Position numbers and translations under genes: made by a program. DNA of 64,000 nucleotides from Halorussus limi. Its GTDB lineage: Archaea; Halobacteriota; Halobacteria; Halobacteriales; Haladaptataceae. Where the stretch lies: assembly GCF_023238205.1 (NCBI RefSeq), contig NZ_CP096661.1, positions 62,001 to 126,000 of the forward strand. The letters run 5' to 3'. A model generated the notes under the pieces. It was not told the DNA's origin. It searched no databases and saw only the letters and a program-made list of their open reading frames with translations. Shown piece after piece: positions 1 to 64,000 of the stretch. Every line of letters begins with the position of its first letter. Position 1 is the first letter of the stretch.

Positions 1-154
1 TGTCTCTGCCGAGTCGCGTTTCGTGGTCCGTGTGCGTCGAACGTATCATGTCGAGTTGGCTGTCGTGAAGCTCGAATTCTCGCGCGTTGCGTCGGTCGTA
101 CTCGGTGATTCGGTCACGGCATCGAACTCCACGTTCCGGGGTAGCGATATTTAC

Positions 155-167
155 TATCCGACGTCTA
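155..167 (-). promoter_or_regulatory. Copy 1 of palindromic TATCCGnCGGATA-like element
   Basis: The sequence TATCCGACGTCTA matches the left half of the 13-bp palindrome TATCCGnCGGATA exactly and the right half with two mismatches. It is flanked by TTTAC on one side and TAAGCC on the other, as in the better copies at 14572 and 12129. Its orientation (TTTAnTA side facing lower coordinates) matches the other five copies, which all precede minus-strand genes. It may therefore serve a minus-strand gene that starts near position 49 and leaves the window, rather than the plus-strand GT2 at 344. Confidence 0.4.
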
Positions 168-343
168 AGCCGTTGGAAGGCGGGGTCTACGGCCTGCAAC
201 GGTCGAAATCTTTCTCGGGCGCGGTCGGCCGCTCCCCGCCGATTCGACTCCCGCCCGTGACGCCTCGTTCCTCGACACCGTCGCCTTGCACCCGACTTAG
301 CCGGTCGGTAGTAATGGCCGTCGGGTGCCTACGTCCCGAGAAG

Positions 344-1303
344 ATGCCCACAGTTTCGGTCGTCATCCCGACGTACAACCGTGCGGAACTGCTGACCAGA
401 GCCATCGACAGCGTCCTCGCTCAGACCTACGACGACTTCGAACTCGTCGTCGTGGACGACGGTTCGACCGACGACACCGAGGCGGTCGTCACCGGTTACG
501 ACGACGACCGGGTGCGCTACCTCGCCCACGAGACCAACCGCGGCGCGAACCCGGCGCGGAACACCGGCATCGAGGCCGCCGAGGGCGAGTACGTCGCCTT
601 CCTCGACTCGGACGACGAGTGGCGACCCCGAAAGCTCGACGCCCAACTCGACCGACTCTCGGGCACCGGCGACGAGTGGGTCGCGGTCTACTGCGACTAC
701 GAGGTCACGGTACCCGGCGCGTCCGGACTGATTCGAGAGGCCGCCGCCGACCTTCTGGCGACGGACGACGGAGAGGCGGTCGTCGAGGGCGGCGAGGACC
801 TCGTCGGCCCGACGCTGGCCGACACGCTTCACACCGGGGCCGGGTCGACGCTGCTCGTCCGGACCGAAGTCGCCCGCCGAATCGACGGCTTCGACGAGGA
901 CCTCGACTGGTTTCAGGACCCCGACTTCCTGCTCCGGGTCCTGCTGGAGGGGAACCTCGCGCACGTCCCCGAACCGCTGGTCGTGCGCCACTACTCGGGG
1001 TCGCCCGACGCCGACACCGCCGCGGCGGCCGACGAGGAGTTCCTCGACAAGCACGCCGACTCGGTCCGGCGCGCCGAGCGCGACGGCTACGACGTTCGGG
1101 GCGCTCACGACCTCGTCCTCGCCAAGTACTACCTCCGGGAGGGCCGGTTCCTGCGAGGGCTGGCGAAGCTACGGACCGCCTCGGCTGGCCCGCGACAGGT
1201 TCCATCGCTCGCGTGGTTCGCCGCGACCGGGAGTCGGCGCGGGCGCTCGGCGATGCTCGCGGCGCTCGCGATGGCGGTGCTGGTCGCTCGGCGGAGTCGG
1301 TAG
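344..1303 (+). CDS. Family 2 glycosyltransferase (GT-A fold)
   Basis: A cytoplasmic or membrane-associated transferase expected to add a sugar from a nucleotide-sugar donor to a growing surface glycan. The N-terminus reads PTVSVVIPTYNR, followed by the donor-binding VVVDDGSTDDT and later the LDSDDEW segment with the metal-binding DxD-like acidic cluster, all typical of GT2 in that order. The protein from ATG 344 is 319 aa, a normal size. An in-frame ATG at 314 is possible, but the start at 344 sits directly before the conserved first beta strand. The C-terminus has a short hydrophobic stretch (MLAALAMAVLVA) that may attach it to the membrane. It stands alone on the plus strand beside the minus-strand glycan operons. 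The acceptor and sugar are unknown. Confidence 0.85.
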   Translation: MPTVSVVIPTYNRAELLTRAIDSVLAQTYDDFELVVVDDGSTDDTEAVVTGYDDDRVRYLAHETNRGANPARNTGIEAAEGEYVAFLDSDDEWRPRKLDAQLDRLSGTGDEWVAVYCDYEVTVPGASGLIREAAADLLATDDGEAVVEGGEDLVGPTLADTLHTGAGSTLLVRTEVARRIDGFDEDLDWFQDPDFLLRVLLEGNLAHVPEPLVVRHYSGSPDADTAAAADEEFLDKHADSVRRAERDGYDVRGAHDLVLAKYYLREGRFLRGLAKLRTASAGPRQVPSLAWFAATGSRRGRSAMLAALAMAVLVARRSR

Positions 1304-1559
1304 CGGGTCCGAGTCGGTTTCGTACTTTCGCCCTTATTTTGGAAACACAGAGTGAGCTTTGGGACGTAGAAATATTTCTCAGGAGTGGGTAGAAACTGCT
1401 AACAGCGGTATCGAGTTATTCGTGTAGAAATGCGCTCACGCCCCGTTTCGACGAAACCACTCGAACGACGAGGTGTCCGTCGCGTCAAATCCGGAAAACG
1501 TCCAATCGCGGAAAACGGGGGAACGCCACCCGGACCGAGAAACCGTTCGACGGACTCGA

Positions 1560-2726
1560 CTACCAGAACTGACCGCCGACGAGGCGACCGAGCAGACTGT
1601 CGGTGTCGGAACTGTCGTCGGTCCCGTTCGCGGTCGTCGTCCGGTTCGTCGTGGTCGTCGTCCGGTTCGTCGTGGTCGTCTCGTCCAGATTTATCATCGA
1701 CTCGGTCGTGGTCGTCGTGCCGTTCTCCGTCGCAGTTCCATTTACCGTCGTCCCGTTCATCGTGGTCGTGCCGTTGGGGGCCGTCGTGGTGTTCCCGGCG
1801 GTCCCGTTGGTCGTTCCGGCGTCGGCGGTGACGGTCGTCTCGGCGAACGACGACAGTTTGCCTTCGACCTCGTAACTCGGCGTGCCGACGGTGACGGTGT
1901 CGGACCCCGAGACGGACCCGGACGCGAACTCGACGGCGTAAGAGCCGTCGGCGGCTATCTCCGCGCCCGCCACGCGGTCGGTCCGGCTATCGTAGACGTA
2001 GGCGACGCCGCCGGCGTCGCCGCTGTCGGTGGTGCCCTCGACCGTCCACGTCTTCGCCGTCGCCGGAACGCCCGACCCGGCGGTCGGGTAGTCCGCCACC
2101 TTCCACGCCTGAAAGCCGTTCTGAAGGGCGTAGACCTCCTCGAAGCCGTCGTCGATGAGATTGGCCGCGCGCTCGACGGCGAGGTGCGTCGGGCAGTGGC
2201 AGTAGGTTATCACCCGGTCGGAGTCGGGCCAGTCGTCGGTCGGGTCGTCGCTCCCGCCCTTCGGCGGCGGACTCCGGACCGCGCCGAGGACGTGCGAGAC
2301 CTCGTAGCCGTACTTCGCTCTGGCGTCGACCATGCGCGCCTCGCGCCGGGCGTAGAGGTTGTACGCCACGTCGAGCGGAACCAGCGGCACCTCGACCGTC
2401 GAACCGCTCTCGGCCTCCTCGCTTACTGTGGGGAACGAATCGGCGTCGAACTCCGTCGCCGACGGCCGGTCGTCGAACTCCGGCGGGTAGCCGTCGTCCG
2501 GGGTCTGGTCCGTCGGGTAGTCTTCGGCGCTCTCGGTCGTCTCCTCGCCCGCGGTGGTCGTCTCTCCGCCGTCGGTCGTCGTGGCGTTCGCGGTGGTCGT
2601 CCCGTCCGCGGCGGTCGTCGTCCCATCGCCCGAGTCCGCGCCGGACTGACACCCGGCGAGCAACGCGGTCGCGGCCGTACCGGCCGTCAGGAGGTAGCGC
2701 CGTCGGGTCGTGGATTTCGAGTCCAT
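1560..2726 (-). CDS. Tat-exported rhodanese-domain lipoprotein
   Basis: Predicted 388-aa protein with a twin-arginine signal (TTRRRYLLTAG) and lipobox LLAGC, so it is probably exported folded and lipid-anchored outside the membrane. A Thr/Ser/Asp/Gly linker leads to a rhodanese-like domain (about residues 125-235) with the active-site loop YCHCPTHLA, which fits sulfur transfer or sulfide/cyanide chemistry. A beta-rich segment (about 240-310) follows. The tail is a Thr/Asn-rich low-complexity region with N-x-T sequons, probably glycosylated, ending in a short GRLVGGQFW-type motif. ATG 2726 is chosen because it starts the Tat signal and lies about 26 nt after a TATA-like ATAATAAA, implying a leaderless transcript. 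The longer upstream frame lacks support. The exact substrate is not known. Confidence 0.85.
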   Translation of the reverse strand: MDSKSTTRRRYLLTAGTAATALLAGCQSGADSGDGTTTAADGTTTANATTTDGGETTTAGEETTESAEDYPTDQTPDDGYPPEFDDRPSATEFDADSFPTVSEEAESGSTVEVPLVPLDVAYNLYARREARMVDARAKYGYEVSHVLGAVRSPPPKGGSDDPTDDWPDSDRVITYCHCPTHLAVERAANLIDDGFEEVYALQNGFQAWKVADYPTAGSGVPATAKTWTVEGTTDSGDAGGVAYVYDSRTDRVAGAEIAADGSYAVEFASGSVSGSDTVTVGTPSYEVEGKLSSFAETTVTADAGTTNGTAGNTTTAPNGTTTMNGTTVNGTATENGTTTTTESMINLDETTTTNRTTTTTNRTTTANGTDDSSDTDSLLGRLVGGQFW

Positions 2727-2750
2727 ACCCACCGCTCCGGGCGGAGGGCA

Positions 2751-2769
2751 GTTTATTATCTGCCGGGTA
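2751..2769 (-). promoter_or_regulatory. Promoter with palindromic element copy 2 (rhodanese lipoprotein)
   Basis: On the coding strand TACCCGGCAGATA overlaps the TATA-like run GATAATAAAC. The 13-mer (2757-2769) is an imperfect match to TATCCGnCGGATA. The AT run sits about 25-30 nt before ATG 2726, as expected for a leaderless haloarchaeal promoter. Confidence 0.5.
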
Positions 2770-2973
2770 TGCGCCGCGTAGCAGGTGGATAGTAACTGAC
2801 GAGTGCCTGTCGAGTCGGCGCGAGGTGGGCTCGGCGTGCGGCGGTTTTCGCCGACCGTTCGCTCCCCGCGCTCCGGGAGTCGCGGAGGTCTACGGGGAAC
2901 GGTATCGTCCGACGAATCCGAAAAAGGAGGCTGGTGTCGGCCGACCGAACTCGTCACGGCGTCGAGTACATCG

Positions 2974-4953
2974 TCACGGCGTCGAACACATCGTCACGTC
3001 GCCGTTCGCGTACACCTCGCCCATCGTCGGGCGGCAGAGCCGCGACTGGGGGATGTCCCGAATCTTCCCGGACCCGTTCTCGCCGGTCAGGAAGAACGAC
3101 GCGCCGCGGCGCTGGTACTCCCGGTAGACCACGAGGTCGTGGGTCACGGGGCGACTCTCGTTGACGACGGCCGGAGCGGCCGGGTACGACCGCGTTCTGG
3201 TGAACACGGTCTGGTAGGGGTGGTCGGTGTGGAGAATCTGGCGTCCGGTCAACTCGTCGCGGTCGGGCGACCCCGTCATCGCGCCGATGGTGTCCACCGC
3301 GGCGAGTTCCTGTTCGGTGTAGCTGAGTCGCTCGCGCTCGCCGGGGAACACCGGGTCGTCCACCGTCCCGTTGCTCGACATCACCATTACGCTCGGGAAC
3401 GCGAGCGCGAGGACGACCGCGAGCGCGACGAACAGGCGCGAGTCGAGCGACCGCGAGAGGTAGCGTAAGCCGACGACGCCGAGTACCGCCATCGGCGCGT
3501 ACATGAAGGCTATCCAGCGCTGGGGAACGAAGTTGTCGATGCCGAACATCGGCAGGCCGAGGACGAACACCAGCATGACCGCGGTCGAGACGAGCAGGGT
3601 GAACGTCGCCTGCGAGGCCCGCTTGCGGTGGACGACGTAGAGGCACCCGACGAAGGTCAGGAGCATGAACAGCAGAAAGCCCGTCGTGTCCACGTAGAGC
3701 GCGACCTGTTCGACCAGCGTGGGCGCGGCGCTGGCCGCCCCGCCGCCGGACGACCTGCTCGCGCCGCCGACCAGATTCAGGAACCCGGCGCTCGACGCGA
3801 GCGTCTCCATCAGGTAACTCAGGACCAGCGAGAGGAAGGGCTGGTCGGCCCCCGCGTAGGGCGTGAACGACCACATGAACAGGGTGAACCCCGCGTCGAA
3901 GACGAGCAGGCCGAGGATGCGGACGGTCTTCTCGCCGTCGAAGGGGTTGAAGACGCTCGCCGACCCCGCGAACGGCCCGTACTCCACGAGGAGGCGCGCC
4001 GCGAGCGTCGAACCCAGCAGGACGAGCATGATAAACGTCGAGACCTGATGGGTGAGGATGATCGCCACCGAGACGACCGACAGGAGCAGGAAGTCCCGGA
4101 GTCGGTTCTCGATTCGCATCAGGCGCACCACCATGTAGGCGACCCCGAGGAACATGAACAGCCCCTGACTCGTCGGGATGACGTGGATGCCCCACTCTAT
4201 CGGGTAGTCGGCGACGGCGTACAGCGCGGCCGCGAGGACGGCCCACCGCTCGCCCGTGAACAGGTTCGCGGTAGCGTAGACGAACAGCGACGCCAGCGGC
4301 ACGACGAGACCGAGCGAGAGGTGGAGCGCGATTCGGAGCGAACTGCCGTACAGCAGCGAACTCGCCACGACGTAGAGGTGGTAGAACGGCGCGGCGTAGT
4401 GCTTGTTGTCGTCTATCGCGTCCAGCGTCCCCTCGGTCAGGATGGCGTCGGCCAACCGGGGAACGTGCGTCCAGAGGTCGATGCCGATGAACCCCGGATT
4501 CACGTACAGCGCCGGGAGCCGAATCGCGGCCGCCAGAACCACCACCTGTGCGAGTAGCCAGTTGCGGTCGAACTCCTCGTCGCCGACGAACAGCGCCTGT
4601 CCGACGACCAGCGTCCCGAGGACGCCCGCGATGTCGTAGAACAGGAGCGACCGCTCGCCCGCCCGGACCGCGACGACGACCAGCGCGGCCGCCCCGAGGA
4701 AGACGACGCTCGGCAGGAACGCCGATACGCGCGCCGGAAGTCGCGGCAGAGCGTGGTCGTCGCGGGTCTCGGTGCGGACGCCCGCGAGGTAGAGCAGGCA
4801 CGCCACCCCGAGGACGACCGGAATCGTCTCGATGTAAATCTGGGAGGCGAAAAACCGGAGCGGGAACAGCAGGGACGCGACGAGGACGCCGAGTCCGGCC
4901 ATCGTGGTGTCGATGCGCAGGTCGCTGAACGCCCTGCCCAGTCGGGTGGACAT
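2974..4953 (-). CDS. Large polytopic membrane protein, probably glycan assembly or transfer
   Basis: A 659-aa integral membrane protein with about a dozen or more hydrophobic segments from residue 15 to about 530, then a soluble C-terminal part ending in short charged segments. The architecture resembles large multi-spanning GT-C-type glycosyltransferases and oligosaccharyltransferase-like proteins of archaeal glycan clusters, but I see no diagnostic WWDYG motif. Family assignment is by topology and context only. Its ATG overlaps the stop of the upstream GT4 gene (TGATG), so the two are probably translationally coupled. As the last gene of an operon with a nucleotide-sugar dehydrogenase and two glycosyltransferases, it likely acts in lipid-linked glycan transfer or polymerisation at the membrane. 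A flippase or polymerase role is equally possible. Confidence 0.75.
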   Translation of the reverse strand: MSTRLGRAFSDLRIDTTMAGLGVLVASLLFPLRFFASQIYIETIPVVLGVACLLYLAGVRTETRDDHALPRLPARVSAFLPSVVFLGAAALVVVAVRAGERSLLFYDIAGVLGTLVVGQALFVGDEEFDRNWLLAQVVVLAAAIRLPALYVNPGFIGIDLWTHVPRLADAILTEGTLDAIDDNKHYAAPFYHLYVVASSLLYGSSLRIALHLSLGLVVPLASLFVYATANLFTGERWAVLAAALYAVADYPIEWGIHVIPTSQGLFMFLGVAYMVVRLMRIENRLRDFLLLSVVSVAIILTHQVSTFIMLVLLGSTLAARLLVEYGPFAGSASVFNPFDGEKTVRILGLLVFDAGFTLFMWSFTPYAGADQPFLSLVLSYLMETLASSAGFLNLVGGASRSSGGGAASAAPTLVEQVALYVDTTGFLLFMLLTFVGCLYVVHRKRASQATFTLLVSTAVMLVFVLGLPMFGIDNFVPQRWIAFMYAPMAVLGVVGLRYLSRSLDSRLFVALAVVLALAFPSVMVMSSNGTVDDPVFPGERERLSYTEQELAAVDTIGAMTGSPDRDELTGRQILHTDHPYQTVFTRTRSYPAAPAVVNESRPVTHDLVVYREYQRRGASFFLTGENGSGKIRDIPQSRLCRPTMGEVYANGDVTMCSTP

Positions 4954-5930
4954 CAGGTGGCACCTCCGCCCTCGGTCGTCGGGGTCTCCCCGACCGTCGC
5001 GGTCCCATTCCGCTCGCAGAGAACGCGCTCGTAGACCGCCCGGAGTCGCCGGCCGGTCGTCTCAAGTTGCCACTCTCGGGGAAGTCGCGGACCTTCGGCG
5101 ACGCACGCCGGCGAATCGCCGCCGGCGTCCGCCAGAACCCGGTCGAGTTCCTCGGCGAGTCCGTCGGTCGTCTCGCGGACCGCGGCACCGGGCACGTCGC
5201 CGACGAATCCCACGTCGGTCGAGACGACCGGCAGGCCGCAGGCCGCGGCCTCCTTGGCGACCATCGGGCCGCTCTCGCGCCGCGAGGTGACCAGCAGGGC
5301 GTCGCTGGCGTTCAGGTAGTGGGGCATCTCGTCGTGGGGGACCCCGGTGACGGTCCGGAGGTCGGCCTCGGCGTCGGCCGCCTCGACCACGCGCTCGGCC
5401 CGCGGGAAGTCCTTCTCGGGGCGCTCCGGCGCGTACGGAAAGAGGACGACGTTCCGGTCGTCGTCCCATCCGACTCGCTCGCGGGCCGACTCCCGCGGAA
5501 TCGGACGGAACAGGTCGGTGTCGATGCCGAACGGGATATGGGTGTACGGTCGCCCGAGCGTCTCGGCCATGCGGCGACTCGGCAGGACGGTCGCGTCGGC
5601 GAGTCCGGCCGAGACCCGACTCAACTGCCGAATCCACTCCCGCTCGCCCATCAGGTCGGTGCCCCAGAGCGTGAGGACGACCGGCCGCCGGGCGAGCGCA
5701 AGCGCGAACGGCGCGGTCAGGCCGTAGTTCGCGTGGACAACGTCGTGGTCGTCCAGCGCTCGCAGGACCTCGGGGAGGAACCGGGCGTACTCCGCCGCGG
5801 TCCGGGGTTCGTCGGGGGAGTGGCTCCCCGGCACCTCGCGGACGGTGGACTCGACGCCCGCGGCGTCGAGCGCGGCCACCTGCGCGTCGAAGAACGGGCG
5901 GCGCTCGGTGACGAGTTGGAGGACTCTCAC
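4953..5930 (-). CDS. Family 4-type (GT-B) glycosyltransferase
   Basis: Predicted 325-aa GT-B glycosyltransferase that adds a sugar to a lipid-linked or polysaccharide acceptor on the cytoplasmic side. It shows LWGTDLMG in the N-terminal domain, IPFGIDTDLFRP at the domain junction, and the C-terminal donor-binding block RRESGPMVAKEAAACGLPVV with the family E-x7-E pattern. The start is a GTG at 5930 whose GTGA overlaps the stop of the preceding gene; the next upstream in-frame starts fall inside that gene. Its own stop overlaps the ATG of the downstream membrane protein, so it is the middle of a tightly coupled operon. The donor sugar cannot be told from sequence. Confidence 0.85.
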   Translation of the reverse strand: MRVLQLVTERRPFFDAQVAALDAAGVESTVREVPGSHSPDEPRTAAEYARFLPEVLRALDDHDVVHANYGLTAPFALALARRPVVLTLWGTDLMGEREWIRQLSRVSAGLADATVLPSRRMAETLGRPYTHIPFGIDTDLFRPIPRESARERVGWDDDRNVVLFPYAPERPEKDFPRAERVVEAADAEADLRTVTGVPHDEMPHYLNASDALLVTSRRESGPMVAKEAAACGLPVVSTDVGFVGDVPGAAVRETTDGLAEELDRVLADAGGDSPACVAEGPRLPREWQLETTGRRLRAVYERVLCERNGTATVGETPTTEGGGAT

Positions 5931-7015
5931 TCGGCGCGCACCTCCCGGTCGCGGTTGGCCTGCATGTCGAGCGTCATCGCGGCCAACAGAGCCAGACAGC
6001 CGACGGGGACCAAGACGGCCGTCGTCACGTCGGCCGACTCGAACCCCGCGAGGCCGCCGACCGTCGCGCCCACGCCAGCGAGGGTGCCCACCGCGAGGGA
6101 GGCGACCCCGAACAGGTAACAGAGCGCGAGCGGGTGGAAGTCCCGGACCAGATACTTGGTGTGGAGTCGCCAGACGAACCCCTTGAGCAGGAGCGCCGAC
6201 AGCTTCGGGACGAACGACGAGTACCGGATACTGCTGGTCTCGTCGCCGTACACAGCGGGCATCGGCACGTCGGCGACCGTGAATCCGTAGGCGTTGAGTT
6301 TCACCAGCACGTCGTTGCAGAACCCGTAGTCGGTGTAGAAGTCGCCGGTCCCGATGGTTTCGAGCGCCTCGCGCGAGATGGCGGTGTAGCCGTTCTGGGG
6401 GTCCATCGTCTTCCAGTAGCCGCTGGCCAGTTTCGTGAGGAACGTCAGCAGCCAGTTTCCGAACAGCCGCCACCCCGTCATGCCGTCGCGGAACTCCCGC
6501 TGGAGCAGTCGGTTGCCCTTCGCGTAGTCGGCCCGCCCCTCGACGACGGGGTCGAGGAGTCGCGGGAGTTCGTCGGGGTCCATCTGAGCGTCGCCGTTCA
6601 TCACGGCGACCACGTCCACGCCGTCGGCCAGCGCCCGGCGGTAGCCGGTGGTTATCGCGCCGCCGACGCCGAGGTTCTCCTCGTGGCGAATCGGCACGAC
6701 GCGGTCGCCGACCGCGACGCCGCCGTCGGCGGTCGCGGAGTCCGCGGCGACCGCGCTCCCGCGAGAGCGCGAGCGACCGCGGTCGCCGTCGGTTCGTTCT
6801 CCGCGCCCGCCTCGACTTCCGCGGCCGTTTTCGGCGGCCCGCCGGTTGGCCTGCTCGGCGGCCCGCCGGACGTGTTCCCACGTGTCGTCGGTCGAGCGGT
6901 CGTCCACGACGTAGATTCGGTCGACGAACTCGGGCATCGTCTCCACGACGGTGCCGACGAGCGCCGACTCGTTGTACGCCGGGACGACCACGCCGACCCG
7001 CGTGTCCCGGTACAT
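5927..7015 (-). CDS. Family 2 glycosyltransferase, DPM-like, with two C-terminal membrane segments
   Basis: A 362-aa polyprenyl-phosphate glycosyltransferase-like protein. The N-terminal GT2 core has VGVVVPAYNE, YVVDDRSTDDT and VMNGDAQMDP (metal-binding acidic motif). The C-terminus carries two hydrophobic helices (about residues 295-350), as in dolichyl-phosphate mannose/glucose synthases. It probably charges a polyprenyl phosphate with a sugar for extracytoplasmic transfer. An Arg/Gly/Ser/Asp-rich insertion of about 45 residues (about 60-105) interrupts the core between the DDRSTDD motif and the EENLGVGGA motif, where family members usually have a short connection. It begins 1 nt after the stop of the dehydrogenase gene and overlaps the following GT4 by 4 nt. 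Confidence 0.88.
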   Translation of the reverse strand: MYRDTRVGVVVPAYNESALVGTVVETMPEFVDRIYVVDDRSTDDTWEHVRRAAEQANRRAAENGRGSRGGRGERTDGDRGRSRSRGSAVAADSATADGGVAVGDRVVPIRHEENLGVGGAITTGYRRALADGVDVVAVMNGDAQMDPDELPRLLDPVVEGRADYAKGNRLLQREFRDGMTGWRLFGNWLLTFLTKLASGYWKTMDPQNGYTAISREALETIGTGDFYTDYGFCNDVLVKLNAYGFTVADVPMPAVYGDETSSIRYSSFVPKLSALLLKGFVWRLHTKYLVRDFHPLALCYLFGVASLAVGTLAGVGATVGGLAGFESADVTTAVLVPVGCLALLAAMTLDMQANRDREVRAE

Positions 7016-7016
7016 C

Positions 7017-8363
7017 TCACAGCCTCCGGTAGACGAAACCGCCGTCCTCGGCGGTCTCGGCGTCGAACGTTCCGTTCACGTCCATCAACACCGGGTCGTC
7101 GGCCGCGGCGTCGGCCGCGGCCGCGAGGTCCAACCGCTCGAAGGTGTCGTGGGCGGTCGCGACCAGCACGCAGTCGGCGTCCTCGAACGACGGCGACTCG
7201 CGGACCTCGATGTCGAAGTGGTCGCGCATCGCGTCGTCGTCGGCGTGGGGGTCGTAGCCGGCCACGTCCACGTCGTACTCCCGGAGGACGTCGATGACGC
7301 CCTGCACCTCCGAGGTCCGGATATCGGCGACGTTCGGCTTGTAGGCCAGTCCCAGTACCAGCACCTCGCTCTCGCGGAGGACCTTCCCGGCGTCGTTGAG
7401 CGCCTTCAGCGTGACTTCGCCGACGTGCTTGGGCATGTACTCGTTTATCTCCCGGCCCTTCAGGGTCAGTTTCGGCGTGTACCCCTGCATCTCCGACCCG
7501 TAAGCGAAGTAGAAGGGGTCGACGGGGATGCAGTGGCCCCCGACCAGTCCGGGCGAGTAGTCGTGGAAGTTCCACTTCGTCCGGGCGGCGTCCAGCACCT
7601 CTTGGGTGTCGAGTCCCATCTGGTGGAACACTATCGAGAGTTCGTTTACCAGCGCGATGTTGATGTCGCGCTGGACGTTCTCGATGCACTTGGCGGCCTC
7701 CGCGGCCTCGATGGAACTCACCCGGTGGACGCCCGCGCCGACGACCGACTCGTAGAGCGCGGCCACGTCCTCGCGGACGTCGGGGTCGTCCGCGCCGACG
7801 ACCTTGACCACCTCGCGGATGCCGTGGTCGTCGTCGCCGGGCGAGGTCCGCTCGGGCGAGTACGCGACGTGGAACTCCTCGTCGGCCGCGAGTCCCGAGG
7901 CCGCTTCGAGCGCCGGAACCAGCACGTCGCGGGTCGCGCCCGGATACACCGTCGATTCGAGGACGACGGTGGTGTCGGGCGTCAGGTGCTCGCCGACGGT
8001 GTGGCCCGCCTGCTCGACGTACCGGAAGTCGGGGTTCTGGAACTCGTCCACCGGCGTCGGTACCGTGATGCAGACGTACTCGGCGTCGGCGATGGCGGCG
8101 GGGTCGGCCGTGAACTGCACGTCGCTCTCGGCGATGGCGGCGTCGCCCACCTCCTCGGTCACGTCCTCGCCGCGCCGCAGGCGTTCGATGCGCTCTTCGT
8201 CGATGTCGTATCCGAGTACCCGCTGTCCCGCGTGGTCGAACTCGACGGCCAGCGGCAGGCCGACGTAGCCCAGTCCCACGAGACAGACGGGGACTGACTT
8301 CGGCGTCGCTTCCTCTCGGTCCATCACCGAAGTTCGGTCGGTGTTCTCGTTGTACGAACTCAT
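7017..8363 (-). CDS. Nucleotide-sugar 6-dehydrogenase (UDP-Glc / UDP-HexNAc type)
   Basis: Oxidises the C6 hydroxyl of a UDP-sugar to the uronic acid in two NAD+-dependent steps, supplying acidic sugar for the surface glycan. The 448-aa protein has the NAD-binding start CLVGLGYVGLPLA, the central ESTVYPG and AAKCIENVQRDINIA helix, and the catalytic-cysteine motif GGHCIPVDP, then a C-terminal Rossmann-like UDP-binding half (VLGLAYKPNVADIR). The start ATG 8363 leaves a 20-residue leader before the conserved core; ATG at about 8325 is an alternative. It heads the operon with GT2, GT4 and the membrane protein. The motif set fits UDP-GlcNAc/UDP-ManNAc dehydrogenases as well as UDP-glucose dehydrogenase. 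A second paralogue lies in the adjacent operon. Confidence 0.9.
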   Translation of the reverse strand: MSSYNENTDRTSVMDREEATPKSVPVCLVGLGYVGLPLAVEFDHAGQRVLGYDIDEERIERLRRGEDVTEEVGDAAIAESDVQFTADPAAIADAEYVCITVPTPVDEFQNPDFRYVEQAGHTVGEHLTPDTTVVLESTVYPGATRDVLVPALEAASGLAADEEFHVAYSPERTSPGDDDHGIREVVKVVGADDPDVREDVAALYESVVGAGVHRVSSIEAAEAAKCIENVQRDINIALVNELSIVFHQMGLDTQEVLDAARTKWNFHDYSPGLVGGHCIPVDPFYFAYGSEMQGYTPKLTLKGREINEYMPKHVGEVTLKALNDAGKVLRESEVLVLGLAYKPNVADIRTSEVQGVIDVLREYDVDVAGYDPHADDDAMRDHFDIEVRESPSFEDADCVLVATAHDTFERLDLAAAADAAADDPVLMDVNGTFDAETAEDGGFVYRRL

Positions 8364-8410
8364 GGTGTCGGGAGTGAATCGCTTCTCGTCGTTGGACAGG
8401 CCGCGAACCG

Positions 8411-8433
8411 GTTTTATTATAGACGGGATAAGC
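8411..8433 (-). promoter_or_regulatory. Promoter with palindromic element copy 3 (nucleotide-sugar dehydrogenase operon)
   Basis: The coding strand reads CTTATCCCGTCTATAATAAAAC; its 13-mer core (8418-8430) is an imperfect TATCCGnCGGATA. The strong TATA-like TATAATAAAA lies about 50 nt before ATG 8363, giving a short leader of about 25 nt. Confidence 0.55.
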
Positions 8434-8599
8434 CGCGGAACGCGGCCGAACTCGGCGGAATCGCCGCCGCCGGAATCGTCTCGACTGGAATCGTTCTCGA
8501 TGAAATCGTCTTTCGTGGGAACCGTTCTCGATACAATCGTCCACCGCGGAGTCGTCCCCGCCGGAAACGGTCTCGGCGTGGTCGTCTCCGGCGAGACCC

Positions 8600-9649
8600 T
8601 CATCTGGTGGCCCGGTCGATTAGCCGGTCCGTGAGCGCGACCACCTCGTCGCGGACCCGCCGGGAGCGCGACCTGTCGAGTCGCGCGTCGTCGGCGTCGA
8701 GGCCCGCGACGTAGTCCGCGATGGCCTCGGGGTCCCGCGAGTGGAAGAGTCGGCCCTCCTCGACCAGTTGGCGGTCCACCGACAGCAGTTCGTTCGGGAA
8801 GAACGACACCGCGGGCTTGCCCATGCAGGCGGCCTCGCGCGCCATCGTCCCCGAACCGGTCAGCACGCACTCGGCGTGAGCGGCCAACTGGAGTCCGTCG
8901 TACGCGGCGTCGGGGACGTGAATCCGGTCGGGGTCGACCCCGCCGGCGTACCCCCGGTCGCCCCGGCCGCGGGGCAGGTAGACGACGTCGTACCCGGCGT
9001 CGACGACGCCCTCCAGAACCGCGGGGACGAGCGACTCGGCTTCGTCCACGTAGGCCGCGTCGAGCGCCTCGGGCCGGACGACGACGTACTCCCCGACGGG
9101 GAGTCGGTCGGCGAACGACTCGTCGGGTTCGAAGTCGGCGACGTAGATGTCCTCCTTGTAGCCGGGGTAGGTAAAAATCGACATCGCGTCGGTCCCGTGC
9201 TTCTCGAGTTCCGCGGTCTCGAACGCCTCGGGGACCACGGTGTAGGTCGCGCGGGCTTCGAGCCAGTTGTACAGTTCCTCGGCCCAGAGACCGTCCACGT
9301 AGGCGGTGATGTCGTTGTCGGTGAAGTGGACGGAGGGAATCCCGCGGGCCTTCGACGCGAGGACGCACATCGCGTTGCGCGAGGACAGCGACACGTCCGC
9401 GTCCGGAGGCCGGGCCGCGAGTTGCGCGGTCCGGAGCGGAATCCCCGCCTTCCGGAGGTGAGGGTCGTCGAAGTCCCGACCGCGGACCTCGAAGTCGAAG
9501 CCGGCTTCGGCGGCTAAATCGACGGTTTCAGTCTTTTCGCGCACGGTCGTCGTCACGTCGAGGTCGGGGAACGACGACAGCAGGCCGTCGAACAGGAACG
9601 GGTGGGAGGGACTCACGAGGTCCACCCACGCGGTGTGGTCCCGGGTCAT
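8600..9649 (-). CDS. DUF354-family protein (GT-B / UDP-GlcNAc epimerase-like fold)
   Basis: A 349-aa protein with the DUF354 pattern: an N-terminal half with VDLVSPSHPFLFDGL, a middle SSRNAMCVLASKARGIPSVHF-type segment with FTDND, and a C-terminal half with TGSGTMAREAACMGKPAVSF, a nucleotide-sugar-binding loop like that of GT-B enzymes and WecB. DUF354 members commonly accompany wecB and nucleotide-sugar dehydrogenases in archaeal and bacterial polysaccharide loci, and a glycosyltransferase role is inferred from fold and context. The ATG at 9649 overlaps the stop of the upstream dehydrogenase by 4 nt. It is the last gene of the three-gene operon. Confidence 0.85.
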   Translation of the reverse strand: MTRDHTAWVDLVSPSHPFLFDGLLSSFPDLDVTTTVREKTETVDLAAEAGFDFEVRGRDFDDPHLRKAGIPLRTAQLAARPPDADVSLSSRNAMCVLASKARGIPSVHFTDNDITAYVDGLWAEELYNWLEARATYTVVPEAFETAELEKHGTDAMSIFTYPGYKEDIYVADFEPDESFADRLPVGEYVVVRPEALDAAYVDEAESLVPAVLEGVVDAGYDVVYLPRGRGDRGYAGGVDPDRIHVPDAAYDGLQLAAHAECVLTGSGTMAREAACMGKPAVSFFPNELLSVDRQLVEEGRLFHSRDPEAIADYVAGLDADDARLDRSRSRRVRDEVVALTDRLIDRATR

Positions 9650-10932
9650 AGCGTCTCGACCGTCGCGCCGACGCCTCGCCACCGCTCGCGGTCGAGCGCG
9701 TCGCAGGCGTCCACGACTACCTCGTCGGCCATCCTGTCGGTCACGATGCCGGGGGCCAGCGCGCCGTACTCCTCGTGGGCCGCGGTCGCGACCAGCGCGT
9801 CCGCGCCTCGGGTCGCGCCGACGAGCGATTCGAGTTCGAGCGCCGGGTCGCCCCCGTCGGCCGCGACGCCGTCGTCGACCGTCCCCGTCACGTGGGGGTC
9901 TTGGACCGTCACGTCCGCGCCCCGCGACCGGAGTTCGTCGGCGAGCGCGAGGCCCGGACTCCCGCGGGTGTCGTCGACGTTCCCCTTGTACGCGACGCCG
10001 AGGACCGCGACCTTTCGGCCGTCGAGCGACCCGAGGTGCCGGGCCACGCGGTCGGCGACGTAACTCGGCATCCCGTCGTTTATCTCCCGGGCGCGCGCCG
10101 CGAGGTCCAGACTGTCGGAGTCGCGCCCGAGGAACCACGGGTCCACGGGGAGGCAGTGGCCGCCGACGCCCGGTCCCGGACGCAGGAGGTCCACGCGGGG
10201 GTGGTCGTTGGCGGCCTCGATGACCGCCCGCGAACTGACGCCGTAGTCGTCGGCGAGTTTCGCCACCTCGTTGGCGAGCGCGACGTTCACGTCGCGGTAG
10301 GTGTTCTGAATCAGTTTCGCGAACTCCGCGGTCGTGGGGTCGGGCACGACCGAAATCTCGCCCTCGACCACGGGGTCGTAGAGCGCCCGGGCCGCCTCGG
10401 CCGAGGCGTCGTCCACGCCGCCGACCAACCGGTCGTTCGCCCGGAGTTCCGCGAGCATGTCGCCCGGAAGCACGGTCTCGGGGCAGTGGGCCAGCGAGAA
10501 GTCCGCCCCCGAGTCGAGTCCCGAGGTTGCCGCCAGCGTCTCGCAGAACTCGCCGGTCGTCGTCCCCGGCGGCACCGTCGATTCGAGGACGACGGCGTCG
10601 CCCGCCCGTAGCACCTCGCCGACGCCCTCGGCCGCGGCCCGGACGTACCGGAGGTCGGCCTCGCGAGTCTCGGCGTCGAAGGGCGTCGGCACGCAGACGA
10701 GGTGGTAGTCGGCGACCGGGACCTCGCTGGCGACCGTCAGCGCGCCCGACTCCCGGACCTCGGCCACGAGGTCGGCGAGTTCGGGTTCCTCGACGTGGGA
10801 GTCGCCGCCCCGGACTATCTCGCGGACCGCCTCGTCCACGTCGTAGCCGACGACTTCGTATCCGGCGTCGGCAAGCACGGCGGCGGTCGGCAGACCGATG
10901 TAGCCCAGTCCGTGGACGCAGACGGAAGTCAT
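9646..10932 (-). CDS. wecC: UDP-N-acetyl-D-mannosaminuronate dehydrogenase (WecC type)
   Basis: Converts UDP-ManNAc to UDP-ManNAcA using NAD+. The 428-aa protein has VHGLGYIGLPTAAVLA at its N-terminus, VLESTVPPGTT, the helix EFAKLIQNTYRDVNVALANE and the catalytic-cysteine motif GGHCLPVDPWFL. GVAYKGNVDDTRGSP opens the C-terminal half. PTxxxxLxGRD-type details and the direct coupling to wecB favour the ManNAc dehydrogenase assignment over UDP-Glc dehydrogenase. ATGA overlaps join it to the epimerase upstream (10929-10932) and the DUF354 gene downstream. The C-terminal part still contains long Asp/Gly-rich loops typical of halophilic adaptation. Substrate is inferred, not proven. Confidence 0.88.
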   Translation of the reverse strand: MTSVCVHGLGYIGLPTAAVLADAGYEVVGYDVDEAVREIVRGGDSHVEEPELADLVAEVRESGALTVASEVPVADYHLVCVPTPFDAETREADLRYVRAAAEGVGEVLRAGDAVVLESTVPPGTTTGEFCETLAATSGLDSGADFSLAHCPETVLPGDMLAELRANDRLVGGVDDASAEAARALYDPVVEGEISVVPDPTTAEFAKLIQNTYRDVNVALANEVAKLADDYGVSSRAVIEAANDHPRVDLLRPGPGVGGHCLPVDPWFLGRDSDSLDLAARAREINDGMPSYVADRVARHLGSLDGRKVAVLGVAYKGNVDDTRGSPGLALADELRSRGADVTVQDPHVTGTVDDGVAADGGDPALELESLVGATRGADALVATAAHEEYGALAPGIVTDRMADEVVVDACDALDRERWRGVGATVETL

Positions 10933-12056
10933 TGGACCGCCTCCGTCGCGGCGGCCGAGTCGTCCGCCCCGTCGGCGTCGGTCGCGGCGGCCGCGTCGAG
11001 AATCCGCGCCGCGGCGTCGCCGTCGCCGAACGGGTTCTCCCACTCGGCGTCGGTGCCGACCATCTCGCGGGCGGTCTCGAAGATGCCGGTCGGGGTCACG
11101 CCGCCGAGGCGGTTGGCCCCGGCCGCTATCGTCTCGGGACGCTCGGTGTTCTCTCGGAGGGTGACGCAGGGGACGCCCAGCACGCAGGCTTCCTCTTGGA
11201 CCCCGCCCGAGTCGGTCAGAATCACCGAGGCATCGCTCTCGAGGCGCAGGAACTCCAGATAGTCGAGTGGTTCGACCACCTCGACGGCGTTGGGCACCCG
11301 CAGGTCCTCCAACTTCTTCCGTGCGCGCGGGTGGGCCGGATAGACGACGTCCATCTCGTACTCGCGGGCGACCCGGCCGACGCCGGTCAGCAGGTCGGCG
11401 AACCGGTCGGGGTCGTCCACGTTCTCGGCCCGGTGGAGCGTGAGGAGTCCGTACTCGCCCGGTTCGACGCCGAGGTCGTCGAGGACGGCGGTCCGGTCGG
11501 CCGCGAGACCCCGGTGGCGCTGGAGCGCGTCGACGACCGTGTTTCCCGTGACCGAGATGCGGTCGCTCGGGACGCCCTCGGCCCGCAGGTTCTCGGCCGC
11601 GGCGGGCGTCGGCGCGAACAGTCTGTCGGCGGTGTGGTCGCAGATGATGCGGTTTACCTCCTCGGGCATCCCCCGGTCGTCGCTCCGGAGTCCGGCCTCG
11701 ACGTGGCCGAGTTCGGCGTCCAGTTTGCTCGCCGCGATGGTCGCCGCGAGCGTGGTGTTGGTGTCGCCCTGCACGAGGACCGTCTCGGGGTCGGCCTCGA
11801 GCAGGACCTCCTCGATGCCCGCAATCATGCTCCCGGTCTGCTCGCCGTGGGTGGCCGAACCGACGCCGAGCGCGTGGTCCGGCGGCGGAAGCTCCAGTTC
11901 GTCGAAGAACACCTCCGTGAGTTGCGGCGAGTAGTGCTGTCCGGTGTGGACGACGATGTGGGGCACGTCGCGGTCCCGGCACTCGCGGATAATCGGCGCG
12001 AGCTTGACTATCTCCGGTCTCGTTCCAAGTACGATGGCGAGTTGTGGCGAGTTCAT
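10929..12056 (-). CDS. wecB: UDP-N-acetylglucosamine 2-epimerase
   Basis: Interconverts UDP-GlcNAc and UDP-ManNAc in the cytoplasm, the first step towards ManNAc(A)-containing glycans. The 375-aa protein has the family landmarks in order: VLGTRPEIVKLAP, HTGQHYS, QGDTNTTLA, GHVEAGLRS, PEEVNRIICDH, the HPRARKKL segment and LTDSGGVQEEA. A Asp/Ala-rich tail of about 25 residues follows the catalytic domain. The ATG at 12056 is chosen because it starts immediately before the conserved first strand. A GTG at 12092 would add 12 residues and lies close to where the TATA at 12121-12130 would start transcription, so a leaderless GTG start is not excluded. It leads the wecB-wecC-DUF354 operon. Confidence 0.93.
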   Translation of the reverse strand: MNSPQLAIVLGTRPEIVKLAPIIRECRDRDVPHIVVHTGQHYSPQLTEVFFDELELPPPDHALGVGSATHGEQTGSMIAGIEEVLLEADPETVLVQGDTNTTLAATIAASKLDAELGHVEAGLRSDDRGMPEEVNRIICDHTADRLFAPTPAAAENLRAEGVPSDRISVTGNTVVDALQRHRGLAADRTAVLDDLGVEPGEYGLLTLHRAENVDDPDRFADLLTGVGRVAREYEMDVVYPAHPRARKKLEDLRVPNAVEVVEPLDYLEFLRLESDASVILTDSGGVQEEACVLGVPCVTLRENTERPETIAAGANRLGGVTPTGIFETAREMVGTDAEWENPFGDGDAAARILDAAAATDADGADDSAAATEAVQ

Positions 12057-12120
12057 GCGTAAGTCGTTCGTGGGCGTACGGGGCGACCGCACGCGCTCGT
12101 CTCTCGCGTGACGCGGGGCG

Positions 12121-12143
12121 GGCTTTATTATCGGCCAGATAAG
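12121..12143 (-). promoter_or_regulatory. wecB: Promoter with palindromic element copy 4 (wecB operon)
   Basis: The coding strand reads GGCTTATCTGGCCGATAATAAAGCC. The 13-mer core (12129-12141, TATCGGCCAGATA on plus) has symmetric TATC/GATA ends. The AT-rich ATAATAAA serves as a TATA box for the wecB operon. Confidence 0.55.
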
Positions 12144-12302
12144 CCGTCACCGGCCGATTTCGAGCCGGTTTAGCACCTGCCGAACGTCGGCACGCGGTGC
12201 CGCGCGCCTCGCCGGTCGCCGTCCGCCCTCGCTCGTCCGACCCCCGACGCCGCGGCTTAGTCGCTCTATAGTATTGTCCGAGGAGGCCCAACGGTCGGAG
12301 AA

Positions 12303-13631
12303 ATGAGTGGGGACACGCATCGTTTCGGGCCGACGCCGGGTCGCGGCCCCGCCGGACCGCTCGGGCGCGCGGCCGTCCTCGCGCTGGTCGTCGCTGCGCT
12401 TGTCGCCGCCGTGACACTCTCTCCGGCGGCTGCTGGGGGAAGTGTCCCCGCGACCGCCGGAACGCCGCCGGACCTCGCGGTCGGCGACGTGTCAGTCTCC
12501 GGAGCAGCCGTCGCGGCCCGCCACGACGGGACCGTCCTGCTCTGGCGGTCGCGGCCCTACTCGCTGACCGCCACGGTCGGCGACCTCCCGGCCCCGGCCG
12601 AGTACCGCGTCTGCGCCCTGACAGCGACCGCCGAACTGAACTGCACGACGGCGACGCTCCGCCCGGCCGGTACCGCGGTCGAACTCCGGGTGCCGGGGTC
12701 GGTCGCGAAATCGACCTCCGGGTCGGCGTCCGACGCCGCGGCATCGGCCGGCGACTCGACCGACGAGTCGGCCGTCGTTTCACTCGCGCCCGGCGTCCGA
12801 AACGTCAGCGTCTCCGTGACCCGGGTCGGCGGGAACGAGACGGTCGTGGTGTCCCGACTCGCCAGACTCCGAGTCCTCGTGCCCACCGCGGACTTCGACG
12901 GCGACGGTCTGTCGAACCGCGACGAACGAGAGCAGGGCACCGACCCCGCGGCCGCCGACACCGACCGAGACCTGTTCGACGACGGCACCGAGACCGCGCT
13001 CGGTACCGACCCACTAAAACGCAAGACCGCGGTCGGGTTCGGCGTGACGGGGCTGTTCGCTCTCGGCGTGGCGGTCGGTCTCCTCTACCGGTTCGGTCCC
13101 CGACTCGTCGCGTCGCTTCTGACTCGCGTCGGCGCCAAATCGGAGTCGGCGGCGCTGGCGAGTCGGTCCGACGCCACTGGACGCGGGAGGACGGAGCGAA
13201 GCGAACCCCACGCGGCGGGACAGACCGACGGGGCGAGAAGGACCGCCGGGACGGAGAGGGACGCCACTGGACGCGAGGCGTCCGGTCGCGGAACGGGAGC
13301 GGCCGGACGGGAGACGACCCCGCCCGAATCGACCGGTCGGCGCGACGCCGGGCGGACCGACGACCGCGGCGAGCGCGACCCCGACCCGTCGCCGCCGCTC
13401 TCCGACGAGGAACGCGTGCTGGGTCTGCTCGAAGCGAACGACGGACAGTTACCCCAGAGCGAAATCGTCTCCCGGACGCCGTGGTCGAAGTCGAAGGTGA
13501 GTCGCCTCCTCGCCCGCATGGACGCTCAGGAACTCGTCGTGAAGATAAACGCCGGTCGCCGGAACGTCATCGTTCTGCCCGGCGAGGAACCCGAAGCGGT
13601 GCAGTCGCTCGGCGACGGCGACGACGGGTGA
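12303..13631 (+). CDS. Membrane-anchored sensor: extracellular Ca-binding repeats, TM helix, cytoplasmic winged HTH
   Basis: A 442-aa protein with a signal peptide (hydrophobic core about 22-45), a beta-rich extracellular domain (about 55-190, two cysteines at 104 and 114), and two calcium-binding-type repeats, DFDGDGLSNRDE (198-209) and DTDRDLFDDGTE (219-230). A single membrane helix spans about 243-262. A disordered Arg/Gly/Thr/Glu-rich linker (270-365) leads to a C-terminal winged helix (about 367-426: QSEIVSRTPWSKSKVSRLL). This fits a one-component transmembrane transcription regulator sensing ions or surface state; haloarchaea have a family with the same domain order. It faces the wecB operon across a divergent promoter region, so glycan genes are candidate targets. 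Start ATG 12303 has GGAGA directly before it. Confidence 0.8.
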   Translation: MSGDTHRFGPTPGRGPAGPLGRAAVLALVVAALVAAVTLSPAAAGGSVPATAGTPPDLAVGDVSVSGAAVAARHDGTVLLWRSRPYSLTATVGDLPAPAEYRVCALTATAELNCTTATLRPAGTAVELRVPGSVAKSTSGSASDAAASAGDSTDESAVVSLAPGVRNVSVSVTRVGGNETVVVSRLARLRVLVPTADFDGDGLSNRDEREQGTDPAAADTDRDLFDDGTETALGTDPLKRKTAVGFGVTGLFALGVAVGLLYRFGPRLVASLLTRVGAKSESAALASRSDATGRGRTERSEPHAAGQTDGARRTAGTERDATGREASGRGTGAAGRETTPPESTGRRDAGRTDDRGERDPDPSPPLSDEERVLGLLEANDGQLPQSEIVSRTPWSKSKVSRLLARMDAQELVVKINAGRRNVIVLPGEEPEAVQSLGDGDDG

Positions 13632-13647
13632 AAACCCGACTCGGACG

Positions 13648-14568
13648 TCAGCGCTCGACGGCCCGGCGCAACTGTCGTTTCGTCGCCGCGAAGTCCACGG
13701 TCGGCGCGGTCACTTTCTCTGCGGTCGCCACGCGCGGGACGGTGGCGACGCCGCGTCGCCGGGCCTCTCCGGTCGTCGCTTTCACCTTCTCGCGGTGTGC
13801 GCCGGTCAGCAGCGCCTCCGCCACCGCGTCGGTGTCGCGGACGTTCGCGGTCTCGGCGAACCTGACCAGTCTGTCGGCGGTCGCCCACTCGTACCGCTCC
13901 GGCGGTTGGTTCTCGAACACCGACGCGAAGTACCGCCAGTAGCGCTCGGGTGCCGTCCGCCAGACTTCGAGTCCGGCGCGGGCGGCCCGCGGGGCGTCCG
14001 GACCGAGGAACGGTTCGCCGCCGAGGTAGCTCAGCGCCCGAAATTCGAGCGCCACGTCGCCGGGCGCGACGAACTCCTCGATGACGTCGCCGAGCATCTG
14101 GCGGACGAACTCCCCGGTGTAGGGGCACTTCCAGTTGCCGAAGAGCGTGGCGGTCGCGTCGGCGCTCTCGCGGCCGAGTCGCGCGTAGTCGTACCGGCCG
14201 GGGGTCGCGGGTACGAGCGACTCCGAGACGGTCAACGTCGGCGGGTCGATGCTGACACGTCCGAGCGACTCCGCGTCGGCGGTCGTGGTCGCGCCCGGTT
14301 CCGAGACGTTCCGTCCGGTGGCGTTTCCGTCGGTGACGTTCTGCCGAGTGGCGTCCCCGTCGGCGGTCGTCTCCGTTCCGGCGCTGGCCGCGGACCCGGC
14401 GGTCGTCGTGTCGCTAGCGGGCGATGCGTCGGTCGTCGTCTCCGGGCCGTCGGCGGTCTCTCCGATGACGCTCGCACAGCCAGCGAGCGAGGCGAGAAAC
14501 GCCGAACCGGCCGCGCCGAGTAGTTTGCGGCGGTTAGACACGACTCCGACGTCGGCTCGAGCGACCAT
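13648..14568 (-). CDS. DsbA-like thioredoxin-fold lipoprotein with CPYT active site
   Basis: A 306-aa exported lipoprotein with a Tat-like signal (SNRRKLLGAAGSAFLASLAGC), a Thr/Ala-rich linker to about residue 120, and a DsbA-type thioredoxin fold. The active-site loop reads FGNWKCPYTGEF, so the second cysteine of the usual CxxC is Thr. An inserted alpha domain (RYWRYFASVFENQP) and the cis-Pro region ATVPRV... (GVATVPRVATAEK) follow as in DsbA. Role: extracytoplasmic thiol chemistry, perhaps glutaredoxin-like monothiol or isomerase function. The start ATG 14568 directly abuts the palindromic element at 14572. It converges on the sensor gene with only 16 nt between them. Confidence 0.82.
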   Translation of the reverse strand: MVARADVGVVSNRRKLLGAAGSAFLASLAGCASVIGETADGPETTTDASPASDTTTAGSAASAGTETTADGDATRQNVTDGNATGRNVSEPGATTTADAESLGRVSIDPPTLTVSESLVPATPGRYDYARLGRESADATATLFGNWKCPYTGEFVRQMLGDVIEEFVAPGDVALEFRALSYLGGEPFLGPDAPRAARAGLEVWRTAPERYWRYFASVFENQPPERYEWATADRLVRFAETANVRDTDAVAEALLTGAHREKVKATTGEARRRGVATVPRVATAEKVTAPTVDFAATKRQLRRAVER

Positions 14569-14570
14569 TA

Positions 14571-14587
14571 CTATCCGTCGGATAAGC
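14571..14587 (-). promoter_or_regulatory. Palindromic element copy 5 (perfect TATCCGTCGGATA) at DsbA-like gene start
   Basis: The best copy of the repeated element: TATCCG-T-CGGATA, a perfect 6-bp inverted repeat, at 14572-14584, flanked by TAA and CTTA on the coding strand. It lies 4 nt before ATG 14568, over the expected transcription start of a leaderless mRNA, a position typical of an operator. Confidence 0.6.
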
Positions 14588-14734
14588 GTCCGCGCGACGG
14601 CATAGTCGAGGTTCGAGGCCGGAAGAACCGGACGAGTCCGGGGTTCGCCGGACGCCGTCCCGCCGACCGAAGCAGAGTGACCGCGAGAGTCAGCGGAAAC
14701 ATTTAACGAGCGACAGGAAGTGTACTCGCTCGGG

Positions 14735-15067
14735 ATGAGAGTCACGAGGGTCTCCGTCGTACAGGCCACGACGGTTCTGGTCGTCGCCGCGTTTCTCGGC
14801 GTGTTGGGACAGTATCTCGGACGGCCGGGGTACACGCAGACGCGACTGGCGTTCTTCGCGGTTCTCGGGGGACTCGCCGTCGCGGGTGCCGCCGGGGTCG
14901 TCTACCGGCGAGAGACGGTCGCCGCCGGCGGCGCCTGTGGCCTCCTGCTGTTGGGGCTCTGGCAGGCGGTCCTCTGGATATACATCTTTCCCGTCGTCGG
15001 CGTGCTCGCGTTCGCTATCGCGGTGACTGCGACCCCCGACTGGACGGACTCCTCGGCCGCGAGGTAG
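14735..15067 (+). CDS. Small membrane protein, three to four TM segments
   Basis: A 110-aa hydrophobic protein from ATG 14735 with membrane segments at about residues 8-24, 36-54, 62-80 and 82-100, and a short acidic tail. I do not recognise the family. A TATA-like ATTTAACG about 30 nt before the ATG supports a leaderless transcript. A GTG at 14720 is in frame but lies at or before the expected transcription start. It is divergent from the DsbA-like lipoprotein and convergent with the channel gene. Confidence 0.65.
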   Translation: MRVTRVSVVQATTVLVVAAFLGVLGQYLGRPGYTQTRLAFFAVLGGLAVAGAAGVVYRRETVAAGGACGLLLLGLWQAVLWIYIFPVVGVLAFAIAVTATPDWTDSSAAR

Positions 15068-15121
15068 CGCCGCGGCGCGATGCGGCCGGTCGCACTCCCG
15101 GAGAGCGGTCAGTCTCCGAGT

Positions 15122-16174
15122 TCACCACGTCACGATGCGGGCGAGTACGAACACCAGCAGTGCGGCCAGCAGCGACCCGAGAATCGACTCCAGACCTGCC
15201 AAGAACCGCGCGAACGACCCTATCGGTTGGATGTCGCCCAGTCCGAGCGTGGCGAACGTGACGACGCTGAAGTAGAGGCTCTTGAACAGAACCTGTCCGA
15301 TCCACCACCACGGCGCTTCGTCCGGATTCTCTATCGAGTACGTCACCGGTTGCCCGGCCTGAATCTCCTGAATCCCGCCGGTCAGCGGGTAGAGGAGCGC
15401 GGCCACGACGACCACGACGAGCGACGTGAGGAGCACTCGGTAGGGACTGCTGCCGTACTGCATCGTCCAACGGGACAGTTCCCACTTTATTGCCTCGGTG
15501 TATCTCGACTGTCCCCACGCGAGGCGGCGGCGAGCGTCGCGCTCCTGATAGTAACTCCGGCGGGCTAACTCCGGGAGTCCGTTCTCCTCGTACAGGGTTT
15601 GAAACTGCCGATACACCCACGCCGCCGCGTCGAGCGGTTGCTCGTCGACCAGGTTCGGCGGCGCGTTTTCTCGGTCGTAGACGGACGTTCCACCCATCTC
15701 GGTCCCGCCTCCGATGTGCATGTCGGTGAGTATCGTCTCGTGGAGTCGGGCGCCTTCGAGCGTCGCCCGCCGGACGTCGGCGTTCGTCAGAATCGCCCCT
15801 TCGAGGTTCGCGTCGGTGAAATCGGCACCGAGAGCGCTGGCGTCCGTCAGCGTCGCCAGTGTCAAGTCGGTCTCGGTGAAGTCCGCCCCCTTCAAATCGG
15901 CGCCCTTGAGGTTGGCTCCGATGAGGGAGGACCCGACGAACCAATCGACGTTTGCGAGAGAGGCCTCTCGGAGATACGCGCCGTGAATGGCGTCTCTGGA
16001 CTCCGGGTCGGCGTCTTCGAGTTGCTCTTTGGTTTTTCCCTCGACCGGCGCGTGCCAGACGCACCGGTCGTGGTCCTCCCACACCGGCCGGTCGCACGGT
16101 CGGGTCGGAATGTCGTCGTTGTCGAGTCCGACTTCGAGTCGGTATCCACACCGGTCTGACGCTGTCGTTCCCAT
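15122..16174 (-). CDS. Pentapeptide-repeat protein fused to a two-TM K+ channel pore
   Basis: A 350-aa protein. Residues 9-41 hold C-x17-C-x10-C-x2-H, a possible zinc site. Residues about 65-150 are pentapeptide repeats (ANLKGADLKGADFTETDL pattern), which form a right-handed beta-helix. The C-terminal part has two hydrophobic helices (about 246-265 and 325-348) flanking the pore-loop TFATLGLGD (selectivity filter about 309-314), the signature of two-TM potassium channels. Likely a gated ion channel in the cytoplasmic membrane with the pentapeptide domain inside the cell. ATG 16174 is chosen because the TATA-like TTTTTAAAA (16194-16203) lies about 25 nt upstream; the longer frame would start inside that box. 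Confidence 0.88.
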   Translation of the reverse strand: MGTTASDRCGYRLEVGLDNDDIPTRPCDRPVWEDHDRCVWHAPVEGKTKEQLEDADPESRDAIHGAYLREASLANVDWFVGSSLIGANLKGADLKGADFTETDLTLATLTDASALGADFTDANLEGAILTNADVRRATLEGARLHETILTDMHIGGGTEMGGTSVYDRENAPPNLVDEQPLDAAAWVYRQFQTLYEENGLPELARRSYYQERDARRRLAWGQSRYTEAIKWELSRWTMQYGSSPYRVLLTSLVVVVVAALLYPLTGGIQEIQAGQPVTYSIENPDEAPWWWIGQVLFKSLYFSVVTFATLGLGDIQPIGSFARFLAGLESILGSLLAALLVFVLARIVTW

Positions 16175-16183
16175 ACCGTGTAT

Positions 16184-16203
16184 TGGCCGGCCATTTTTAA
16201 AAC
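16184..16203 (-). promoter_or_regulatory. Channel-gene promoter with TGGCCGGCCA palindrome
   Basis: A TATA-like run TTTTTAAAA at 16194-16203 is followed on the coding strand by the perfect 10-bp palindrome TGGCCGGCCA (16184-16193), located between TATA box and start codon. That is a plausible repressor site, but short GC palindromes are not rare at this GC content. Confidence 0.4.
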
Positions 16204-16360
16204 TCACTAGCGGAACCGAGTTACTTAGTCGCAGGCTCGCTCGCCGGATTCGACCGCTTTCGAGAACTCCGAGCGTCTACACGGCGAACCCGAAGCCGAG
16301 GGCATCGAGTCGCGAGACGAATGCGATGAATTAACTGCCCCTCGTTCGGAAGTGGCGGGT

Positions 16361-17065
16361 ATGGTCCCCCTTACGCGCAGGCGACTCCTCCACGGCGCGG
16401 TCGGCGCCCTCGTCGGCCTCGCCGGATGCAGCGATTCGAGAGACGGTACGTCCACGGAGACCGCGAGTCAGTCTCCGAGCAGCGACACCGGAGCGGTTCC
16501 GGACCACTACAGTCTGCGACGCCCCGACGAGAAACCGGCGGTCAGGGTCTCGGACGAGCGCCGACGAGGCACGACGGCGTCGTCCTCGCCCACCGACGGT
16601 CCCCCGGAAGACGCTCGACAGCGCGGTTTCGTCACCTCCACCGAGGCCGCACGGCGGATGTGGTTCGCCGACACGGACGGCGCGGCCGAGGCCCGCCAGT
16701 TCGTCGCCGACACCGACTTCGACAGCGAGACCCTCTACGTCGAGTTCTACCCGGTCAGGGAGTGTTACTCCCTCGAACTCTGTTCGGTCACGTGGTCGCG
16801 GACGGACATCCACACTCAGTACGGGAGTTACCTCCGCTCGTCCGACGTCTCCTGCGAGGTCGAGGCGAGAGACGGCGTTTCGTGGCTGATTCGCATCCCC
16901 GAGGTACTCGACCCGGAGGCGATGACCGGTGGCGGGTCGGGGTGGAGCAGCAACGGATGCGGTCGGCGACACCGACCGCCCGACCAGACGACGACCGACG
17001 CGCCCGACTTCGGCCCGAAACCGCCGACGAACGGTACCGAAACCGCGACGGAGGGCGACCGATGA
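16361..17065 (+). CDS. Tat lipoprotein of unknown function
   Basis: A 234-aa protein with a clear Tat/lipobox signal (TRRRLLHGAVGALVGLAGC). The mature part has a low-complexity Ser/Thr/Asp linker and then a compact domain (about residues 85-195) with four cysteines in ECYSLELCS, SSDVSCEV and SNGCG, which may form disulfides outside the cell. I do not recognise the family. ATG 16361 is preferred over the GTG 9 nt upstream because it directly precedes the signal. The ATGA overlap (17062-17065) with the next Tat lipoprotein indicates a two-gene operon and a shared extracytoplasmic job. Confidence 0.75.
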   Translation: MVPLTRRRLLHGAVGALVGLAGCSDSRDGTSTETASQSPSSDTGAVPDHYSLRRPDEKPAVRVSDERRRGTTASSSPTDGPPEDARQRGFVTSTEAARRMWFADTDGAAEARQFVADTDFDSETLYVEFYPVRECYSLELCSVTWSRTDIHTQYGSYLRSSDVSCEVEARDGVSWLIRIPEVLDPEAMTGGGSGWSSNGCGRRHRPPDQTTTDAPDFGPKPPTNGTETATEGDR

Positions 17066-18441
17066 CGGACGGCCGACCCGACGCGGCCCGCAGTGGCGCG
17101 GTACGGGGCGGCGGCGCGACGCGTCGCGGATTCCTCGCACTCGCCGGAACCGCGACGCTCGCTGGTTGTAACGGATTCGGTGGCATCGGCGGTGTCTTCG
17201 GGGACGAACCACCGACGCTCAGCGGCGAAGCGATCGGGGAAGCGGTTTCGGCGGACCCGCCGACGGTGCCCGAGACGGTGCCGATTCCGGTCGAGCAGTC
17301 GCGACTGGACGAGACGGCCGCGGCGGTCCGGGACCGCCTCGACTCGGTTCCCGCGCCGTTCGACGCCCGAGAGATTCCCAACGGTGCGATTCGAGACAAG
17401 GTCTCCCAGATGCGCGACGAGGCGACCACCGCGCTCGAAGACGCCGCCGACGCGCCCACGCCCGTCGAAACGATGACGAAACTCCGCACCGCTCGCGGAC
17501 GCGCCCGAGAGGTCACGGCGACGTGGGCGGCTATCGACGCCGGACTCGGGTTCGCCGACCTTCGAGAGACGGTCCCGGAGATTCGGGACGCCACCGACGC
17601 CTTCCGCGGTCGGTGGCGCTACGTCGGCGACGCGCCGATTCGAGCGGTGCTGGCCCACGCGAAAATCGAGGAACTGGTCGCGTTCGTCGGACACCGAACC
17701 GGGGGCGCGGTCGAGCGATACGGCCGGGAGGCCGAGAACCCGATACGGACGGGGGAGTTCGCGGGCGCCCTCGAAGAAGCACGCGCCGCGCTGGACGACG
17801 CCGAGTACCTCTACGACCGATACGAATCGTCGCTCGCCGACCCGCGCCGCGTTCGCTCGGAAGTGACTGCCGCCGGAGAGTCGTTGATTCAGACGCTCGA
17901 AAATCGGCGAGAAAAACTCCCCGACGGCAACCCCCGAAAGCCGTCGTCGTTCGTGGACCGCAATATAAAGCGCACTCCGGTCGGGTCCGCGATGACCGAA
18001 CTGTATCGAGGTCTGGACTACGCCGACGGACTCGAAGACGAACGCGCGACCGGCCGACGCGCGCAGGTCGTCGTCTCGGCCCACGAGACGCTGGTCAGAG
18101 TTCGCGCGTTCGAGTTACTCCGAGAGCGCGTCCAAAGCGGCGACCACGTCACCGTCGAGAGCGCCGACGACGTGCGCAAGATTCGCGAGTCGGCGATTAG
18201 AGCGTTCGAGGACGCTCTCGAATCGGGCACGAATCCGCGACTCGGCCGGCACGTCCTCTCGCAAATCGTCGGCGTCTTCGAGTACGCCGACGACCAATTG
18301 AAGGGCTACGACGAGGACAGCGACGTCTCCGCCAAGTGGCTCGACCGGGAACTCGGCCGGTACGTCCTCGCCGGCGCGATGGCGCGGGCGACGCCGAAGA
18401 CGAGCGCGGACGTCGCCGACGAGATTCGACGGGCGTTCTGA
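17062..18441 (+). CDS. Alpha-helical Tat lipoprotein of unknown function
   Basis: A 459-aa protein starting with a Tat signal (ATRRGFLALAGTATLAGC). The mature part is almost entirely predicted alpha helix with many Glu/Asp/Arg residues and several coiled-coil-like stretches, without cysteines or recognisable catalytic motifs. It is reminiscent of periplasmic-type helical-bundle lipoproteins, but no family can be named. Translation is probably coupled to the upstream lipoprotein through the 4-nt ATGA overlap, and the pair may form a surface complex. After its stop there is about 150 bp before the aIF1A gene, with no obvious terminator. Confidence 0.75.
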   Translation: MTDGRPDAARSGAVRGGGATRRGFLALAGTATLAGCNGFGGIGGVFGDEPPTLSGEAIGEAVSADPPTVPETVPIPVEQSRLDETAAAVRDRLDSVPAPFDAREIPNGAIRDKVSQMRDEATTALEDAADAPTPVETMTKLRTARGRAREVTATWAAIDAGLGFADLRETVPEIRDATDAFRGRWRYVGDAPIRAVLAHAKIEELVAFVGHRTGGAVERYGREAENPIRTGEFAGALEEARAALDDAEYLYDRYESSLADPRRVRSEVTAAGESLIQTLENRREKLPDGNPRKPSSFVDRNIKRTPVGSAMTELYRGLDYADGLEDERATGRRAQVVVSAHETLVRVRAFELLRERVQSGDHVTVESADDVRKIRESAIRAFEDALESGTNPRLGRHVLSQIVGVFEYADDQLKGYDEDSDVSAKWLDRELGRYVLAGAMARATPKTSADVADEIRRAF

Positions 18442-18595
18442 CGGGTCGGCGGTCCCCGGCCCAGAACCCTGCGGACGGACGTTTACCCCCTGCGGAGCGG
18501 AAACGACGGAGGGAGACGAACCCCCGTGTGCCATCAGTGTTATACGTCACCAAACATCTCGGATGACTTTTCCGTGGGGCGTTCCTCTGTAAGGT

Positions 18596-18880
18596 ATGAG
18601 CGAAAACTCCGGGCGGCGAAACCTTCGCATGCCCAACAGCGACGAGTTGTTCGGCGTCGTGACCGAACACAACGGCGGAAACCACGTGCGCGTCCAGTGC
18701 GAGGACGGCCAGAACCGAATGGGCCGCATCCCCGGACGAATGAAGTACCGAACGTGGATCAACCAAGGCGACGTCGTCCTCGTCGACCCGTGGGACTGGC
18801 AGGACGAGAAGGCCGACGTCGAATGGCGCTACACCGAGCAGGACGCCGACCAGCTCCGCGCCGAAGGCCACATCGACTAA
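18596..18880 (+). CDS. eif1A: Translation initiation factor aIF1A
   Basis: A 94-aa S1/OB-fold protein that binds the 30S A-site region and assists start-codon selection. The sequence contains the eIF1A hallmarks: [40 protein letters not shown] and [11 protein letters not shown], with the acidic tail of haloarchaeal members. Size is normal for the family. The SD-like AAGGT directly before the ATG is weak. A good rho-independent-like hairpin with a U-rich tail follows at 18893. Confidence 0.95.
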
Positions 18881-18892
18881 CGCCGCCGCGAT

Positions 18893-18927
18893 ACCGACCC
18901 GTCTGGGTCGGTTCGTCTCGTTTTACT
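18893..18927 (+). terminator. Hairpin terminator after aIF1A
   Basis: ACCGACCC-gtct-GGGTCGGT is a perfect 8-bp stem with a 4-nt loop (18893-18912), followed by TCGTCTCGTTTTACTC, a T-rich tract. It starts 12 nt after the aIF1A stop codon. Confidence 0.7.
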
Positions 18928-19050
18928 CTATCTCATCTCACTAGCGGAGTGACGACGAGTTCGTTCACGTAGCAGTCCGCTGTCGAACAGTTCGACGGTC
19001 AGACGGTCGGGTCGCCGTCAAGAACTTACACGCATAACCGAACCAACCGT

Positions 19051-20274
19051 ATGGAGACGACTGTCCTCGTAATCGGCGGCGGCGCGACCGGGACCGGAAT
19101 CGCCCGCGACCTCGCGCTTCGCGGCGTGGACGCGACGCTCGTCGACCGCGGCGGTCTCGCCAGCGGCACGTCCGGACGCTCCCACGGCCTGTTACACAGC
19201 GGGGCGCGCTACGCCGAGTCCGACCCGGTCGGCGCCGAGGAGTGCATCGAAGCAAACCGCGTTCTCAAGGAAATTGCCGGGGCCTGCGTCCGCGACACCG
19301 GCGGACTGTTCGTCCAACTCGCCGAGGACGACCCCGCGTACTTCGAGACAAAGCGCGAGGCCTGCGAAACCGTCGGTATCCCGGCGAACGTCCTCGACGG
19401 CGACGCCGCGGGCGAAGTCGTCCCGGACCTCTCGGCCGACGTCGAGCGTGCGATGGAGGTGCCCGACGCCGTCGTCTACCCCTCGCGACTCGTCGCCGCC
19501 AACGCGGCCGACGCCCGCGACCACGGCGCGACGATTCACCCCCACGCTCCTGTAGAGGGCATGACCGTCGTCGACGGACGCATCACCGGCGTCGACGTCG
19601 GAGGGACCGTCGACGACCGCGTCGACCCCGACTACGTCGTCAACGCGGCCGGCGCGTGGGCCGAACAGGTCGCCGCGATGGCCGGCGTAGACGTAGAGAT
19701 GCGGCCGACGCGGGGCGTGATGGTCTCCGTCGAGTACGACCGCCTCGGCCCCGTCCTTAACCGGTGTCGCGCCCCCGACGACGGAGACATTATCGTGCCA
19801 CACGACTCGGAGGTCGTCCTCGGAACCACGAGCGTCCGCGTCGAGAGTCCCGACGAGTACCCGACCGAGGAGTGGGAGGTCTCGAAAACGGTCGCGGAGT
19901 GCGCCGCCATGCTCCCGCCGGTCGCCGACGCACCGACGGTCCGGACGTGGTGGGGCGTCCGCCCGCTGTACGGCCCCGACGAGGACGAACGCGGCGGCCG
20001 CGGCATCTCCCGCGGGTTCTTCCGATTGGACCACGCCGCCGACGGCGTCGACAACTTCGCGAGCGTCGTCGGCGGGAAACTGACCACGTACCGCCAGATG
20101 GCGGAGTCGGCCACCGACCACGTCTGCGACCGGTTGGGCGTCGACGCCGAGTGCCTGACCGCGGACCGCCAACTCCCCGGCGCGGACGCCCCCGACCGAC
20201 TCGACGAACTCGTCGCCGAGTTCGACGGGCAGAGCGTGACCGACGCCGACGTAGTTGGCGCATGTGAATCGTGA
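19051..20274 (+). CDS. glpA: GlpA-like FAD-dependent glycerol-3-phosphate dehydrogenase, C-terminally short
   Basis: A 407-aa FAD enzyme that would oxidise sn-glycerol-3-phosphate to DHAP. The N-terminal FAD motif is VIGGGATGTGIARDLALRG, followed by GTSGRSHGLLHSGARYA, as in GlpA/GlpD. Later come VNAAGAWAEQVA and SVVGGKLTTYRQMAE, also family hallmarks. Haloarchaeal GlpA proteins are usually about 550-580 aa, with a C-terminal [2Fe-2S]/BFD-like domain carrying cysteines. Here the frame ends at DADVVGACES just where that domain should begin, and no glpB, glpC or glpK follows. It may be a truncated copy or a naturally short paralogue. Confidence 0.8.
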   Translation: METTVLVIGGGATGTGIARDLALRGVDATLVDRGGLASGTSGRSHGLLHSGARYAESDPVGAEECIEANRVLKEIAGACVRDTGGLFVQLAEDDPAYFETKREACETVGIPANVLDGDAAGEVVPDLSADVERAMEVPDAVVYPSRLVAANAADARDHGATIHPHAPVEGMTVVDGRITGVDVGGTVDDRVDPDYVVNAAGAWAEQVAAMAGVDVEMRPTRGVMVSVEYDRLGPVLNRCRAPDDGDIIVPHDSEVVLGTTSVRVESPDEYPTEEWEVSKTVAECAAMLPPVADAPTVRTWWGVRPLYGPDEDERGGRGISRGFFRLDHAADGVDNFASVVGGKLTTYRQMAESATDHVCDRLGVDAECLTADRQLPGADAPDRLDELVAEFDGQSVTDADVVGACES

Positions 20275-20301
20275 AGTGATTTCAGTTCGACGGGCCTCTA
20301 C

Positions 20302-20589
20302 CTACGACGCCGAATCGTCCGGGTCGGCCGTCGCCTCGGACCGCGCGCCTTCGAGTTCCGCTTCGAGGTCCTCGATGCGCTTCTCTTGAGCGAGGACCAT
20401 CGAGAGCAGGACGACGACCATCGGGTTCCGGCGGTCGAGGTAGCCGCCCGCGTCGGCGTACCGGCGGGCGTCCTCCCAGAGGCGGTCGAAGCGGTCCCTG
20501 TCCGGCCGGCGGAGCGCCCGCCGGTAGTCCCGCCAGCTATCTTCGAGCGACGCGAGCGTGTCGCGGAACGCCGTGTTAGCGGGCCCCAT
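20302..20589 (-). CDS. Small conserved-type haloarchaeal protein, helical
   Basis: A 95-aa mostly helical protein with many Arg/Glu/Asp residues: an N-terminal amphipathic region (TLASLEDSWRDYRRALRRPDRDRFDRLWEDA), a middle RNPMVVVLLSMVLAQEKRIEDLE segment forming a leucine-rich helix or coiled coil, and an acidic tail. I recognise it as the kind of short protein found widely in haloarchaea but cannot name a function. It converges on glpA with about 28 nt between stops. Confidence 0.6.
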   Translation of the reverse strand: MGPANTAFRDTLASLEDSWRDYRRALRRPDRDRFDRLWEDARRYADAGGYLDRRNPMVVVLLSMVLAQEKRIEDLEAELEGARSEATADPDDSAS

Positions 20590-21068
20590 CGACGCTCACC
20601 TCCGTGGTCGGCGCGGCGCTGGTCGCGGTCGCTCGCTCGTCTCCCACCGAATCGAGCGGACGAACGCCTACCGCTAACTCGGGTCGCTCCGATTTCGGTA
20701 CCCCACCGTTCTGTGGTATCGCTCGCATACACAGACGTACTCGCGGTAGCCGGTTAAGCGTCGGCGCGCGGCTTCCAGAAGTTCCGGAAGCGAGCCGTGT
20801 CCCGGAGGAGGACGAGTTAGGGGCTCACGTTGCGGATGCCTCGGTTTCCAAACGTTACCGGAATCGACCGCCGCGTCCAGTCGCGGCCCGTTCTTCGGTC
20901 GAATTGTGCGTTACTCCTCTCCCTGTTTGAGAGGTGGCTACGAACGCTGTCGTTAGCCTTCGGTCTTTTTACATATCTGTCGTTTCGCTGCGCACCTTCG
21001 CAGAAGATACTTGACAGTCTGCTTGTCCGCCAATCTCTTTTTAACGTCAGTTATTGTAGGAGGCGGTA
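20590..21068. other. Intergenic region with promoter and Shine-Dalgarno of the APC-USP permease
   Basis: No gene is supported in these 479 bases. The right end has a TATA-like TTTTTAACG (about 21036-21044) and a strong Shine-Dalgarno GGAGG (21059-21063) a few bases before ATG 21069, so the permease mRNA has a short leader. The stretch from about 20900 to 21050 is noticeably richer in A/T than the flanks. Confidence 0.5.
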
Positions 21069-23489
21069 ATGGCGGATGATTCTTCGCAAGACGTCACGAC
21101 GGGGGATCAAGTCGGCGGGGAGGAGGGAGACGTAGAGACGGAACTGTCGCGGGACATGAGTCTCTTCGACATCACCTTCATCGGCGTGGGGGCGATGATC
21201 GGCGCGGGCGTGTTCGCGCTCACCGGGTTCGCCGCCGGACTCGCCGGACCCGCGCTGACGCTCGCGTTTCTCCTCAACGGCTTCGTGGCGATGTTCACTG
21301 CGGTGTCGTACGCGGAACTCGGCGCGGCGTTCCCCGAGGCCGGCGGTGGCTACCTCTGGGTGAAAGAGGCGCTCGTAGACCCCAACGGGTTCTACGCCGG
21401 GTGGATGAGTTGGTTCGCTCACGCGGTCGCGTGTTCGCTCTACGCCGTCACCTTCGGGGTCTTCCTCGTCGAACTCATCGTCTACTCGACGGGACTCCCC
21501 CACGAGTTCCATCTCTTCGGGTTCGTCACCCCGATAATGGCCGAAAAGGGATTATCGGTCCTCATGGTCGCCGCCTTCGCATACATCAACTACCGCGGAG
21601 CGGAGGAGACCGGAAAGGCGGGCGTGGTCGTCACGGGAATCAAAATCGTCATCCTCGGGGCGTTCATCGCGTTCGGCGCGTACGCGACCGTCACCGCTCC
21701 CCAGTGGACCGACAAGTTCTTCGCCAGTCCCTCGTTCGCGCCGAACGGCCTGTTCGGTATCATCGGCGCGATGGGGTTCACCTACATCGCGTTCGAGGGG
21801 TACGAAATCATCGTGCAGTCCGGCGAAGAGGTCGTCGACCCCGGTAAGAACATCCCGAAGGCGGTGTTCTATTCGATGCTGATAGTCGTCCCTATCTACG
21901 TCCTCGTGGCGTTCGCGTCCATCGGCGGCATCGACGTGACCCAACGCATCATCGGGTTAGCCGAGGTGGGCGGCCAACAGAGCGTCTACACGTGGGAACT
22001 GCTCGGCGAACTCGGCGAACTCGGCATCATCCGCGCCGCGGGCCAGTTCATGCCCTACGGCGTTCCGCTGTTGCTGTTCGCCGGACTGGCGGCGACCATG
22101 AGCGCACTGAACGCGACAGTGTACTCGTCGAGTCGCGTCTCGTTCGCCATGGGTCGCGACCGCGCGCTTCCCGGCGTCTTCGACCGAATTCACCCCGACA
22201 AGCGGACGCCCCACTGGGCGATTTTCATCTCCGCTATCCTCATCGCGGCGATGGCGGTCATCCTTCCCATCGAGGCGGTTGCGGCTTCGGCGGACATCAT
22301 GTTCATCCTGCTGTTCGTCCAAGTGAACTGGACGGTCATCCGGATGCGCGAGACACACCCCGACCTGCCGCGGACGTACGAAGTGCCGTACATGCCGTGG
22401 CCGCCGCTCATCGGCATCGGACTGCAGATACTACTGACGCCGTTCCTCATCTACACCCTCGGACTGGAGGCCATCGGTATCGGCGAGAGCAACCACGGTC
22501 TCATCGCGCTGGTGACGACCGCAATCTGGATGCTGTTCGGTCTCGCGATTTACTACGGCTACTCCAAGCGAAAGGAGGCCGAGCAGATAGAGCAGGAGAC
22601 GCCCACGCTGCTGACCGAACGTAGTCCGTCGGAGTCGGACGGTCAAATCGTGGTCCCGATAGCGAACCCGGAAAACGCCGAGCAGTTGATGCGGACCGCG
22701 GTCGATATCGCGCGCGACAAAGACGCCGAAATCCTAGTGATGAGCGTCGTCACCGTCCCTCAACAGACCCCGATTTCCGAGGGTCGGACGTTCGTCACGG
22801 ACGAACGGGAGGTGGTCGAGCGAGCGATGGACATCGCGAAGGAAGTCGACGTGCCGGTCAGCGGGACGGTCCGTATCGGTCACGACGTCGCACAGGCGAT
22901 CATCAACACCGTCGAACAGTACGACTGCGAGACGGTTCTGATGGGGTGGAAGGGACAACACAAGACTCAGCGGCGAGACATCGTCCTCGGAAGTAACGTC
23001 GATACGGTCGTACAGAAGGCGGACGCCGACGTACTCGTCGAGCGAATCGGAAGCGCGACGGGGACCGTCGAGTCCATCCTGCTCCCGACGGCGGGCGGAC
23101 CCCACGCCGAGTTCGCCGCCGAAATAGCGCAAGCGATAGCCCGCACGACGGGCGCCCGTATCGACGTGGTTCACATTGTCGACCCGGGCGCGAGCGACCA
23201 GCGGCGACAGGAGGCACGGGACACCGTCGAGTCTACGGCTGCTATCTTCGAGGGTGACGACATCGCCGAAACGAACGTCGTCGAGGGCGAGGACATCGTC
23301 ACCGCTATCGTTGACCGGTCGGAGTCCTCCGACCTCACGATTATCGGTGCCACCCGAGAGGGACTGCTCCAACAGTTCGTCTTCGGGGTCGTTCCCGAAC
23401 AGGTTGGATGGCAGGCGAAGAACACCGTCATCATGGCGAAACGGAACACGGACATTGCGTCACGACTCGCTCGTTGGCTCGGGCGGTAA
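21069..23489 (+). CDS. APC-family amino-acid permease fused to two universal-stress-protein domains
   Basis: An 806-aa membrane transporter. After an acidic N-terminus, residues about 30-490 form an APC/amino-acid-permease core with around 12 TM segments and the consensus TM1 loop GVGAMIGAGVFALTGFAAG. Residues about 520-660 and 665-790 are two UspA-like domains; the second contains the nucleotide-binding-type GATREGLLQQFVFG. APC-USP fusions occur in haloarchaea and probably let ATP/AMP status gate uptake of amino acids or polyamines. It has a leader with a good Shine-Dalgarno. The neighbour on the opposite strand is TrkA, suggesting a membrane-transport/stress block. Substrate is unknown. Confidence 0.9.
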   Translation: MADDSSQDVTTGDQVGGEEGDVETELSRDMSLFDITFIGVGAMIGAGVFALTGFAAGLAGPALTLAFLLNGFVAMFTAVSYAELGAAFPEAGGGYLWVKEALVDPNGFYAGWMSWFAHAVACSLYAVTFGVFLVELIVYSTGLPHEFHLFGFVTPIMAEKGLSVLMVAAFAYINYRGAEETGKAGVVVTGIKIVILGAFIAFGAYATVTAPQWTDKFFASPSFAPNGLFGIIGAMGFTYIAFEGYEIIVQSGEEVVDPGKNIPKAVFYSMLIVVPIYVLVAFASIGGIDVTQRIIGLAEVGGQQSVYTWELLGELGELGIIRAAGQFMPYGVPLLLFAGLAATMSALNATVYSSSRVSFAMGRDRALPGVFDRIHPDKRTPHWAIFISAILIAAMAVILPIEAVAASADIMFILLFVQVNWTVIRMRETHPDLPRTYEVPYMPWPPLIGIGLQILLTPFLIYTLGLEAIGIGESNHGLIALVTTAIWMLFGLAIYYGYSKRKEAEQIEQETPTLLTERSPSESDGQIVVPIANPENAEQLMRTAVDIARDKDAEILVMSVVTVPQQTPISEGRTFVTDEREVVERAMDIAKEVDVPVSGTVRIGHDVAQAIINTVEQYDCETVLMGWKGQHKTQRRDIVLGSNVDTVVQKADADVLVERIGSATGTVESILLPTAGGPHAEFAAEIAQAIARTTGARIDVVHIVDPGASDQRRQEARDTVESTAAIFEGDDIAETNVVEGEDIVTAIVDRSESSDLTIIGATREGLLQQFVFGVVPEQVGWQAKNTVIMAKRNTDIASRLARWLGR

Positions 23490-23527
23490 CGACGCGACAC
23501 TCCCTACAGCGGTCTCCTGTGGACTCG

Positions 23528-24217
23528 CTAGGTGACTTTCGACCGGACTCCCTCCTCACCCACGAACACTTCGATAATCTCGGGTTCGAAGCCGCGCGTC
23601 GAGAACACGGTTACCAAGTCCCCGGTCCGAATTTCGGTGTCGCCTTGCGGGAGGATGACGGAGTGGTCGCGTTCGATGGCGACCACCCGAACGTCGTCGG
23701 GGAGGATGCCGTCTTCGTCAGCAGTAGCGAGCGTCCGGTGAACGAGCGGGCTACCCTCGCCGACCGTAATCTCGAATATCTCCGCGTCCCCGGAGAGGTG
23801 CATGAAGTCCTTGATTGCCGGCCGCTGGACCGCCCGATAGAGGTACTCTGCGATCAAGTGTTCCGGATTTTCGAGGACGTTGACGCCGAGTTGGCGGAAC
23901 AGACCCATGTGTTCGGGGTTGTGGACGACGGAGACTTGGGAGGGGATTTCGAGTTCTTGAGCGAGGAGCATCACCATGATGTTCGTGGCGTCGGATTCGG
24001 TCGTGCTGATGATGGCGTCGGCCTGTTCGGCGCCCGCTTCCTCGAGCGCGTCCATCACCGTCGCGTCTCGGTTCAGCACGAGACAGTCGAAGTTCTGGGC
24101 GGTACGGGTGGCTACTGCCTCGTCTTTCTCGATTACGACCACGTTGTTGTTCTCTCGGGTCGCGATTTCGAGGAGTTGCGACCCGATGTCGCCCGCACCA
24201 ACGATAATGACGTACAT
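23528..24217 (-). CDS. trkA: TrkA-type K+ uptake regulatory subunit
   Basis: A 229-aa cytosolic regulator that binds NAD(H) and gates a TrkH-type potassium channel. The TrkA_N/RCK domain starts with YVIIVGAGDIGSQLLE (Rossmann GxGxxG) and ends with a VVHNPEHMGLFRQLGV segment. The TrkA_C domain (about 140-229) includes FEITVGEGSPLVHRTL. Family proteins are often about 220 aa (single unit) or 450 aa (tandem); this is a single unit. ATG 24217 is chosen because it begins the first beta strand and lies about 25 nt after a TATA-like CTTTTAAG, giving a leaderless mRNA. The trkH gene lies 0.7 kb away. Confidence 0.92.
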   Translation of the reverse strand: MYVIIVGAGDIGSQLLEIATRENNNVVVIEKDEAVATRTAQNFDCLVLNRDATVMDALEEAGAEQADAIISTTESDATNIMVMLLAQELEIPSQVSVVHNPEHMGLFRQLGVNVLENPEHLIAEYLYRAVQRPAIKDFMHLSGDAEIFEITVGEGSPLVHRTLATADEDGILPDDVRVVAIERDHSVILPQGDTEIRTGDLVTVFSTRGFEPEIIEVFVGEEGVRSKVT

Positions 24218-24301
24218 GCTGGTTTTAGGAAGGCACAATCGCTTAAAAGTGATGGATTCTGATTCCACAATTCTAAGTAGGAGAACTACGAAGTGCGAAT
24301 C

Positions 24302-24673
24302 ATGTCACAGAATCCTAACAGCCACTCGGATTCCTCCGCTTCTCCGCCTTCTGACCTCCCCGAGGACCTCGCGGACCGACTCCCCCAACTGAACGAGTCC
24401 GAACTCCGCGCCGTCGTTTCGCACGCTCGCTCGCTGTTGCCCGAACCGCCGACGGTGGAGGACTTGCTCGAAGCCAAATCCGGCGAGGAACTCCTCGAAG
24501 TGGACGAGAAGGAAGGGTACACGATGGTCGCCAAGAAACAACCGTGTGCGGAAGGCTGCGACGAGTGCCCGCACGGACCGTACCTGTATCACGTTCGGGT
24601 CGAAAACCATCCCGAACGAGGGAAAGAGCCGTCTTTACACTGGGAGTTCATCGGCCCCGTCTCCGAGTCGTGA
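24302..24673 (+). CDS. Small Cys-containing protein of unknown function (DUF6788-like)
   Basis: A 123-aa acidic protein: N-terminal Ser/Pro/Asp-rich stretch, a helical region (PEDLADRLPQLNESELRAVV), and a C-terminal segment CAEGCDECPHGPYLYHVRV with a three-cysteine plus histidine cluster that could bind zinc. This CxxxCxxCPHGPY pattern recalls small proteins of the DUF6788 type; the assignment is tentative. It is divergent from trkA and convergent with the trkH operon. Confidence 0.6.
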   Translation: MSQNPNSHSDSSASPPSDLPEDLADRLPQLNESELRAVVSHARSLLPEPPTVEDLLEAKSGEELLEVDEKEGYTMVAKKQPCAEGCDECPHGPYLYHVRVENHPERGKEPSLHWEFIGPVSES

Positions 24674-24684
24674 GGAGAGCGGGC

Positions 24685-24888
24685 TCACGACGAGAGGGCT
24701 TTCGAGAGCGTGTACCCGACGAAGGCCGCGAGATACCCCATCGCCAAGAGTATCGTGCCTATCGACCGACCGAGTAGGGCGACGGTGGCGATGAGCAGCG
24801 GTCCGACGAGCAGCAGCGAGTCGAACGCGCGGTCGTTCGGTCCCGCGTCGAGAATCTCTCCGATGACCGGGACGCTATCGGGGTTCAT
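24685..24888 (-). CDS. Small membrane protein co-translated with TrkH
   Basis: A 67-aa protein with two predicted TM segments (about residues 25-42 and 44-62) after a short hydrophilic N-terminus. Its ATGA overlaps the trkH stop and a good Shine-Dalgarno GGAGGG lies inside the end of trkH, so it is almost certainly made together with TrkH. Family not recognised. Context suggests an accessory subunit of the potassium transporter. Confidence 0.65.
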   Translation of the reverse strand: MNPDSVPVIGEILDAGPNDRAFDSLLLVGPLLIATVALLGRSIGTILLAMGYLAAFVGYTLSKALSS

Positions 24889-26486
24889 CGGTACCCTCCT
24901 AATCTGACGAAGGCTCCCCGAAGCAGGACCAGTACCGGGATGATTTCGAGTCGGCCAATCCACATGTTGAACAGGAACGTCACCTTCGCGAGCGTCGGCA
25001 TGCTCGGGCCGGTGATGCCCGACGAAAGGCCGACGTTGCCCTGTGCGCTTGCGACCTCGAACAGGACGTTTTCGAGCGTGAACCCGTCGGTCCCCGTGGG
25101 GAGAACGAGGAGCAAGACGAGCGTTCCGAGTCCGAGGAAAACGAACCAGAGGAACGTGATGATGGCCGCCTCCTCGAACTCCTTGGACGCCTCTTCCTCC
25201 GAGAGATTCCGACCGTTGAGGCTGAACGTCCGAATCGCCGACGGCGGGTAGAAGACGTCCCGTATCCGGAACATCGTCCCCTTCGTCAGCGTGAGAGCGC
25301 GAATCAGTTTGATACCGCCGACGGTGGACCCGGCGGCCGCGCCGACGACCATCCCGAAGGAGACGAGCAGTTGCGCCTGAGCGGACCACGCCGTTCCGAG
25401 GGAACTGGCGGTCTGGAACCCGGTACACGAGGCCGCCGAGACGAACTGGAAGGCCCCGTACCGGAACGACTGGAACAGCGCGGCGCCGCTTCCGGTCAGC
25501 GTCATCCCAGCGACGGTCATCGACTCGGGCGTGTACACCTGATTCGAGTACAGCATCGCCGTGAGACCGAGCGCACCCGCGGCGAAGTAGACGAACACCC
25601 ATCGCGTCTGGAGGTCCTCGTAGAAGTTCCGCAGGTCGCCCTGCAAGATGAGGTAGTGGATGGGGAACGCGATGCTCCCGAGGACCATGACCGGCAGCAG
25701 CGCGAAGTCGATGGCGACGCTGTCGTAGGTCGCGATGCTGTTGTCCGTGATGGAGAACCCGCCGGTGGCGAGACCGGTCATCGCGTGGTTGATGGCGTCC
25801 CACATCGGCATCCCCGCCAGCCATAGCAGCAGAATCGAGACGAAGGTGAACAGGAGGAAAATCCACCAGATGGTCCGAACCGTCGAGACGATGCCCGGGT
25901 GAATCTTCTCTGAACGGGCTTCGCTCTCGTAGAGTGTCAGCGACCCGCTTCCGGGTCGAGCGAGGATGGCGGTCGTGAGGACGATGACGCCGACCCCGCC
26001 GACCCACTCGATGAACGACCGCCACCACTGGAGCAGGTGGGGGAGGGAACTCTCGTCGTCGGTCATCGTGAGTCCCGTGCCGGTGAACCCCGACATCGAC
26101 TCGAAGAACGCGTTCAGCGGGTTCCGGAACGCCGCGAGCGTCGACGCCGCCCGTCCGGTGAACTCCGGCGCGTTCAGGAACCACGGGTCGAGGTGGACCG
26201 TCCACGCGACGAGCAGGAACGGGAGCGACCCGAACAGCGCGACGAGGAACCACCCCGACGCGGCGATGGTCATCCCGTGGAGTTTCCCGGGGTCGGCGGC
26301 GTCGGCGTACCGCGTCGAGAGCCACCGCCCTAATCCGAGCGGAACGAGTCCCGAGGCGACCATCGGCAGTATCACGTAGTGTTCGCCCCACGCTATCGGA
26401 ACGACGAGCGAGGCGAACATCAGTCCCGCCAACGCCTCCAGCATCCGTCCGAGGTCGCGGCCGATGGTTCCGAACTCCCCGTTCAT
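24885..26486 (-). CDS. trkH: TrkH-type potassium uptake channel subunit
   Basis: A 533-aa polytopic membrane protein forming the K+ pore of a Trk/Ktr system. The four pore-loop segments with filter glycines are visible: SGFTGTGLTM, TGLATGGFSI, ASCTGFQTAS and QGNVGLSSG. About ten or more TM helices surround them. It likely works with the TrkA protein at 23528 and possibly with the Lrp/RCK protein at 26910. Length is within the usual 450-550 aa. The downstream 67-aa membrane protein is translationally coupled. Confidence 0.93.
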   Translation of the reverse strand: MNGEFGTIGRDLGRMLEALAGLMFASLVVPIAWGEHYVILPMVASGLVPLGLGRWLSTRYADAADPGKLHGMTIAASGWFLVALFGSLPFLLVAWTVHLDPWFLNAPEFTGRAASTLAAFRNPLNAFFESMSGFTGTGLTMTDDESSLPHLLQWWRSFIEWVGGVGVIVLTTAILARPGSGSLTLYESEARSEKIHPGIVSTVRTIWWIFLLFTFVSILLLWLAGMPMWDAINHAMTGLATGGFSITDNSIATYDSVAIDFALLPVMVLGSIAFPIHYLILQGDLRNFYEDLQTRWVFVYFAAGALGLTAMLYSNQVYTPESMTVAGMTLTGSGAALFQSFRYGAFQFVSAASCTGFQTASSLGTAWSAQAQLLVSFGMVVGAAAGSTVGGIKLIRALTLTKGTMFRIRDVFYPPSAIRTFSLNGRNLSEEEASKEFEEAAIITFLWFVFLGLGTLVLLLVLPTGTDGFTLENVLFEVASAQGNVGLSSGITGPSMPTLAKVTFLFNMWIGRLEIIPVLVLLRGAFVRLGGYR

Positions 26487-26909
26487 CGTCCTCTACGCCT
26501 CCGAGCGAAATCGGTGCCAGACGGTGTCCTCTCGCCGTCCTACCGACGCCCTCCGGGCGTACTCGCTGTTCGCCCGACAGCGGTTGCTACTGGTTCTCGC
26601 AATGCGTTCGCGACACAGACCGGACGCCCGACCGCGTGTCGGATACGAGGTAGTATTTGCTCGATATGTTTTATTCGATAGTCTGCGTAGTCCCATCAAC
26701 AAGAGTCACCTGTTAGGAGTAATTTAAAACTTCTGATTGCCCAACTCCATTTATAAGTAGTGTTCGCGTGCGATTCCTATGCTTATGCTTTGTTCCGGAT
26801 TCTGTCCCTACGGGTGAATGAAAAGGGTACTCTCATAGACGCCTCTCGCGAGCAGGAAAATCCGCTCTCGAAGTGTCCCGAGAGTCGTCCTCCGAAGCGC
26901 GAGAGGACG
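26487..26909. other. Intergenic region, trkH promoter and an Lrp-gene terminator
   Basis: No gene is supported. The part next to trkH and the middle (about 26640-26770) are A/T-richer with several TATA-like runs (TGTTTTATTCG, AATTTAAAAC, CATTTATAAG) that could serve promoters in either direction. The right end carries the terminator hairpin described separately. Confidence 0.4.
26857..26884 (-). terminator. Hairpin terminator after the Lrp/RCK gene
   Basis: On the minus strand CTCTCG-8 nt-CGAGAG forms a 6-bp stem (26865-26884) followed shortly by a TTTT run (26857-26860). It lies about 25 nt downstream of the stop of the minus-strand gene at 26910. Confidence 0.45.
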
Positions 26910-27653
26910 CTATCGGTCGCCGAACGCGCTGATGGTCTCCTCGTCGATACCGTTCCGCGAAAAGAGCGTCACGACGTCGTCCGGACGGAGGTGGGTGTCT
27001 CCTTTCGGTGTGAGCATCGCCTCGTCTCGCTCGATGGAGATGATGAGCGCTTCGGAATCGATGATGCCCCGCTTGTTCGCCTCCTGTAACGTGAGGTCGG
27101 CAATTTGGGCCGACGAAGAAACGACGAGTTCGACGACCTCCGCGCCACCGGACAGGTTCATGAAGTCGGTTATCGAGTGGGCGTCCGGCCCGTCCTCGGG
27201 ACCGAAGGCGTCGTAGGGGCCGCGGTACTCCTGCTGGATGAGGTTCTCCTCCTCGATGTCGATACCCAGATTCGCGAGGTCGCGGGCGACTCGCGAGAGG
27301 TCGGCCATGTCCTCGCCGACTGCGGCGACGTGGAGGTTGCCCCGGCCAGTCATGAGTTCGCGGACGTCGGTCACGCCGGGGATGTCCGCGACCTGTTTCG
27401 CGATGCGCTCGCGGTCGGGCACGTCGGTCGTACAGATAAACAGGTTCGTCAGCCGTCGCTCCGCGCGCTCGTAGTCGATTCGGGCGTGGTATCCCTCTAT
27501 GATGCCCTTCTCTTCGAGTTGCCTGATGCGGTTTCTGATGGTTCCCGCCGAGACGTTGACCTCCTCGGCGATGTCCGGGGCGGAGATGCCCCGCGCATCC
27601 CGAGCGAGGTGATAAAGAATACGCTTGTCTATTTCGTCCAAGCGAACGCTCAT
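26910..27653 (-). CDS. Lrp/AsnC-type regulator fused to a TrkA-C (RCK-C) ligand domain
   Basis: A 247-aa predicted transcription regulator. Residues 1-60 are an AsnC-type HTH (DEIDKRILYHLARDARGIS... VSAGTIRNRIRQLEEKGIIEGY), residues about 65-145 an AsnC ligand-binding-like ferredoxin fold, and residues about 165-245 a TrkA_C domain with VVELVVSSSAQIADLTLQEANKRG and the end LRPDDVVTLFSRNG. RCK-C domains bind small ligands such as cyclic di-AMP or ions in K+ transport. The combination, beside trkH and trkA, suggests a regulator that adjusts K+ transport transcription to an intracellular ligand. The start ATG 27653 has a TATA-like GATAAACC about 20 nt upstream. Confidence 0.88.
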   Translation of the reverse strand: MSVRLDEIDKRILYHLARDARGISAPDIAEEVNVSAGTIRNRIRQLEEKGIIEGYHARIDYERAERRLTNLFICTTDVPDRERIAKQVADIPGVTDVRELMTGRGNLHVAAVGEDMADLSRVARDLANLGIDIEEENLIQQEYRGPYDAFGPEDGPDAHSITDFMNLSGGAEVVELVVSSSAQIADLTLQEANKRGIIDSEALIISIERDEAMLTPKGDTHLRPDDVVTLFSRNGIDEETISAFGDR

Positions 27654-27987
27654 ACCTAAGATGCGGTGATGGGATGATAAACCGCTTCCGGCTTTCGTAG
27701 CCTCATCAATCCTTCTCTCGGCCGACTTGCACGACGCGACTACCCTAACCGCGCACTAAAAAGAGACTTCGGAACGAGTAATTCACTCCGGGTTTCCGTA
27801 CCGGTACCAAACCGCGCCGTACGAATCGGTGCCAGCCGTGACTTGCCGGAGACGGTTCGCCTTCGTCCTATACGCCGAGCAGTCGTCACTCGACGCAGTC
27901 GCCACGTACCGCGCGGTCGGCGTCGATGCGACTCGCTCGAGACCAGTCGTGCGAGTCCCGTCCGGAACGATTTCCGTACCGCTCGGG
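27654..27987. other. Intergenic region without supported gene
   Basis: The stretch holds the likely promoter of the Lrp/RCK gene at its left end and a CTTTTTAG tract near 27757-27766. Short frames across it have no recognisable product. I see no repeats. Confidence 0.4.
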
Positions 27988-28692
27988 TTACGTATCCCGA
28001 ACAACGATTATCGGGAGTTCCGTCCGGTCGGCGATCGATTCGTACGTCGGCCCAAAGACGCGCTCGACTCCCGGTTCCTGCGTCTCGCCCACGACGATCA
28101 GGTCGTTGTTCCTCGCCGCTTGGCTTATCGCGAACGACGGGTCGTCGTCGACGACGACTTCCTTGTCGATTCCTGCCTGCGAGTACCCCTCGTCGACGAG
28201 TCGCTGTTTGACCTCCGAGAGCAGTTGCTCGCCCTCCTCGACGTCGGACTCGGACTCGGCGACGTGCAAGAGATTCGTGTGTAAGAGAACCTCCTGATTC
28301 AACGCGCAGACGAAGTCGCTGATCGGTCGCGCGAACTTCTCGTCGCGTATCGCGACTAAGACGTGGCCCAAGGTGGTGATGGGGTTCGGTACGAGAAGCG
28401 CGTCCACGTCCCGGTCTTCGGCGACGGTCGTCGGTGCGTCCGCGACGTTCTCTCCCATGACGAGTTCTACCTCGGCGGTCTCCCCTCTTTGAACGAAGTC
28501 GGCCGCGAGCGTGTACAGGTCCCGATACGCCTCCACTTCGCGTCGCTGCCGTTCGTCTGCCGTCAGTTCCCTCGGCGTCTCGTAGACACCGAGCAGAATC
28601 ACTTTACAACTTGTGAGCCCCTCTACGAAGGTCGAAGGGAGCGGGTCCGGGTCGGGGAACTCGACTGGAATCAACACGGTCTGTGACGACAT
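27988..28692 (-). CDS. Universal-stress-like protein
   Basis: A 234-aa cytosolic protein with a USP-like fold: N-terminal TVLIPVEFPDPDPLP strand-loop, a middle LLVPNPITTLGHVLVA segment, and a C-terminal IVVGETQEPGVERVFGPTYESIADRTELPIIVV resembling the nucleotide-binding GxxGxxx(9)G(S/T) region of UspA, though with altered spacing. Likely a stress or nucleotide sensor that regulates a nearby transporter. ATG 28692 starts at the first beta strand. It belongs to the K+/amino-acid transport block. Confidence 0.75.
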   Translation of the reverse strand: MSSQTVLIPVEFPDPDPLPSTFVEGLTSCKVILLGVYETPRELTADERQRREVEAYRDLYTLAADFVQRGETAEVELVMGENVADAPTTVAEDRDVDALLVPNPITTLGHVLVAIRDEKFARPISDFVCALNQEVLLHTNLLHVAESESDVEEGEQLLSEVKQRLVDEGYSQAGIDKEVVVDDDPSFAISQAARNNDLIVVGETQEPGVERVFGPTYESIADRTELPIIVVRDT

Positions 28693-28837
28693 CCTTGTTC
28701 ACCGAATTCTGATACGGTTCATCCGCCAAAAGTCTCTGTGGCTCTCAGCTACGACACCGCAAGACGGTTTTATACCTAGATTCGGGATGCTCACTCGACC
28801 CGCGGTCGTCGGGTCTCGTCCGACGGCGGTCCACCGA

Positions 28838-29863
28838 TTACTCGATTCGGTCGAACGTCTCGGACACCGACCGGTACGTCCGGTCGCGACTCGTCCCCTC
28901 GGCCTCTATCACGTCGTACTGGTCCATCTTCGAGAGGTAGTTGCGGACCGTGCGGTCGGTCTTCGGGTCGTCCGTGCGCTCGCGGTACTCCTCGTACAGT
29001 TCGCTCGGCGAGATGGCGTCGTGGTCCTCGATAATCTCGTAGAGCGTGTGCTGGTGGGGCGTCAGCGTGTCCACGTCCTTCTCGTGGCGTTCGGCGCGCG
29101 CCTCCGGAATCGACGCTTCCACGATTTCGTCGGTGATTCTCGACTCGTAGCTCTGGTGGGCCTGCCGGGCGGCCGTCCGGAGGACACTGAGCGCGACGCG
29201 GGCGTCGCCCGCGGCGGCGTCGGCGATGGTCGCCAACTGGTCGCGCTCGACGGCGTTCTCCTCGAGACCGCGCTTCACGCGGGCGTCCATGATGGACACG
29301 AGTTCCGCCGAGTCGTAGCGGTCGAACCGCACGCGCTCGCACCCCGTGAGCCGACTGGTCAGGCGTTCGTCGGCGTTGGCGAACAGTTCCCGCTCGCGGT
29401 TGGCGATGAGCAGCATCGAGAACTGCGGGAGTTCGTGGAGCGTGTAGAGCAGACGCTTCTGTTCGAGTTGGTCGGCCTCGTCGAGGATGACCACGCACGG
29501 CGGGCCGTCGTACGTGCGCAGTCGCTCGAAGAGTTCGTCGCGCGGCGTGGACTGGCGGTGGATGTCTATCGTTTTGCCGAGTCCCTCTAAAATCCGGTAG
29601 AGGGTGCGAAACTCCGAGAAGTTCTGCCAGCAGTTGACGTACTGGTACTCTACGTCGAGGACCTCTTGGCGCAACTGCTCGGCGGTGTACTTGGCGAGAC
29701 AGGTCTTGCCGACGCCCGAGGGGCCGAGCAGGAGGGTGGTGTCGGCGGGGTCGCCGTCGGTCAGCGGAGCGAGGACCTCGGTGAGGTGGGTGACCTCGGC
29801 GTCTCGATGCTCGACTTCTCGGGGAACGAAGCCTGTCCGGAGGACGCGAGCATCGGTTATCAT
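28838..29863 (-). CDS. Orc1/Cdc6-family replication initiator (AAA+ ATPase)
   Basis: A 341-aa initiator-like ATPase that binds origin DNA and loads the MCM helicase. It shows the Walker A GPSGVGKT, Walker B VVILDEADQ, sensor-1 region LLIANRERE and a sensor-2/arginine region, then a C-terminal winged helix (YEIIEDHDAISPSELYEEY). Haloarchaea carry many orc paralogues; this one is short (usual 370-420 aa). ATG 29863 is chosen since the TATA-like ATTTAAGT (29889-29896) lies about 27 nt upstream, giving a leaderless mRNA; the longer frame lacks conservation. No convincing origin recognition boxes are visible upstream, so it need not mark an active origin. Confidence 0.88.
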   Translation of the reverse strand: MITDARVLRTGFVPREVEHRDAEVTHLTEVLAPLTDGDPADTTLLLGPSGVGKTCLAKYTAEQLRQEVLDVEYQYVNCWQNFSEFRTLYRILEGLGKTIDIHRQSTPRDELFERLRTYDGPPCVVILDEADQLEQKRLLYTLHELPQFSMLLIANRERELFANADERLTSRLTGCERVRFDRYDSAELVSIMDARVKRGLEENAVERDQLATIADAAAGDARVALSVLRTAARQAHQSYESRITDEIVEASIPEARAERHEKDVDTLTPHQHTLYEIIEDHDAISPSELYEEYRERTDDPKTDRTVRNYLSKMDQYDVIEAEGTSRDRTYRSVSETFDRIE

Positions 29864-29999
29864 TAGTTCCGGTATCAGGCCACTGGGACTTAAATGCCGA
29901 GGCTGGTTTTCCGGAAATTCCAGAAGTCCCGTCGGCGGTAGGTTCGCCCGTCGCGTCGACACGTTGGCGCGTCGGCGCGCGTTCGACGCTCGGCCGCTC

Positions 30000-31307
30000 C
30001 TACGCGTTGGACTCGCCGGTACTCGCGGTCCGCGTTTGCACTTCGCCGCTTATCTGCCCGAGCGGTTGCCCCACGAAGAGGCCGCCTAAAAGTATCCCTA
30101 GCGCTCCCACTCCGAGCAGCGTGGCCCGACTGCCGAACGCGTCGACGACGGGACCGGTGAGACCGAGACCGACGACGAACGCCAGCGACGAGAACACGCC
30201 GACGACGGAACTGTATCTGCCGAGTCGCTCCTCCGGCACCACCAGTTGACCGAGCGTAGTTACCGGAACCCTGACCGCGGCGAACACTGCTCCGGCGAGC
30301 GCGAGCGAGACGAGGACGGCGGCAGTCTGAACCCCCGTGGTCGGGACGCGTACGACGGCGAGAACGAGCAGGAGACCGAACACCGGGAGACCGCCCACGA
30401 CGAGTCGCCCGCGATAGGCGTGGACGAGGCCGTCGTACCGGCCGACGAGGAGGCTTCCCGCGGTCATCCCCGTGAAGAACGCCGAGTACAGGAGGCCGAT
30501 GGCGAACCCGCCTTCGAGCGGGAGCGAGGGAGCGTAGACGGGGAGCGCGACGTTGATGGGGGCGAGGGTGAACTGGAGACCGACTTGGAACGCGACGAGG
30601 TTCGTCAGGAGCGGATGGTCGGCGACGTACCCGAGACTGTCGGAGATGTCCCGCTTCGTCTCTCGAACGACCGACCGGAGTCGCGCGCGAAACGTTCGTT
30701 TCGGTGACTGGTCTTCGTCCGGCGACGGGCGGCCGCGCTCGGACGGAATGGCGAGGACGAACAGCGCGGAGAGGAAGAAGGAACCGGCGTCGACGTAGAA
30801 GGCGTCGAACGAACCGACGACTGCGATTACCGCGCCGCCTCCGGCGAAGAACATCTGGGAGACGCTGAAGGTCAGTTCCTTCAGGGAGTTCGCCGACTCG
30901 AGGTCGTCGTCGGGGACGAGTTGCGGGATTATCGCGCTCCGGGCCGGGCCGTCGAACGCGTCGATGATGCCGGTGAAAAGGGCGACGGCGAGGATAGTCG
31001 GAACGAGCAGTTCGCCGCGTCCGACCGCAGGGATGACGAGAACGACCGCGCCCCTGACGACGTCGGACCCGACGAGGAGGTGCTTGCGGTTGACGCGGTC
31101 GGCAATCGCACCGCCGGGCAGCGAGAGGACCGTCGTCGGGAGGAAGCTAGCGACGAACGTGAGCGAGAGCAGCGTCGGGTCGCCGGTGACTTCATAGACC
31201 ACCCAGATGAGCGCGATTTCGTGGACGCTATCGCCGACTCGGGAGGCGACCTGTCCAAACCAGAGCGCTCGGAACCCCCGGTGGGAGAGCGCCGACCGGA
31301 ACGACAT
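30000..31307 (-). CDS. Major facilitator superfamily transporter
   Basis: A 435-aa MFS permease with about 12 TM segments. The first cytoplasmic loop has the family signature variant GGAIADRVNRKHLLVGSD, typical of drug/multisolute exporters of the MFS_3 (EntS-like) group. Its ATG overlaps the TAA stop of the tetR gene by one base (TAATG), so it is co-transcribed and translationally coupled with its likely repressor. A TetR-MFS pair usually means inducible efflux of a small toxic compound; the ligand is unknown. Confidence 0.9.
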   Translation of the reverse strand: MSFRSALSHRGFRALWFGQVASRVGDSVHEIALIWVVYEVTGDPTLLSLTFVASFLPTTVLSLPGGAIADRVNRKHLLVGSDVVRGAVVLVIPAVGRGELLVPTILAVALFTGIIDAFDGPARSAIIPQLVPDDDLESANSLKELTFSVSQMFFAGGGAVIAVVGSFDAFYVDAGSFFLSALFVLAIPSERGRPSPDEDQSPKRTFRARLRSVVRETKRDISDSLGYVADHPLLTNLVAFQVGLQFTLAPINVALPVYAPSLPLEGGFAIGLLYSAFFTGMTAGSLLVGRYDGLVHAYRGRLVVGGLPVFGLLLVLAVVRVPTTGVQTAAVLVSLALAGAVFAAVRVPVTTLGQLVVPEERLGRYSSVVGVFSSLAFVVGLGLTGPVVDAFGSRATLLGVGALGILLGGLFVGQPLGQISGEVQTRTASTGESNA

Positions 31308-31936
31308 TACGAGTCCTCCGCACCGCCGTTCGAGGGGTTGTGGTCCTCTTCCACGCCGAGGACCGACGAGAGGTACTCTTCGAGACCGCGTCTGAGCGTG
31401 TCGGCGTCTTCGCTCCGTTCGAGGGTCGTCGCCCGGAGGACGCCGCCGTCGTGGGCCGAAAGCAGGAGACTCGTCGTCGCTTCGACGTCCACGTCGCGGA
31501 ACTCGCCTGCGGTAATACCGTCCTCGATGGCCTGTCGGACGAACGCGCGACCGTCGTCTTCGAGTCGGTTCAGTTCCGCTCGATAGGCGTCGTTGTGGGC
31601 CGCCGTCGCGTGTAGTTCGAGTTGAACGCGACTCGCCGCCCGTTCGGTCTCCGTCGGGTCGGCCGAGAAGTCCAAGAACCACCGGATTCGCTCGGTCGGG
31701 GGGTCGCTGGCGCGCGCCTCGTACTCCGCGTTGCAGTTCGACCGGACGTACTCGATGTACGCGGTGACGAGTTCCGTCTTCGTCTCGTAGTAGTAGTGGA
31801 CGAGAGACTGGGATTTCCCCCACGCTTCCGCGACGCGTTCGGTGGTCAGCCCTTCGATGCCGTGTTCTCGGAGGGCTTGTCCGGTGGCTCTGAGGAGCGC
31901 TTGCTCGGTGGAGACGTCGTCGGCGTCTTCGACCAT
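31307..31936 (-). CDS. TetR-family transcriptional repressor
   Basis: A 209-aa regulator. The N-terminal HTH region reads ALLRATGQALREHGIEGLTTERVAEAWGKSQSLVHYYYETKTELV, the canonical TetR_N pattern (shown here as two consecutive parts: helices before GIEGLTTE and recognition helix SQSLVHYYY). The C-terminal helical ligand domain follows. ATG 31936 is preferred over an upstream in-frame ATG at 31957 because a perfect 20-bp palindrome ends 2 bases from this start and would otherwise lie inside the coding region. It probably represses its own operon with the MFS gene. Confidence 0.92.
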   Translation of the reverse strand: MVEDADDVSTEQALLRATGQALREHGIEGLTTERVAEAWGKSQSLVHYYYETKTELVTAYIEYVRSNCNAEYEARASDPPTERIRWFLDFSADPTETERAASRVQLELHATAAHNDAYRAELNRLEDDGRAFVRQAIEDGITAGEFRDVDVEATTSLLLSAHDGGVLRATTLERSEDADTLRRGLEEYLSSVLGVEEDHNPSNGGAEDS

Positions 31937-31937
31937 G

Positions 31938-31957
31938 TTGATTGAGTACTCAATCAA
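31938..31957 (-). promoter_or_regulatory. Perfect 20-bp palindromic operator of the TetR-MFS operon
   Basis: TTGATTGAGT followed directly by its reverse complement ACTCAATCAA: a perfect 10+10 bp palindrome, immediately upstream of ATG 31936 and overlapping the expected transcription start. The size and position match a TetR dimer operator for autoregulation. Confidence 0.8.
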
Positions 31958-32186
31958 GATTCTTGTAGCCTTCGGTTCAACCAGTTGGCAGTTCGGCCGG
32001 TGACCGCGACGTGGCCGCAGATACTGCGGTCGTCCGCGGAGCGAGACCCGACGCCGTCGGTCAGATACCGTCGCGGAGCGTCACCTGCCGTGTATCGCCT
32101 CGACTCGCAGGACACCGCGTTCGGTTTCGATACGGACAGTCACCGCTCGCTCGAACGTTATATGTCAGGGGTACGTAACCCTCCGT

Positions 32187-32948
32187 ATGCAACTCGATGA
32201 CAAGACGGTACTCGTCACGGGCGCTGCGTCCGGAATCGGTGCGGCGACTGCGAAACAGTGTAGCGAGTACGGCGCGCGGGTGCTCGTCACGGACGTGGAC
32301 ACGCCCGGGGCGGAGGAAGTCGCCGAGACGATTCGCGATGACGGAGGCGACGCGGAGGCCCACGAACTCGACGTGACCGACCCCGAGCAGGTGGCGACCG
32401 TCATAGAGGCCGCCCACGAGGAGTACGGGCTAGACGGTCTGTTCAACAACGCCGGTGTGGGACACCCCGGACAGTCCATCGAGGACGTAGACGAGAGCGT
32501 CCGGGACTTCGTGATGAACGTCAACATCAACGGCGTCTGGAACTGCTGTCACGCCGCGTTGCCGCTCTTGAAAGAACAGGGCCACGGCTCAGTTGTCAAC
32601 ATGTCTTCCGTCGCGGGCAAACTCGGACTGCCCGGCCAGTCGGTGTACTCGCTGACGAAGGGCGCGGTGTTGAACTTCACGCGCGCCGCCGCCCAAGAGG
32701 CCGGACCGCACGGCGTCCGAGTGAACGCCGTGTGTCCGGGGTTCGTCGATACGCCGCTGACCGACAGCTACTTCGAAGGCAGAGACGACCCCGACCGGGC
32801 GCGAGAGGCGATGGTCGAACAGTACCCGCTCAAGCGATTGGGAGACCCCGACGAAGTCGCGGACTGCGTCGCCTTCCTGCTGTCGGACCACGCGTCGTAC
32901 GTGACCGGCCACGGCCTCGTCATCGACGGCGGCTACGAAAGCGGGTAG
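32187..32948 (+). CDS. Short-chain dehydrogenase/reductase (SDR)
   Basis: A 253-aa NAD(P)-dependent oxidoreductase of the classical SDR family. The cofactor motif TGAASGIG is near the N-terminus, NNAG follows at the expected distance, and the catalytic Ser (MSSVAG) and YSLTK (Tyr-x3-Lys) are present. The C-terminus ends in the common VTGHGLVIDGGYESG pattern. An Asp in VTDVD after beta-2 favours NAD+ over NADP+. TATA-like GTTATATG about 27 nt before the ATG suggests a leaderless mRNA. Substrate unknown. Confidence 0.93.
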   Translation: MQLDDKTVLVTGAASGIGAATAKQCSEYGARVLVTDVDTPGAEEVAETIRDDGGDAEAHELDVTDPEQVATVIEAAHEEYGLDGLFNNAGVGHPGQSIEDVDESVRDFVMNVNINGVWNCCHAALPLLKEQGHGSVVNMSSVAGKLGLPGQSVYSLTKGAVLNFTRAAAQEAGPHGVRVNAVCPGFVDTPLTDSYFEGRDDPDRAREAMVEQYPLKRLGDPDEVADCVAFLLSDHASYVTGHGLVIDGGYESG

Positions 32949-32960
32949 GGACGACACCTG

Positions 32961-33935
32961 TCAGTGGACGCCCAGCGCTTCTATCTGTTCCTGATACCGG
33001 TTGCGGATGGTAACTTCGGTCACCTGCGCCACGTCGGCGACTTCGCGCTGGGTCTGCTTCTCGTTGCAGAGCAGCGACGCGGCGTAGATGGCCGCGGCCG
33101 CGAATCCGGTCGGCGACTTCCCGGAGAGAAGGCCCTTCTCGGCGGTCTTGTCGATAATCTCGTTGGCCTTCATCTTGACCTCCTCGGTCACGTCGAGTTC
33201 GGAGGTGAACCGCGGCACGTACTCCTTGGGGTCGACCGGTTTCATCTCCAAGCCGAGTTCCTTCGAGACGTACCGGTACGTTCTGCCGATCTCCTTCTTC
33301 TCGACCCGGGACACCTCGGCCACCTCCTCGAGACTCCGGGGAATCCCCTCTTGGCGGCACGCGGCGTAGAGACAACTGGTCGCGACTCCTTCGATGGACC
33401 GGCCGCGAATCAGGTCCTCCTTGAGCGCGCGCCGGTAGACGACCGACGCGACTTCGCGGACCGACCGCGGGACGCCGAGCGCCGAGGCCATGCGGTCGAT
33501 TTCGCTCAGGGCGAACTGGAGGTTCCGCTCGCCCGCGTCCTTGGTCCGGATGCGCTCTTGCCACTTCCGTAGACGGCTCATTTGGCTTCGCTTCTCCGAG
33601 GAGAGCGACCGGCCGTAGGCGTCCTTGTTCTTCCAGTCGATTTGGGTCGTCAGCCCCTTGTCGTGCATCGTCTGGGTCGTCGGTGCGCCGACGCGACTCT
33701 TGCTCTGGCGTTCGCCGTGGTTGAACGCCCGCCACTCCGGCCCGCGGTCTATCTGTTGGTCGTCGAGAACCAGTCCGCAGTCCTCGCAGACGATTTCGTC
33801 ACCGTCTCCGCTCGTAACGAGACTCTCGGACTCGCACTCGGGACAACTCTTCTCTCCCTCCGTCGCCTCCGTTTCTTCTGCTTGTTGTTCTTCCGACGTA
33901 CGTTCGTGTTCTCGCTGTCGATTGAGCCGGACCAT
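32961..33935 (-). CDS. tfb: Transcription initiation factor TFB
   Basis: A 324-aa general factor that bridges TBP-TATA and RNA polymerase. N-terminal zinc ribbon with CPECESE... and [10 protein letters not shown], the B-finger/linker region ([20 protein letters not shown]), and two cyclin-like repeats, ending with the [23 protein letters not shown] that contacts the BRE. Length and all landmarks are complete. Haloarchaea have several TFBs; which one this is cannot be told. A TATA-like CTATAATT lies upstream of ATG 33935. Confidence 0.96.
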
Positions 33936-34205
33936 TAAAGTCCAATTATAGTAGTGGCTTGGTTGCCTAATAAGTATGGTTCTGTGTAGAAGGGGAACGA
34001 CTGTCTCGGGACTCGTTTGCGAGGCGTTCGACCAGCGTTAGAGTAAACTCGGTTGCGTAACACGCGAACTTCTCACGACCGAGCGAAACTATCGTCTCGA
34101 ACGTCGGAGCAACGATGGCCGGGTCGTCTCCGCGAGCCCTCCTCGAAACATGGCCGGTCGTGCCGAGAATGAAAGCGTTATCCGCCTTAGACTCCGAGAC
34201 CCGAC

Positions 34206-35234
34206 ATGGACCTCTCGGTCGTCGACCTCTCTCCGGTTCCCGACGATGGCACCGCAACCGACGCCTACGCGAACACCGTCGAGGCGGCGCAGCAGGCCGA
34301 ACGGCTGGGATACTCTCGATTCTGGGTCGCCGAACACCACGACATGGCCGACCGCATCGCAGGGACGACCCCCGAGGTGTTGCTCGGACACCTCGCCGCC
34401 GAGACCGACTCGATTCGGCTCGGGTCGGGGGCGGTGCTGCTCAACCACTACAGTCCGTTCAAGGTCGCTGAGGAGTTCGGCGTACTCGACGCGCTCGCAC
34501 CGGGGCGTATCGACGCGGGTCTTGGGCGAGCGAACGGTTCGCCGGCCGCCGACCGCGCCCTCGGAACGAAGCGACGCGTCCGGAACCCCGACGAGGACCA
34601 CACCGAGAAGATAGAGGCGGTCGTCAACCACCTCTACGACGACTACCCCGACGACCACGCCTACAGCGACCTCCAGATTCCGCGCTCGGGCGAGGCGACG
34701 CCCGTCCCGTGGGTGCTCGGGTCGAGTCCGTCGAGCGCGGCCATCGCGGGCGAACTCGGACTCCGGTACTGCTTCGCGGCGTTCATCCGGCCGCAGTTCG
34801 CCACCCGCGCGTTCGAGGAGTACCGCGACAGCTTCCGACCGTCACGGCTCGCCGGTAGCGTCGAGGAACCGCAGGGAATGGTCGCAGTGAACGCGGTCTG
34901 TGCTGACACCGACGAGGAAGCGGCGCGCCTACGAGCGGTGGCCGAGGCTACGTACAAGCGGATGCAGCGCGGAGATATCGGAACCACGCCGTCCGTCGAG
35001 GAGGCCATCGACGAACTCGGCGGCGTCCCCGACCCGACGCCGGCCACGCTCGACCCGGGAGAGTGGCCCCGAGCGATATCCGGAAGTCCCGAGACGCTCG
35101 CCGACCTCTTGGAGCAACTCGCCGACCGCGTCGGCGTGGAGGAAGTGATGATTCAGCACGTCGTCCCCGACCACGACGACGCGCTCCGGTCTCACGAACT
35201 GCTGGCGGAGGGCGTCGGACTCGCAGGTCGCTGA
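34206..35234 (+). CDS. Luciferase-like (LLM class) flavin-dependent oxidoreductase
   Basis: A 342-aa TIM-barrel flavoprotein of the bacterial luciferase-like family (MsnO8-type). It starts with LSVVDLSPVPDDGTATDA and has RFWVAEHHD, VLLNHYSPFKVAEEFGVLDALAPGRIDAGLGRA and the C-terminal SPETLADLLEQLADRVGVEEVMI, the canonical order. It likely uses FMNH2/F420-type cofactor for monooxygenation. Substrate unknown. Leader and TATA (GTTATCC) are visible about 30 nt upstream. Confidence 0.92.
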   Translation: MDLSVVDLSPVPDDGTATDAYANTVEAAQQAERLGYSRFWVAEHHDMADRIAGTTPEVLLGHLAAETDSIRLGSGAVLLNHYSPFKVAEEFGVLDALAPGRIDAGLGRANGSPAADRALGTKRRVRNPDEDHTEKIEAVVNHLYDDYPDDHAYSDLQIPRSGEATPVPWVLGSSPSSAAIAGELGLRYCFAAFIRPQFATRAFEEYRDSFRPSRLAGSVEEPQGMVAVNAVCADTDEEAARLRAVAEATYKRMQRGDIGTTPSVEEAIDELGGVPDPTPATLDPGEWPRAISGSPETLADLLEQLADRVGVEEVMIQHVVPDHDDALRSHELLAEGVGLAGR

Positions 35235-35450
35235 CGAGGCGTCTGCACTCGCCCGCTCGAACTGTTCGACCCGGCCCTCCGCAACGTCGGGAGAGTGGTA
35301 CGCCTCGCTGTTTTTCGTGGGCGGTGTCCTCGCGTTTGGGGCTTCGATACATTCGTCGGCTCTCCGCAGCGATTGTTCCGCCGACGCGCTCCGAAAAGAC
35401 TATAATCTGGCCTCAGAAGAACGTGAACGAGACACGATGGGGGTCAGCCA

Positions 35451-35693
35451 ATGCAGGACGGAGTAACGGACGACAGAGACGCGTTTTTCCAGATGGCCAG
35501 CGATTTCCCGGTCCGGACGGTCCTCTACACGTTTGGCCTTCCGGTGTTCGGACTTCTACAGTTGATAAACGGCTTAGTACACGACGGGTCGCTAGTCTTC
35601 ATCGGCCTCTTCGCGGCGCTTTTGGTCGCGTTCTCGGCGGTACTCACTCAGTATCACGTCGCAATCTATCGCCGGAAGAAATTCGCTCGGTAA
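35451..35693 (+). CDS. Small two-TM membrane protein
   Basis: An 80-aa protein with a short acidic N-terminus, two predicted membrane helices (about 22-40 and 46-66) and a basic C-terminal end (YRRKKFAR), so the C-terminus is probably cytoplasmic. The family is not recognised. TATA-like CTATAAT and a GGGGGT Shine-Dalgarno-like run precede the ATG. Converges on the SPW-repeat gene. Confidence 0.6.
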   Translation: MQDGVTDDRDAFFQMASDFPVRTVLYTFGLPVFGLLQLINGLVHDGSLVFIGLFAALLVAFSAVLTQYHVAIYRRKKFAR

Positions 35694-35718
35694 GAATCGA
35701 AAGAACGGCGGAAACGCC

Positions 35719-36186
35719 TCACGTCTCGCGGCCGAGTCGCCGGGCTTCCTTCTTCTGGTCGCGCGCCGCGTACGCGCTGAACGCCCCGAGGGCGAACGTG
35801 ATCAGTCCGACGACGATGTCGTTCCAGAACACCAGCGGATTCGTCGCCTCGGTGGCTCCGGCGTCCCAACCGAACATGAACGGCGCGGCGATGAGCCACA
35901 GGCCGACCAGCGCGGCGACGGCAGCGGCACCGACGCTACCTACCTTGTCGTTGCCCCGGCGAGAGTAGTTGTAGCCTCCGGCGACGAGCAGGAGGGCGCC
36001 GACGATGATGTCGTTCCAGAACTGCGAGGCGACCATGTCGAACAGGAACGACTGGACGATCATCCACGCTCCGATGAGCGCGATGATTCCCGACAACCAC
36101 TTGCCGCGTTCGTACGGATTCGGGTCGACGTCTGCGTCGACGTTACGATCCGTGTCGTACTCGGCGTCCGTTTCGCGATTACTCAT
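35719..36186 (-). CDS. SPW-repeat family membrane protein
   Basis: A 155-aa membrane protein with an acidic N-terminal tail and four TM segments arranged as two repeats, the second element of each reading WNDIIVGALLLVAGG and WNDIVVGLITFALG; the first has GAWMIVQSFLFDM and LWLIAAPFMFGW. This is the SPW two-repeat pattern, whose function is unknown but often stress related. ATG 36186 is chosen because it has a GGGGGAG Shine-Dalgarno a few nt upstream, and the longer frame lacks hydrophobicity. Divergent from the PRC-type protein gene. Confidence 0.82.
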   Translation of the reverse strand: MSNRETDAEYDTDRNVDADVDPNPYERGKWLSGIIALIGAWMIVQSFLFDMVASQFWNDIIVGALLLVAGGYNYSRRGNDKVGSVGAAAVAALVGLWLIAAPFMFGWDAGATEATNPLVFWNDIVVGLITFALGAFSAYAARDQKKEARRLGRET

Positions 36187-36325
36187 TTGTTCTCCCCCTT
36201 GCCCTCGTTGGGGTGGCGACCCAAAGAGTCTGCTGGCCTCCCGGATACCGACGCCGATACCGCCGGATGGCGGGCCATTCAGTTTAACCGCGTAGCCACT
36301 CACTAGTGATACTTGGGGGATTACA

Positions 36326-37654
36326 ATGACTGAGCCGAGAATCTCACGCGACCGCGACGACATCGAAACGTGGGCGGACGAACACGACGCCGTTCCCGTC
36401 CGGGAGGAGAACCGAATCCGACTCGTTCGCGAGAACGACGTAACGTCGGACCACGAGCGGCTCGACTGGGAGACCTTCCACCGAGAGGTGGACGACGAGG
36501 ACCGCGTCGTGACCTACTACGGCGAGGCCGAAGACCGCGACTCGTTCGAGGTTAGCGACCGCGATACCGCCCTCGACCGAGTCGTCTCGGAGTCCGACGA
36601 ACTCGACCGCGAAGGGGCCGAACAGCGACTGATCGAAGGGGAGACCATCACCGGCACCGTCACCGAGACGACGGTGGTCGAGGAGACTATCGTCGAGAAA
36701 GCTACTCTCGAAAGCGACGTCGTCGACCGCGAGACCATCGACCGGAACGTGGTCGACGTCGAACTACTGGGCCGTGAGTGCCAGTCCTGCGACATCGCCG
36801 GCGAGGACGCAGACTTCGACTACATGGGGACGTACGGGACCGACCGGTACCTCACCGACGACGTTCCGACCGAGTCCACCGATAGTCACGACGACTACCC
36901 GTTCGACGTCACCGTCGAGGTCCGCGAGGACTGGGCGGTCACGATAGAGGAACGCGACCGCTACACGGTCGAGACACACATCACCGACGTCGACGTCTCC
37001 GAGACAGACAGAGTCGAGGCTCACGACCTCGAAGCCGAGGTCGACGTCGACACCGTCCACCGACAACTCCTCGACAGCGACATCATCGACGTCGATACCG
37101 ACGCCCGTGAGGGCGAAACCGTCGATACCGAATCGTACGACATCGAGAGCGAGTTCACCGAGGACGACGTTCTGACCACCTACCTCACCTCTCGGCGACG
37201 GTTAGAGCGCGAGATATCCGACCGGTCGCGCCTCACGACCGAAGTGGTCGAAGGCGAACTCCTCGACCGCGAAGTCGTCGGCGAGGACACCGTCGAGGCC
37301 GGTCTCGCCGAGCATGACGCGTCCACGGTCGAGACCGAGACCGAAGTCGAATCCGACACCGAAATCGAGTCCGACACTGACATCGAGACCGAGGAAGTCC
37401 GAGTGCTGCCCGACGAGAGCGACGAAGGGAAGCGAGTGGTCGACGAGACCGGTGAGAAAGTCGGGGAGGTCATCGACGTGAACGACGGCGTGGCCTTCGT
37501 CGACCCTCACGCGAGTCTCACCGAGAAAGTCATGTCCCGACTCGGGTTCGACGAGGACGAGGAGTACTACCGACTGCGGGAGGACCGGATCGACCGCATC
37601 ACCGACGACGAAATTGTGGTCTCGACCGCCGAGTTCGACGAGGAGAGACGGTAG
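36326..37654 (+). CDS. Very acidic repeat protein with C-terminal PRC-barrel-like domain
   Basis: A 442-aa soluble protein with an extreme excess of Asp/Glu. Residues about 85-350 are built of alternating Val-Glu-Asp-Arg segments such as VVDRETIDRNVVDVELL and LLDREVVGEDTVE, forming a beta- or coiled-type repeat without known catalytic residues. Residues about 370-440 (GKRVVDETGEKVGEVIDVNDGVAFVDP) look like a PRC-barrel with a short helix. An internal C-x2-C (RECQSCD) may bind metal. It resembles stress-response proteins that combine charged repeats with a PRC-barrel; no substrate is evident. SD-like GGGGGA precedes the ATG; divergent from the SPW gene. Confidence 0.75.
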   Translation: MTEPRISRDRDDIETWADEHDAVPVREENRIRLVRENDVTSDHERLDWETFHREVDDEDRVVTYYGEAEDRDSFEVSDRDTALDRVVSESDELDREGAEQRLIEGETITGTVTETTVVEETIVEKATLESDVVDRETIDRNVVDVELLGRECQSCDIAGEDADFDYMGTYGTDRYLTDDVPTESTDSHDDYPFDVTVEVREDWAVTIEERDRYTVETHITDVDVSETDRVEAHDLEAEVDVDTVHRQLLDSDIIDVDTDAREGETVDTESYDIESEFTEDDVLTTYLTSRRRLEREISDRSRLTTEVVEGELLDREVVGEDTVEAGLAEHDASTVETETEVESDTEIESDTDIETEEVRVLPDESDEGKRVVDETGEKVGEVIDVNDGVAFVDPHASLTEKVMSRLGFDEDEEYYRLREDRIDRITDDEIVVSTAEFDEERR

Positions 37655-38032
37655 TCCTCGCTCACTCTCGGCGTGAGCAAAGCCGCAAACTCGAAGCGGG
37701 TCGCTGCGGATGTCGACCTCGAACTCCGGGACCGAGCGGCTGACGGACCTTAGCGGTCGGGTAATCGGACCGTAAACTCCGCTGGTTTCTTCTCGGGGCA
37801 TCTCTGCGCTCGCCCCGGAATCTACCAGTTTCGGTTAGCAGAAAGACTATGGAATAGCTGTGGGTGTCCTCGAACGGAGACGACGACCGTCTCCCGAAAC
37901 CCCCATAGAACTGTCCTTCGGGATACTCATCCCGAACTCTCTCTCTCCTGAACCGGATTCGGTCCTCCAGCGACGCGTCGTTCTGCTCGGCCCGCAGTTC
38001 GTCCGCGGAAACGTAGTGCCAGCGGTCGGCCC
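37655..38032. other. Intergenic region without supported gene
   Basis: 378 bases between two convergent genes. A minus-strand frame at about 37880-38030 has coding-like third positions (WHYVSADELRAEQND), but it lacks a convincing start and is probably chance or a remnant. No repeats seen. Confidence 0.35.
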
Positions 38033-39430
38033 TCAGTCGAACGCGAAACACCGGATGTCGACCTGGCTGGAGAGGCTCTCGGTACTCCCCCGATAGGCGA
38101 CCATCCGTCCCGCGCCGACCGCGACGGGGTTCCACTGTCCGTCCATCGTCCACGCGACGGACCCGTCGGCCGCGACGGCCGCGACGTCGCCCGTCGCCGA
38201 CTGCTCCGAGTCGTTGCTCGTGCCGGTTCGCTCCGGGAAGCGGCGCGCGACGATGGCGCGTCCACCGGCACCGAGCGCGTGACTCGCCGGCCGGCCTGTT
38301 TCGAGCGACCACTGGATTTCACCCGTGGCCGGGTCGACCCCGTGGAGGTGGCCGGGGTCGCCGATTGCGAACGGCGACGTATCGCTCGTCTGGACGTAGA
38401 GGACGTCGTCCGTGACGACCGGCCCCCGAATCACGCCGAGGTAGTTCTTCTCCTTCGTCTCGCTGCTCGTCGTCGTGAGCGACCAGATTCGCTCGCCGGT
38501 CGTCGCGGAAACCGCTTCGAGTCCCTTCGGGTGTCCCATCAGAACGTGCCCGCGCTTCGCGTCGACGACCGGTCGCATATCGTCGGCCTTCGTCTCGGTC
38601 TCCCACTCGACGGTTCCGTCGGTGGCGTTCAGCGCGGCGAGTCGGTGACGACCGCTGTTCGCGAAGACGCGGCCGTCCGCGACCGTCGGCGCGTGGTGGA
38701 GGACCAGTCCCGCCTCGAACCGCCACACCTCCGTGCCGGTCGTCGCGTCGAGGGCGTGGACTGCGGTCTTTCCGTGCGAGGTGTTGTGGACGAAGAGTCG
38801 CCCGTCGGAGACGACGACGGGACCCGAGAGCGCTCGCCCGACGGTCCATCGCCAGCGCCGTTCGCCCGTCGCGGGGTCGAGTGCGAGGACTTCGCCCTGT
38901 CCCGGTCCGGTGTTGGAGTTGTCCTGCCCGGAGAGCGCGAACAGCGTGCGGACGCCGTCGCCGTCCGAAGCCAGCGTCGGTGTCGCGTCTCGGGTGTAGG
39001 CCAGCGGTCGTTCCCACTGCTTGGCACCGTCGTCGAGCGCGAACGCCGCGACTCTCGTCTTCGCCGGTGTCGGTTCGTGGTTGCCGATTCCGACGTAGAG
39101 GCGTTCCGGTCCGAGCGCGGGGTCGGTCGGGAGGTGGGACTGCGGGAGGGAGTACGTCCACGCGGCGCTGGTCGGGGCCGTTCCGGCGTCGACCTCGGGA
39201 TTGTGTCGAGTCGCTCCGGTGTCGTGGTCGCCCATCGGCCACCTGCTGGCGTCCGCCCGCGCTGGGGATGCGATTGGCTCTGCGTCCGTGCCGGTCTGCG
39301 TCGATTCGGGAGTCTCCCCGCCGACCAGACGTCCGGAGAGACACCCGCCGAGTGCGGTCGCGGTGAGGGCCGCACCGCCGGCGCGCGCGAGGAACGCTCG
39401 CCGGGAACGCGTCGGAGGGCTCGGGGGCAT
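38033..39430 (-). CDS. PQQ-type beta-propeller Tat lipoprotein
   Basis: A 465-aa protein with a Tat signal (TRSRRAFLARAGGAALTATALGGC) and a mature part made of PQQ-enzyme-like repeats (e.g. VLALDPATGERRWRWTVG, VHALDATTGTEVWRF, LEAVSATTGERIWSL, GVDPATGEIQWSLE) that form a beta-propeller. Such surface lipoproteins are common in haloarchaea, and the propeller may be a scaffold rather than a quinone dehydrogenase, since no catalytic Asp or Ca pocket is obvious. ATG 39430 begins the Tat signal; the promoter element TATCCGTCCGATA sits 15 nt upstream. Confidence 0.86.
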   Translation of the reverse strand: MPPSPPTRSRRAFLARAGGAALTATALGGCLSGRLVGGETPESTQTGTDAEPIASPARADASRWPMGDHDTGATRHNPEVDAGTAPTSAAWTYSLPQSHLPTDPALGPERLYVGIGNHEPTPAKTRVAAFALDDGAKQWERPLAYTRDATPTLASDGDGVRTLFALSGQDNSNTGPGQGEVLALDPATGERRWRWTVGRALSGPVVVSDGRLFVHNTSHGKTAVHALDATTGTEVWRFEAGLVLHHAPTVADGRVFANSGRHRLAALNATDGTVEWETETKADDMRPVVDAKRGHVLMGHPKGLEAVSATTGERIWSLTTTSSETKEKNYLGVIRGPVVTDDVLYVQTSDTSPFAIGDPGHLHGVDPATGEIQWSLETGRPASHALGAGGRAIVARRFPERTGTSNDSEQSATGDVAAVAADGSVAWTMDGQWNPVAVGAGRMVAYRGSTESLSSQVDIRCFAFD

Positions 39431-39444
39431 AGTTGGTGACTCGC

Positions 39445-39457
39445 TATCCGTCCGATA
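39445..39457 (-). promoter_or_regulatory. Palindromic element copy 6 (PQQ lipoprotein)
   Basis: TATCCGTCCGATA, one mismatch from the perfect palindrome TATCCGnCGGATA. It lies 15 nt before ATG 39430 with flanking CTTA on the coding strand, in the same orientation as the other copies. Confidence 0.5.
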
Positions 39458-39524
39458 AGTACTTTCTGTCGACCGTTTCGGGGTCTCCGGCCGCGGCCGC
39501 GACGGGAACACCGCCCGGCTATCG

Positions 39525-40463
39525 TCAGTGGGCGTGTTCGTTCAGGTGGGTGTCGCGGTCGCCGTAACTGGGACACAGTTCGACGGTGGCGTGGTCGACG
39601 CCGTGGCGGGCGAGTTCCTCGTGGACGCGCCGGGTCACCGCCTCCGCGTCGGCCATCGTCTCCGCGTCGGTTTCGAGATGTGCGGTGGCTATCGTTATCT
39701 GACTGCAGACCTGCCACGCGTGGAGGTCGTCGACGGCGGTCACGCCGTCGATTTCCCGAAGGACGGCCCGTACCGTGTCCTGTTCGAGCGGCGTCCGGTG
39801 CAGGAAGATTGCACCGCTACCCCGCAACACCTTTCCTGCCGACCACGTGATGACGACGGCAATCAGTCCCGCGGTTATCGGGTCGACGATTCGGACGCCG
39901 GTCAGTTCGATGACCGCCGTCGAGACGATGACGGCAATCGAGCCACCGGCGTCGCCGAGGAGGTGGTAGAACGCGCCTCGCTCGTTGAGGCTCATTTCGC
40001 CGCCCTGAAGGACGTAGACCGACCCGAGGTTGACCAGCAGGCCGCCCGTCGCGATGACGAGCGTGGGGCCGGTACTGATGGCGACCGGGTCGAGGAATCG
40101 CTGGTAGGACTCCCAGAGGATGAACCCGACCATCGGCAACAGCAGGAGGCCGTTGAGAAACGCCGCGAGCGGTTCCAGTCGGTGGAGACCGTACGACCAG
40201 CGGTCGCCCTCCCCGTAGCGGTCGGCGACGTAGGCGGCGGCGAACGCCATCACGTACGCCAGCGCGTCGAACAGCATGTGGAAGGCGTCGCTGAGGAGCG
40301 CGACCGACCCGAATAGTAGCCCACCGGCGAGTTCGGCGACGAAGCCGAGGAGGTTGATGGCGGAGACGGCGGCCAACTTTCGACTGCTCGTCGACGACGC
40401 GCCGTGCCCGTGGCTGTGGTCGTGCGCGCCATCGTCGGTTTGGGCCGACTCTTCGTCGGTCAT
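39525..40463 (-). CDS. Cation diffusion facilitator (CDF) metal exporter
   Basis: A 312-aa proton-coupled divalent-metal exporter (Zn/Co/Cd type). The N-terminus is His-rich (HDHSHGHG), and six TM segments carry the metal-site pattern SDAFHMLFDALAYV in TM2 and HLLGDAGGSIAVI in TM5. A cytoplasmic C-terminal domain with metal-binding histidines (DDLHAWQVCSQ, ATVELCPSYGDRDTHLNEHAH) follows. TATA-like TTTTAATAAA about 26 nt before the ATG gives a leaderless mRNA. It neighbours the copper ATPase/kinase block. Confidence 0.94.
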   Translation of the reverse strand: MTDEESAQTDDGAHDHSHGHGASSTSSRKLAAVSAINLLGFVAELAGGLLFGSVALLSDAFHMLFDALAYVMAFAAAYVADRYGEGDRWSYGLHRLEPLAAFLNGLLLLPMVGFILWESYQRFLDPVAISTGPTLVIATGGLLVNLGSVYVLQGGEMSLNERGAFYHLLGDAGGSIAVIVSTAVIELTGVRIVDPITAGLIAVVITWSAGKVLRGSGAIFLHRTPLEQDTVRAVLREIDGVTAVDDLHAWQVCSQITIATAHLETDAETMADAEAVTRRVHEELARHGVDHATVELCPSYGDRDTHLNEHAH

Positions 40464-40763
40464 CTTGATCCAACGTTGACACGCCCGGTTTATTAAAATA
40501 GCTGCTACAGATGCGCCTATTATACGTAGAGATTAATAATTATATGGCTCTATATTACTAATTCGTAGTGGGGTAAGCAGCACCCTACTGCGAGATAGCG
40601 ATCGGGCCACCCGCCGGTAGTGAGGAGGCGAGAACGACCAGAAGTACACACACGATATATGCCCGCCTCATATTAGGTTACTGAATACTATCAGGTAAAA
40701 GGGTTTATTCGTAGTCCCTTCGTCTTTCTTGAAACCGGAGTAGGAGGGGTCTCCGGTTCTGTA
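40464..40763. other. A/T-rich intergenic region with CDF promoter
   Basis: No gene is supported. About 40490-40570 is much richer in A/T than the surroundings (several TTATA/ATTAATAATTATA runs) and marks the boundary between the standard block and the accessory right half. A short transporter remnant begins at its right end. Confidence 0.4.
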
Positions 40764-41227
40764 GTCCTGTTCGACGAGGTATCTCGCTCGCGAACGCGCT
40801 CGCGGCGACCGAGGCGACGCGCTGGCTCGCGGAGGCGGTCGTCAATCGGGTCGCTGGAGCGCCGGTGTTGCTCGTTGCGCTTGTAGTCGCAGCGAATACC
40901 GTTACGGTCTCCGAGATCGCCTCCAACACCGCGATGGCAGCGATATCAGTGCCAATTCTGATATCGATGGGGCCACGGTACGCCGGAACCCTCGGTACGT
41001 CCCCGGCTATCGCTAGCGTCTTTCTGGCGGTTACGGGCGGTGTGGCGGCAAGCTTCGGCTTTGCCCTTCCGGTCGCAACGCCGCCGAACGCGATCGCGTT
41101 CGGGACCGGCCAAATGACGAAAGACCAGATGCTCCGCCTGGGGGTAATCCTCGACGCCGCGATGGTAATCGTCACCGCCGTCCCCACCTTCGTTCTCTTC
41201 ACCGTCGTCTGGCCGTTTGTTGGATGA
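40764..41227 (+). pseudogene. Remnant of a DASS (SLC13)-family anion transporter
   Basis: The last part is readable for about 130 residues in one frame (from about 40782), with the family block EIASNTAMAAISVPILI and FALPVATPPNAIAFGTGQM, which match the C-terminal halves of DASS/divalent-anion symporters and form hydrophobic helices. Upstream, GTCCTGTTC continues the match (VLF) only in a frame one base apart, with the GGGISLANAL region split by a one-base loss around 40770-40780. Everything N-terminal (about 300 residues) is missing. The GTG at 40865 would be the only start and gives a 120-aa fragment, so this is best read as a decayed gene. Confidence 0.75.
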
Positions 41228-41246
41228 CCGAGGCGCGCAACGTGAA

Positions 41247-42752
41247 TCACTCAGTCGCGCGTTGCACCGTGGTCAGGTCCGTGAACTCGAACTGCGCCCC
41301 GCCAGCGTCGCTCTGGGTCACGGTATATGTCCACTCGTACACCTCGGCGAGTTCGCGGACGAACGCCAGCCCTAACCCAGTTCCACCCTGCTCGCCTGCG
41401 GTTGTGTATCCCGGTTCGAACACGGTGTCCCGCTCGTCGACCGGGATACCGGGGCCGTCGTCAGCCACGTAGAACCCGGTTGGGAGGGCGCCAACCGTGA
41501 CCGTGACGTCCGCTCCCCCGTGTTCGACGGCATTCTTGAACAGATTTCCGAACAGGTGTCGGAGGTACGTATCGTCCGCTCGGGTGGTAACGTCGACGTC
41601 GATTTCGAGTGTCGCTTCGGGGGCGTTCACGTCCTCCCACGCTTCACGCGCCACGTCTGCGAGTCGGACGGGGCTACCGCTACCAACTGCATCGCGGCCA
41701 CGCGCCAGCACCAACATCACGTCGATCATGTCTTCGATGCGGTCGAACGCCTCGGTGACGTACTCGACCGCTTCCGACTCGGTATCGGCCGGCAGCTGCT
41801 GACTGTAGATTTGGCCGATATTGACGGGATTGCGCAGTTCGTGAGCGAGCATACTCGCGAAGCTCTCTAACCGTTGGTTCTGTCGCTCGAGTTCCTGTTC
41901 TCGCTCGTTCCGTTCGGTCACGTCCCGGACGACGGCGACTCTATCGTGACTCACACTATCCCGCCCCGGGAGGAACGCCATGGTCGCCTCGGCTTCGATT
42001 TCCTCACCGGACGCGGTTTCCAACGTCGCCTCGTACGTTCCCGTCTCGGAACCGTCCGCTTCGAGGTCATCACGAATCTTGTCGGCAAGCGTCTCCGCGT
42101 TCTCTGCGACGAGCGACGTGTGCGAGCCGAGGAGTTCCTCGCGGTCGTACCCAAGCATCTCGGCGTACGCGCCGTTGACCAGCGTGAAATACCCGTTCTT
42201 GTCCACGACGTAGATGCCGTCCTCGACGGTTTCGACGATGGTCTCGTAGCGTTCGAGCTTGCGATTTGCGCGTTCGAGTTCGCGACTGTACCGCTCGGCT
42301 TCCTGCCGTCGTTCTTCGGCTTCGCGTCGTTGCTCTTCAGCGTTGAGCGCTCGGGTTTTCGCCGTCGCGTCGTGAACGCCCATGCCGAGGCCAGCGACGC
42401 TGGCGAGCGGCGTGAGGATGAGAACGGTCCCGACGGGGTCGTCGATTCCCGCGATGACTTCTACGAGCAGGAGGATTCCGAGCAGTACCCCGATTGTACG
42501 CACACACCAAGTAGCTATGACGCCATAGAGGTCGGGACGGATATCGGTACGCGGTAGCCGATAGCCGGCATAGAGAAGTCCGACTCCGGCACTGCCGACC
42601 AAGATTGCGATTACCAAGATATCGTCGGATGCCCTCCCTTCGAGTACTTGCAATACTGGCGATCCGGCAGCGATCGCGATGTACAACCCTCCGAGGGCCA
42701 AGAGAGCGCGCCGTCCGCCGACCCTTCCGATGGCCTGTGACCCGTACCCCAT
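41247..42752 (-). CDS. Membrane-bound PAS histidine kinase
   Basis: A 501-aa sensor kinase. Four TM segments lie in residues 18-130, then a coiled coil rich in Arg/Glu (to about 165), one PAS domain (about 168-282; IVETVEDGIYVVDKNGYFTLVN), a dimerisation helix with the phosphoacceptor His in SMLAHELRNPVNIG (His304) and a C-terminal HATPase (N box FKNAVEHGG, G1 ADDGPGIP, G2 GGTGLGLAF). It is a paralogue of the larger kinase at 50394: the last about 210 residues are nearly the same. ATG 42752 is used, since the next upstream triplet is TTG. It lies next to the copper ATPase gene copB and may sense metal or membrane state. Confidence 0.92.
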   Translation of the reverse strand: MGYGSQAIGRVGGRRALLALGGLYIAIAAGSPVLQVLEGRASDDILVIAILVGSAGVGLLYAGYRLPRTDIRPDLYGVIATWCVRTIGVLLGILLLVEVIAGIDDPVGTVLILTPLASVAGLGMGVHDATAKTRALNAEEQRREAEERRQEAERYSRELERANRKLERYETIVETVEDGIYVVDKNGYFTLVNGAYAEMLGYDREELLGSHTSLVAENAETLADKIRDDLEADGSETGTYEATLETASGEEIEAEATMAFLPGRDSVSHDRVAVVRDVTERNEREQELERQNQRLESFASMLAHELRNPVNIGQIYSQQLPADTESEAVEYVTEAFDRIEDMIDVMLVLARGRDAVGSGSPVRLADVAREAWEDVNAPEATLEIDVDVTTRADDTYLRHLFGNLFKNAVEHGGADVTVTVGALPTGFYVADDGPGIPVDERDTVFEPGYTTAGEQGGTGLGLAFVRELAEVYEWTYTVTQSDAGGAQFEFTDLTTVQRATE

Positions 42753-42861
42753 CAATGTCCTCCACAGAACGGACGATAATGACGATTTGGTTTTCCCCGA
42801 CGAAAAACGAGACTGTACGGACGGGATATAGCGTCTGCCCGAACCTCGGTAAAGGCCGTGG

Positions 42862-45129
42862 TTAGTCCGCGGGTTGCGCCTGCTCCGACGTCGACGCGTC
42901 CGGGAGAGTCGGGACCGAGAGGTCGGCCCGCCGAAGCAACTGGGCGTTGATTGCGACTATCACCGTACTGAGCGACATCAACAGCGCACCCACCGCGGGT
43001 GAGAGGAGAACGCCAATCGGGGCCAGTACGCCGGCGGCGAGCGGAATGGCGAACACGTTGTAACCGGCGGCCCAGAGGATGTTCTCCTGCATCTTTCGAT
43101 AGCTCGCCTTGCTTAGTTTCACCAGGCGCACGACGTCCATCGGATTGTTCTGGACCAAGATAACGTCGGCCGACTGGACGGCAACGTCCGTGCCGCTCCC
43201 GATAGCGATACCGACGTCCGCTCTCGTCAGCGCCGGCGCGTCGTTGACGCCGTCGCCGACCATCGCGACGAGTTTCCCCTCGTCTTGGAGTTGCTGGACT
43301 TTCGTGTCCTTGTCCTCAGGCAGCACTTCGGCGAAGACCGTGTCGATGCCGAGTTCGTCGGCCACCGCGTTGGCTACGTCTTCGGAGTCACCCGTCAGCA
43401 TCGCCACCTCGATGTCTAATTCGTGAAGCGCATCGACGACGCGATAGCTCGTCTCACGGATGACGTCCGCCATTGCGAACGCCGCGACCAGTTCCCCCTC
43501 GCGAACGAGGTAGACGACGGTCTGTGCGTTCTCGCCGGCCTCGTCGGCGAACGACGCAAGGTCCGGAGGTACCTCGCTGTCGAGGTGGTCGAGCAGGTTC
43601 GGCCCGCCGACGAAGACTTCCCGACCGTCTATCGTGGCCCTCACCCCGCGGCCTTTCATCGCCTCGAAGTCGGTGGCGCGTCGCGCTTCGACTCCGCGCT
43701 CGTCGGCCGCCTCGCGTATCGCTCTGGCGATCATGTGCTCGGAGTCTCCCTCGACGGCTGCCGCGAGCGCCAAGGCCTCGTCTTCGTCGACCCCGTCGAT
43801 GGTCGCCACCCCGACGACACCGTGTTCGCCTTCGGTGAGCGTCCCCGTCTTGTCGAAGATTATCGCATCGAGGTCCCGGGCCTGTTCCATGGCGATGCGG
43901 TCGCGAATCAGCATCCCGTTTCGCGCGGCGAGGGAGGTGTTGATGGCGACGACGAGCGGAATCGCCAGACCGAGCGCGTGCGGACACGCGATGACGAGGA
44001 CCGTGACGACCCGCTCGATTACCGCTGCGTCGAACGTCGTCGCGACGGTCCAAGCGATAGCGGTGACGATAGCCGCGCCGACGGCGACGTAGAACAGCCA
44101 CCCGGCCGCCCTGTCCGCGAGCACTTGGGTCTTCGACTTGCTCCCCTGGGCCTCCTCGACGAGACGCATGATGCCCGCGAGCGTCGTCTCGTCGCCGGTC
44201 GCGCCGATTCGGACGCGCAGACTTCCGTCGCCGTTGATGGTGCCGCCGATGACCTCGTCGCCCGGTTCCTTAGAAACCGGCTTGGACTCGCCGGTAATCA
44301 TCGACTCGTTCACGTCCGAGTCGCCCTCCTCGACCACGCCGTCGCCGGGGACGCTCGCGCCGGGGCGGACGAGGACGAGGTCACCCTCCGCGAGTTCGTT
44401 CACCGGGACCTCCTCGGTTTCGCCGCCCTCGGTAATGCGCTCCGCAGTATCGGGCATCAACTTCGCCAGTTCGTCCAGCGCACTAGAGGCGCGTCGCACA
44501 GAACGCATCTCGATCCAGTGACCGAGTAGCATGATGTCGATGAGCGTCACGAGTTCCCAGAAGAACGCCGACTCCGTCGGGAAGACGACACTCGCCAGAC
44601 TGTAGACGAATGCGACGCTGATGGCCATCGAGATAAGCGTCATCATCCCCGGGGAACGGTCTCTCAGTTCGGGGACGGCCATCCGGAGGAACGGAACCCC
44701 TCCGTAGGCAAAGACGACAACCGCGAAGACGGGGTTGATCCACTCGCTTCCGGGAAACGCCGGTACTGAGAATCCGAGCCACTCCTGAAGCGCCTCGCTG
44801 TAGAGGAGGACCGGTATCGACAGCAGCGTCGAGGCGAAGAAGCGCCGGCGAAACATCTGCTCGTGGCCGGCGTGCATCCCGCCGTGGTCCCCGTGTCCCT
44901 CGTGGTCCTGCTCGTCGTGACCGCCGTGGTCCATCGCGCCGTGCCCACCGCCGTGGGCAGTGTTTCCTGCTGTTTCCTCGGAGTTCTCAGCCTCCTCCTC
45001 GAGCATCGACTGTTCGACGCGCTCGACGTCTCCCGTCTCCGCGTCGTCGCCGGACGGACGTTCGTGGCTGTCGTGTCCGCCGTGGTCGCGCGCCGGCCCG
45101 TCGTCCGGTGGGGAATTCCGGTCGTCCAT
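42862..45129 (-). CDS. copB: P1B-type heavy-metal ATPase, CPH (CopB-like) with His-rich N-terminus
   Basis: A 755-aa ATP-driven metal exporter. The N-terminus (1-92) is a His/Asp/Glu/Gly-rich metal-binding tail ([26 protein letters not shown] pattern, given in two parts). The TM core has CPH (residues 382-384) instead of CPC, which is the hallmark of the CopB/copper(II)-silver group. TGES (279-282), DKTGT (426-430) and the GDGVNDAPA hinge are present, so the catalytic cycle should work. It probably extrudes Cu(II)/Ag. Neighbours are a PAS kinase and, across 237 bp, DoxX. Confidence 0.94.
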
Positions 45130-45334
45130 CGGTACTCTCTCGGTTCCTATACGGTAGCCCGCGACAAGGTAGTTCTGTCCGTGACGGGTGCCGACTTTGC
45201 GATCCGGGTCAGACGGCGTCGCGTCCTAAATCGCCCATCGGCCAGCCGTGAGCACTACCTCGAAGAATCAATCCATAGGTTACGTGAATCCGTGTGAACA
45301 CGTATCCATACTACTTTATTACCACCGCCAACGT

Positions 45335-45346
45335 CTACTGTAGTAG
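45335..45346 (+). promoter_or_regulatory. Operator-like repeat in doxX promoter
   Basis: CTACT-GT-AGTAG, a 5-bp inverted repeat with a 2-base spacer, between a TATA-like CTTTATTA (45313-45320) and the ATG of doxX (45367). Possible metal-regulator site, but short and unconfirmed. Confidence 0.35.
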
Positions 45347-45366
45347 GAATTTCTCCTTCCGTTACC

Positions 45367-45942
45367 ATGACCTCATCTGCCATCTCACCAGACGCTCGTA
45401 ACACCTTCGAGAGTACTATCGGCGGTTACACCATCGGCGGACGTGCCCACAGCCTGTCGGCGTGGTTCGTCCTCTCGCTCCGACTCATGATGGGCTACGC
45501 GTTCGCCTACTCTGGATTCACGAAACTCGTCGCCGCCGAACCGTTTAGCGCGGGCGGCTACCTCGCTAACGTGGCTGCGACCAACGGCAACCCGCTCGCC
45601 AGCCTGTTCGCGTGGATGGGTTCGACCCCGTGGTTCGTCGAATTCGCGAACGTCGCGGTCCCGTGGGGCGAACTATTCATCGGCCTCGGACTGCTAGTCG
45701 GTGCGTTCGTCCGCCTCGCGGCGTTCTTCGGCGCGCTCATGATGCTCACGTTCTACTTCGGCAACTGGGACATCGCTCACGGCGTCATCAACGGCGACTT
45801 CGCGTACATGCTCGTCTTCCTCGCCGTGGCCGCGTTCGGTGCTGGCCGCATCCTCGGACTGGACGCGTGGATCGAAAACTACGACCTCGGCGGCGAGACG
45901 CTCGTAGAGCGCTATCCCGCACTCGAGTACGTCCTCGGGTAG
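45367..45942 (+). CDS. DoxX-family membrane protein
   Basis: A 191-aa membrane protein with four TM segments and the DoxX pattern RLMMGYAFAYSGFTKL, VPWGELFIGLGLLVGAFVRLAAFFGALMML and WDIAHG. DoxX-like proteins are linked to quinone/thiol redox or stress; here it faces the copper ATPase across a divergent promoter region. Function is not established. A poly-T rich tract follows the stop (about 45952-45965). Confidence 0.85.
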   Translation: MTSSAISPDARNTFESTIGGYTIGGRAHSLSAWFVLSLRLMMGYAFAYSGFTKLVAAEPFSAGGYLANVAATNGNPLASLFAWMGSTPWFVEFANVAVPWGELFIGLGLLVGAFVRLAAFFGALMMLTFYFGNWDIAHGVINGDFAYMLVFLAVAAFGAGRILGLDAWIENYDLGGETLVERYPALEYVLG

Positions 45943-46108
45943 ACGAGAACTGAACTTTTCTTTCTCGCTGTCGAGTTCGCGCTATTCGTCGGCTTCCCGC
46001 GGGATTTGCCGCCGGCGTATTCGTCTTCGCGACCACGGAAACCCAACTGAACGCTACCAATACTCGTAGCACCCAAAAATACTCGTACCATTCACTTCAC
46101 GTTGAGGT

Positions 46109-46663
46109 ATGCCCGGACCGGTGTTTCTGGAGGGTGACACGGTAACCCTTCGACCAGTCGACGAGGAAGATATCGAGTTCATTCAACGGATGATGAACAA
46201 CCCGACTGTCTGGCGTCCAGCGCTCGATATCAATCCGATGAACGATAACTTGGCTGAAGATTTTTTCGAGAACGTCCTTACCACCGAGGAGGACGTCCAC
46301 TGTCTGGTTTGTCGCGACGACGACCCGGTCGGTCACGTGTCCTTATCGCAGTCTCAGTACGGCCCCACCGAGACGTCTCGGGCCCGGTCTGCGGAACTGG
46401 GGTACTGGATTGCCCCCGAACACCACGGACAGGGGTACGGGTCTGACGCTGTCAACAGGATAGTCGAGTACGCCTTCACGGACCGAAACCTTCGGCGTCT
46501 GAGTGCGCACGTCGGCGGGTTCAACGACGCGTCCATCGCGCTGCTGGAATCACTGGGATTCGTACACGAGGGGACGCAACGAGAGGCCGCATGGTATCGG
46601 GGCGAGTATCACGACATGCTCTCGTACGGACTCCTCCGATCGGAGTGGCAGAATAGCGAATAG
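46109..46663 (+). CDS. GNAT-family N-acetyltransferase (RimJ/RimL type)
   Basis: A 184-aa cytosolic acetyltransferase. N-terminal VTLRPVDEEDIEFIQRMMNNP, then the acetyl-CoA loop in a PEHHGQGYGSDAVNRIVEYAF pattern (given here in two parts: PEHHGQGYG and SDAVNRIVEYAF), and ALLESLGFVHEGTQRE near the end, typical of RimL-like GNATs. The acceptor may be a protein N-terminus or a small amine. Single gene, ATG 46109; no operon. Confidence 0.92.
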   Translation: MPGPVFLEGDTVTLRPVDEEDIEFIQRMMNNPTVWRPALDINPMNDNLAEDFFENVLTTEEDVHCLVCRDDDPVGHVSLSQSQYGPTETSRARSAELGYWIAPEHHGQGYGSDAVNRIVEYAFTDRNLRRLSAHVGGFNDASIALLESLGFVHEGTQREAAWYRGEYHDMLSYGLLRSEWQNSE

Positions 46664-46725
46664 TTCCCGTCAGGACCGAAGACGCACCGGACTACTGCAC
46701 GTGAAAACAGCGTGACTGGCGAGTC

Positions 46726-47517
46726 CTATCGACCGAGGAAGGCCTCGACTTCCGCCGAGACGAGTCCGGGCGCTTCGCTGGGACCGCTGTGGCTGACACC
46801 GTCGAACTCGACGAGACGACTCTCCGGAAGCACGTCGTGGACTGCGCGAGCGCTCTTCCGGAGGAAGTCCGGTCCGTCGGTACCGGTCAACACGAGGACG
46901 GGAGCGTCCACGTCGAGTCGTTCCGGTAGCTGATACCCCTCAACGGCGTAGTTCATCCGGACGACCTCCTCGGCGAGTTCGACGCAGTCGGGCCAGACCG
47001 GCCATTCCGCCAACCACGCGTCGAGGTCGTCGATTCCGTCGGGGTGGAGGACCTGCTCGACGTAGCGTTTGACCGCCTCTCGACGTTCGCCCTCCTCGAC
47101 GAGCTCCTCCATGCGACTGGCTAAGTCGGCTTCTTTCCGATACTCCTTGGGGAGGACTGCGGGTTCGTACGCGACCACCGCTTCGACCGTTGCCTCGGTC
47201 GCGGCCTCTATCGCCGTGAGCGCGCCGAAGGAGTGGCCGAACAGAATCGGCTCGCCGTCGACGGCATCTACGAGCGTTCGGACGTACTCGGCTTCACGCT
47301 CGATTACTTCGTCGGCGCTCGTCTCCGCCGAATCGTCGAGAAAGGTACCGAAACCCGGCCGCTGAGGGACCACAGCGGCATACTCGCTGAGATGCGGAAC
47401 GACCGGATTCCAGTACTCCCGAGGAGCCATTCCGCCGTGAAGCAGGACGACCGGCCGACCGTCTCCGTGTCGCTCGTACGCTACCTCCGTGCCATCTATA
47501 GACTGGTTCGTCGGCAT
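46726..47517 (-). CDS. Alpha/beta-hydrolase
   Basis: A 263-aa soluble hydrolase. Its oxyanion region reads VVLLHGGMAPREYW, the nucleophile elbow GHSFGA, an Asp in LVLTGTDGPD and a His near SHSGPSEA complete a plausible Ser-Asp-His triad. ATG 47517 is chosen since the upstream ATG (47532) adds only five residues. It faces the HTH gene at 47674 across about 150 bp. Substrate unknown. Confidence 0.9.
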   Translation of the reverse strand: MPTNQSIDGTEVAYERHGDGRPVVLLHGGMAPREYWNPVVPHLSEYAAVVPQRPGFGTFLDDSAETSADEVIEREAEYVRTLVDAVDGEPILFGHSFGALTAIEAATEATVEAVVAYEPAVLPKEYRKEADLASRMEELVEEGERREAVKRYVEQVLHPDGIDDLDAWLAEWPVWPDCVELAEEVVRMNYAVEGYQLPERLDVDAPVLVLTGTDGPDFLRKSARAVHDVLPESRLVEFDGVSHSGPSEAPGLVSAEVEAFLGR

Positions 47518-47673
47518 GCGTCCTTCGTTCAAGGACGGCGGGGCTAAGCCGTTCTCTCACAAATTGTGCTGTTTAAGTGGGGTCGGTAACCCGGCCACAG
47601 CTATCCTGCCGGAGCCTTCTCGTTTGATAACGTCTTTCGACACTCCCATTAGCAGTGATAGAAATGATACGAT

Positions 47674-48360
47674 ATGGGACTCGTCGCTACGTTCGAAATT
47701 GATTGCGAGGCGCTCCCACTTACCGGAGTGGCGGCGGCCGTCCCCCAAGCGACGCTGATTCTCGAACTACAGTTCAACCACGGCGCTCGCCCCTTGTTCC
47801 TCGTCACCGTGACCGACGGCTCACGGACGGCAGTCGAGAACGCGCTCGCCGACGCCTACGACGTCGCGGAGTTGACTCTCGTGGGTCGGGCGGGCGACAC
47901 GCGTCGCTATCAGGTGGTTCCAGCGCTCAGCTTCGAGGAGCAACTCGGTGACCACGTCGACGACCTCGCTGGCCTCGAAGCCCTCGCTACGGTGGACGCG
48001 ATAATCGAGCGAATCGAGGTATTACCGAGTGGATGGCAACAAACGGGTTGGTTCGCCGACCGCGACGCGTTCGAGAAGTTCTCGACGTTCTGGCGGCAGA
48101 ATGGCGGATTCAAACTGCAACGGCTTACTCGTGACGGCGACCCCGAACCGCCCGGTGACGGTCTTACCGACCATCAACGCGAAGCACTTCGAACGGCGTA
48201 CGAACTCGGGTATTTCGACATCCCGCGTCGGGCGTCTCTCGAAGACGTCGGCGCAGAACTGGATATTACTGCTTCCTCGGTGTCCGAGCGGTTGCGTCGC
48301 GCGCAAACCCGACTCATCCAGGAGACGGTGGCGCCGACGTGGCCGCCGCTCCCCGACTGA
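47674..48360 (+). CDS. Bat/HTH_10-type transcription regulator
   Basis: A 228-aa regulator of the haloarchaeal bacterio-opsin-activator type: N-terminal domain (about 1-150) with an unusual but typical sequence, then an HTH_10 domain (about 160-215; LTDHQREALRTAYELGYFDIPRRASLEDVGAELDITASSVSERLRRAQ, shown here only to indicate the position, the core being ALRTAYELGYFDIPR and ASSVSERLRRA). Divergent from the hydrolase gene, which may be its target. Confidence 0.85.
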   Translation: MGLVATFEIDCEALPLTGVAAAVPQATLILELQFNHGARPLFLVTVTDGSRTAVENALADAYDVAELTLVGRAGDTRRYQVVPALSFEEQLGDHVDDLAGLEALATVDAIIERIEVLPSGWQQTGWFADRDAFEKFSTFWRQNGGFKLQRLTRDGDPEPPGDGLTDHQREALRTAYELGYFDIPRRASLEDVGAELDITASSVSERLRRAQTRLIQETVAPTWPPLPD

Positions 48361-48560
48361 AACTCGACGCTACGACCGGTTCGCCCTCGAAGGACTATAT
48401 CTGGAATCTATCACAGAACGCCTCTCGTCCGCGAATACAACCGTTCGATGTGGTCTCGAATCTTCGTCCTATGGTGAAGCATCGTGATTGCGGCGGCTTG
48501 ACCTCTCGCCTTGTCACACCCCTTGATGGGAAGATTACTTCGAGAGGTGGGTGTATTCTC

Positions 48561-49040
48561 TCAGGCGGGAGTGGTAGGATGAATTGTCTTGCGGCCAAGC
48601 AACCACCAAGCTATCCCGAGAAAAATGATTCCCGTCGTACCCGTAATAGCCAGTGGGGTCGGGTTGTCAGTGGAGGAAACGAGGGGGCCGCCGACAAATA
48701 CGCCGAATCCAATTGAGAGAACGCCAATAATGAGACAGACTCCCCCGAGTGTCTGCAGCCACGGTGACTGCTCACTATCAGTGACTCGGAGTTTCCGGGT
48801 GATACCTGCCCCACTGATTGCGAGTACGTACAAGAACAGGGGGAATGCGGTTGGGTAGTATGGGGAGAGGAACGGGAGTGCTACTTCGATGAGGTCGTAG
48901 GAAACGATCAAGAGGTAGGGTGGAAGCTGCACAGGCTGAAACGGTATGAATTTCAGGAAATAGAGGCCGACGATAATCGCGTAGGCAATGGCGACGTCAC
49001 GGCCGAGGAAAGTGTTCCGGAGTGTGTGGCGGGAGACCAT
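48561..49040 (-). CDS. Four-TM membrane protein, unknown, in lower-GC region
   Basis: A 159-aa hydrophobic protein with TM segments at about 17-33, 45-60, 68-82, 93-115 and 128-148. No family recognised. Its codons are less G/C-biased than those of the neighbours, and it lies at the left end of a lower-GC stretch, suggesting recent gain. ATG 49040 is the only sensible start. Confidence 0.55.
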   Translation of the reverse strand: MVSRHTLRNTFLGRDVAIAYAIIVGLYFLKFIPFQPVQLPPYLLIVSYDLIEVALPFLSPYYPTAFPLFLYVLAISGAGITRKLRVTDSEQSPWLQTLGGVCLIIGVLSIGFGVFVGGPLVSSTDNPTPLAITGTTGIIFLGIAWWLLGRKTIHPTTPA

Positions 49041-49667
49041 AGGTGACTGTAGACGGGAAAGATAGTAAACCTCAGGTGTCTCTCGAAGCGAGCAAGTGTG
49101 AGGGCTAGTTCACATTGTTGGTGTAGAAGCCGTATCGGTACAGCGTGTCGTCGTACAGAGATGATGGCCGTTTGAGACAGTCTCGATGTGTTTGAGATCA
49201 GCGCGTCAATTAGGTTCGTGTACTCCGTTGAGCGTTAACCTCCGAACAGACCCTTTTCTTGCGATCAATAGAAATTACCAGTCGTGGGTGGATTGGCGCG
49301 TACGACCAGACCGGTTCGTACCAGAGCTGCCAGTGTAGCTTTGAATCAGAAATTGATGCCCTGGATAGTTAGTCTAAACGGTTAGGATAGCTAGTTATGC
49401 TTGATCTCTATTGCGAAGAGTGTTTATCGAATTCATTCAAGGTAAGCACTCAGTTGAATGTTCAGTCGAGAACGCACACTCTGTCCCAGAACTACGTTGT
49501 AGGGAACGAAAGTATTCCACCCGCAATCGAGTTCCAAGTCTTGAAAACGTACGCGTCAACATCTGTCTTTGAGAGGGAACCAGAAGACAAGAGACACCAT
49601 CTGAATATTTAAAAGGGAGTTATCTAACCCAGAATAAATACTGCCGGGAAATTACATATCTGTATAA
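49041..49667. other. Low-GC intergenic stretch with gene debris
   Basis: 627 bases without a supported gene. The minus strand at about 49108-49175 carries an open stretch ending in LYDDTLYRYGFYTNN before a stop, possibly the 3' end of a lost gene. A plus-strand frame at 49397-49612 (71 aa) is hydrophilic and not recognised. GC content is clearly lower than in the flanks. Confidence 0.4.
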
Positions 49668-50116
49668 CCCTTAACGGCCAACAGTAAACAGGATGATAGT
49701 AAATCCCGAGGAGACAAAACGTCGAAAAAAGAGCTATGGTCCGGTGACGAACTCGGTCGCCTCGTCCGTAACGGTCCTGACGCCGTGACCGACCGCGTCT
49801 ACCCCTCTCAACGAGCATGCCCAAGCACTCCACGCACACGCCGACGAATGGGTAACAGTCGTCTCGGACGCGAACGGCCAGCGCATCGTCTACACCGCGC
49901 CCGGCATCCGAACAGACTTAGCTGCGTACTTCGACCGGTCGTTCGCTTCCAGCGAACTCAAACGTGTCTTCAAGAAGATCGAGGAGTTGGCTGCACTCTC
50001 ACCCCGCACCGTTCGGACGGACAAGAATCAGGCGGGCGAACACCGAACTGTCGTTCAGTTTCACGACGGTGGCGTCGAGTGGAGTAATGACGACCAAGCC
50101 TGCAGGTGGTGTTAGC
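49668..50116 (+). pseudogene. Frameshifted remnant of an unknown haloarchaeal protein
   Basis: The plus strand reads an open, haloarchaea-style peptide KKELWSGDELGRLVRNGPDAV...DRVY up to about 49800, then the reading continues one frame away as NEHAQALHAHADEWVTVVSDANGQ and on to a clean C-terminal segment (FDRSFASSELKRVFKKIEELA...HRTVVQFHDGGVEWSND) with a stop TAG at 50114-50116. No start codon is found, so the N-terminus is also missing. Function unknown; the reading pattern (strong G/C third positions, helices) indicates a formerly real gene. Confidence 0.6.
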
Positions 50117-50393
50117 CCACTCACCATAGCGGGTGTCAGGACACTCCGGTCCACACCACGAAATTGCTATAGGAACTCCACCACGCTTCCCTAGAAGCAT
50201 AGACAGGGTTGTTTTCTCTAGGTTGGCTAGCGATGGGTGTATCTTGAAGTGCGGTCGGCGGCGGACGTCACGCTACTGGTCGCGGAGTATATTCAGAGCA
50301 GTAGCGTACACTGAGTATTTTGAGCCCAGCTGAGCGAGAGAATATTGGAAGCAGTCGTTGCTGGTCGAACTTTGGATTATCCGGTGTTGGTCA
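50117..50393. other. Intergenic region with little content
   Basis: 277 bases between the remnant and the 3' end of the large kinase gene. Some short frames exist (e.g. plus-strand RWVYLEVRSAADVTLLV at about 50231), but none has start and stop of a plausible gene. No clear repeats. Confidence 0.35.
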
Positions 50394-53300
50394 TCAACGA
50401 CTGGTCGTCACATTCACGAACTCAAATCGCGCTCCCCCATCGGAGCTCTCCGTCACAGTGCAGTCCCATCCGTACACGTCGGCTAACTTCTGAACGAACG
50501 CGAGCCCCAACCCAGTACCGCCTTGCTCGGCAGCAGTCGTATACCCCGCTTCGAAGACGGTGTCTCGTTCATCCGCTGGAATCCCAACTCCGTCGTCGGC
50601 AACGTAGAACCCGTCGGGAAGTTCACCGACCGTAATCGTAACGTCCGAGCCACCGTGTTCGACGGCATTCTCGAACAAGTTCCGGAACAGGTGCTCGATG
50701 TACGTCTCATCGGCCTGAATCGTGTAGTCTATATCGACTTCGATACTTGCGCCGGGCGTATTTACCTTGTCCCAAGCCTCCCGTGCGATATCTGCGAGTT
50801 GAATCGGAGTCTGTTCACCAACTGCATCACGGCCTCTCGTGAGAATTAACATCACGTCGACCATGTCTTCAATCCGGTCGAATGCTTCAGTCACGTACTT
50901 GACCGCCTCGGCGTCCGTCTCGGCCGGGAGTTGTTGGCTGTAGATTTGGCCGATGGTGACGGGGTTGCGGAGTTCGTGGGCGAGCATACTCGCGAAGCTT
51001 TCGAGGCGTTCGTTAGACTCCTTGAGCTGTTCGACCGTCTCCTCAAGTTGTTGCTCACGCTCTACTCGGTCGGTGACGTCCTCGGCAATGCCGACGATGC
51101 GGACTGTGTCGCCGTCGTCGTCGCGGACGTGTCCAGACCGTACGTGGAGCCACCGGACCTCGCCGTCCGGTCGGACGATTCGGTACTCGATATCGGACTC
51201 CGTCTCCGGCATTGAGTCGTAGACGTTTTGCACTCGGTCCCGGTCTTCGGGGTGTACACCGTCGAGGAAGGACCGCGGCTCTTCGTATAGTGTCTCGCGG
51301 TCCCGTCCCCAAATCTCCTCGAAGGCAGGATTGACGTACAGGAACTCCCTTGTTTCGGGGTCGGACATCCACACAACTTCCTCTAAGTTCTCAGCGAGCG
51401 TTCGGAACTTTGCTTCGCTCTTGCGAAGTTCTTGTTCCACCTCTCGCTGGTCAGTAACGTCTTGGACCACGAGCATCCCCGCGAAGACATCCCCGTCGGC
51501 ATTCCTGACTGGGAGCGTGTGGTTAAACAAGTGAAGGCCATGATACTGCGTCTCGAACGAATTCGTTTCGCCGTCGAGTGTAGCGTGGAAATACTGTTCA
51601 ACTTCGCTGAAGAGTTCGTCCGGATAGATTTCGTAGACGGATTTTCCAATTCGGTCCTCCGGAGTAACTCCGACTTCATCAAGGAGTTGCCCGCCGACTG
51701 CTGTATACTTTAAGTCCTCATCGAAGAGCCCGACGGCACCGTTGGGGAAGTTCTCGGCGAGCGTCCGGTACCTGCGCTCAGACTCCTCAAGTTGGCGCTG
51801 GGATTCACGGCGTTCAGTGATGTCCGTCAGCGTCGCGACCGCCCGAGAGACCTCGCCGTCTGCGCCCCGAATCGGCATCCCGTGAGCCATGATAGTCCTG
51901 CGCCCGCTGTCTGCCGCTTCAATCTCGTAGATATCAGGGTCTTCAACCTCTTCGCCTCGCAGTACACGAGCTAGCGTCCACTCCTCGGGGTCGATCTGTT
52001 CGCCGGTGTCAGCCCACCACGCCGTGTATTGCTCGTACTCCGCCACCGTCTCGGCGTCGAACTCCTCGACGCCCCAGATGGCCTTCGCGATCTCGTTGGC
52101 CTCGATGATGTCGCCGCTTCCGTCCGCGACCATGACGCCGACCGGGAGCACCTCGAACAGGGTCTCAAGCTGTTTCCTCTGGGCCGCAAGTTCCTGCTCG
52201 GTTTGCTTTCGGTCGGTGATGTCGGTGAGCGCACCGGGGAACCGAATGGGATTGCCGTCTTCGTCACATTCGACGTGACCACGGGCGACGACCCATCGGA
52301 GTTCATCGTCCGCATTCCAGACCCGATACTCTTCCTCGTACTCTCCACAGGTCTCTATCACGTTCTCGATTGCTTGTTCGACGCGCTCGCGGTCATCCTC
52401 GTGGATGGAGGAAAGCAGACGGTCGATAGACACGCCCTCGCGAGCATCTTCGGGGTCGATACCGAACGTTCGGGCAAACGACGTGCCCGCGACGAATTCG
52501 TCATCTACGATGTTCCACTCCCATGTCCCGACGGCACCGGCTTCAGTCGCTGCTTCTAACTGTTCTTTTGCATCCTGTAACGTCTGTTCGCGCTCTTTCT
52601 GATCGGTGATGTCCCGACCGATGCCCGCCAACACGCGCTCGCCGTCTGGGTCCTCAAGCGCAGAAGCGACGAACTCGTACGGGATTCGGTCTCCATGCTT
52701 CGTTACGACCTCCGTCTTGATGTGTGCGTCGCCGGTCTCAAGTCCGTCGCGTATTGCGCTTGCTATCTCAGTGTGGGCCTCTTCGTCGAAGAACTCGAAT
52801 ATGTGCATGGACTCGACTTCATCGCTGTGATAACCGGTTACCTCGCAGAGGGTGTCGTTCCAGCGCTGGAGGTTTCCGGACTCGTCGAGAATATAGAACA
52901 CGTCATCGATGGCGTTGAGCACCTTGTCCGTGTACTCCCGGTAGCGTTGGAGTTCTCGCTCCCGTTCTTTGCGCTCGGTGATATCTTGGGCCATCGTCAT
53001 GCCCGCGAACACGTCGCCGCGCTCGTCGGTGATGGGGACTGCGTGGACCACCCACTCACGGTCCACGTACTCGAGTTCGACCGTCCGCTGTTCGCCGTCG
53101 AGCGCAGCCTCGAAGGCAGGCCTGAGTTCCTCGGCAGTCTCGTCGCCCCAGACCTCGTCGAACTGCTTCCCTTCAAGGTCGGACGGCTCGACTGGGATAT
53201 TCTCGAATCCTCGTCCCGATGCGAGTGTATATCGGAGGTCGTGGTCGAACAGCGTCACGATGCCGTTCGGGAAGTACTCTGCCAACGTCCGGTAACGACG

Positions 53301-54266
53301 CTCGCTTTCAGCAACCTGCTGCTGATTTTGCTTTTGTTCTGTTATGTCCTGCGAAACCCCTAACGCCGCGAATATTTCTCCGTCATCGTCGTACACCGGG
53401 AGAATCTGAATCTGGTATATGCGGCCGTCGGATTCAGTCTCGAAGGAACTCGATTCACCTTCGAGTGCCGCCTCGTAGCGCGGAACTAATTCGTCGGCCA
53501 GCGTTTCCGGAAGCGCCTCGCGGACCGGTTTCCCTTCGAGGGTTTCTCTCGTCGTACCACTGGTGATTGGTTGACCGCCGACGGTCTGATACTGAAGTTC
53601 CTCGTTGACGAGAGTAACAGCACCGTTGGGGAAGTTTTCGACCAGCGTCCGATAGCGGTGTTCGCTCTCTTCGAGTGCTCGTTCGCGCCGCTTTCGTTCC
53701 GATATGTCTTGGAAATACACCGATAGCCCCGTATCAGAAGGATACGCGTGGACCTCGTACCACGTGTCGAGTGGGTCGGGGGAGTAGAACTCGAACGAGG
53801 TCGGCTCTTGGGTTTCCATCGCCTCACGGTACTCTTTGTCGAGTGGCGAATCTTCGGCCCACTCGAACACCTCCCAGAGGTTCTTGCCGACGAGTCCCTC
53901 GTCCTGATAGTGGATGAGTTCCTCGGCATAGTCGCTTACGTACGTGAACTGCCAATCGGTGTCGAGTGCATAGAAGGCGTCCGAGATTCGGCCGAAGACT
54001 TCCTCCAGTTCAGTTTCGAGGTTTTCCCTATTCTTGGAGGGAGATTTTAGACAGTCTGTTGGCCGCCACCAGATGCGGCTCTGTGTGCCAATCTCTTTGC
54101 TTTCGATGTCACCTTGCTCGGTCAATTCCTCAAGTTTGTTTACCGCGATACGTCGAGCACACCCTAACTCCTCCGCGATTTCGCTGGCCGTAAAGGGTTC
54201 ACCGGCCGCCCCTACGCGATTAGCGGCAGCGAGTACGTCCTCGGAGGAGGTTTGACCCGAGCTCAT
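50394..54266 (-). CDS. Multi-PAS histidine kinase with N-terminal HTH
   Basis: A 1290-aa soluble sensor kinase. Residues 1-70 are a winged HTH-like start (ASEIAEELGCARRIAVNKLEELTEQGDIES, ending SRIWWRP, common in haloarchaeal PAS proteins). Then follow about eight PAS/PAC units at approximately 85, 200, 325, 440, 565, 695, 820 and 945, several of them nearly the same (ESERRYRTLAE.FPNG variants). The dimerisation/phosphoacceptor helix (SMLAHELRNPVTIG, His about 1091) and HATPase (FENAVEHGG, ADDGVGIP, GGTGLGLAF) finish the protein. No TM segments, so it senses cytoplasmic signals such as redox or light. The kinase core matches the membrane kinase at 41247. Confidence 0.92.
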   Translation of the reverse strand: MSSGQTSSEDVLAAANRVGAAGEPFTASEIAEELGCARRIAVNKLEELTEQGDIESKEIGTQSRIWWRPTDCLKSPSKNRENLETELEEVFGRISDAFYALDTDWQFTYVSDYAEELIHYQDEGLVGKNLWEVFEWAEDSPLDKEYREAMETQEPTSFEFYSPDPLDTWYEVHAYPSDTGLSVYFQDISERKRRERALEESEHRYRTLVENFPNGAVTLVNEELQYQTVGGQPITSGTTRETLEGKPVREALPETLADELVPRYEAALEGESSSFETESDGRIYQIQILPVYDDDGEIFAALGVSQDITEQKQNQQQVAESERRYRTLAEYFPNGIVTLFDHDLRYTLASGRGFENIPVEPSDLEGKQFDEVWGDETAEELRPAFEAALDGEQRTVELEYVDREWVVHAVPITDERGDVFAGMTMAQDITERKERERELQRYREYTDKVLNAIDDVFYILDESGNLQRWNDTLCEVTGYHSDEVESMHIFEFFDEEAHTEIASAIRDGLETGDAHIKTEVVTKHGDRIPYEFVASALEDPDGERVLAGIGRDITDQKEREQTLQDAKEQLEAATEAGAVGTWEWNIVDDEFVAGTSFARTFGIDPEDAREGVSIDRLLSSIHEDDRERVEQAIENVIETCGEYEEEYRVWNADDELRWVVARGHVECDEDGNPIRFPGALTDITDRKQTEQELAAQRKQLETLFEVLPVGVMVADGSGDIIEANEIAKAIWGVEEFDAETVAEYEQYTAWWADTGEQIDPEEWTLARVLRGEEVEDPDIYEIEAADSGRRTIMAHGMPIRGADGEVSRAVATLTDITERRESQRQLEESERRYRTLAENFPNGAVGLFDEDLKYTAVGGQLLDEVGVTPEDRIGKSVYEIYPDELFSEVEQYFHATLDGETNSFETQYHGLHLFNHTLPVRNADGDVFAGMLVVQDVTDQREVEQELRKSEAKFRTLAENLEEVVWMSDPETREFLYVNPAFEEIWGRDRETLYEEPRSFLDGVHPEDRDRVQNVYDSMPETESDIEYRIVRPDGEVRWLHVRSGHVRDDDGDTVRIVGIAEDVTDRVEREQQLEETVEQLKESNERLESFASMLAHELRNPVTIGQIYSQQLPAETDAEAVKYVTEAFDRIEDMVDVMLILTRGRDAVGEQTPIQLADIAREAWDKVNTPGASIEVDIDYTIQADETYIEHLFRNLFENAVEHGGSDVTITVGELPDGFYVADDGVGIPADERDTVFEAGYTTAAEQGGTGLGLAFVQKLADVYGWDCTVTESSDGGARFEFVNVTTSR

Positions 54267-54739
54267 TGGCCTATGTCCGTATTTGACGGCAAAAAGAATG
54301 TCCCTTAGAGAGTTGCTCCACTCGACGGATACAGTCTCGTTTTCACCCTACTGTACACGGAGTATGCTGTAGTCACCCTCTATATTCGGCATAGTAGTTA
54401 CCACCTACTGGCAGTTTCCACAGGGCCACGCCTGACAACAATAGACTTGTTGAGAGGAAGTCATTAGGAAGTTGGTGATTAACCAACAAACGCTGTGGTA
54501 CTCGTTCATATGTTGGTTAATACCGGTGTTCTGTCTGCCCTGCTTCAGGGTTCGGGCCAGATTGGGTGTACTGCCTACTTGCCATTTCCGTCATAGTACG
54601 GCAGTTACGCTCAATTGGTAGTGCGTATCTCCTACAGGACGTTTTATTCCCCCATGTTAGCACCAGGTGTTATCACGATACTCTTTGCCACGCAAGTATG
54701 AGTCGAGATTTATGTACAATTACTTCGTACTCTCTCGGT
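54267..54739. other. Intergenic regulatory region of the big kinase and HalOD1 gene
   Basis: 473 bases without a supported gene, between divergent genes. It holds the GTTGGT/AACCAAC cluster (54471-54521) and several TATA-like runs. The A/T content is higher than average for the window. Confidence 0.45.
54471..54521. repeat. GTTGGTTAAT inverted-repeat cluster (operator-like)
   Basis: ATTAACCAACA (54478-54488) and TGTTGGTTAAT (54511-54521) are perfect 11-bp inverted repeats 22 nt apart. A third half-site GTTGGT (54471-54476) forms a second inverted repeat with ACCAAC (54482-54487). Three related half-sites in 51 bp between divergent genes point to cooperative binding of a regulator. Confidence 0.6.
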
Positions 54740-55024
54740 ATGAGTCATGAGAGAGAAAACCGAGACATCTGTCGATATTCAATCGAGGGGAACGAGCCAC
54801 TCAGTCTCGCAGTTATCAACTGTGTCTCGAAGATGGACGACGACAAACCCGAGGCTCGACCACCGCTACACGAGGCGATAGACCCAGAGGCCCTCGACAA
54901 TCTATTTCGAAACCGGAGAAACGGAGAGGTGACGTTCACGTATCTGGATTACGAGATAACAGTCGATGGCGACGCTGTAACCATTACTCGGCGGCTTGAA
55001 GAACGGCCAGTGGGTGCTGACTAA
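54740..55024 (+). CDS. HalOD1 output-domain protein
   Basis: A 94-aa acidic protein with the haloarchaeal HalOD1 pattern: RYSIEGNEPLSLAVINCVSKMD, PPLHEAIDPEALDNLF and VTFTYLDYEITVDGDAVTI. HalOD1 is a proposed output module of haloarchaeal two-component systems; here it stands alone next to a multi-PAS kinase, suggesting it is a downstream partner. ATG 54740 lies before the conserved part; longer in-frame starts are not supported. Confidence 0.8.
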   Translation: MSHERENRDICRYSIEGNEPLSLAVINCVSKMDDDKPEARPPLHEAIDPEALDNLFRNRRNGEVTFTYLDYEITVDGDAVTITRRLEERPVGAD

Positions 55025-55143
55025 AAACTACTTCGTCGACTCTGTTGAAGCCCTTAGCTCTATACAGCAATCGAACGATAAGTATACGCTCTGGATTTTG
55101 CACGAGACTCGCCGACCTTTTCTCCGAACAGCATCAGGAGAGT

Positions 55144-56493
55144 TCAGCTGGTCGGTTTGAACACGCGCCACATACTCCTCGGACGCAGTAATGCGGTCGG
55201 TGGTCGTTCCATCGTTAGCACCTGAAAGAACGCACTGGACAGCGTGCTGTCCGTATGAGCTTTCTGTGCCAACCGAGAGAGATACCAGCTAATGAGGTCG
55301 GTGCCACGAGGTTTGGGGCCGGTGGTTTGCGGAAACGCGAAGTCGCTTCCTGCCGCCAACATCCACGCCATGTCGATTACCTCTTCGGCCTGATCGAAAA
55401 ACCGAAGCGCGAGATTCTCGCAATCGCCCGCAGCTAGAGTGTGGTGAAGCACAAGTGCTTCCAGAGCCGCCACAGACATACCCTGGCCGTAGATGGGGTT
55501 GAAGCTCGCGATCGCGTCGCCGATGACGACCAGTCCATCGGGGAACCGGTCGAGGTCCCCGTAGCGGTACCGTCTATTCGTCGGGAACGGATACTGTTCG
55601 ATGTTCCCGGTAATCTGTCGATGACCGTCGAGGAGGTGCTTGACCTCGGGTGTCAGGAGGCTCGCTGCGAATTTCGCGAATCCCGCGGAGTCCGCTGGTG
55701 GGTGGTCGCCGTGGACACCGTGCACGCTCACTACCCAACGGTTTCCTTCGACCGGCGCAGCCATGCCACCGCGGGTGTGCGGTGCGGACGGCGGAACGAG
55801 AAAGGTGCGGAGGTCGCCAGCAGGTCGCTCGATGAAGGTGGTGCTGTAGGCCACGTCGATGCGCACCTCGTCGAGTTCCGGTGGTGTGTAGCCGTGGTTT
55901 TCGAGCCACGTCGGGGTCCGACTCGTCCGCCCGGTGGCATCCACGACCAGGTCGGCGGTGACATTCGTCCGGTCCGAACCATCACGGACGACCACTCCTT
56001 CCACGACCGTTGCCGTGTCGTCGAGGAAGTAATCGGTGACCTGGCAGCCCGAGCGAATGTGAACGCCATCGAGTTCGGAAACGTGTTGTCGGACGACTTG
56101 CTCGATCAACGGCCGGGTTGCGGAGTAGGTCTTCATCGGAGTTGAACCACGAGCGAGGAAGTCCCCTTCACTGTAGAAGCGCACATCGCTGGCGAAATCG
56201 ACGACGACTCCTCCGGCCGAGACGAGATCCTCGCCGTAGCCCGGGAACAGATCCTCCAACGTTGCCCGCCCGGCTTCGAGTAGTGCGTGGGGATGGGCGC
56301 CCTGGGGCACTCCTCGGCGAACAACTGGCTCGCTGGCCAGTCGATCACGTTCGATGACCGTCACTTCGAGAAATCTATCAGCTAAGATGCGGGCCGCGAG
56401 CAGTCCGGCCATACTCGCCCCAATCACCACTGCATTTCCACTCTTCTCTCCCAGTTGGTTGCTGTTGTACCGCGAAACCGTTGCTAAGGTCAT
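55144..56493 (-). CDS. FAD-dependent oxidoreductase/monooxygenase, actinobacterial-like
   Basis: A 449-aa flavoprotein. FAD-binding start AVVIGASMAGLLAARILAD, GVPQGAHPHALLEAGR, the middle VVDATGRTSRTPTWLE and the second FAD motif VVIGDAIASFNPIYGQGMSVAALEAL all fit the group-A-type monooxygenase/geranylgeranyl-reductase-like superfamily; the VRRGVPQGAHPHALL stretch is typical of a subgroup frequent in actinobacteria. Probably tailors a lipid or secondary metabolite together with the methyltransferase 38 nt upstream. A TATA-like ATTTAAT and GGAGGG lie just before the ATG. Substrate unknown. Confidence 0.88.
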   Translation of the reverse strand: MTLATVSRYNSNQLGEKSGNAVVIGASMAGLLAARILADRFLEVTVIERDRLASEPVVRRGVPQGAHPHALLEAGRATLEDLFPGYGEDLVSAGGVVVDFASDVRFYSEGDFLARGSTPMKTYSATRPLIEQVVRQHVSELDGVHIRSGCQVTDYFLDDTATVVEGVVVRDGSDRTNVTADLVVDATGRTSRTPTWLENHGYTPPELDEVRIDVAYSTTFIERPAGDLRTFLVPPSAPHTRGGMAAPVEGNRWVVSVHGVHGDHPPADSAGFAKFAASLLTPEVKHLLDGHRQITGNIEQYPFPTNRRYRYGDLDRFPDGLVVIGDAIASFNPIYGQGMSVAALEALVLHHTLAAGDCENLALRFFDQAEEVIDMAWMLAAGSDFAFPQTTGPKPRGTDLISWYLSRLAQKAHTDSTLSSAFFQVLTMERPPTALLRPRSMWRVFKPTS

Positions 56494-56531
56494 TATGGCG
56501 GTTTCCCTCCATTAAATATCATCAGGTAATA

Positions 56532-57614
56532 TCACGGCTTCGCTTCGAAGACCAAACTGGTCGGTGTCTCGGCCGCCCGGCGGAAGCGCGTAAACCCACC
56601 TTCGGTGACTACTTCACGCGTTTGGTCCTCTCCCGCTTGAGCGCCGAGCCCGTAGCCAACCTCCTGATTCAGCGAGTTCGGCGTACAGGCCACCGTGGAG
56701 ATCGAGTACGCGAGGCGACCAAATGGGGTGAGATTGTCTTCGACCCGGTCCTCGGCGTAGGGTTCGACGATCATCCACGCACCGTCATCGGCGAGGGTCT
56801 CTCGGACGTGGGCCGCCACACCGACGGGATCACCCATATCGTGGAAGCAGTTGAACATCGTGACGAGGTCGTAGTCGGCTCCGTCGTACTCCCTCGCAGT
56901 CGCCACCTCGAAGTCGACGCGGTCGGCGACGCCCGCAGTTTCCGCCCGTTCGCGCGCCACCGTAATCGATTCCTCGTGGTAGTCGATGCCGACCACCGTC
57001 GAGTCGGGGTACGCCTCAGCCATGCGGATCGTCGGTGCCCCGTGGCCACAGCCCACGTCGGCGATCCGGCCGCCTACTTTCAGTTTCTCGTCGACCCCGC
57101 CGAGCGCCTCGATCCAGTCGAGCAGGTAGGCCCCGTAGGATGGCCCGAAGAAGCGTTCAGTGCCGTGAAACACGTCCTCGTCGTGTTCGTGCCAGCCGAC
57201 ACCCTCGCCCGTCCGAAACGCCTCCAAGAGTTCGGGTTCGATCTTGGCTACCGACGACACTAGCTGGAACGCGCCCGGCATGAACACCGGGCTCTCCTTG
57301 TCGGCCAGGACGTACGCCTGCTCGGGGGAGAGGCCGTAGCGGTCAGTTTCGGGGTCGTAGGTCACGTACCTGCCAGCGGCCTGCGCGCGTAGCCATTCGC
57401 GGACGTAACGTTCTGCGGTATCCGTTTCTTGGGCTAACTCGGCGGACGTGAGTGGCCCAGCGTTGTCCAGTGCCGCATAGAGACCGAGTTCATCGCCGAT
57501 GATGGCCAGAGAGGCATGGACCGTCGCGCCGAGGTCGACAAGCGAGGTCTCTACGAGTTCGGTTAGTTTCTGTTCGTTGATTGTGTCCGATTCCGCTCGG
57601 GGTTCAGTTGTCAT
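56532..57614 (-). CDS. Class I SAM-dependent methyltransferase with N-terminal winged helix
   Basis: A 360-aa enzyme. The N-terminal part (about 1-110) is a winged-helix dimerisation domain (GPLTSAELAQETDTAERYVREWLRAQAAGRY) and the C-terminal part a Rossmann methyltransferase with IADVGCGHGAPTIRMAEAYP (SAM motif I) and VVGIDYHEES, then LVTMFNCFHDMGDP and VEPYAEDRVEDNLTPFGRLAYS. This is the plant-type/Rv2258c-like O- or S-methyltransferase architecture. It forms an operon with the FAD oxidoreductase; the pair looks horizontally acquired. Methyl acceptor unknown. Confidence 0.9.
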   Translation of the reverse strand: MTTEPRAESDTINEQKLTELVETSLVDLGATVHASLAIIGDELGLYAALDNAGPLTSAELAQETDTAERYVREWLRAQAAGRYVTYDPETDRYGLSPEQAYVLADKESPVFMPGAFQLVSSVAKIEPELLEAFRTGEGVGWHEHDEDVFHGTERFFGPSYGAYLLDWIEALGGVDEKLKVGGRIADVGCGHGAPTIRMAEAYPDSTVVGIDYHEESITVARERAETAGVADRVDFEVATAREYDGADYDLVTMFNCFHDMGDPVGVAAHVRETLADDGAWMIVEPYAEDRVEDNLTPFGRLAYSISTVACTPNSLNQEVGYGLGAQAGEDQTREVVTEGGFTRFRRAAETPTSLVFEAKP

Positions 57615-57624
57615 GGTTTCGTTA

Positions 57625-57845
57625 CTACACGATTTTCAGATGCTCACTACGGAGTTTCTCGTCCGAGTAGTCCTTCCTGTGAATGTCGCGCATGCGGTTT
57701 TTAGCTGATTCGACCGCATCGTCTTCGTTTTCCGATTGGATGATGGACCGGCAGTCGGCTGCTGGCGCTTCATAATACGGCCTGTGCGCTTGTGCCACCT
57801 CTGTCCACCTCCAGATGTCTCGTCGACTGCCACCACGATAAACAT
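57625..57845 (-). pseudogene. Frameshifted small haloarchaeal protein gene
   Basis: From ATG 57845 the minus strand reads MFIVVAVDETSGGGQRWHK, then a one-base shift gives a continuing peptide AHRPYYEAPAADCRSII...AVESAKNRMRDIHRKDY ending at TAG (57625). The two parts together look like one small protein of about 70 residues whose frame is now interrupted near 57780-57790. A TATA-like run (CTTAATTATTAATAG) precedes the ATG. The family is not recognised. Confidence 0.5.
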
Positions 57846-57903
57846 AGCTATTAATAATTAAGTAGTGGGATTTCTATCTGACCGTACTCCAGTTCCTTGG
57901 TCC

Positions 57904-58191
57904 AATTTCTGGACGTCGTCCGGCCGCAAGGCCCAACTGGCGAAGTCGGGAGACGAGTACACGGGAGAGTAGACTGTCTTCTACTGCGACCTGCTGTACG
58001 TCGGCAAGGAGAGGTACTACCCCGTCTCGGACATCAACCGCGCCGAGTTCGTGTCGGGGTTCGGCGAGTTGGAGAGCGACTGGTTGGTGTCGTACGCGGA
58101 GCTACCCGGCAGGCTACGGGAGGAGTACCGGGTCGTCGGGCACGGTGAGAAGGACTTCATGGGTAACGGAAGTCGCGCTCGCGGTGGTTGA
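57904..58191 (+). pseudogene. Remnant of a Dam-type DNA adenine methylase
   Basis: An open frame with one in-frame stop (after GDEYTGE) reads TVFYCDLLYVGKERYYPVSDI and FGELESDWLVSYAELPG, then YRVVGHGEKDFMGNG. This matches the C-terminal half of D12-class adenine methylases, where the catalytic motif is DPPY; here it is DLLY. The N-terminal part with the SAM motif is absent and the C-terminus is cut off. It is a decayed methylase, not functional. Confidence 0.65.
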
Positions 58192-58306
58192 CCTCAGCGC
58201 CGAAATCTTCGAGGGAAGTTTTGACGCTCTTTTCGACTACATCGAGTCGGCCATCGTCCCCAAACGCAGTCTGGTGTTGGATGTCGATTTCTGGTCGATT
58301 GCTCAT
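58157..58306 (-). CDS. Small ORF, possible transposon remnant
   Basis: A 49-aa frame (SNRPEIDIQHQTAFGDDG... RLDVVEKSVKTSLEDFGAEV) with a clean ATG at 58306 and haloarchaeal codon use, overlapping the end of the methylase remnant in antisense. No family recognised. It may be a mobile-element fragment or chance. Confidence 0.35.
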   Translation of the reverse strand: MSNRPEIDIQHQTAFGDDGRLDVVEKSVKTSLEDFGAEVNHRERDFRYP

Positions 58307-58310
58307 GTTC

Positions 58311-58339
58311 TTCGAGCCTCCGCCCGTTAGAGGCTCGAA
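58311..58339. terminator. Strong 10-bp hairpin between small frames
   Basis: TTCGAGCCTC-9 nt-GAGGCTCGAA, a perfect 10-bp stem with a 9-nt loop, followed by AAAAAC on the plus strand. A second stem-loop cluster (CTCCG-agaga-CGGAG and GAGCG-tta-CGCTC) follows at about 58352-58376. Could be a terminator or the structured end of a mobile element. Confidence 0.5.
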
Positions 58340-58366
58340 AAACTACGTTCTCCGAGAGACGGAGCG

Positions 58367-58636
58367 TTACGCTCGTTCTAACCGAATTTCTTCTGCACGC
58401 CGCTTGAGCCGTCGAAGAATTTGAATGCGATTCTGGTGGGTATTCTCGTAGGCAACACACTCTTGGAGAGTATACATATCCGGAATCGTCGCGATCCCTG
58501 CCTTGATTAGGTGCGTGTTCGGTGCTTCCAGACGCTTCTCTGGCGAGAACTCGTCATTCTCGCCGTCGTTAGCTGTCTCCACCTTGAAGAGCCTCCACCC
58601 CTTGAGGGCCGACACAAACAACTCTCCGTACAACAT
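58367..58636 (-). CDS. Small protein, function unknown
   Basis: An 89-aa frame from ATG 58636 with a coherent helical C-terminal part (PNTHLIKAGIATIPDMYTLQECVAYENTHQNRIQILRRLKRRAEEIRLERA, given here by its core AGIATIPDMYTLQECVAYEN and RIQILRRLKRRAEE). It is divergent from copZ. Codon use is reasonable. I do not recognise a family. Confidence 0.45.
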   Translation of the reverse strand: MLYGELFVSALKGWRLFKVETANDGENDEFSPEKRLEAPNTHLIKAGIATIPDMYTLQECVAYENTHQNRIQILRRLKRRAEEIRLERA

Positions 58637-58673
58637 TGTCCACTTCAATAGGGATAACACCGATACAACGGCT

Positions 58674-58684
58674 ACCGTAACGGT
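58674..58684. promoter_or_regulatory. ACCGTaACGGT palindrome upstream of copZ
   Basis: An 11-bp palindrome with 5-bp arms about 28 nt before the copZ ATG at 58713. It is in the place expected for a promoter-proximal regulator site; short, so tentative. Confidence 0.3.
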
Positions 58685-58712
58685 CATCCTCCGCGAGTGG
58701 TTACAGATACCC

Positions 58713-58919
58713 ATGAAGCGAAAGACGATCTCCGTCACCGGGATGTCGTGCAACGGGTGCGAACAGAACGTGGAGACCGCCTTACAGAATCTCGACGGTG
58801 TTAGTCGGGTTGAGGCCGACCACGAAGCTGACACGGTCGATGTGGTCCTCAAGGATAGGGTCTCCAACGACGACGTGAACGCAACAATCGAACAAGCTGG
58901 CTACGACGTCGTGGCCTAA
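58713..58919 (+). CDS. copZ: CopZ-like copper chaperone (HMA domain)
   Basis: A 68-aa single heavy-metal-associated domain with the metal motif GMSCNGCE (cysteines 13 and 16), a betaalphabetabetaalphabeta fold pattern and the final strand GYDVVA. It should carry Cu(I) to a P1B ATPase. It converges on the copA gene with a 4-nt overlap of the 3' ends (58916-58919). No leader Shine-Dalgarno is visible. Confidence 0.93.
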   Translation: MKRKTISVTGMSCNGCEQNVETALQNLDGVSRVEADHEADTVDVVLKDRVSNDDVNATIEQAGYDVVA

Positions 58920-61192
58920 TCAGCCATCGCTCGGCCGTCTCTCACGTCATCGTCCGTGCGTTTGTCGAGGGCGAACTCGGTGTTGACGCCCTCTCCCGAG
59001 AGGAACTGACCAGCGAAACTGTTGGCGAGGACGGCTGAGACCGAAAGCACCATCGCGAGCATCGCGAACACCGGGTGGACGAGCCCGGTCGTCGCGGCGG
59101 CCACGCCGATCCCGTTGAACGCGAAGGCTGTCGTGAGATTCTGACGAGTCTTGCGATAGCTCTCCGTGCCGATCTCGTACGCGTCCATCACGCCGCCGAG
59201 CCGATCGCCCATCAGGACGATATCAGCCGATTCGATGGCAATGTCGGTCCCGGCGCCGATGGCGATTCCGATATCTGCCTGCGTGAGTGCGGGGGCGTCG
59301 TTGATGCCGTCGCCGACCATTGCGACGCGGTGGCCGGCTTCTTGCAGACAACCGATCTCCTCACGCTTCTCGTCGGGTAAGACATCAGCCATGACGCGGT
59401 CGATACCGACTTCTTCGGCGACCGCGTTCGCGGTGCGCTCGTTGTCGCCGGTAATCATCACGGGCGTAATGCCGGCGTCGCGCATCCGCCGGACGGTCTC
59501 GTCGGCGTCGGCTTTAATTTCGTCGCCGATGCCGATCAGACCGATGAGGTCACCGTCACGGACGACCCCAGAGACGGTGAGGCCGCGTCCCTGGAGTCGC
59601 TCGATGTCGTCGCGGCAGTTCGACAGGTCGACCCCTTCGTCGCTGAGCCAGCCCGGTTTGCCGACCAGCACCGCGTCGCCATTAACGGTCGCCCGAACGC
59701 CATTGCCCGTCACGGAATCAAAGGCATCGGGGTCTCCGTACTCGACGCCCTGTTCGTCAGCGGCATCGAGGATCGCATCGGCGAGTGGGTGCTCGGAGAA
59801 CGCCTCTGCACTCGCCGCCGTCGCCAGTACGTTGCTCTCCTCGGCATCGAATACAATGACCTCACTGACGGCAGGTTCGCCGACGGTGATGGTACCGGTC
59901 TTGTCCAGCACGATATGGTTGACGTCGGGGAATATCTGGAAGGCGTCGCCTGACCGCATCAAGATGCCGTGGTTCGCCGCCTTCCCACCGCCCCGAATCA
60001 GGGCTAGTGGCGTGGCCATCCCCAGTGCACACGGATACCCCAGGACGAGGACAGCCAGCGCCGCGAAGACCCCGCGCTGGACCTTAGGGCCACCGCCCCA
60101 CGCGAGCGGTGCGACCACCCAGAAGAGGAACGAGAGCGCGGCAATCGTCAAAACGGCCGGGACGAAATACTTGAGAACCCGGTCGGCGAGCTGGATGATG
60201 CCGGGCTTCATCGCCCGCGCCTCCTCGATTTCGCGGGCGATCTGGTTCAGGAACGCGTCCTCCCCGGTTGCAGTTACCTCGATGAGCAGCGTCCCAGTCT
60301 CGTTGACGCTGCCGCCAATCACCTCGTCGCCGTCGGCCTTCTCCTCAGGGATGGACTCGCCTGTCGCGACCGACTCGTCGACCGTGGACTTTCCCTCGAT
60401 GACCGTCCCATCGACGGGAATGTTCTCGCCGGGTTTGACGCGAACGTTGTCGCCGACGTAGAGGTCGTCGACAGGAACCTCCTCGACGTCGCCGTCCTCA
60501 CCGACGCGACGGGCCGTGTCTGGCTGGAGGTCGAGGAGACGCTGGACCGCCTGTGAGGTCCGTGTGCGGACGATGAGGCTAGTGTACTCAGAGAGGATGT
60601 GGTAGGTAGTGATGAATACGGAGACGGCGAAGAAGTGGACAGTCGGGAAGCTCGGGAAGACGAACAGGCCGAGCAATCCACCGAAAAGCCCTGCGAATGC
60701 ACCCGCCTCTAGGAGGACATGCTGATTGAAAATACCCCTGCGGAGGCTCTGGAAAGCCTTCTGTTTGATGTAGCGCCCGGAACCGAACATCGTCCCGAGC
60801 GCCAGCACCAGGGTCACCAGATCCATCGTGAGAGATGCCGACTCGAAGCGCTTCATCACGAGGATCATCCATCCCATCAGCGCAACAACAACGATAGAGG
60901 CGCTGCCAGCGAGCAGTAGCCGGCGCTTCCCGTCGGCGAGTTCGGTCTGCTGCTGTTCATATCGCTTCGCTTTGTCCGAGTCGCGGATGGTATAGCCGAG
61001 GTCACGGAGCGTGTCCTTCACCTCGATCTCGCTCAGAAGGTCGTCGTCGTACTGGACGAGGACTTCTTCGTGGGCAAGACTCACGTCGACGTCCTTGACG
61101 CCGTCGGTCCGGCTGTAGGCCTTCTCGATGCTTTCGGCACAGAACGAGCAGGACATCCCCCCGACGTTGAATTGTTCGTGTGTCGTCCCCAT
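58916..61192 (-). CDS. copA: P1B-type copper-like ATPase with YPC metal motif
   Basis: A 758-aa metal exporter with one N-terminal HMA domain (GGMSCSFC; cysteines 15 and 18), eight expected TM helices, TGES (278-281), DKTGT (430-434) and GDGINDAPA. The ion-site motif in TM6 is GYPCALG (residues 385-391; YPC at 386-388) where Cu(I) ATPases have CPC; only one of the two usual cysteines remains. The rest of the protein is intact. It lies next to copZ (tail to tail) and arsR (divergent), so it still belongs to a metal-resistance unit, but its ion specificity may differ. Confidence 0.92.
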   Translation of the reverse strand: MGTTHEQFNVGGMSCSFCAESIEKAYSRTDGVKDVDVSLAHEEVLVQYDDDLLSEIEVKDTLRDLGYTIRDSDKAKRYEQQQTELADGKRRLLLAGSASIVVVALMGWMILVMKRFESASLTMDLVTLVLALGTMFGSGRYIKQKAFQSLRRGIFNQHVLLEAGAFAGLFGGLLGLFVFPSFPTVHFFAVSVFITTYHILSEYTSLIVRTRTSQAVQRLLDLQPDTARRVGEDGDVEEVPVDDLYVGDNVRVKPGENIPVDGTVIEGKSTVDESVATGESIPEEKADGDEVIGGSVNETGTLLIEVTATGEDAFLNQIAREIEEARAMKPGIIQLADRVLKYFVPAVLTIAALSFLFWVVAPLAWGGGPKVQRGVFAALAVLVLGYPCALGMATPLALIRGGGKAANHGILMRSGDAFQIFPDVNHIVLDKTGTITVGEPAVSEVIVFDAEESNVLATAASAEAFSEHPLADAILDAADEQGVEYGDPDAFDSVTGNGVRATVNGDAVLVGKPGWLSDEGVDLSNCRDDIERLQGRGLTVSGVVRDGDLIGLIGIGDEIKADADETVRRMRDAGITPVMITGDNERTANAVAEEVGIDRVMADVLPDEKREEIGCLQEAGHRVAMVGDGINDAPALTQADIGIAIGAGTDIAIESADIVLMGDRLGGVMDAYEIGTESYRKTRQNLTTAFAFNGIGVAAATTGLVHPVFAMLAMVLSVSAVLANSFAGQFLSGEGVNTEFALDKRTDDDVRDGRAMAD

Positions 61193-61198
61193 CGTGGA

Positions 61199-61230
61199 TG
61201 ATGGTTATTGCGCGACACAGATAACCATCA
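61199..61230. promoter_or_regulatory. Operator-like 10-bp inverted repeat between copA and arsR
   Basis: TGATGGTTAT (61199-61208) and ATAACCATCA (61221-61230) are perfect 10-bp inverted repeats with a 12-nt spacer. They cover positions -7 to -38 of copA, overlapping its likely promoter, and lie between the divergent copA and arsR genes. This fits a binding site for the ArsR-like regulator. Confidence 0.65.
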
Positions 61231-61323
61231 CGACGAAAATCATAGCGGTCTCTAATCGATAATACTGCTGTCGGGTGAGTGGCGTTACTCTTACTGTTGT
61301 CGTGCGCTTACTTTCTCACAAGA

Positions 61324-61878
61324 ATGGCGCTCCTCGAATCTGATGTACCGATCCGCGAAGTCGTGACGACGGACCCAGAGAAAGCGAAGGCGCTGGAAAA
61401 CGACGTCCGGGCGAAGATCCTCGACATGCTCACGACCGAAGAAATGACGATCGAGGAGATTCACGACGAACTGCACCGTCGCGGTGAGGAAAAGGCGGAA
61501 ACGACGGTGCGCCACCACGTGAACGTCTTGAAGGACGCCGAGATGGTTGAGATCGCCCGGCTCGAAGAGGCCGGTGGGGGGACGCGGAAGTACTACAAGT
61601 CGAATACGCGTGTCTTTTCGTACGACCTCCCGGAAAGTAGTGCTGACCAACTCGCTTCGGCACAGAACACGACTCGGGAAGAGCTAGCTGCGCTGATCGA
61701 GACCCTCGCCGAGCAACACGGAGACGAGATCCAGGCCGTAGCCAAGGAGATGAGGCCGTGTGAATACTGCGAAACCCAGCACTACGAGGAGTTCGTCGTT
61801 CGAGAACTGCTTAATCGCGCGCTCATCGACCTGGGCGAAACCGGGGAGCTCGATGATCTCTTATCGACAGTCGAGTGA
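61324..61878 (+). CDS. ArsR-type metalloregulator with C-terminal Cys/His motif
   Basis: A 184-aa winged-helix regulator. The HTH region (about 24-85) reads ALENDVRAKILDMLTTEEMTIEEIHDEL... TVRHHVNVLKDAEMVEI, a wing segment RKYYKSN follows. The C-terminal part has CEYCETQH (Cys146, Cys149, His153), a possible metal site. The gene is divergent from copA and has an inverted repeat between them, so it probably regulates copA and itself by metal. ATG 61324 is chosen because the longer frame starts in the promoter region. Confidence 0.88.
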   Translation: MALLESDVPIREVVTTDPEKAKALENDVRAKILDMLTTEEMTIEEIHDELHRRGEEKAETTVRHHVNVLKDAEMVEIARLEEAGGGTRKYYKSNTRVFSYDLPESSADQLASAQNTTREELAALIETLAEQHGDEIQAVAKEMRPCEYCETQHYEEFVVRELLNRALIDLGETGELDDLLSTVE

Positions 61879-61936
61879 GCGATTTCATGGCGAACCATCG
61901 CCTTCTATGTGACGGGGTGACTCTCTTCGAGACACG

Positions 61937-63142
61937 TTACAAGGGCTTGTGAACGCCACCGGCGGCGGAGTTGATGCTCTCGGGGAGCGTGGGGTGGATG
62001 TGCATCGTCTTGGCGATTTGGCCGGCGGTCGCGCCGAGTTCGACCGCGAGGACGAGTTCGTGGACGATTTCGGCCCCTTGTTCGCCGACTACGTGCGCGC
62101 CGAGTAGCTCGTCGGTGTCGGCGTCGGTGACGAGTTTGACGAATCCTTCGGTCTCACCGAGTGCCTTCGGCTTGCCCTGGTCAGTGAAGTTCTGGGGCCG
62201 ATGCCCACCTCGTACCCTTCGTCCCGAACTTCCTGTTCGGTCAGCCCGACGTGACCGACCTGTGGGTCAGTAAATACCGCCCATGGGACGGTTCGCCCCT
62301 CGGTGCTGATCTCCTCGTCTTTCGCGAGATGCCGATACAGGAGGTCTGCATCGTCACGAGCGGAGTGGGTGAACATCGGCGGCGGCCCGCTCACGTCGCC
62401 GATGGCGTAGACACCGTCAGCAGTCGTTCTGAAGCTATCGTCGGTCTCGATGAACCCTGGGTCGTCAACCGACACGCCGACGTCTTTGAGCCCGAGACCG
62501 TCCGTGTTCGGCGTCTGCCCAGCGGCGAGCGCGTCATCTGAGACAATGATTGTGCTGGTACCATTGGCGTCGACGCGGATGCCGTCGCCGACCTCTGCTA
62601 GTGCCGTCACGGGTGCATTGGTCTGGACGGTGATCCCTTCGTCTTCGAAGGCAGTCTCGATGACCCCGCTTACCTCCGGGTCCTCGTCCGGGAGGAGGCA
62701 GGCGGTCGCCGCGCTGGAAGACGGTGACGTTTGAGGCGAATCGGTTGTATATCTGGGCGTACTCGCAGCCGACGTACCCACCCCCGATGACGGCCAGCGA
62801 GTCAGGAATTACGTCGAGGTCGAGCAAATCAATACTGTCGTGGACTTCGACGTTGTTGAGGCCGTCGATTGTCGGCTTCGCCGGGCGAGCACCTGTATTG
62901 ATGACGACCCGTTCGGCAGAGAGCGTGTGATCGTCGACGCGGACCTCGTGCGGGGATTCGAAGACGCCGTGGCCCTCGACGAAGTCGATATTTTCGTTGC
63001 CCTCAACGTTCTTGTAGGCTCCCTCGCGAATGCTCTGGAAATATCGTCCTTGCGCTCGACGATTGGGTCCATGTCGTCCTGGATGGCGCCGTTGATGTCG
63101 GACGGATATCTCGAACCCAATATAACGAGATTCCGCCCCCAT
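61937..63142 (-). pseudogene. merA: Decayed mercuric-reductase-like / dihydrolipoyl-dehydrogenase-like flavoprotein
   Basis: The minus strand holds four consecutive pieces in different frames: about 63140-63046 (DINGAIQDDMDPIVERKDDI), 63045-62710 (VVINTGARPAKPTIDGL; VIGGGYVGCEYAQIYNRF), 62702-62197 (AAGQTPNTDGLGL; YAIGDVSGPPPMFTHSA) and 62195-61937 (GETEGFVKLVTDADTDELLGAHVVG; ending with a HIHPTLPES motif). Three frameshifts (near 63045, 62705 and 62196) break it. The N-terminal FAD motif and the redox CxxxxC are missing. The pieces match the pyridine-nucleotide disulfide oxidoreductase family, in which MerA and Lpd lie. Not functional. Confidence 0.85.
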
Positions 63143-63603
63143 GTCGAGTACTCGCTGACTGACGCTGGGAATGAGGTGAAAACCCGTCTCAAACCACTGT
63201 TGGAGTGGGCCTCGACGGCCGAGTGACTACCGACGAGTGACCGTTTGTGTGATGTAACCAACCGTTCGATAGTCTGCTAAGACAGTTCTGTGCCTTTTAC
63301 TGCTCATACCTGACCAGCCGTCCCTGACACCTGAGAAAACGTCTGCTGACCTTCAAAATCCCCGCCAAATGACAAATTCTCTACGAAAACGCTCGAAGCC
63401 AAGGGTGAGAGTACGCAGCCGGAGCTCGCTGAGTCAATGCTCCTCCCGACCTAAATTATTTGTTACACAAACCGAAGGGAGCAGGATCAGCATCCGCTAG
63501 CACACATCGGATCTGACTGCTGTCAACTTCCCTCTGATTTGAAAATGTTCGCTGTGTCCCGACGACATCCGGGTTTTGAAACTCTGTTCTGCGAGAGTCG
63601 ACC
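63143..63603. other. Intergenic region after the reductase remnant
   Basis: 461 bases without a supported gene. Composition is more A/T-rich from about 63240 on. Short frames show no recognisable product, and no repeats were seen. Confidence 0.35.
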
Positions 63604-63960
63604 TCAGAACGTGATGATTTCGTAGTCGTCGTCAACGAGGTCCCGAATGCTGGGGTGACCTTCGTTTTCGTCAAGCCGAACTGCCCCTGCTTCGTCGACA
63701 GCGTCGCCGACGCCGAATGCCCCGGCGCAGTAGTCGCAGACCGCCATGTCGTCGCGAACGGACTGGTAGAGGTCGTGGTAGTCGTGGTCCTCGTCTTCGA
63801 GTTTGGGAACCCACTGTGTTCCGGCGCCGTCGAAGATGAGTTCGACATCGTCGCCCTCCGTCTCGGCGAACTCTTTGGCAGTTTCGAGGCCGTTCACGAT
63901 GCGGCCCAGATCGGCGTGCGATTCGGTACCGGCCAGAATGATGACGGCTGCTTTCGCCAT
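63604..63960 (-). CDS. DsrE-family small protein with CDYC motif
   Basis: A 118-aa cytosolic protein of the DsrE/DsrF-like family: AAVIILAGTESHADLGRIVNGLETAKEF at the N-terminus, VELIFDGAGTQWVPKL in the middle, and a CDYC pair (Cys75, Cys78) followed by AGAFGVGDAV. This group transfers or binds sulfur/persulfide or responds to oxidants. The gene stands alone on the minus strand near the end of the window with the metal-resistance genes. The start ATG 63960 begins directly at the first beta strand. Confidence 0.88.
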   Translation of the reverse strand: MAKAAVIILAGTESHADLGRIVNGLETAKEFAETEGDDVELIFDGAGTQWVPKLEDEDHDYHDLYQSVRDDMAVCDYCAGAFGVGDAVDEAGAVRLDENEGHPSIRDLVDDDYEIITF

Positions 63961-64000
63961 GACGAATCCTCGTTAGTCTGCGAGACGTAAGTAGCGGGTG

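Follow-up and report, generated by a model that had tools for sequence, protein, structure and literature searches.

Two-transmembrane (two-TM) potassium channels such as KcsA, KirBac, NaK and MthK (PF07885) share a common plan, in which a first transmembrane helix (TM1) is followed by a pore helix, a selectivity filter of the TxGxGD type and a second transmembrane helix (TM2) that carries a glycine. In other two-TM channels, the soluble arm is cytosolic. Pentapeptide-repeat (PPR) proteins (PF00805), among them HetL, NP275/276, Qnr and MfpA, have a beta-solenoid in common. A third point of comparison is HalA. One report (PMC13275509) describes HalA as an ion channel that is blocked by the poly-dA adducts of HalB. 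According to another (PMC12657230), the Hailong oligomers suppress the effector, which is freed when phage exonucleases act.

In a gene of the salt-loving archaeon Halorussus limi, a PPR beta-helix domain is joined to a complete two-TM pore of the K+ type. This combination was already proposed in the first-pass annotation, and the Pfam matches, an AlphaFold2 model and the structure matches obtained with VIA agree on it. The gene lies in a window (the whole stretch of 64,000 nucleotides that was analyzed, to which all positions refer) on a contig of 311,372 bases, part of a genome of 4.62 Mb in five contigs. It is a minus-strand ORF of 350 amino acids (15122..16174), with its ATG at 16174 and its stop codon at 15122-15124. 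On re-reading the sequence, the ORF and its coordinates, the residues C9, C27, C38 and H41 and the TLGLGD filter were all found to be as first annotated. An alternative GTG start at 16207 is disfavoured; the orthologues L011 and L012 begin at the Met of the window ORF.

Purifying selection acts on the gene, which is intact, and is strongest in the pore loop. Orthologues at 77-79% identity keep the start Met, the domain order and the filter. Against two close orthologues (L012 and L011, in this order; NG86 method, rough values with synonymous rates near saturation), the overall dN/dS is 0.158 and 0.189. The shared start Met and this overall dN/dS of 0.16-0.19 mark the ORF as more than a chance reading frame. 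The lowest ratios are found in the pore loop (0.032 and 0.023) and TM1 (0.023 and 0.073), followed by TM2 (0.086 and 0.120) and the hairpin that precedes TM1 (0.067 and 0.132). They are higher in the PPR domain (0.286 and 0.208) and in the N-terminal head (0.343 and 0.405), where purifying selection is the weakest of the whole protein. Head and PPR thus evolve more quickly than the pore, which might be expected of a sensor that tracks shifting ligands. The closest relatives include one annotated as Halorussus salinisoli. The orthologue in genome G014 is broken in two by a frame shift.

The protein starts with a Cys-His head (residues 1-45, 16040..16174, minus strand like all features below), in which C9 (16148-16150), C27 (16094-16096), C38 (16061-16063) and H41 (16052-16054) stand out. 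The PPR domain follows at about residues 63-165 (15680..15988). It matches PF00805 with an E value of 1.8e-19 (69.3 bits against a cut-off of 20.2) and consists of tandem A(D/N)LXX repeats in a right-handed beta-solenoid, as in the known PPR proteins. Unlike in those proteins, the solenoid is attached to a membrane pore and bears a Cys-His cap. It scores far below the NCBIfam cut-offs of the Qnr/MfpA topoisomerase protectors: the best Qnr family reaches 27.4 of the required 240 bits, and MfpA 25.4 of 360. An Arg-rich helical hairpin or linker (residues 178-243, 15446..15643), seen in the model and marked by invariant W, Y, R and YG..P columns, leads to the membrane part. The hairpin has no Pfam match in the window protein, and the best in any of 31 members is TPR_7 at 0.015; the search for a PDB relative found none (best E value 0.062). 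It is therefore a conserved element without a Pfam family or PDB relative found.

The membrane part is composed of TM1 (residues 244-265, 15380..15445; a model helix and a region of low dN/dS), the pore helix (residues 289-309, 15248..15310), the selectivity filter TLGLGD (T309-D314, 15233..15250) and TM2 (residues 320-349, 15128..15217; model and alignments), with E329 and the glycine G333. The Ion_trans_2 family PF07885 matches residues 281-348 (E 1.3e-10, 41.5 bits against a cut-off of 22.5), and together with the TxGxG(D/N) filter and two TM helices around a pore helix the protein shows the features of a two-TM K+ channel. According to the model and the alignments, it ends one residue past TM2 and a C-terminal regulatory domain is absent. 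In contrast to the known two-TM K+ channels, there is no C-terminal RCK or Kir domain, the soluble part consists solely of the N-terminal PPR arm, and the filter reads GLG. This GLG in place of GYG is unusual, yet it recurs in two relatives (L110 and L186).

The AlphaFold2 model (mean pLDDT 81.4, pTM 0.47) shows, in order, the beta-solenoid, helices at 180-197, 201-221 and 225-239, TM1, the pore helix and TM2; with this pTM, the placement of the arm versus the pore is unreliable. The PPR part aligns with 4yc5 (VIA Z 18.1, rmsd 1.5 over 116 residues) and with HetL (3du1; Z 17.9, rmsd 2.6 over 120 residues). The best structural matches of the pore model are K+ channels, namely GORK (9la1; Z 11.2, rmsd 3.0 over 105 residues) and, with Z of about 10-11, SthK, KirBac and KcsA.

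The protein is, with some reservation, probably a PPR-gated K+ channel. For this reading speak the two Pfam domains above cut-off, the conserved domain order, hairpin and filter, the constrained pore and the structural matches to K+ channels. Against it stand the negative outcome of the searches for a ligand, a partner gene and a conserved neighbour, the loss of the filter in 19 of 113 two-TM domains of the family, the unusual GLG and the low pTM. The window protein would be one subunit of a tetrameric, K+-selective two-TM channel. Its arm is the only soluble candidate for gating, since nothing follows TM2, and it is likely to be cytosolic, because an Arg-rich stretch precedes TM1 and there is no evident signal peptide. 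The PPR arm with its Cys-His cap would sense a partner protein, a nucleic acid or a small molecule. On binding its partner the arm would pull on TM1 through the Arg-rich hairpin, and binding or release of the ligand would in this way open or close the pore. In a cell with molar K+, an open pore would allow K+ to follow its gradient, and the membrane potential would be clamped. The tetramer, the K+ conduction, the cytosolic arm and the gating by the N-terminal module are all steps that we infer.

The domain order is not restricted to Halorussus. Relatives at an E value of 1e-5 or better were found in 20 of the 28 genomes of the family (its own genome counted), and at 1e-10 in 102 of the 293 genomes of the order. 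At the level of the phylum, 107 of 294 genomes gave a match in a profile search, many of them to the PPR only. Full-length relatives at 38-79% identity retain the order, the hairpin and the filter in the alignments. Beyond the order, loci in other genomes of the phylum (L116, L119 and L120) and in one record of Aeromonas caviae (L129) show this arrangement too, with an N-terminus that contains Cys followed by PPR, hairpin and two-TM pore. Given these loci and the relatives across the archaeal order, the domain order is widely scattered and is no one-off fusion. The combination had been called uncommon, which is right in part, but full-length relatives are spread through the order. The Aeromonas record (NZ_AP026896.1) is 4.94 Mb long, filed as a plasmid with 18 annotated features, and is probably a mislabelled chromosome.

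Homologues also occur on plasmids of haloarchaea (for example, WP_227356039 in Haladaptatus salinisoli), and some plasmid-borne relatives lie near transposase, integrase or toxin-antitoxin genes. When 12 window genes were compared with 13 loci by tblastn, the channel gene alone was matched. In an all-against-all comparison of the ORFs of 23 stretches, a long common gene order was confined to one clade (L088, L089, L090 and L093) and a few pairs such as L075/L077. Neither comparison turned up an operon partner. At 21069-24268, some 5 kb away from the channel gene, a TrkA-domain protein is encoded next to an amino-acid permease that carries universal-stress domains. On two plasmids, of Haloarcula SYNS111 (L131:5504-6705) and Halalkalicoccus jeotgali (L223:4992-6123), PPR and channel are annotated as adjacent separate genes, by gene splitting or decay. 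A protein of 1,400 amino acids (L065:998-5200 in G068, also in L064) combines HEAT repeats, the Cys-His head, PPR and the K+ channel pore.

A filter can be recognised in each of the 37 orthologues and paralogues that were aligned, with GYG, GFG or GLG among the relatives. For a wider view, 125 distinct proteins of the family were aligned over their C-terminal 175 residues; 12 without a two-TM end were dropped and 113 labelled. With the canonical filter defined as TxG[YFL]G[DN], so that ALGFGD (L101 and L180) counts as a variant, 76 of these two-TM domains are canonical, 18 variant (e.g., TLSYGD in L061 and L062, GYSN in L119 and L120) and 19 have lost the filter. Homologues lacking the pore had been named as the finding that would speak against the idea; the close relatives (37/37) retain the filter, but 19 of the 113 domains of the wider family do not.

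The filter-less domains are well preserved otherwise. The TM2 glycine and S303 are present in 19/19 and E329 in 15/19, with Q in three more, and the proteins are long ORFs (369-727 amino acids counted from the head). In a tree computed without the filter columns, the loss takes 7 changes, at least 4 of them forced by well-supported branches, although this is a quick tree with long branches and the number of losses is uncertain. Grouping the 19 proteins in a single clade is rejected (p-AU 1.16e-5). More than one filter loss, as read from these sequences, is thus a safer claim than any exact count. In G049, G093 and G096, the head search found filter-less members alone and no other kind, so that there is no need to see these as auxiliaries to a canonical partner. 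With 19 of 113 domains filter-less, the retention of the family as a whole is not explained by K+ conduction.

In the head, 36 of the 37 relatives in an alignment based on homology to the window protein, which is itself counted, carry C9, C27, C38 and H41 together, and the one exception (L016) lacks both C9 and C38. This joint loss is as predicted by one shared metal (or thiol) site. The evidence lies in these 36/37 of alignment A2 only; in alignment A5, the rows were picked on the Cys/His pattern and the invariance is partly by construction. The mean pairwise identity of the head is only 0.45. When 27 heads, most of them from channel proteins, were combined into a profile, 47 of the 117 genomes searched within the order gave a match. 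The 75 distinct head-bearing ORFs, whose class shares are no census given that profile, were sorted by eye into 39 with a canonical K+ filter, 9 with a variant filter, 16 filter-less two-TM proteins, 1 doubtful case (L193), 4 with one TM (L195, L199, L201 and L207) and 6 without TM, at least four of which (L013, L157, L176 and L210) resemble pieces of split genes. A scripted classification of the same ORFs gave 38 canonical, 9 variant, 10 lost, 11 one-TM-or-unclear, 6 without TM and 1 cut. The head belongs with the PPR module rather than with the pore, since it is also carried by PPR proteins that have a single TM, have lost the filter or lack a pore. Judged from these sequences, its most likely role is to cap the solenoid, as a structural metal site or a redox element, rather than to act as a gate.

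Several head-bearing proteins depart further from the window protein. The haloarchaeal pleolipovirus Harhisp1 (MW344767.1, L132:5890-7206) encodes a head-PPR module with a different membrane tail, in a region with a RelE/CopG pair. A poreless protein of 1,389 amino acids (L070:163-4332, G274) carries the head-PPR module before a phosphoribosyltransferase-like domain. In L127:984-1295 and L145 (G060:C1:593510), an internal deletion fuses the head to the pore loop and TM2 in a product of 104 amino acids, probably from a decayed gene.

In a different, fairly unlikely reading, the head-PPR module would detect viral attack and the two-TM pore would be the effector that dissipates gradients and stops growth, like Hailong HalA. 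Such a part in phage defence is possible, though the support for it is weak. HalA is an ion channel of similar length, and its structure with oligodeoxyadenylate (9nyi) ranks fourth in the Foldseek search with the full model (E 7.8e-7), where 361 columns span most of the 333-residue chain; however, the match has a TM-score of 0.21 and an rmsd of 14.8. HalA is also outside the top 50 for the pore-only model and absent among the listed matches of the sequence searches with the hairpin profile and the PPR-only query. It is not among the VIA matches listed for the full or pore-only model either, which excludes nothing, and it does not appear among the PDB sequence matches listed. The patchy distribution, the plasmid copies and the lack of conserved neighbours would suit a defence gene, as would the archaeal pleolipovirus that carries the module with another membrane tail, the several filter losses and the splitting or frame-shifting of the gene in several genomes. 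On the other hand, PADLOC matches none of the 37 proteins, and among the 7 nearby window genes scanned with Pfam there is no nucleotidyltransferase, HalB-like or other defence gene. Three scans of viral contigs gave 0 confirmed relatives. The viral protein family phrog_15350 matches residues 175-350 of the window protein (E 1.7e-64 for the whole protein).

In an extended form of this idea, which we regard as unlikely, the head-PPR module would be a membrane-tethered cytosolic sensor and the two-TM domain an effector under shifting selection, forming archaeal HalA-like, sensor-gated pores in virus and plasmid conflict. The pores would be K+-selective in some lineages, while elsewhere the filter would have been dismantled repeatedly to give non-selective or silent pores.

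Ordinary K+ homeostasis is an improbable explanation. The channel would then be a leak, constitutive or tuned by osmotic conditions, that sets the membrane potential in a cell with molar K+, and the PPR arm a scaffold for assembly or anchoring only. The intact and strongly constrained filter is in line with this, and nine Ion_trans_2 matches above cut-off point to many K+ channels in the genome. Nevertheless, the patchy presence without a fixed locus is a poor fit to a housekeeping gene, and the two further head-PPR two-TM proteins of the same genome would be redundant. Very improbable is the metal-gated K+ leak of the first-pass annotation, in which Zn or Fe at C9-C27-C38-H41 opens or closes the pore: the retention of the four residues and the paired loss in L016 fit one shared site, but the head also occurs on filter-less two-TM proteins, on proteins with one TM or with an unrelated C-terminus, hence untied to pore gating, and is the least constrained part of the protein.

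The PPR-gated K+ channel is thus the reading retained here. Homologues in haloarchaeal entries are named after one domain only, either "pentapeptide repeat-containing protein" or "potassium channel family protein". The search for literature on a PPR-K+ channel, which was made without most subscription papers, returned none. Both domains are known singly; as far as can be told, the new unit is the head-PPR-hairpin-pore family with its repeated filter loss. The family is scattered and unstudied in the literature searched, and some of its members have lost the potassium filter and kept the rest of the channel. If the proposed function is correct, K+ flow through the window protein would be gated by its pentapeptide-repeat arm, and for this type of sensor no channel study was found in that literature. 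The repeated loss of the filter, with TM2 and its glycine retained, is a natural experiment on a K+-channel scaffold without K+ selectivity, in cells with molar K+.
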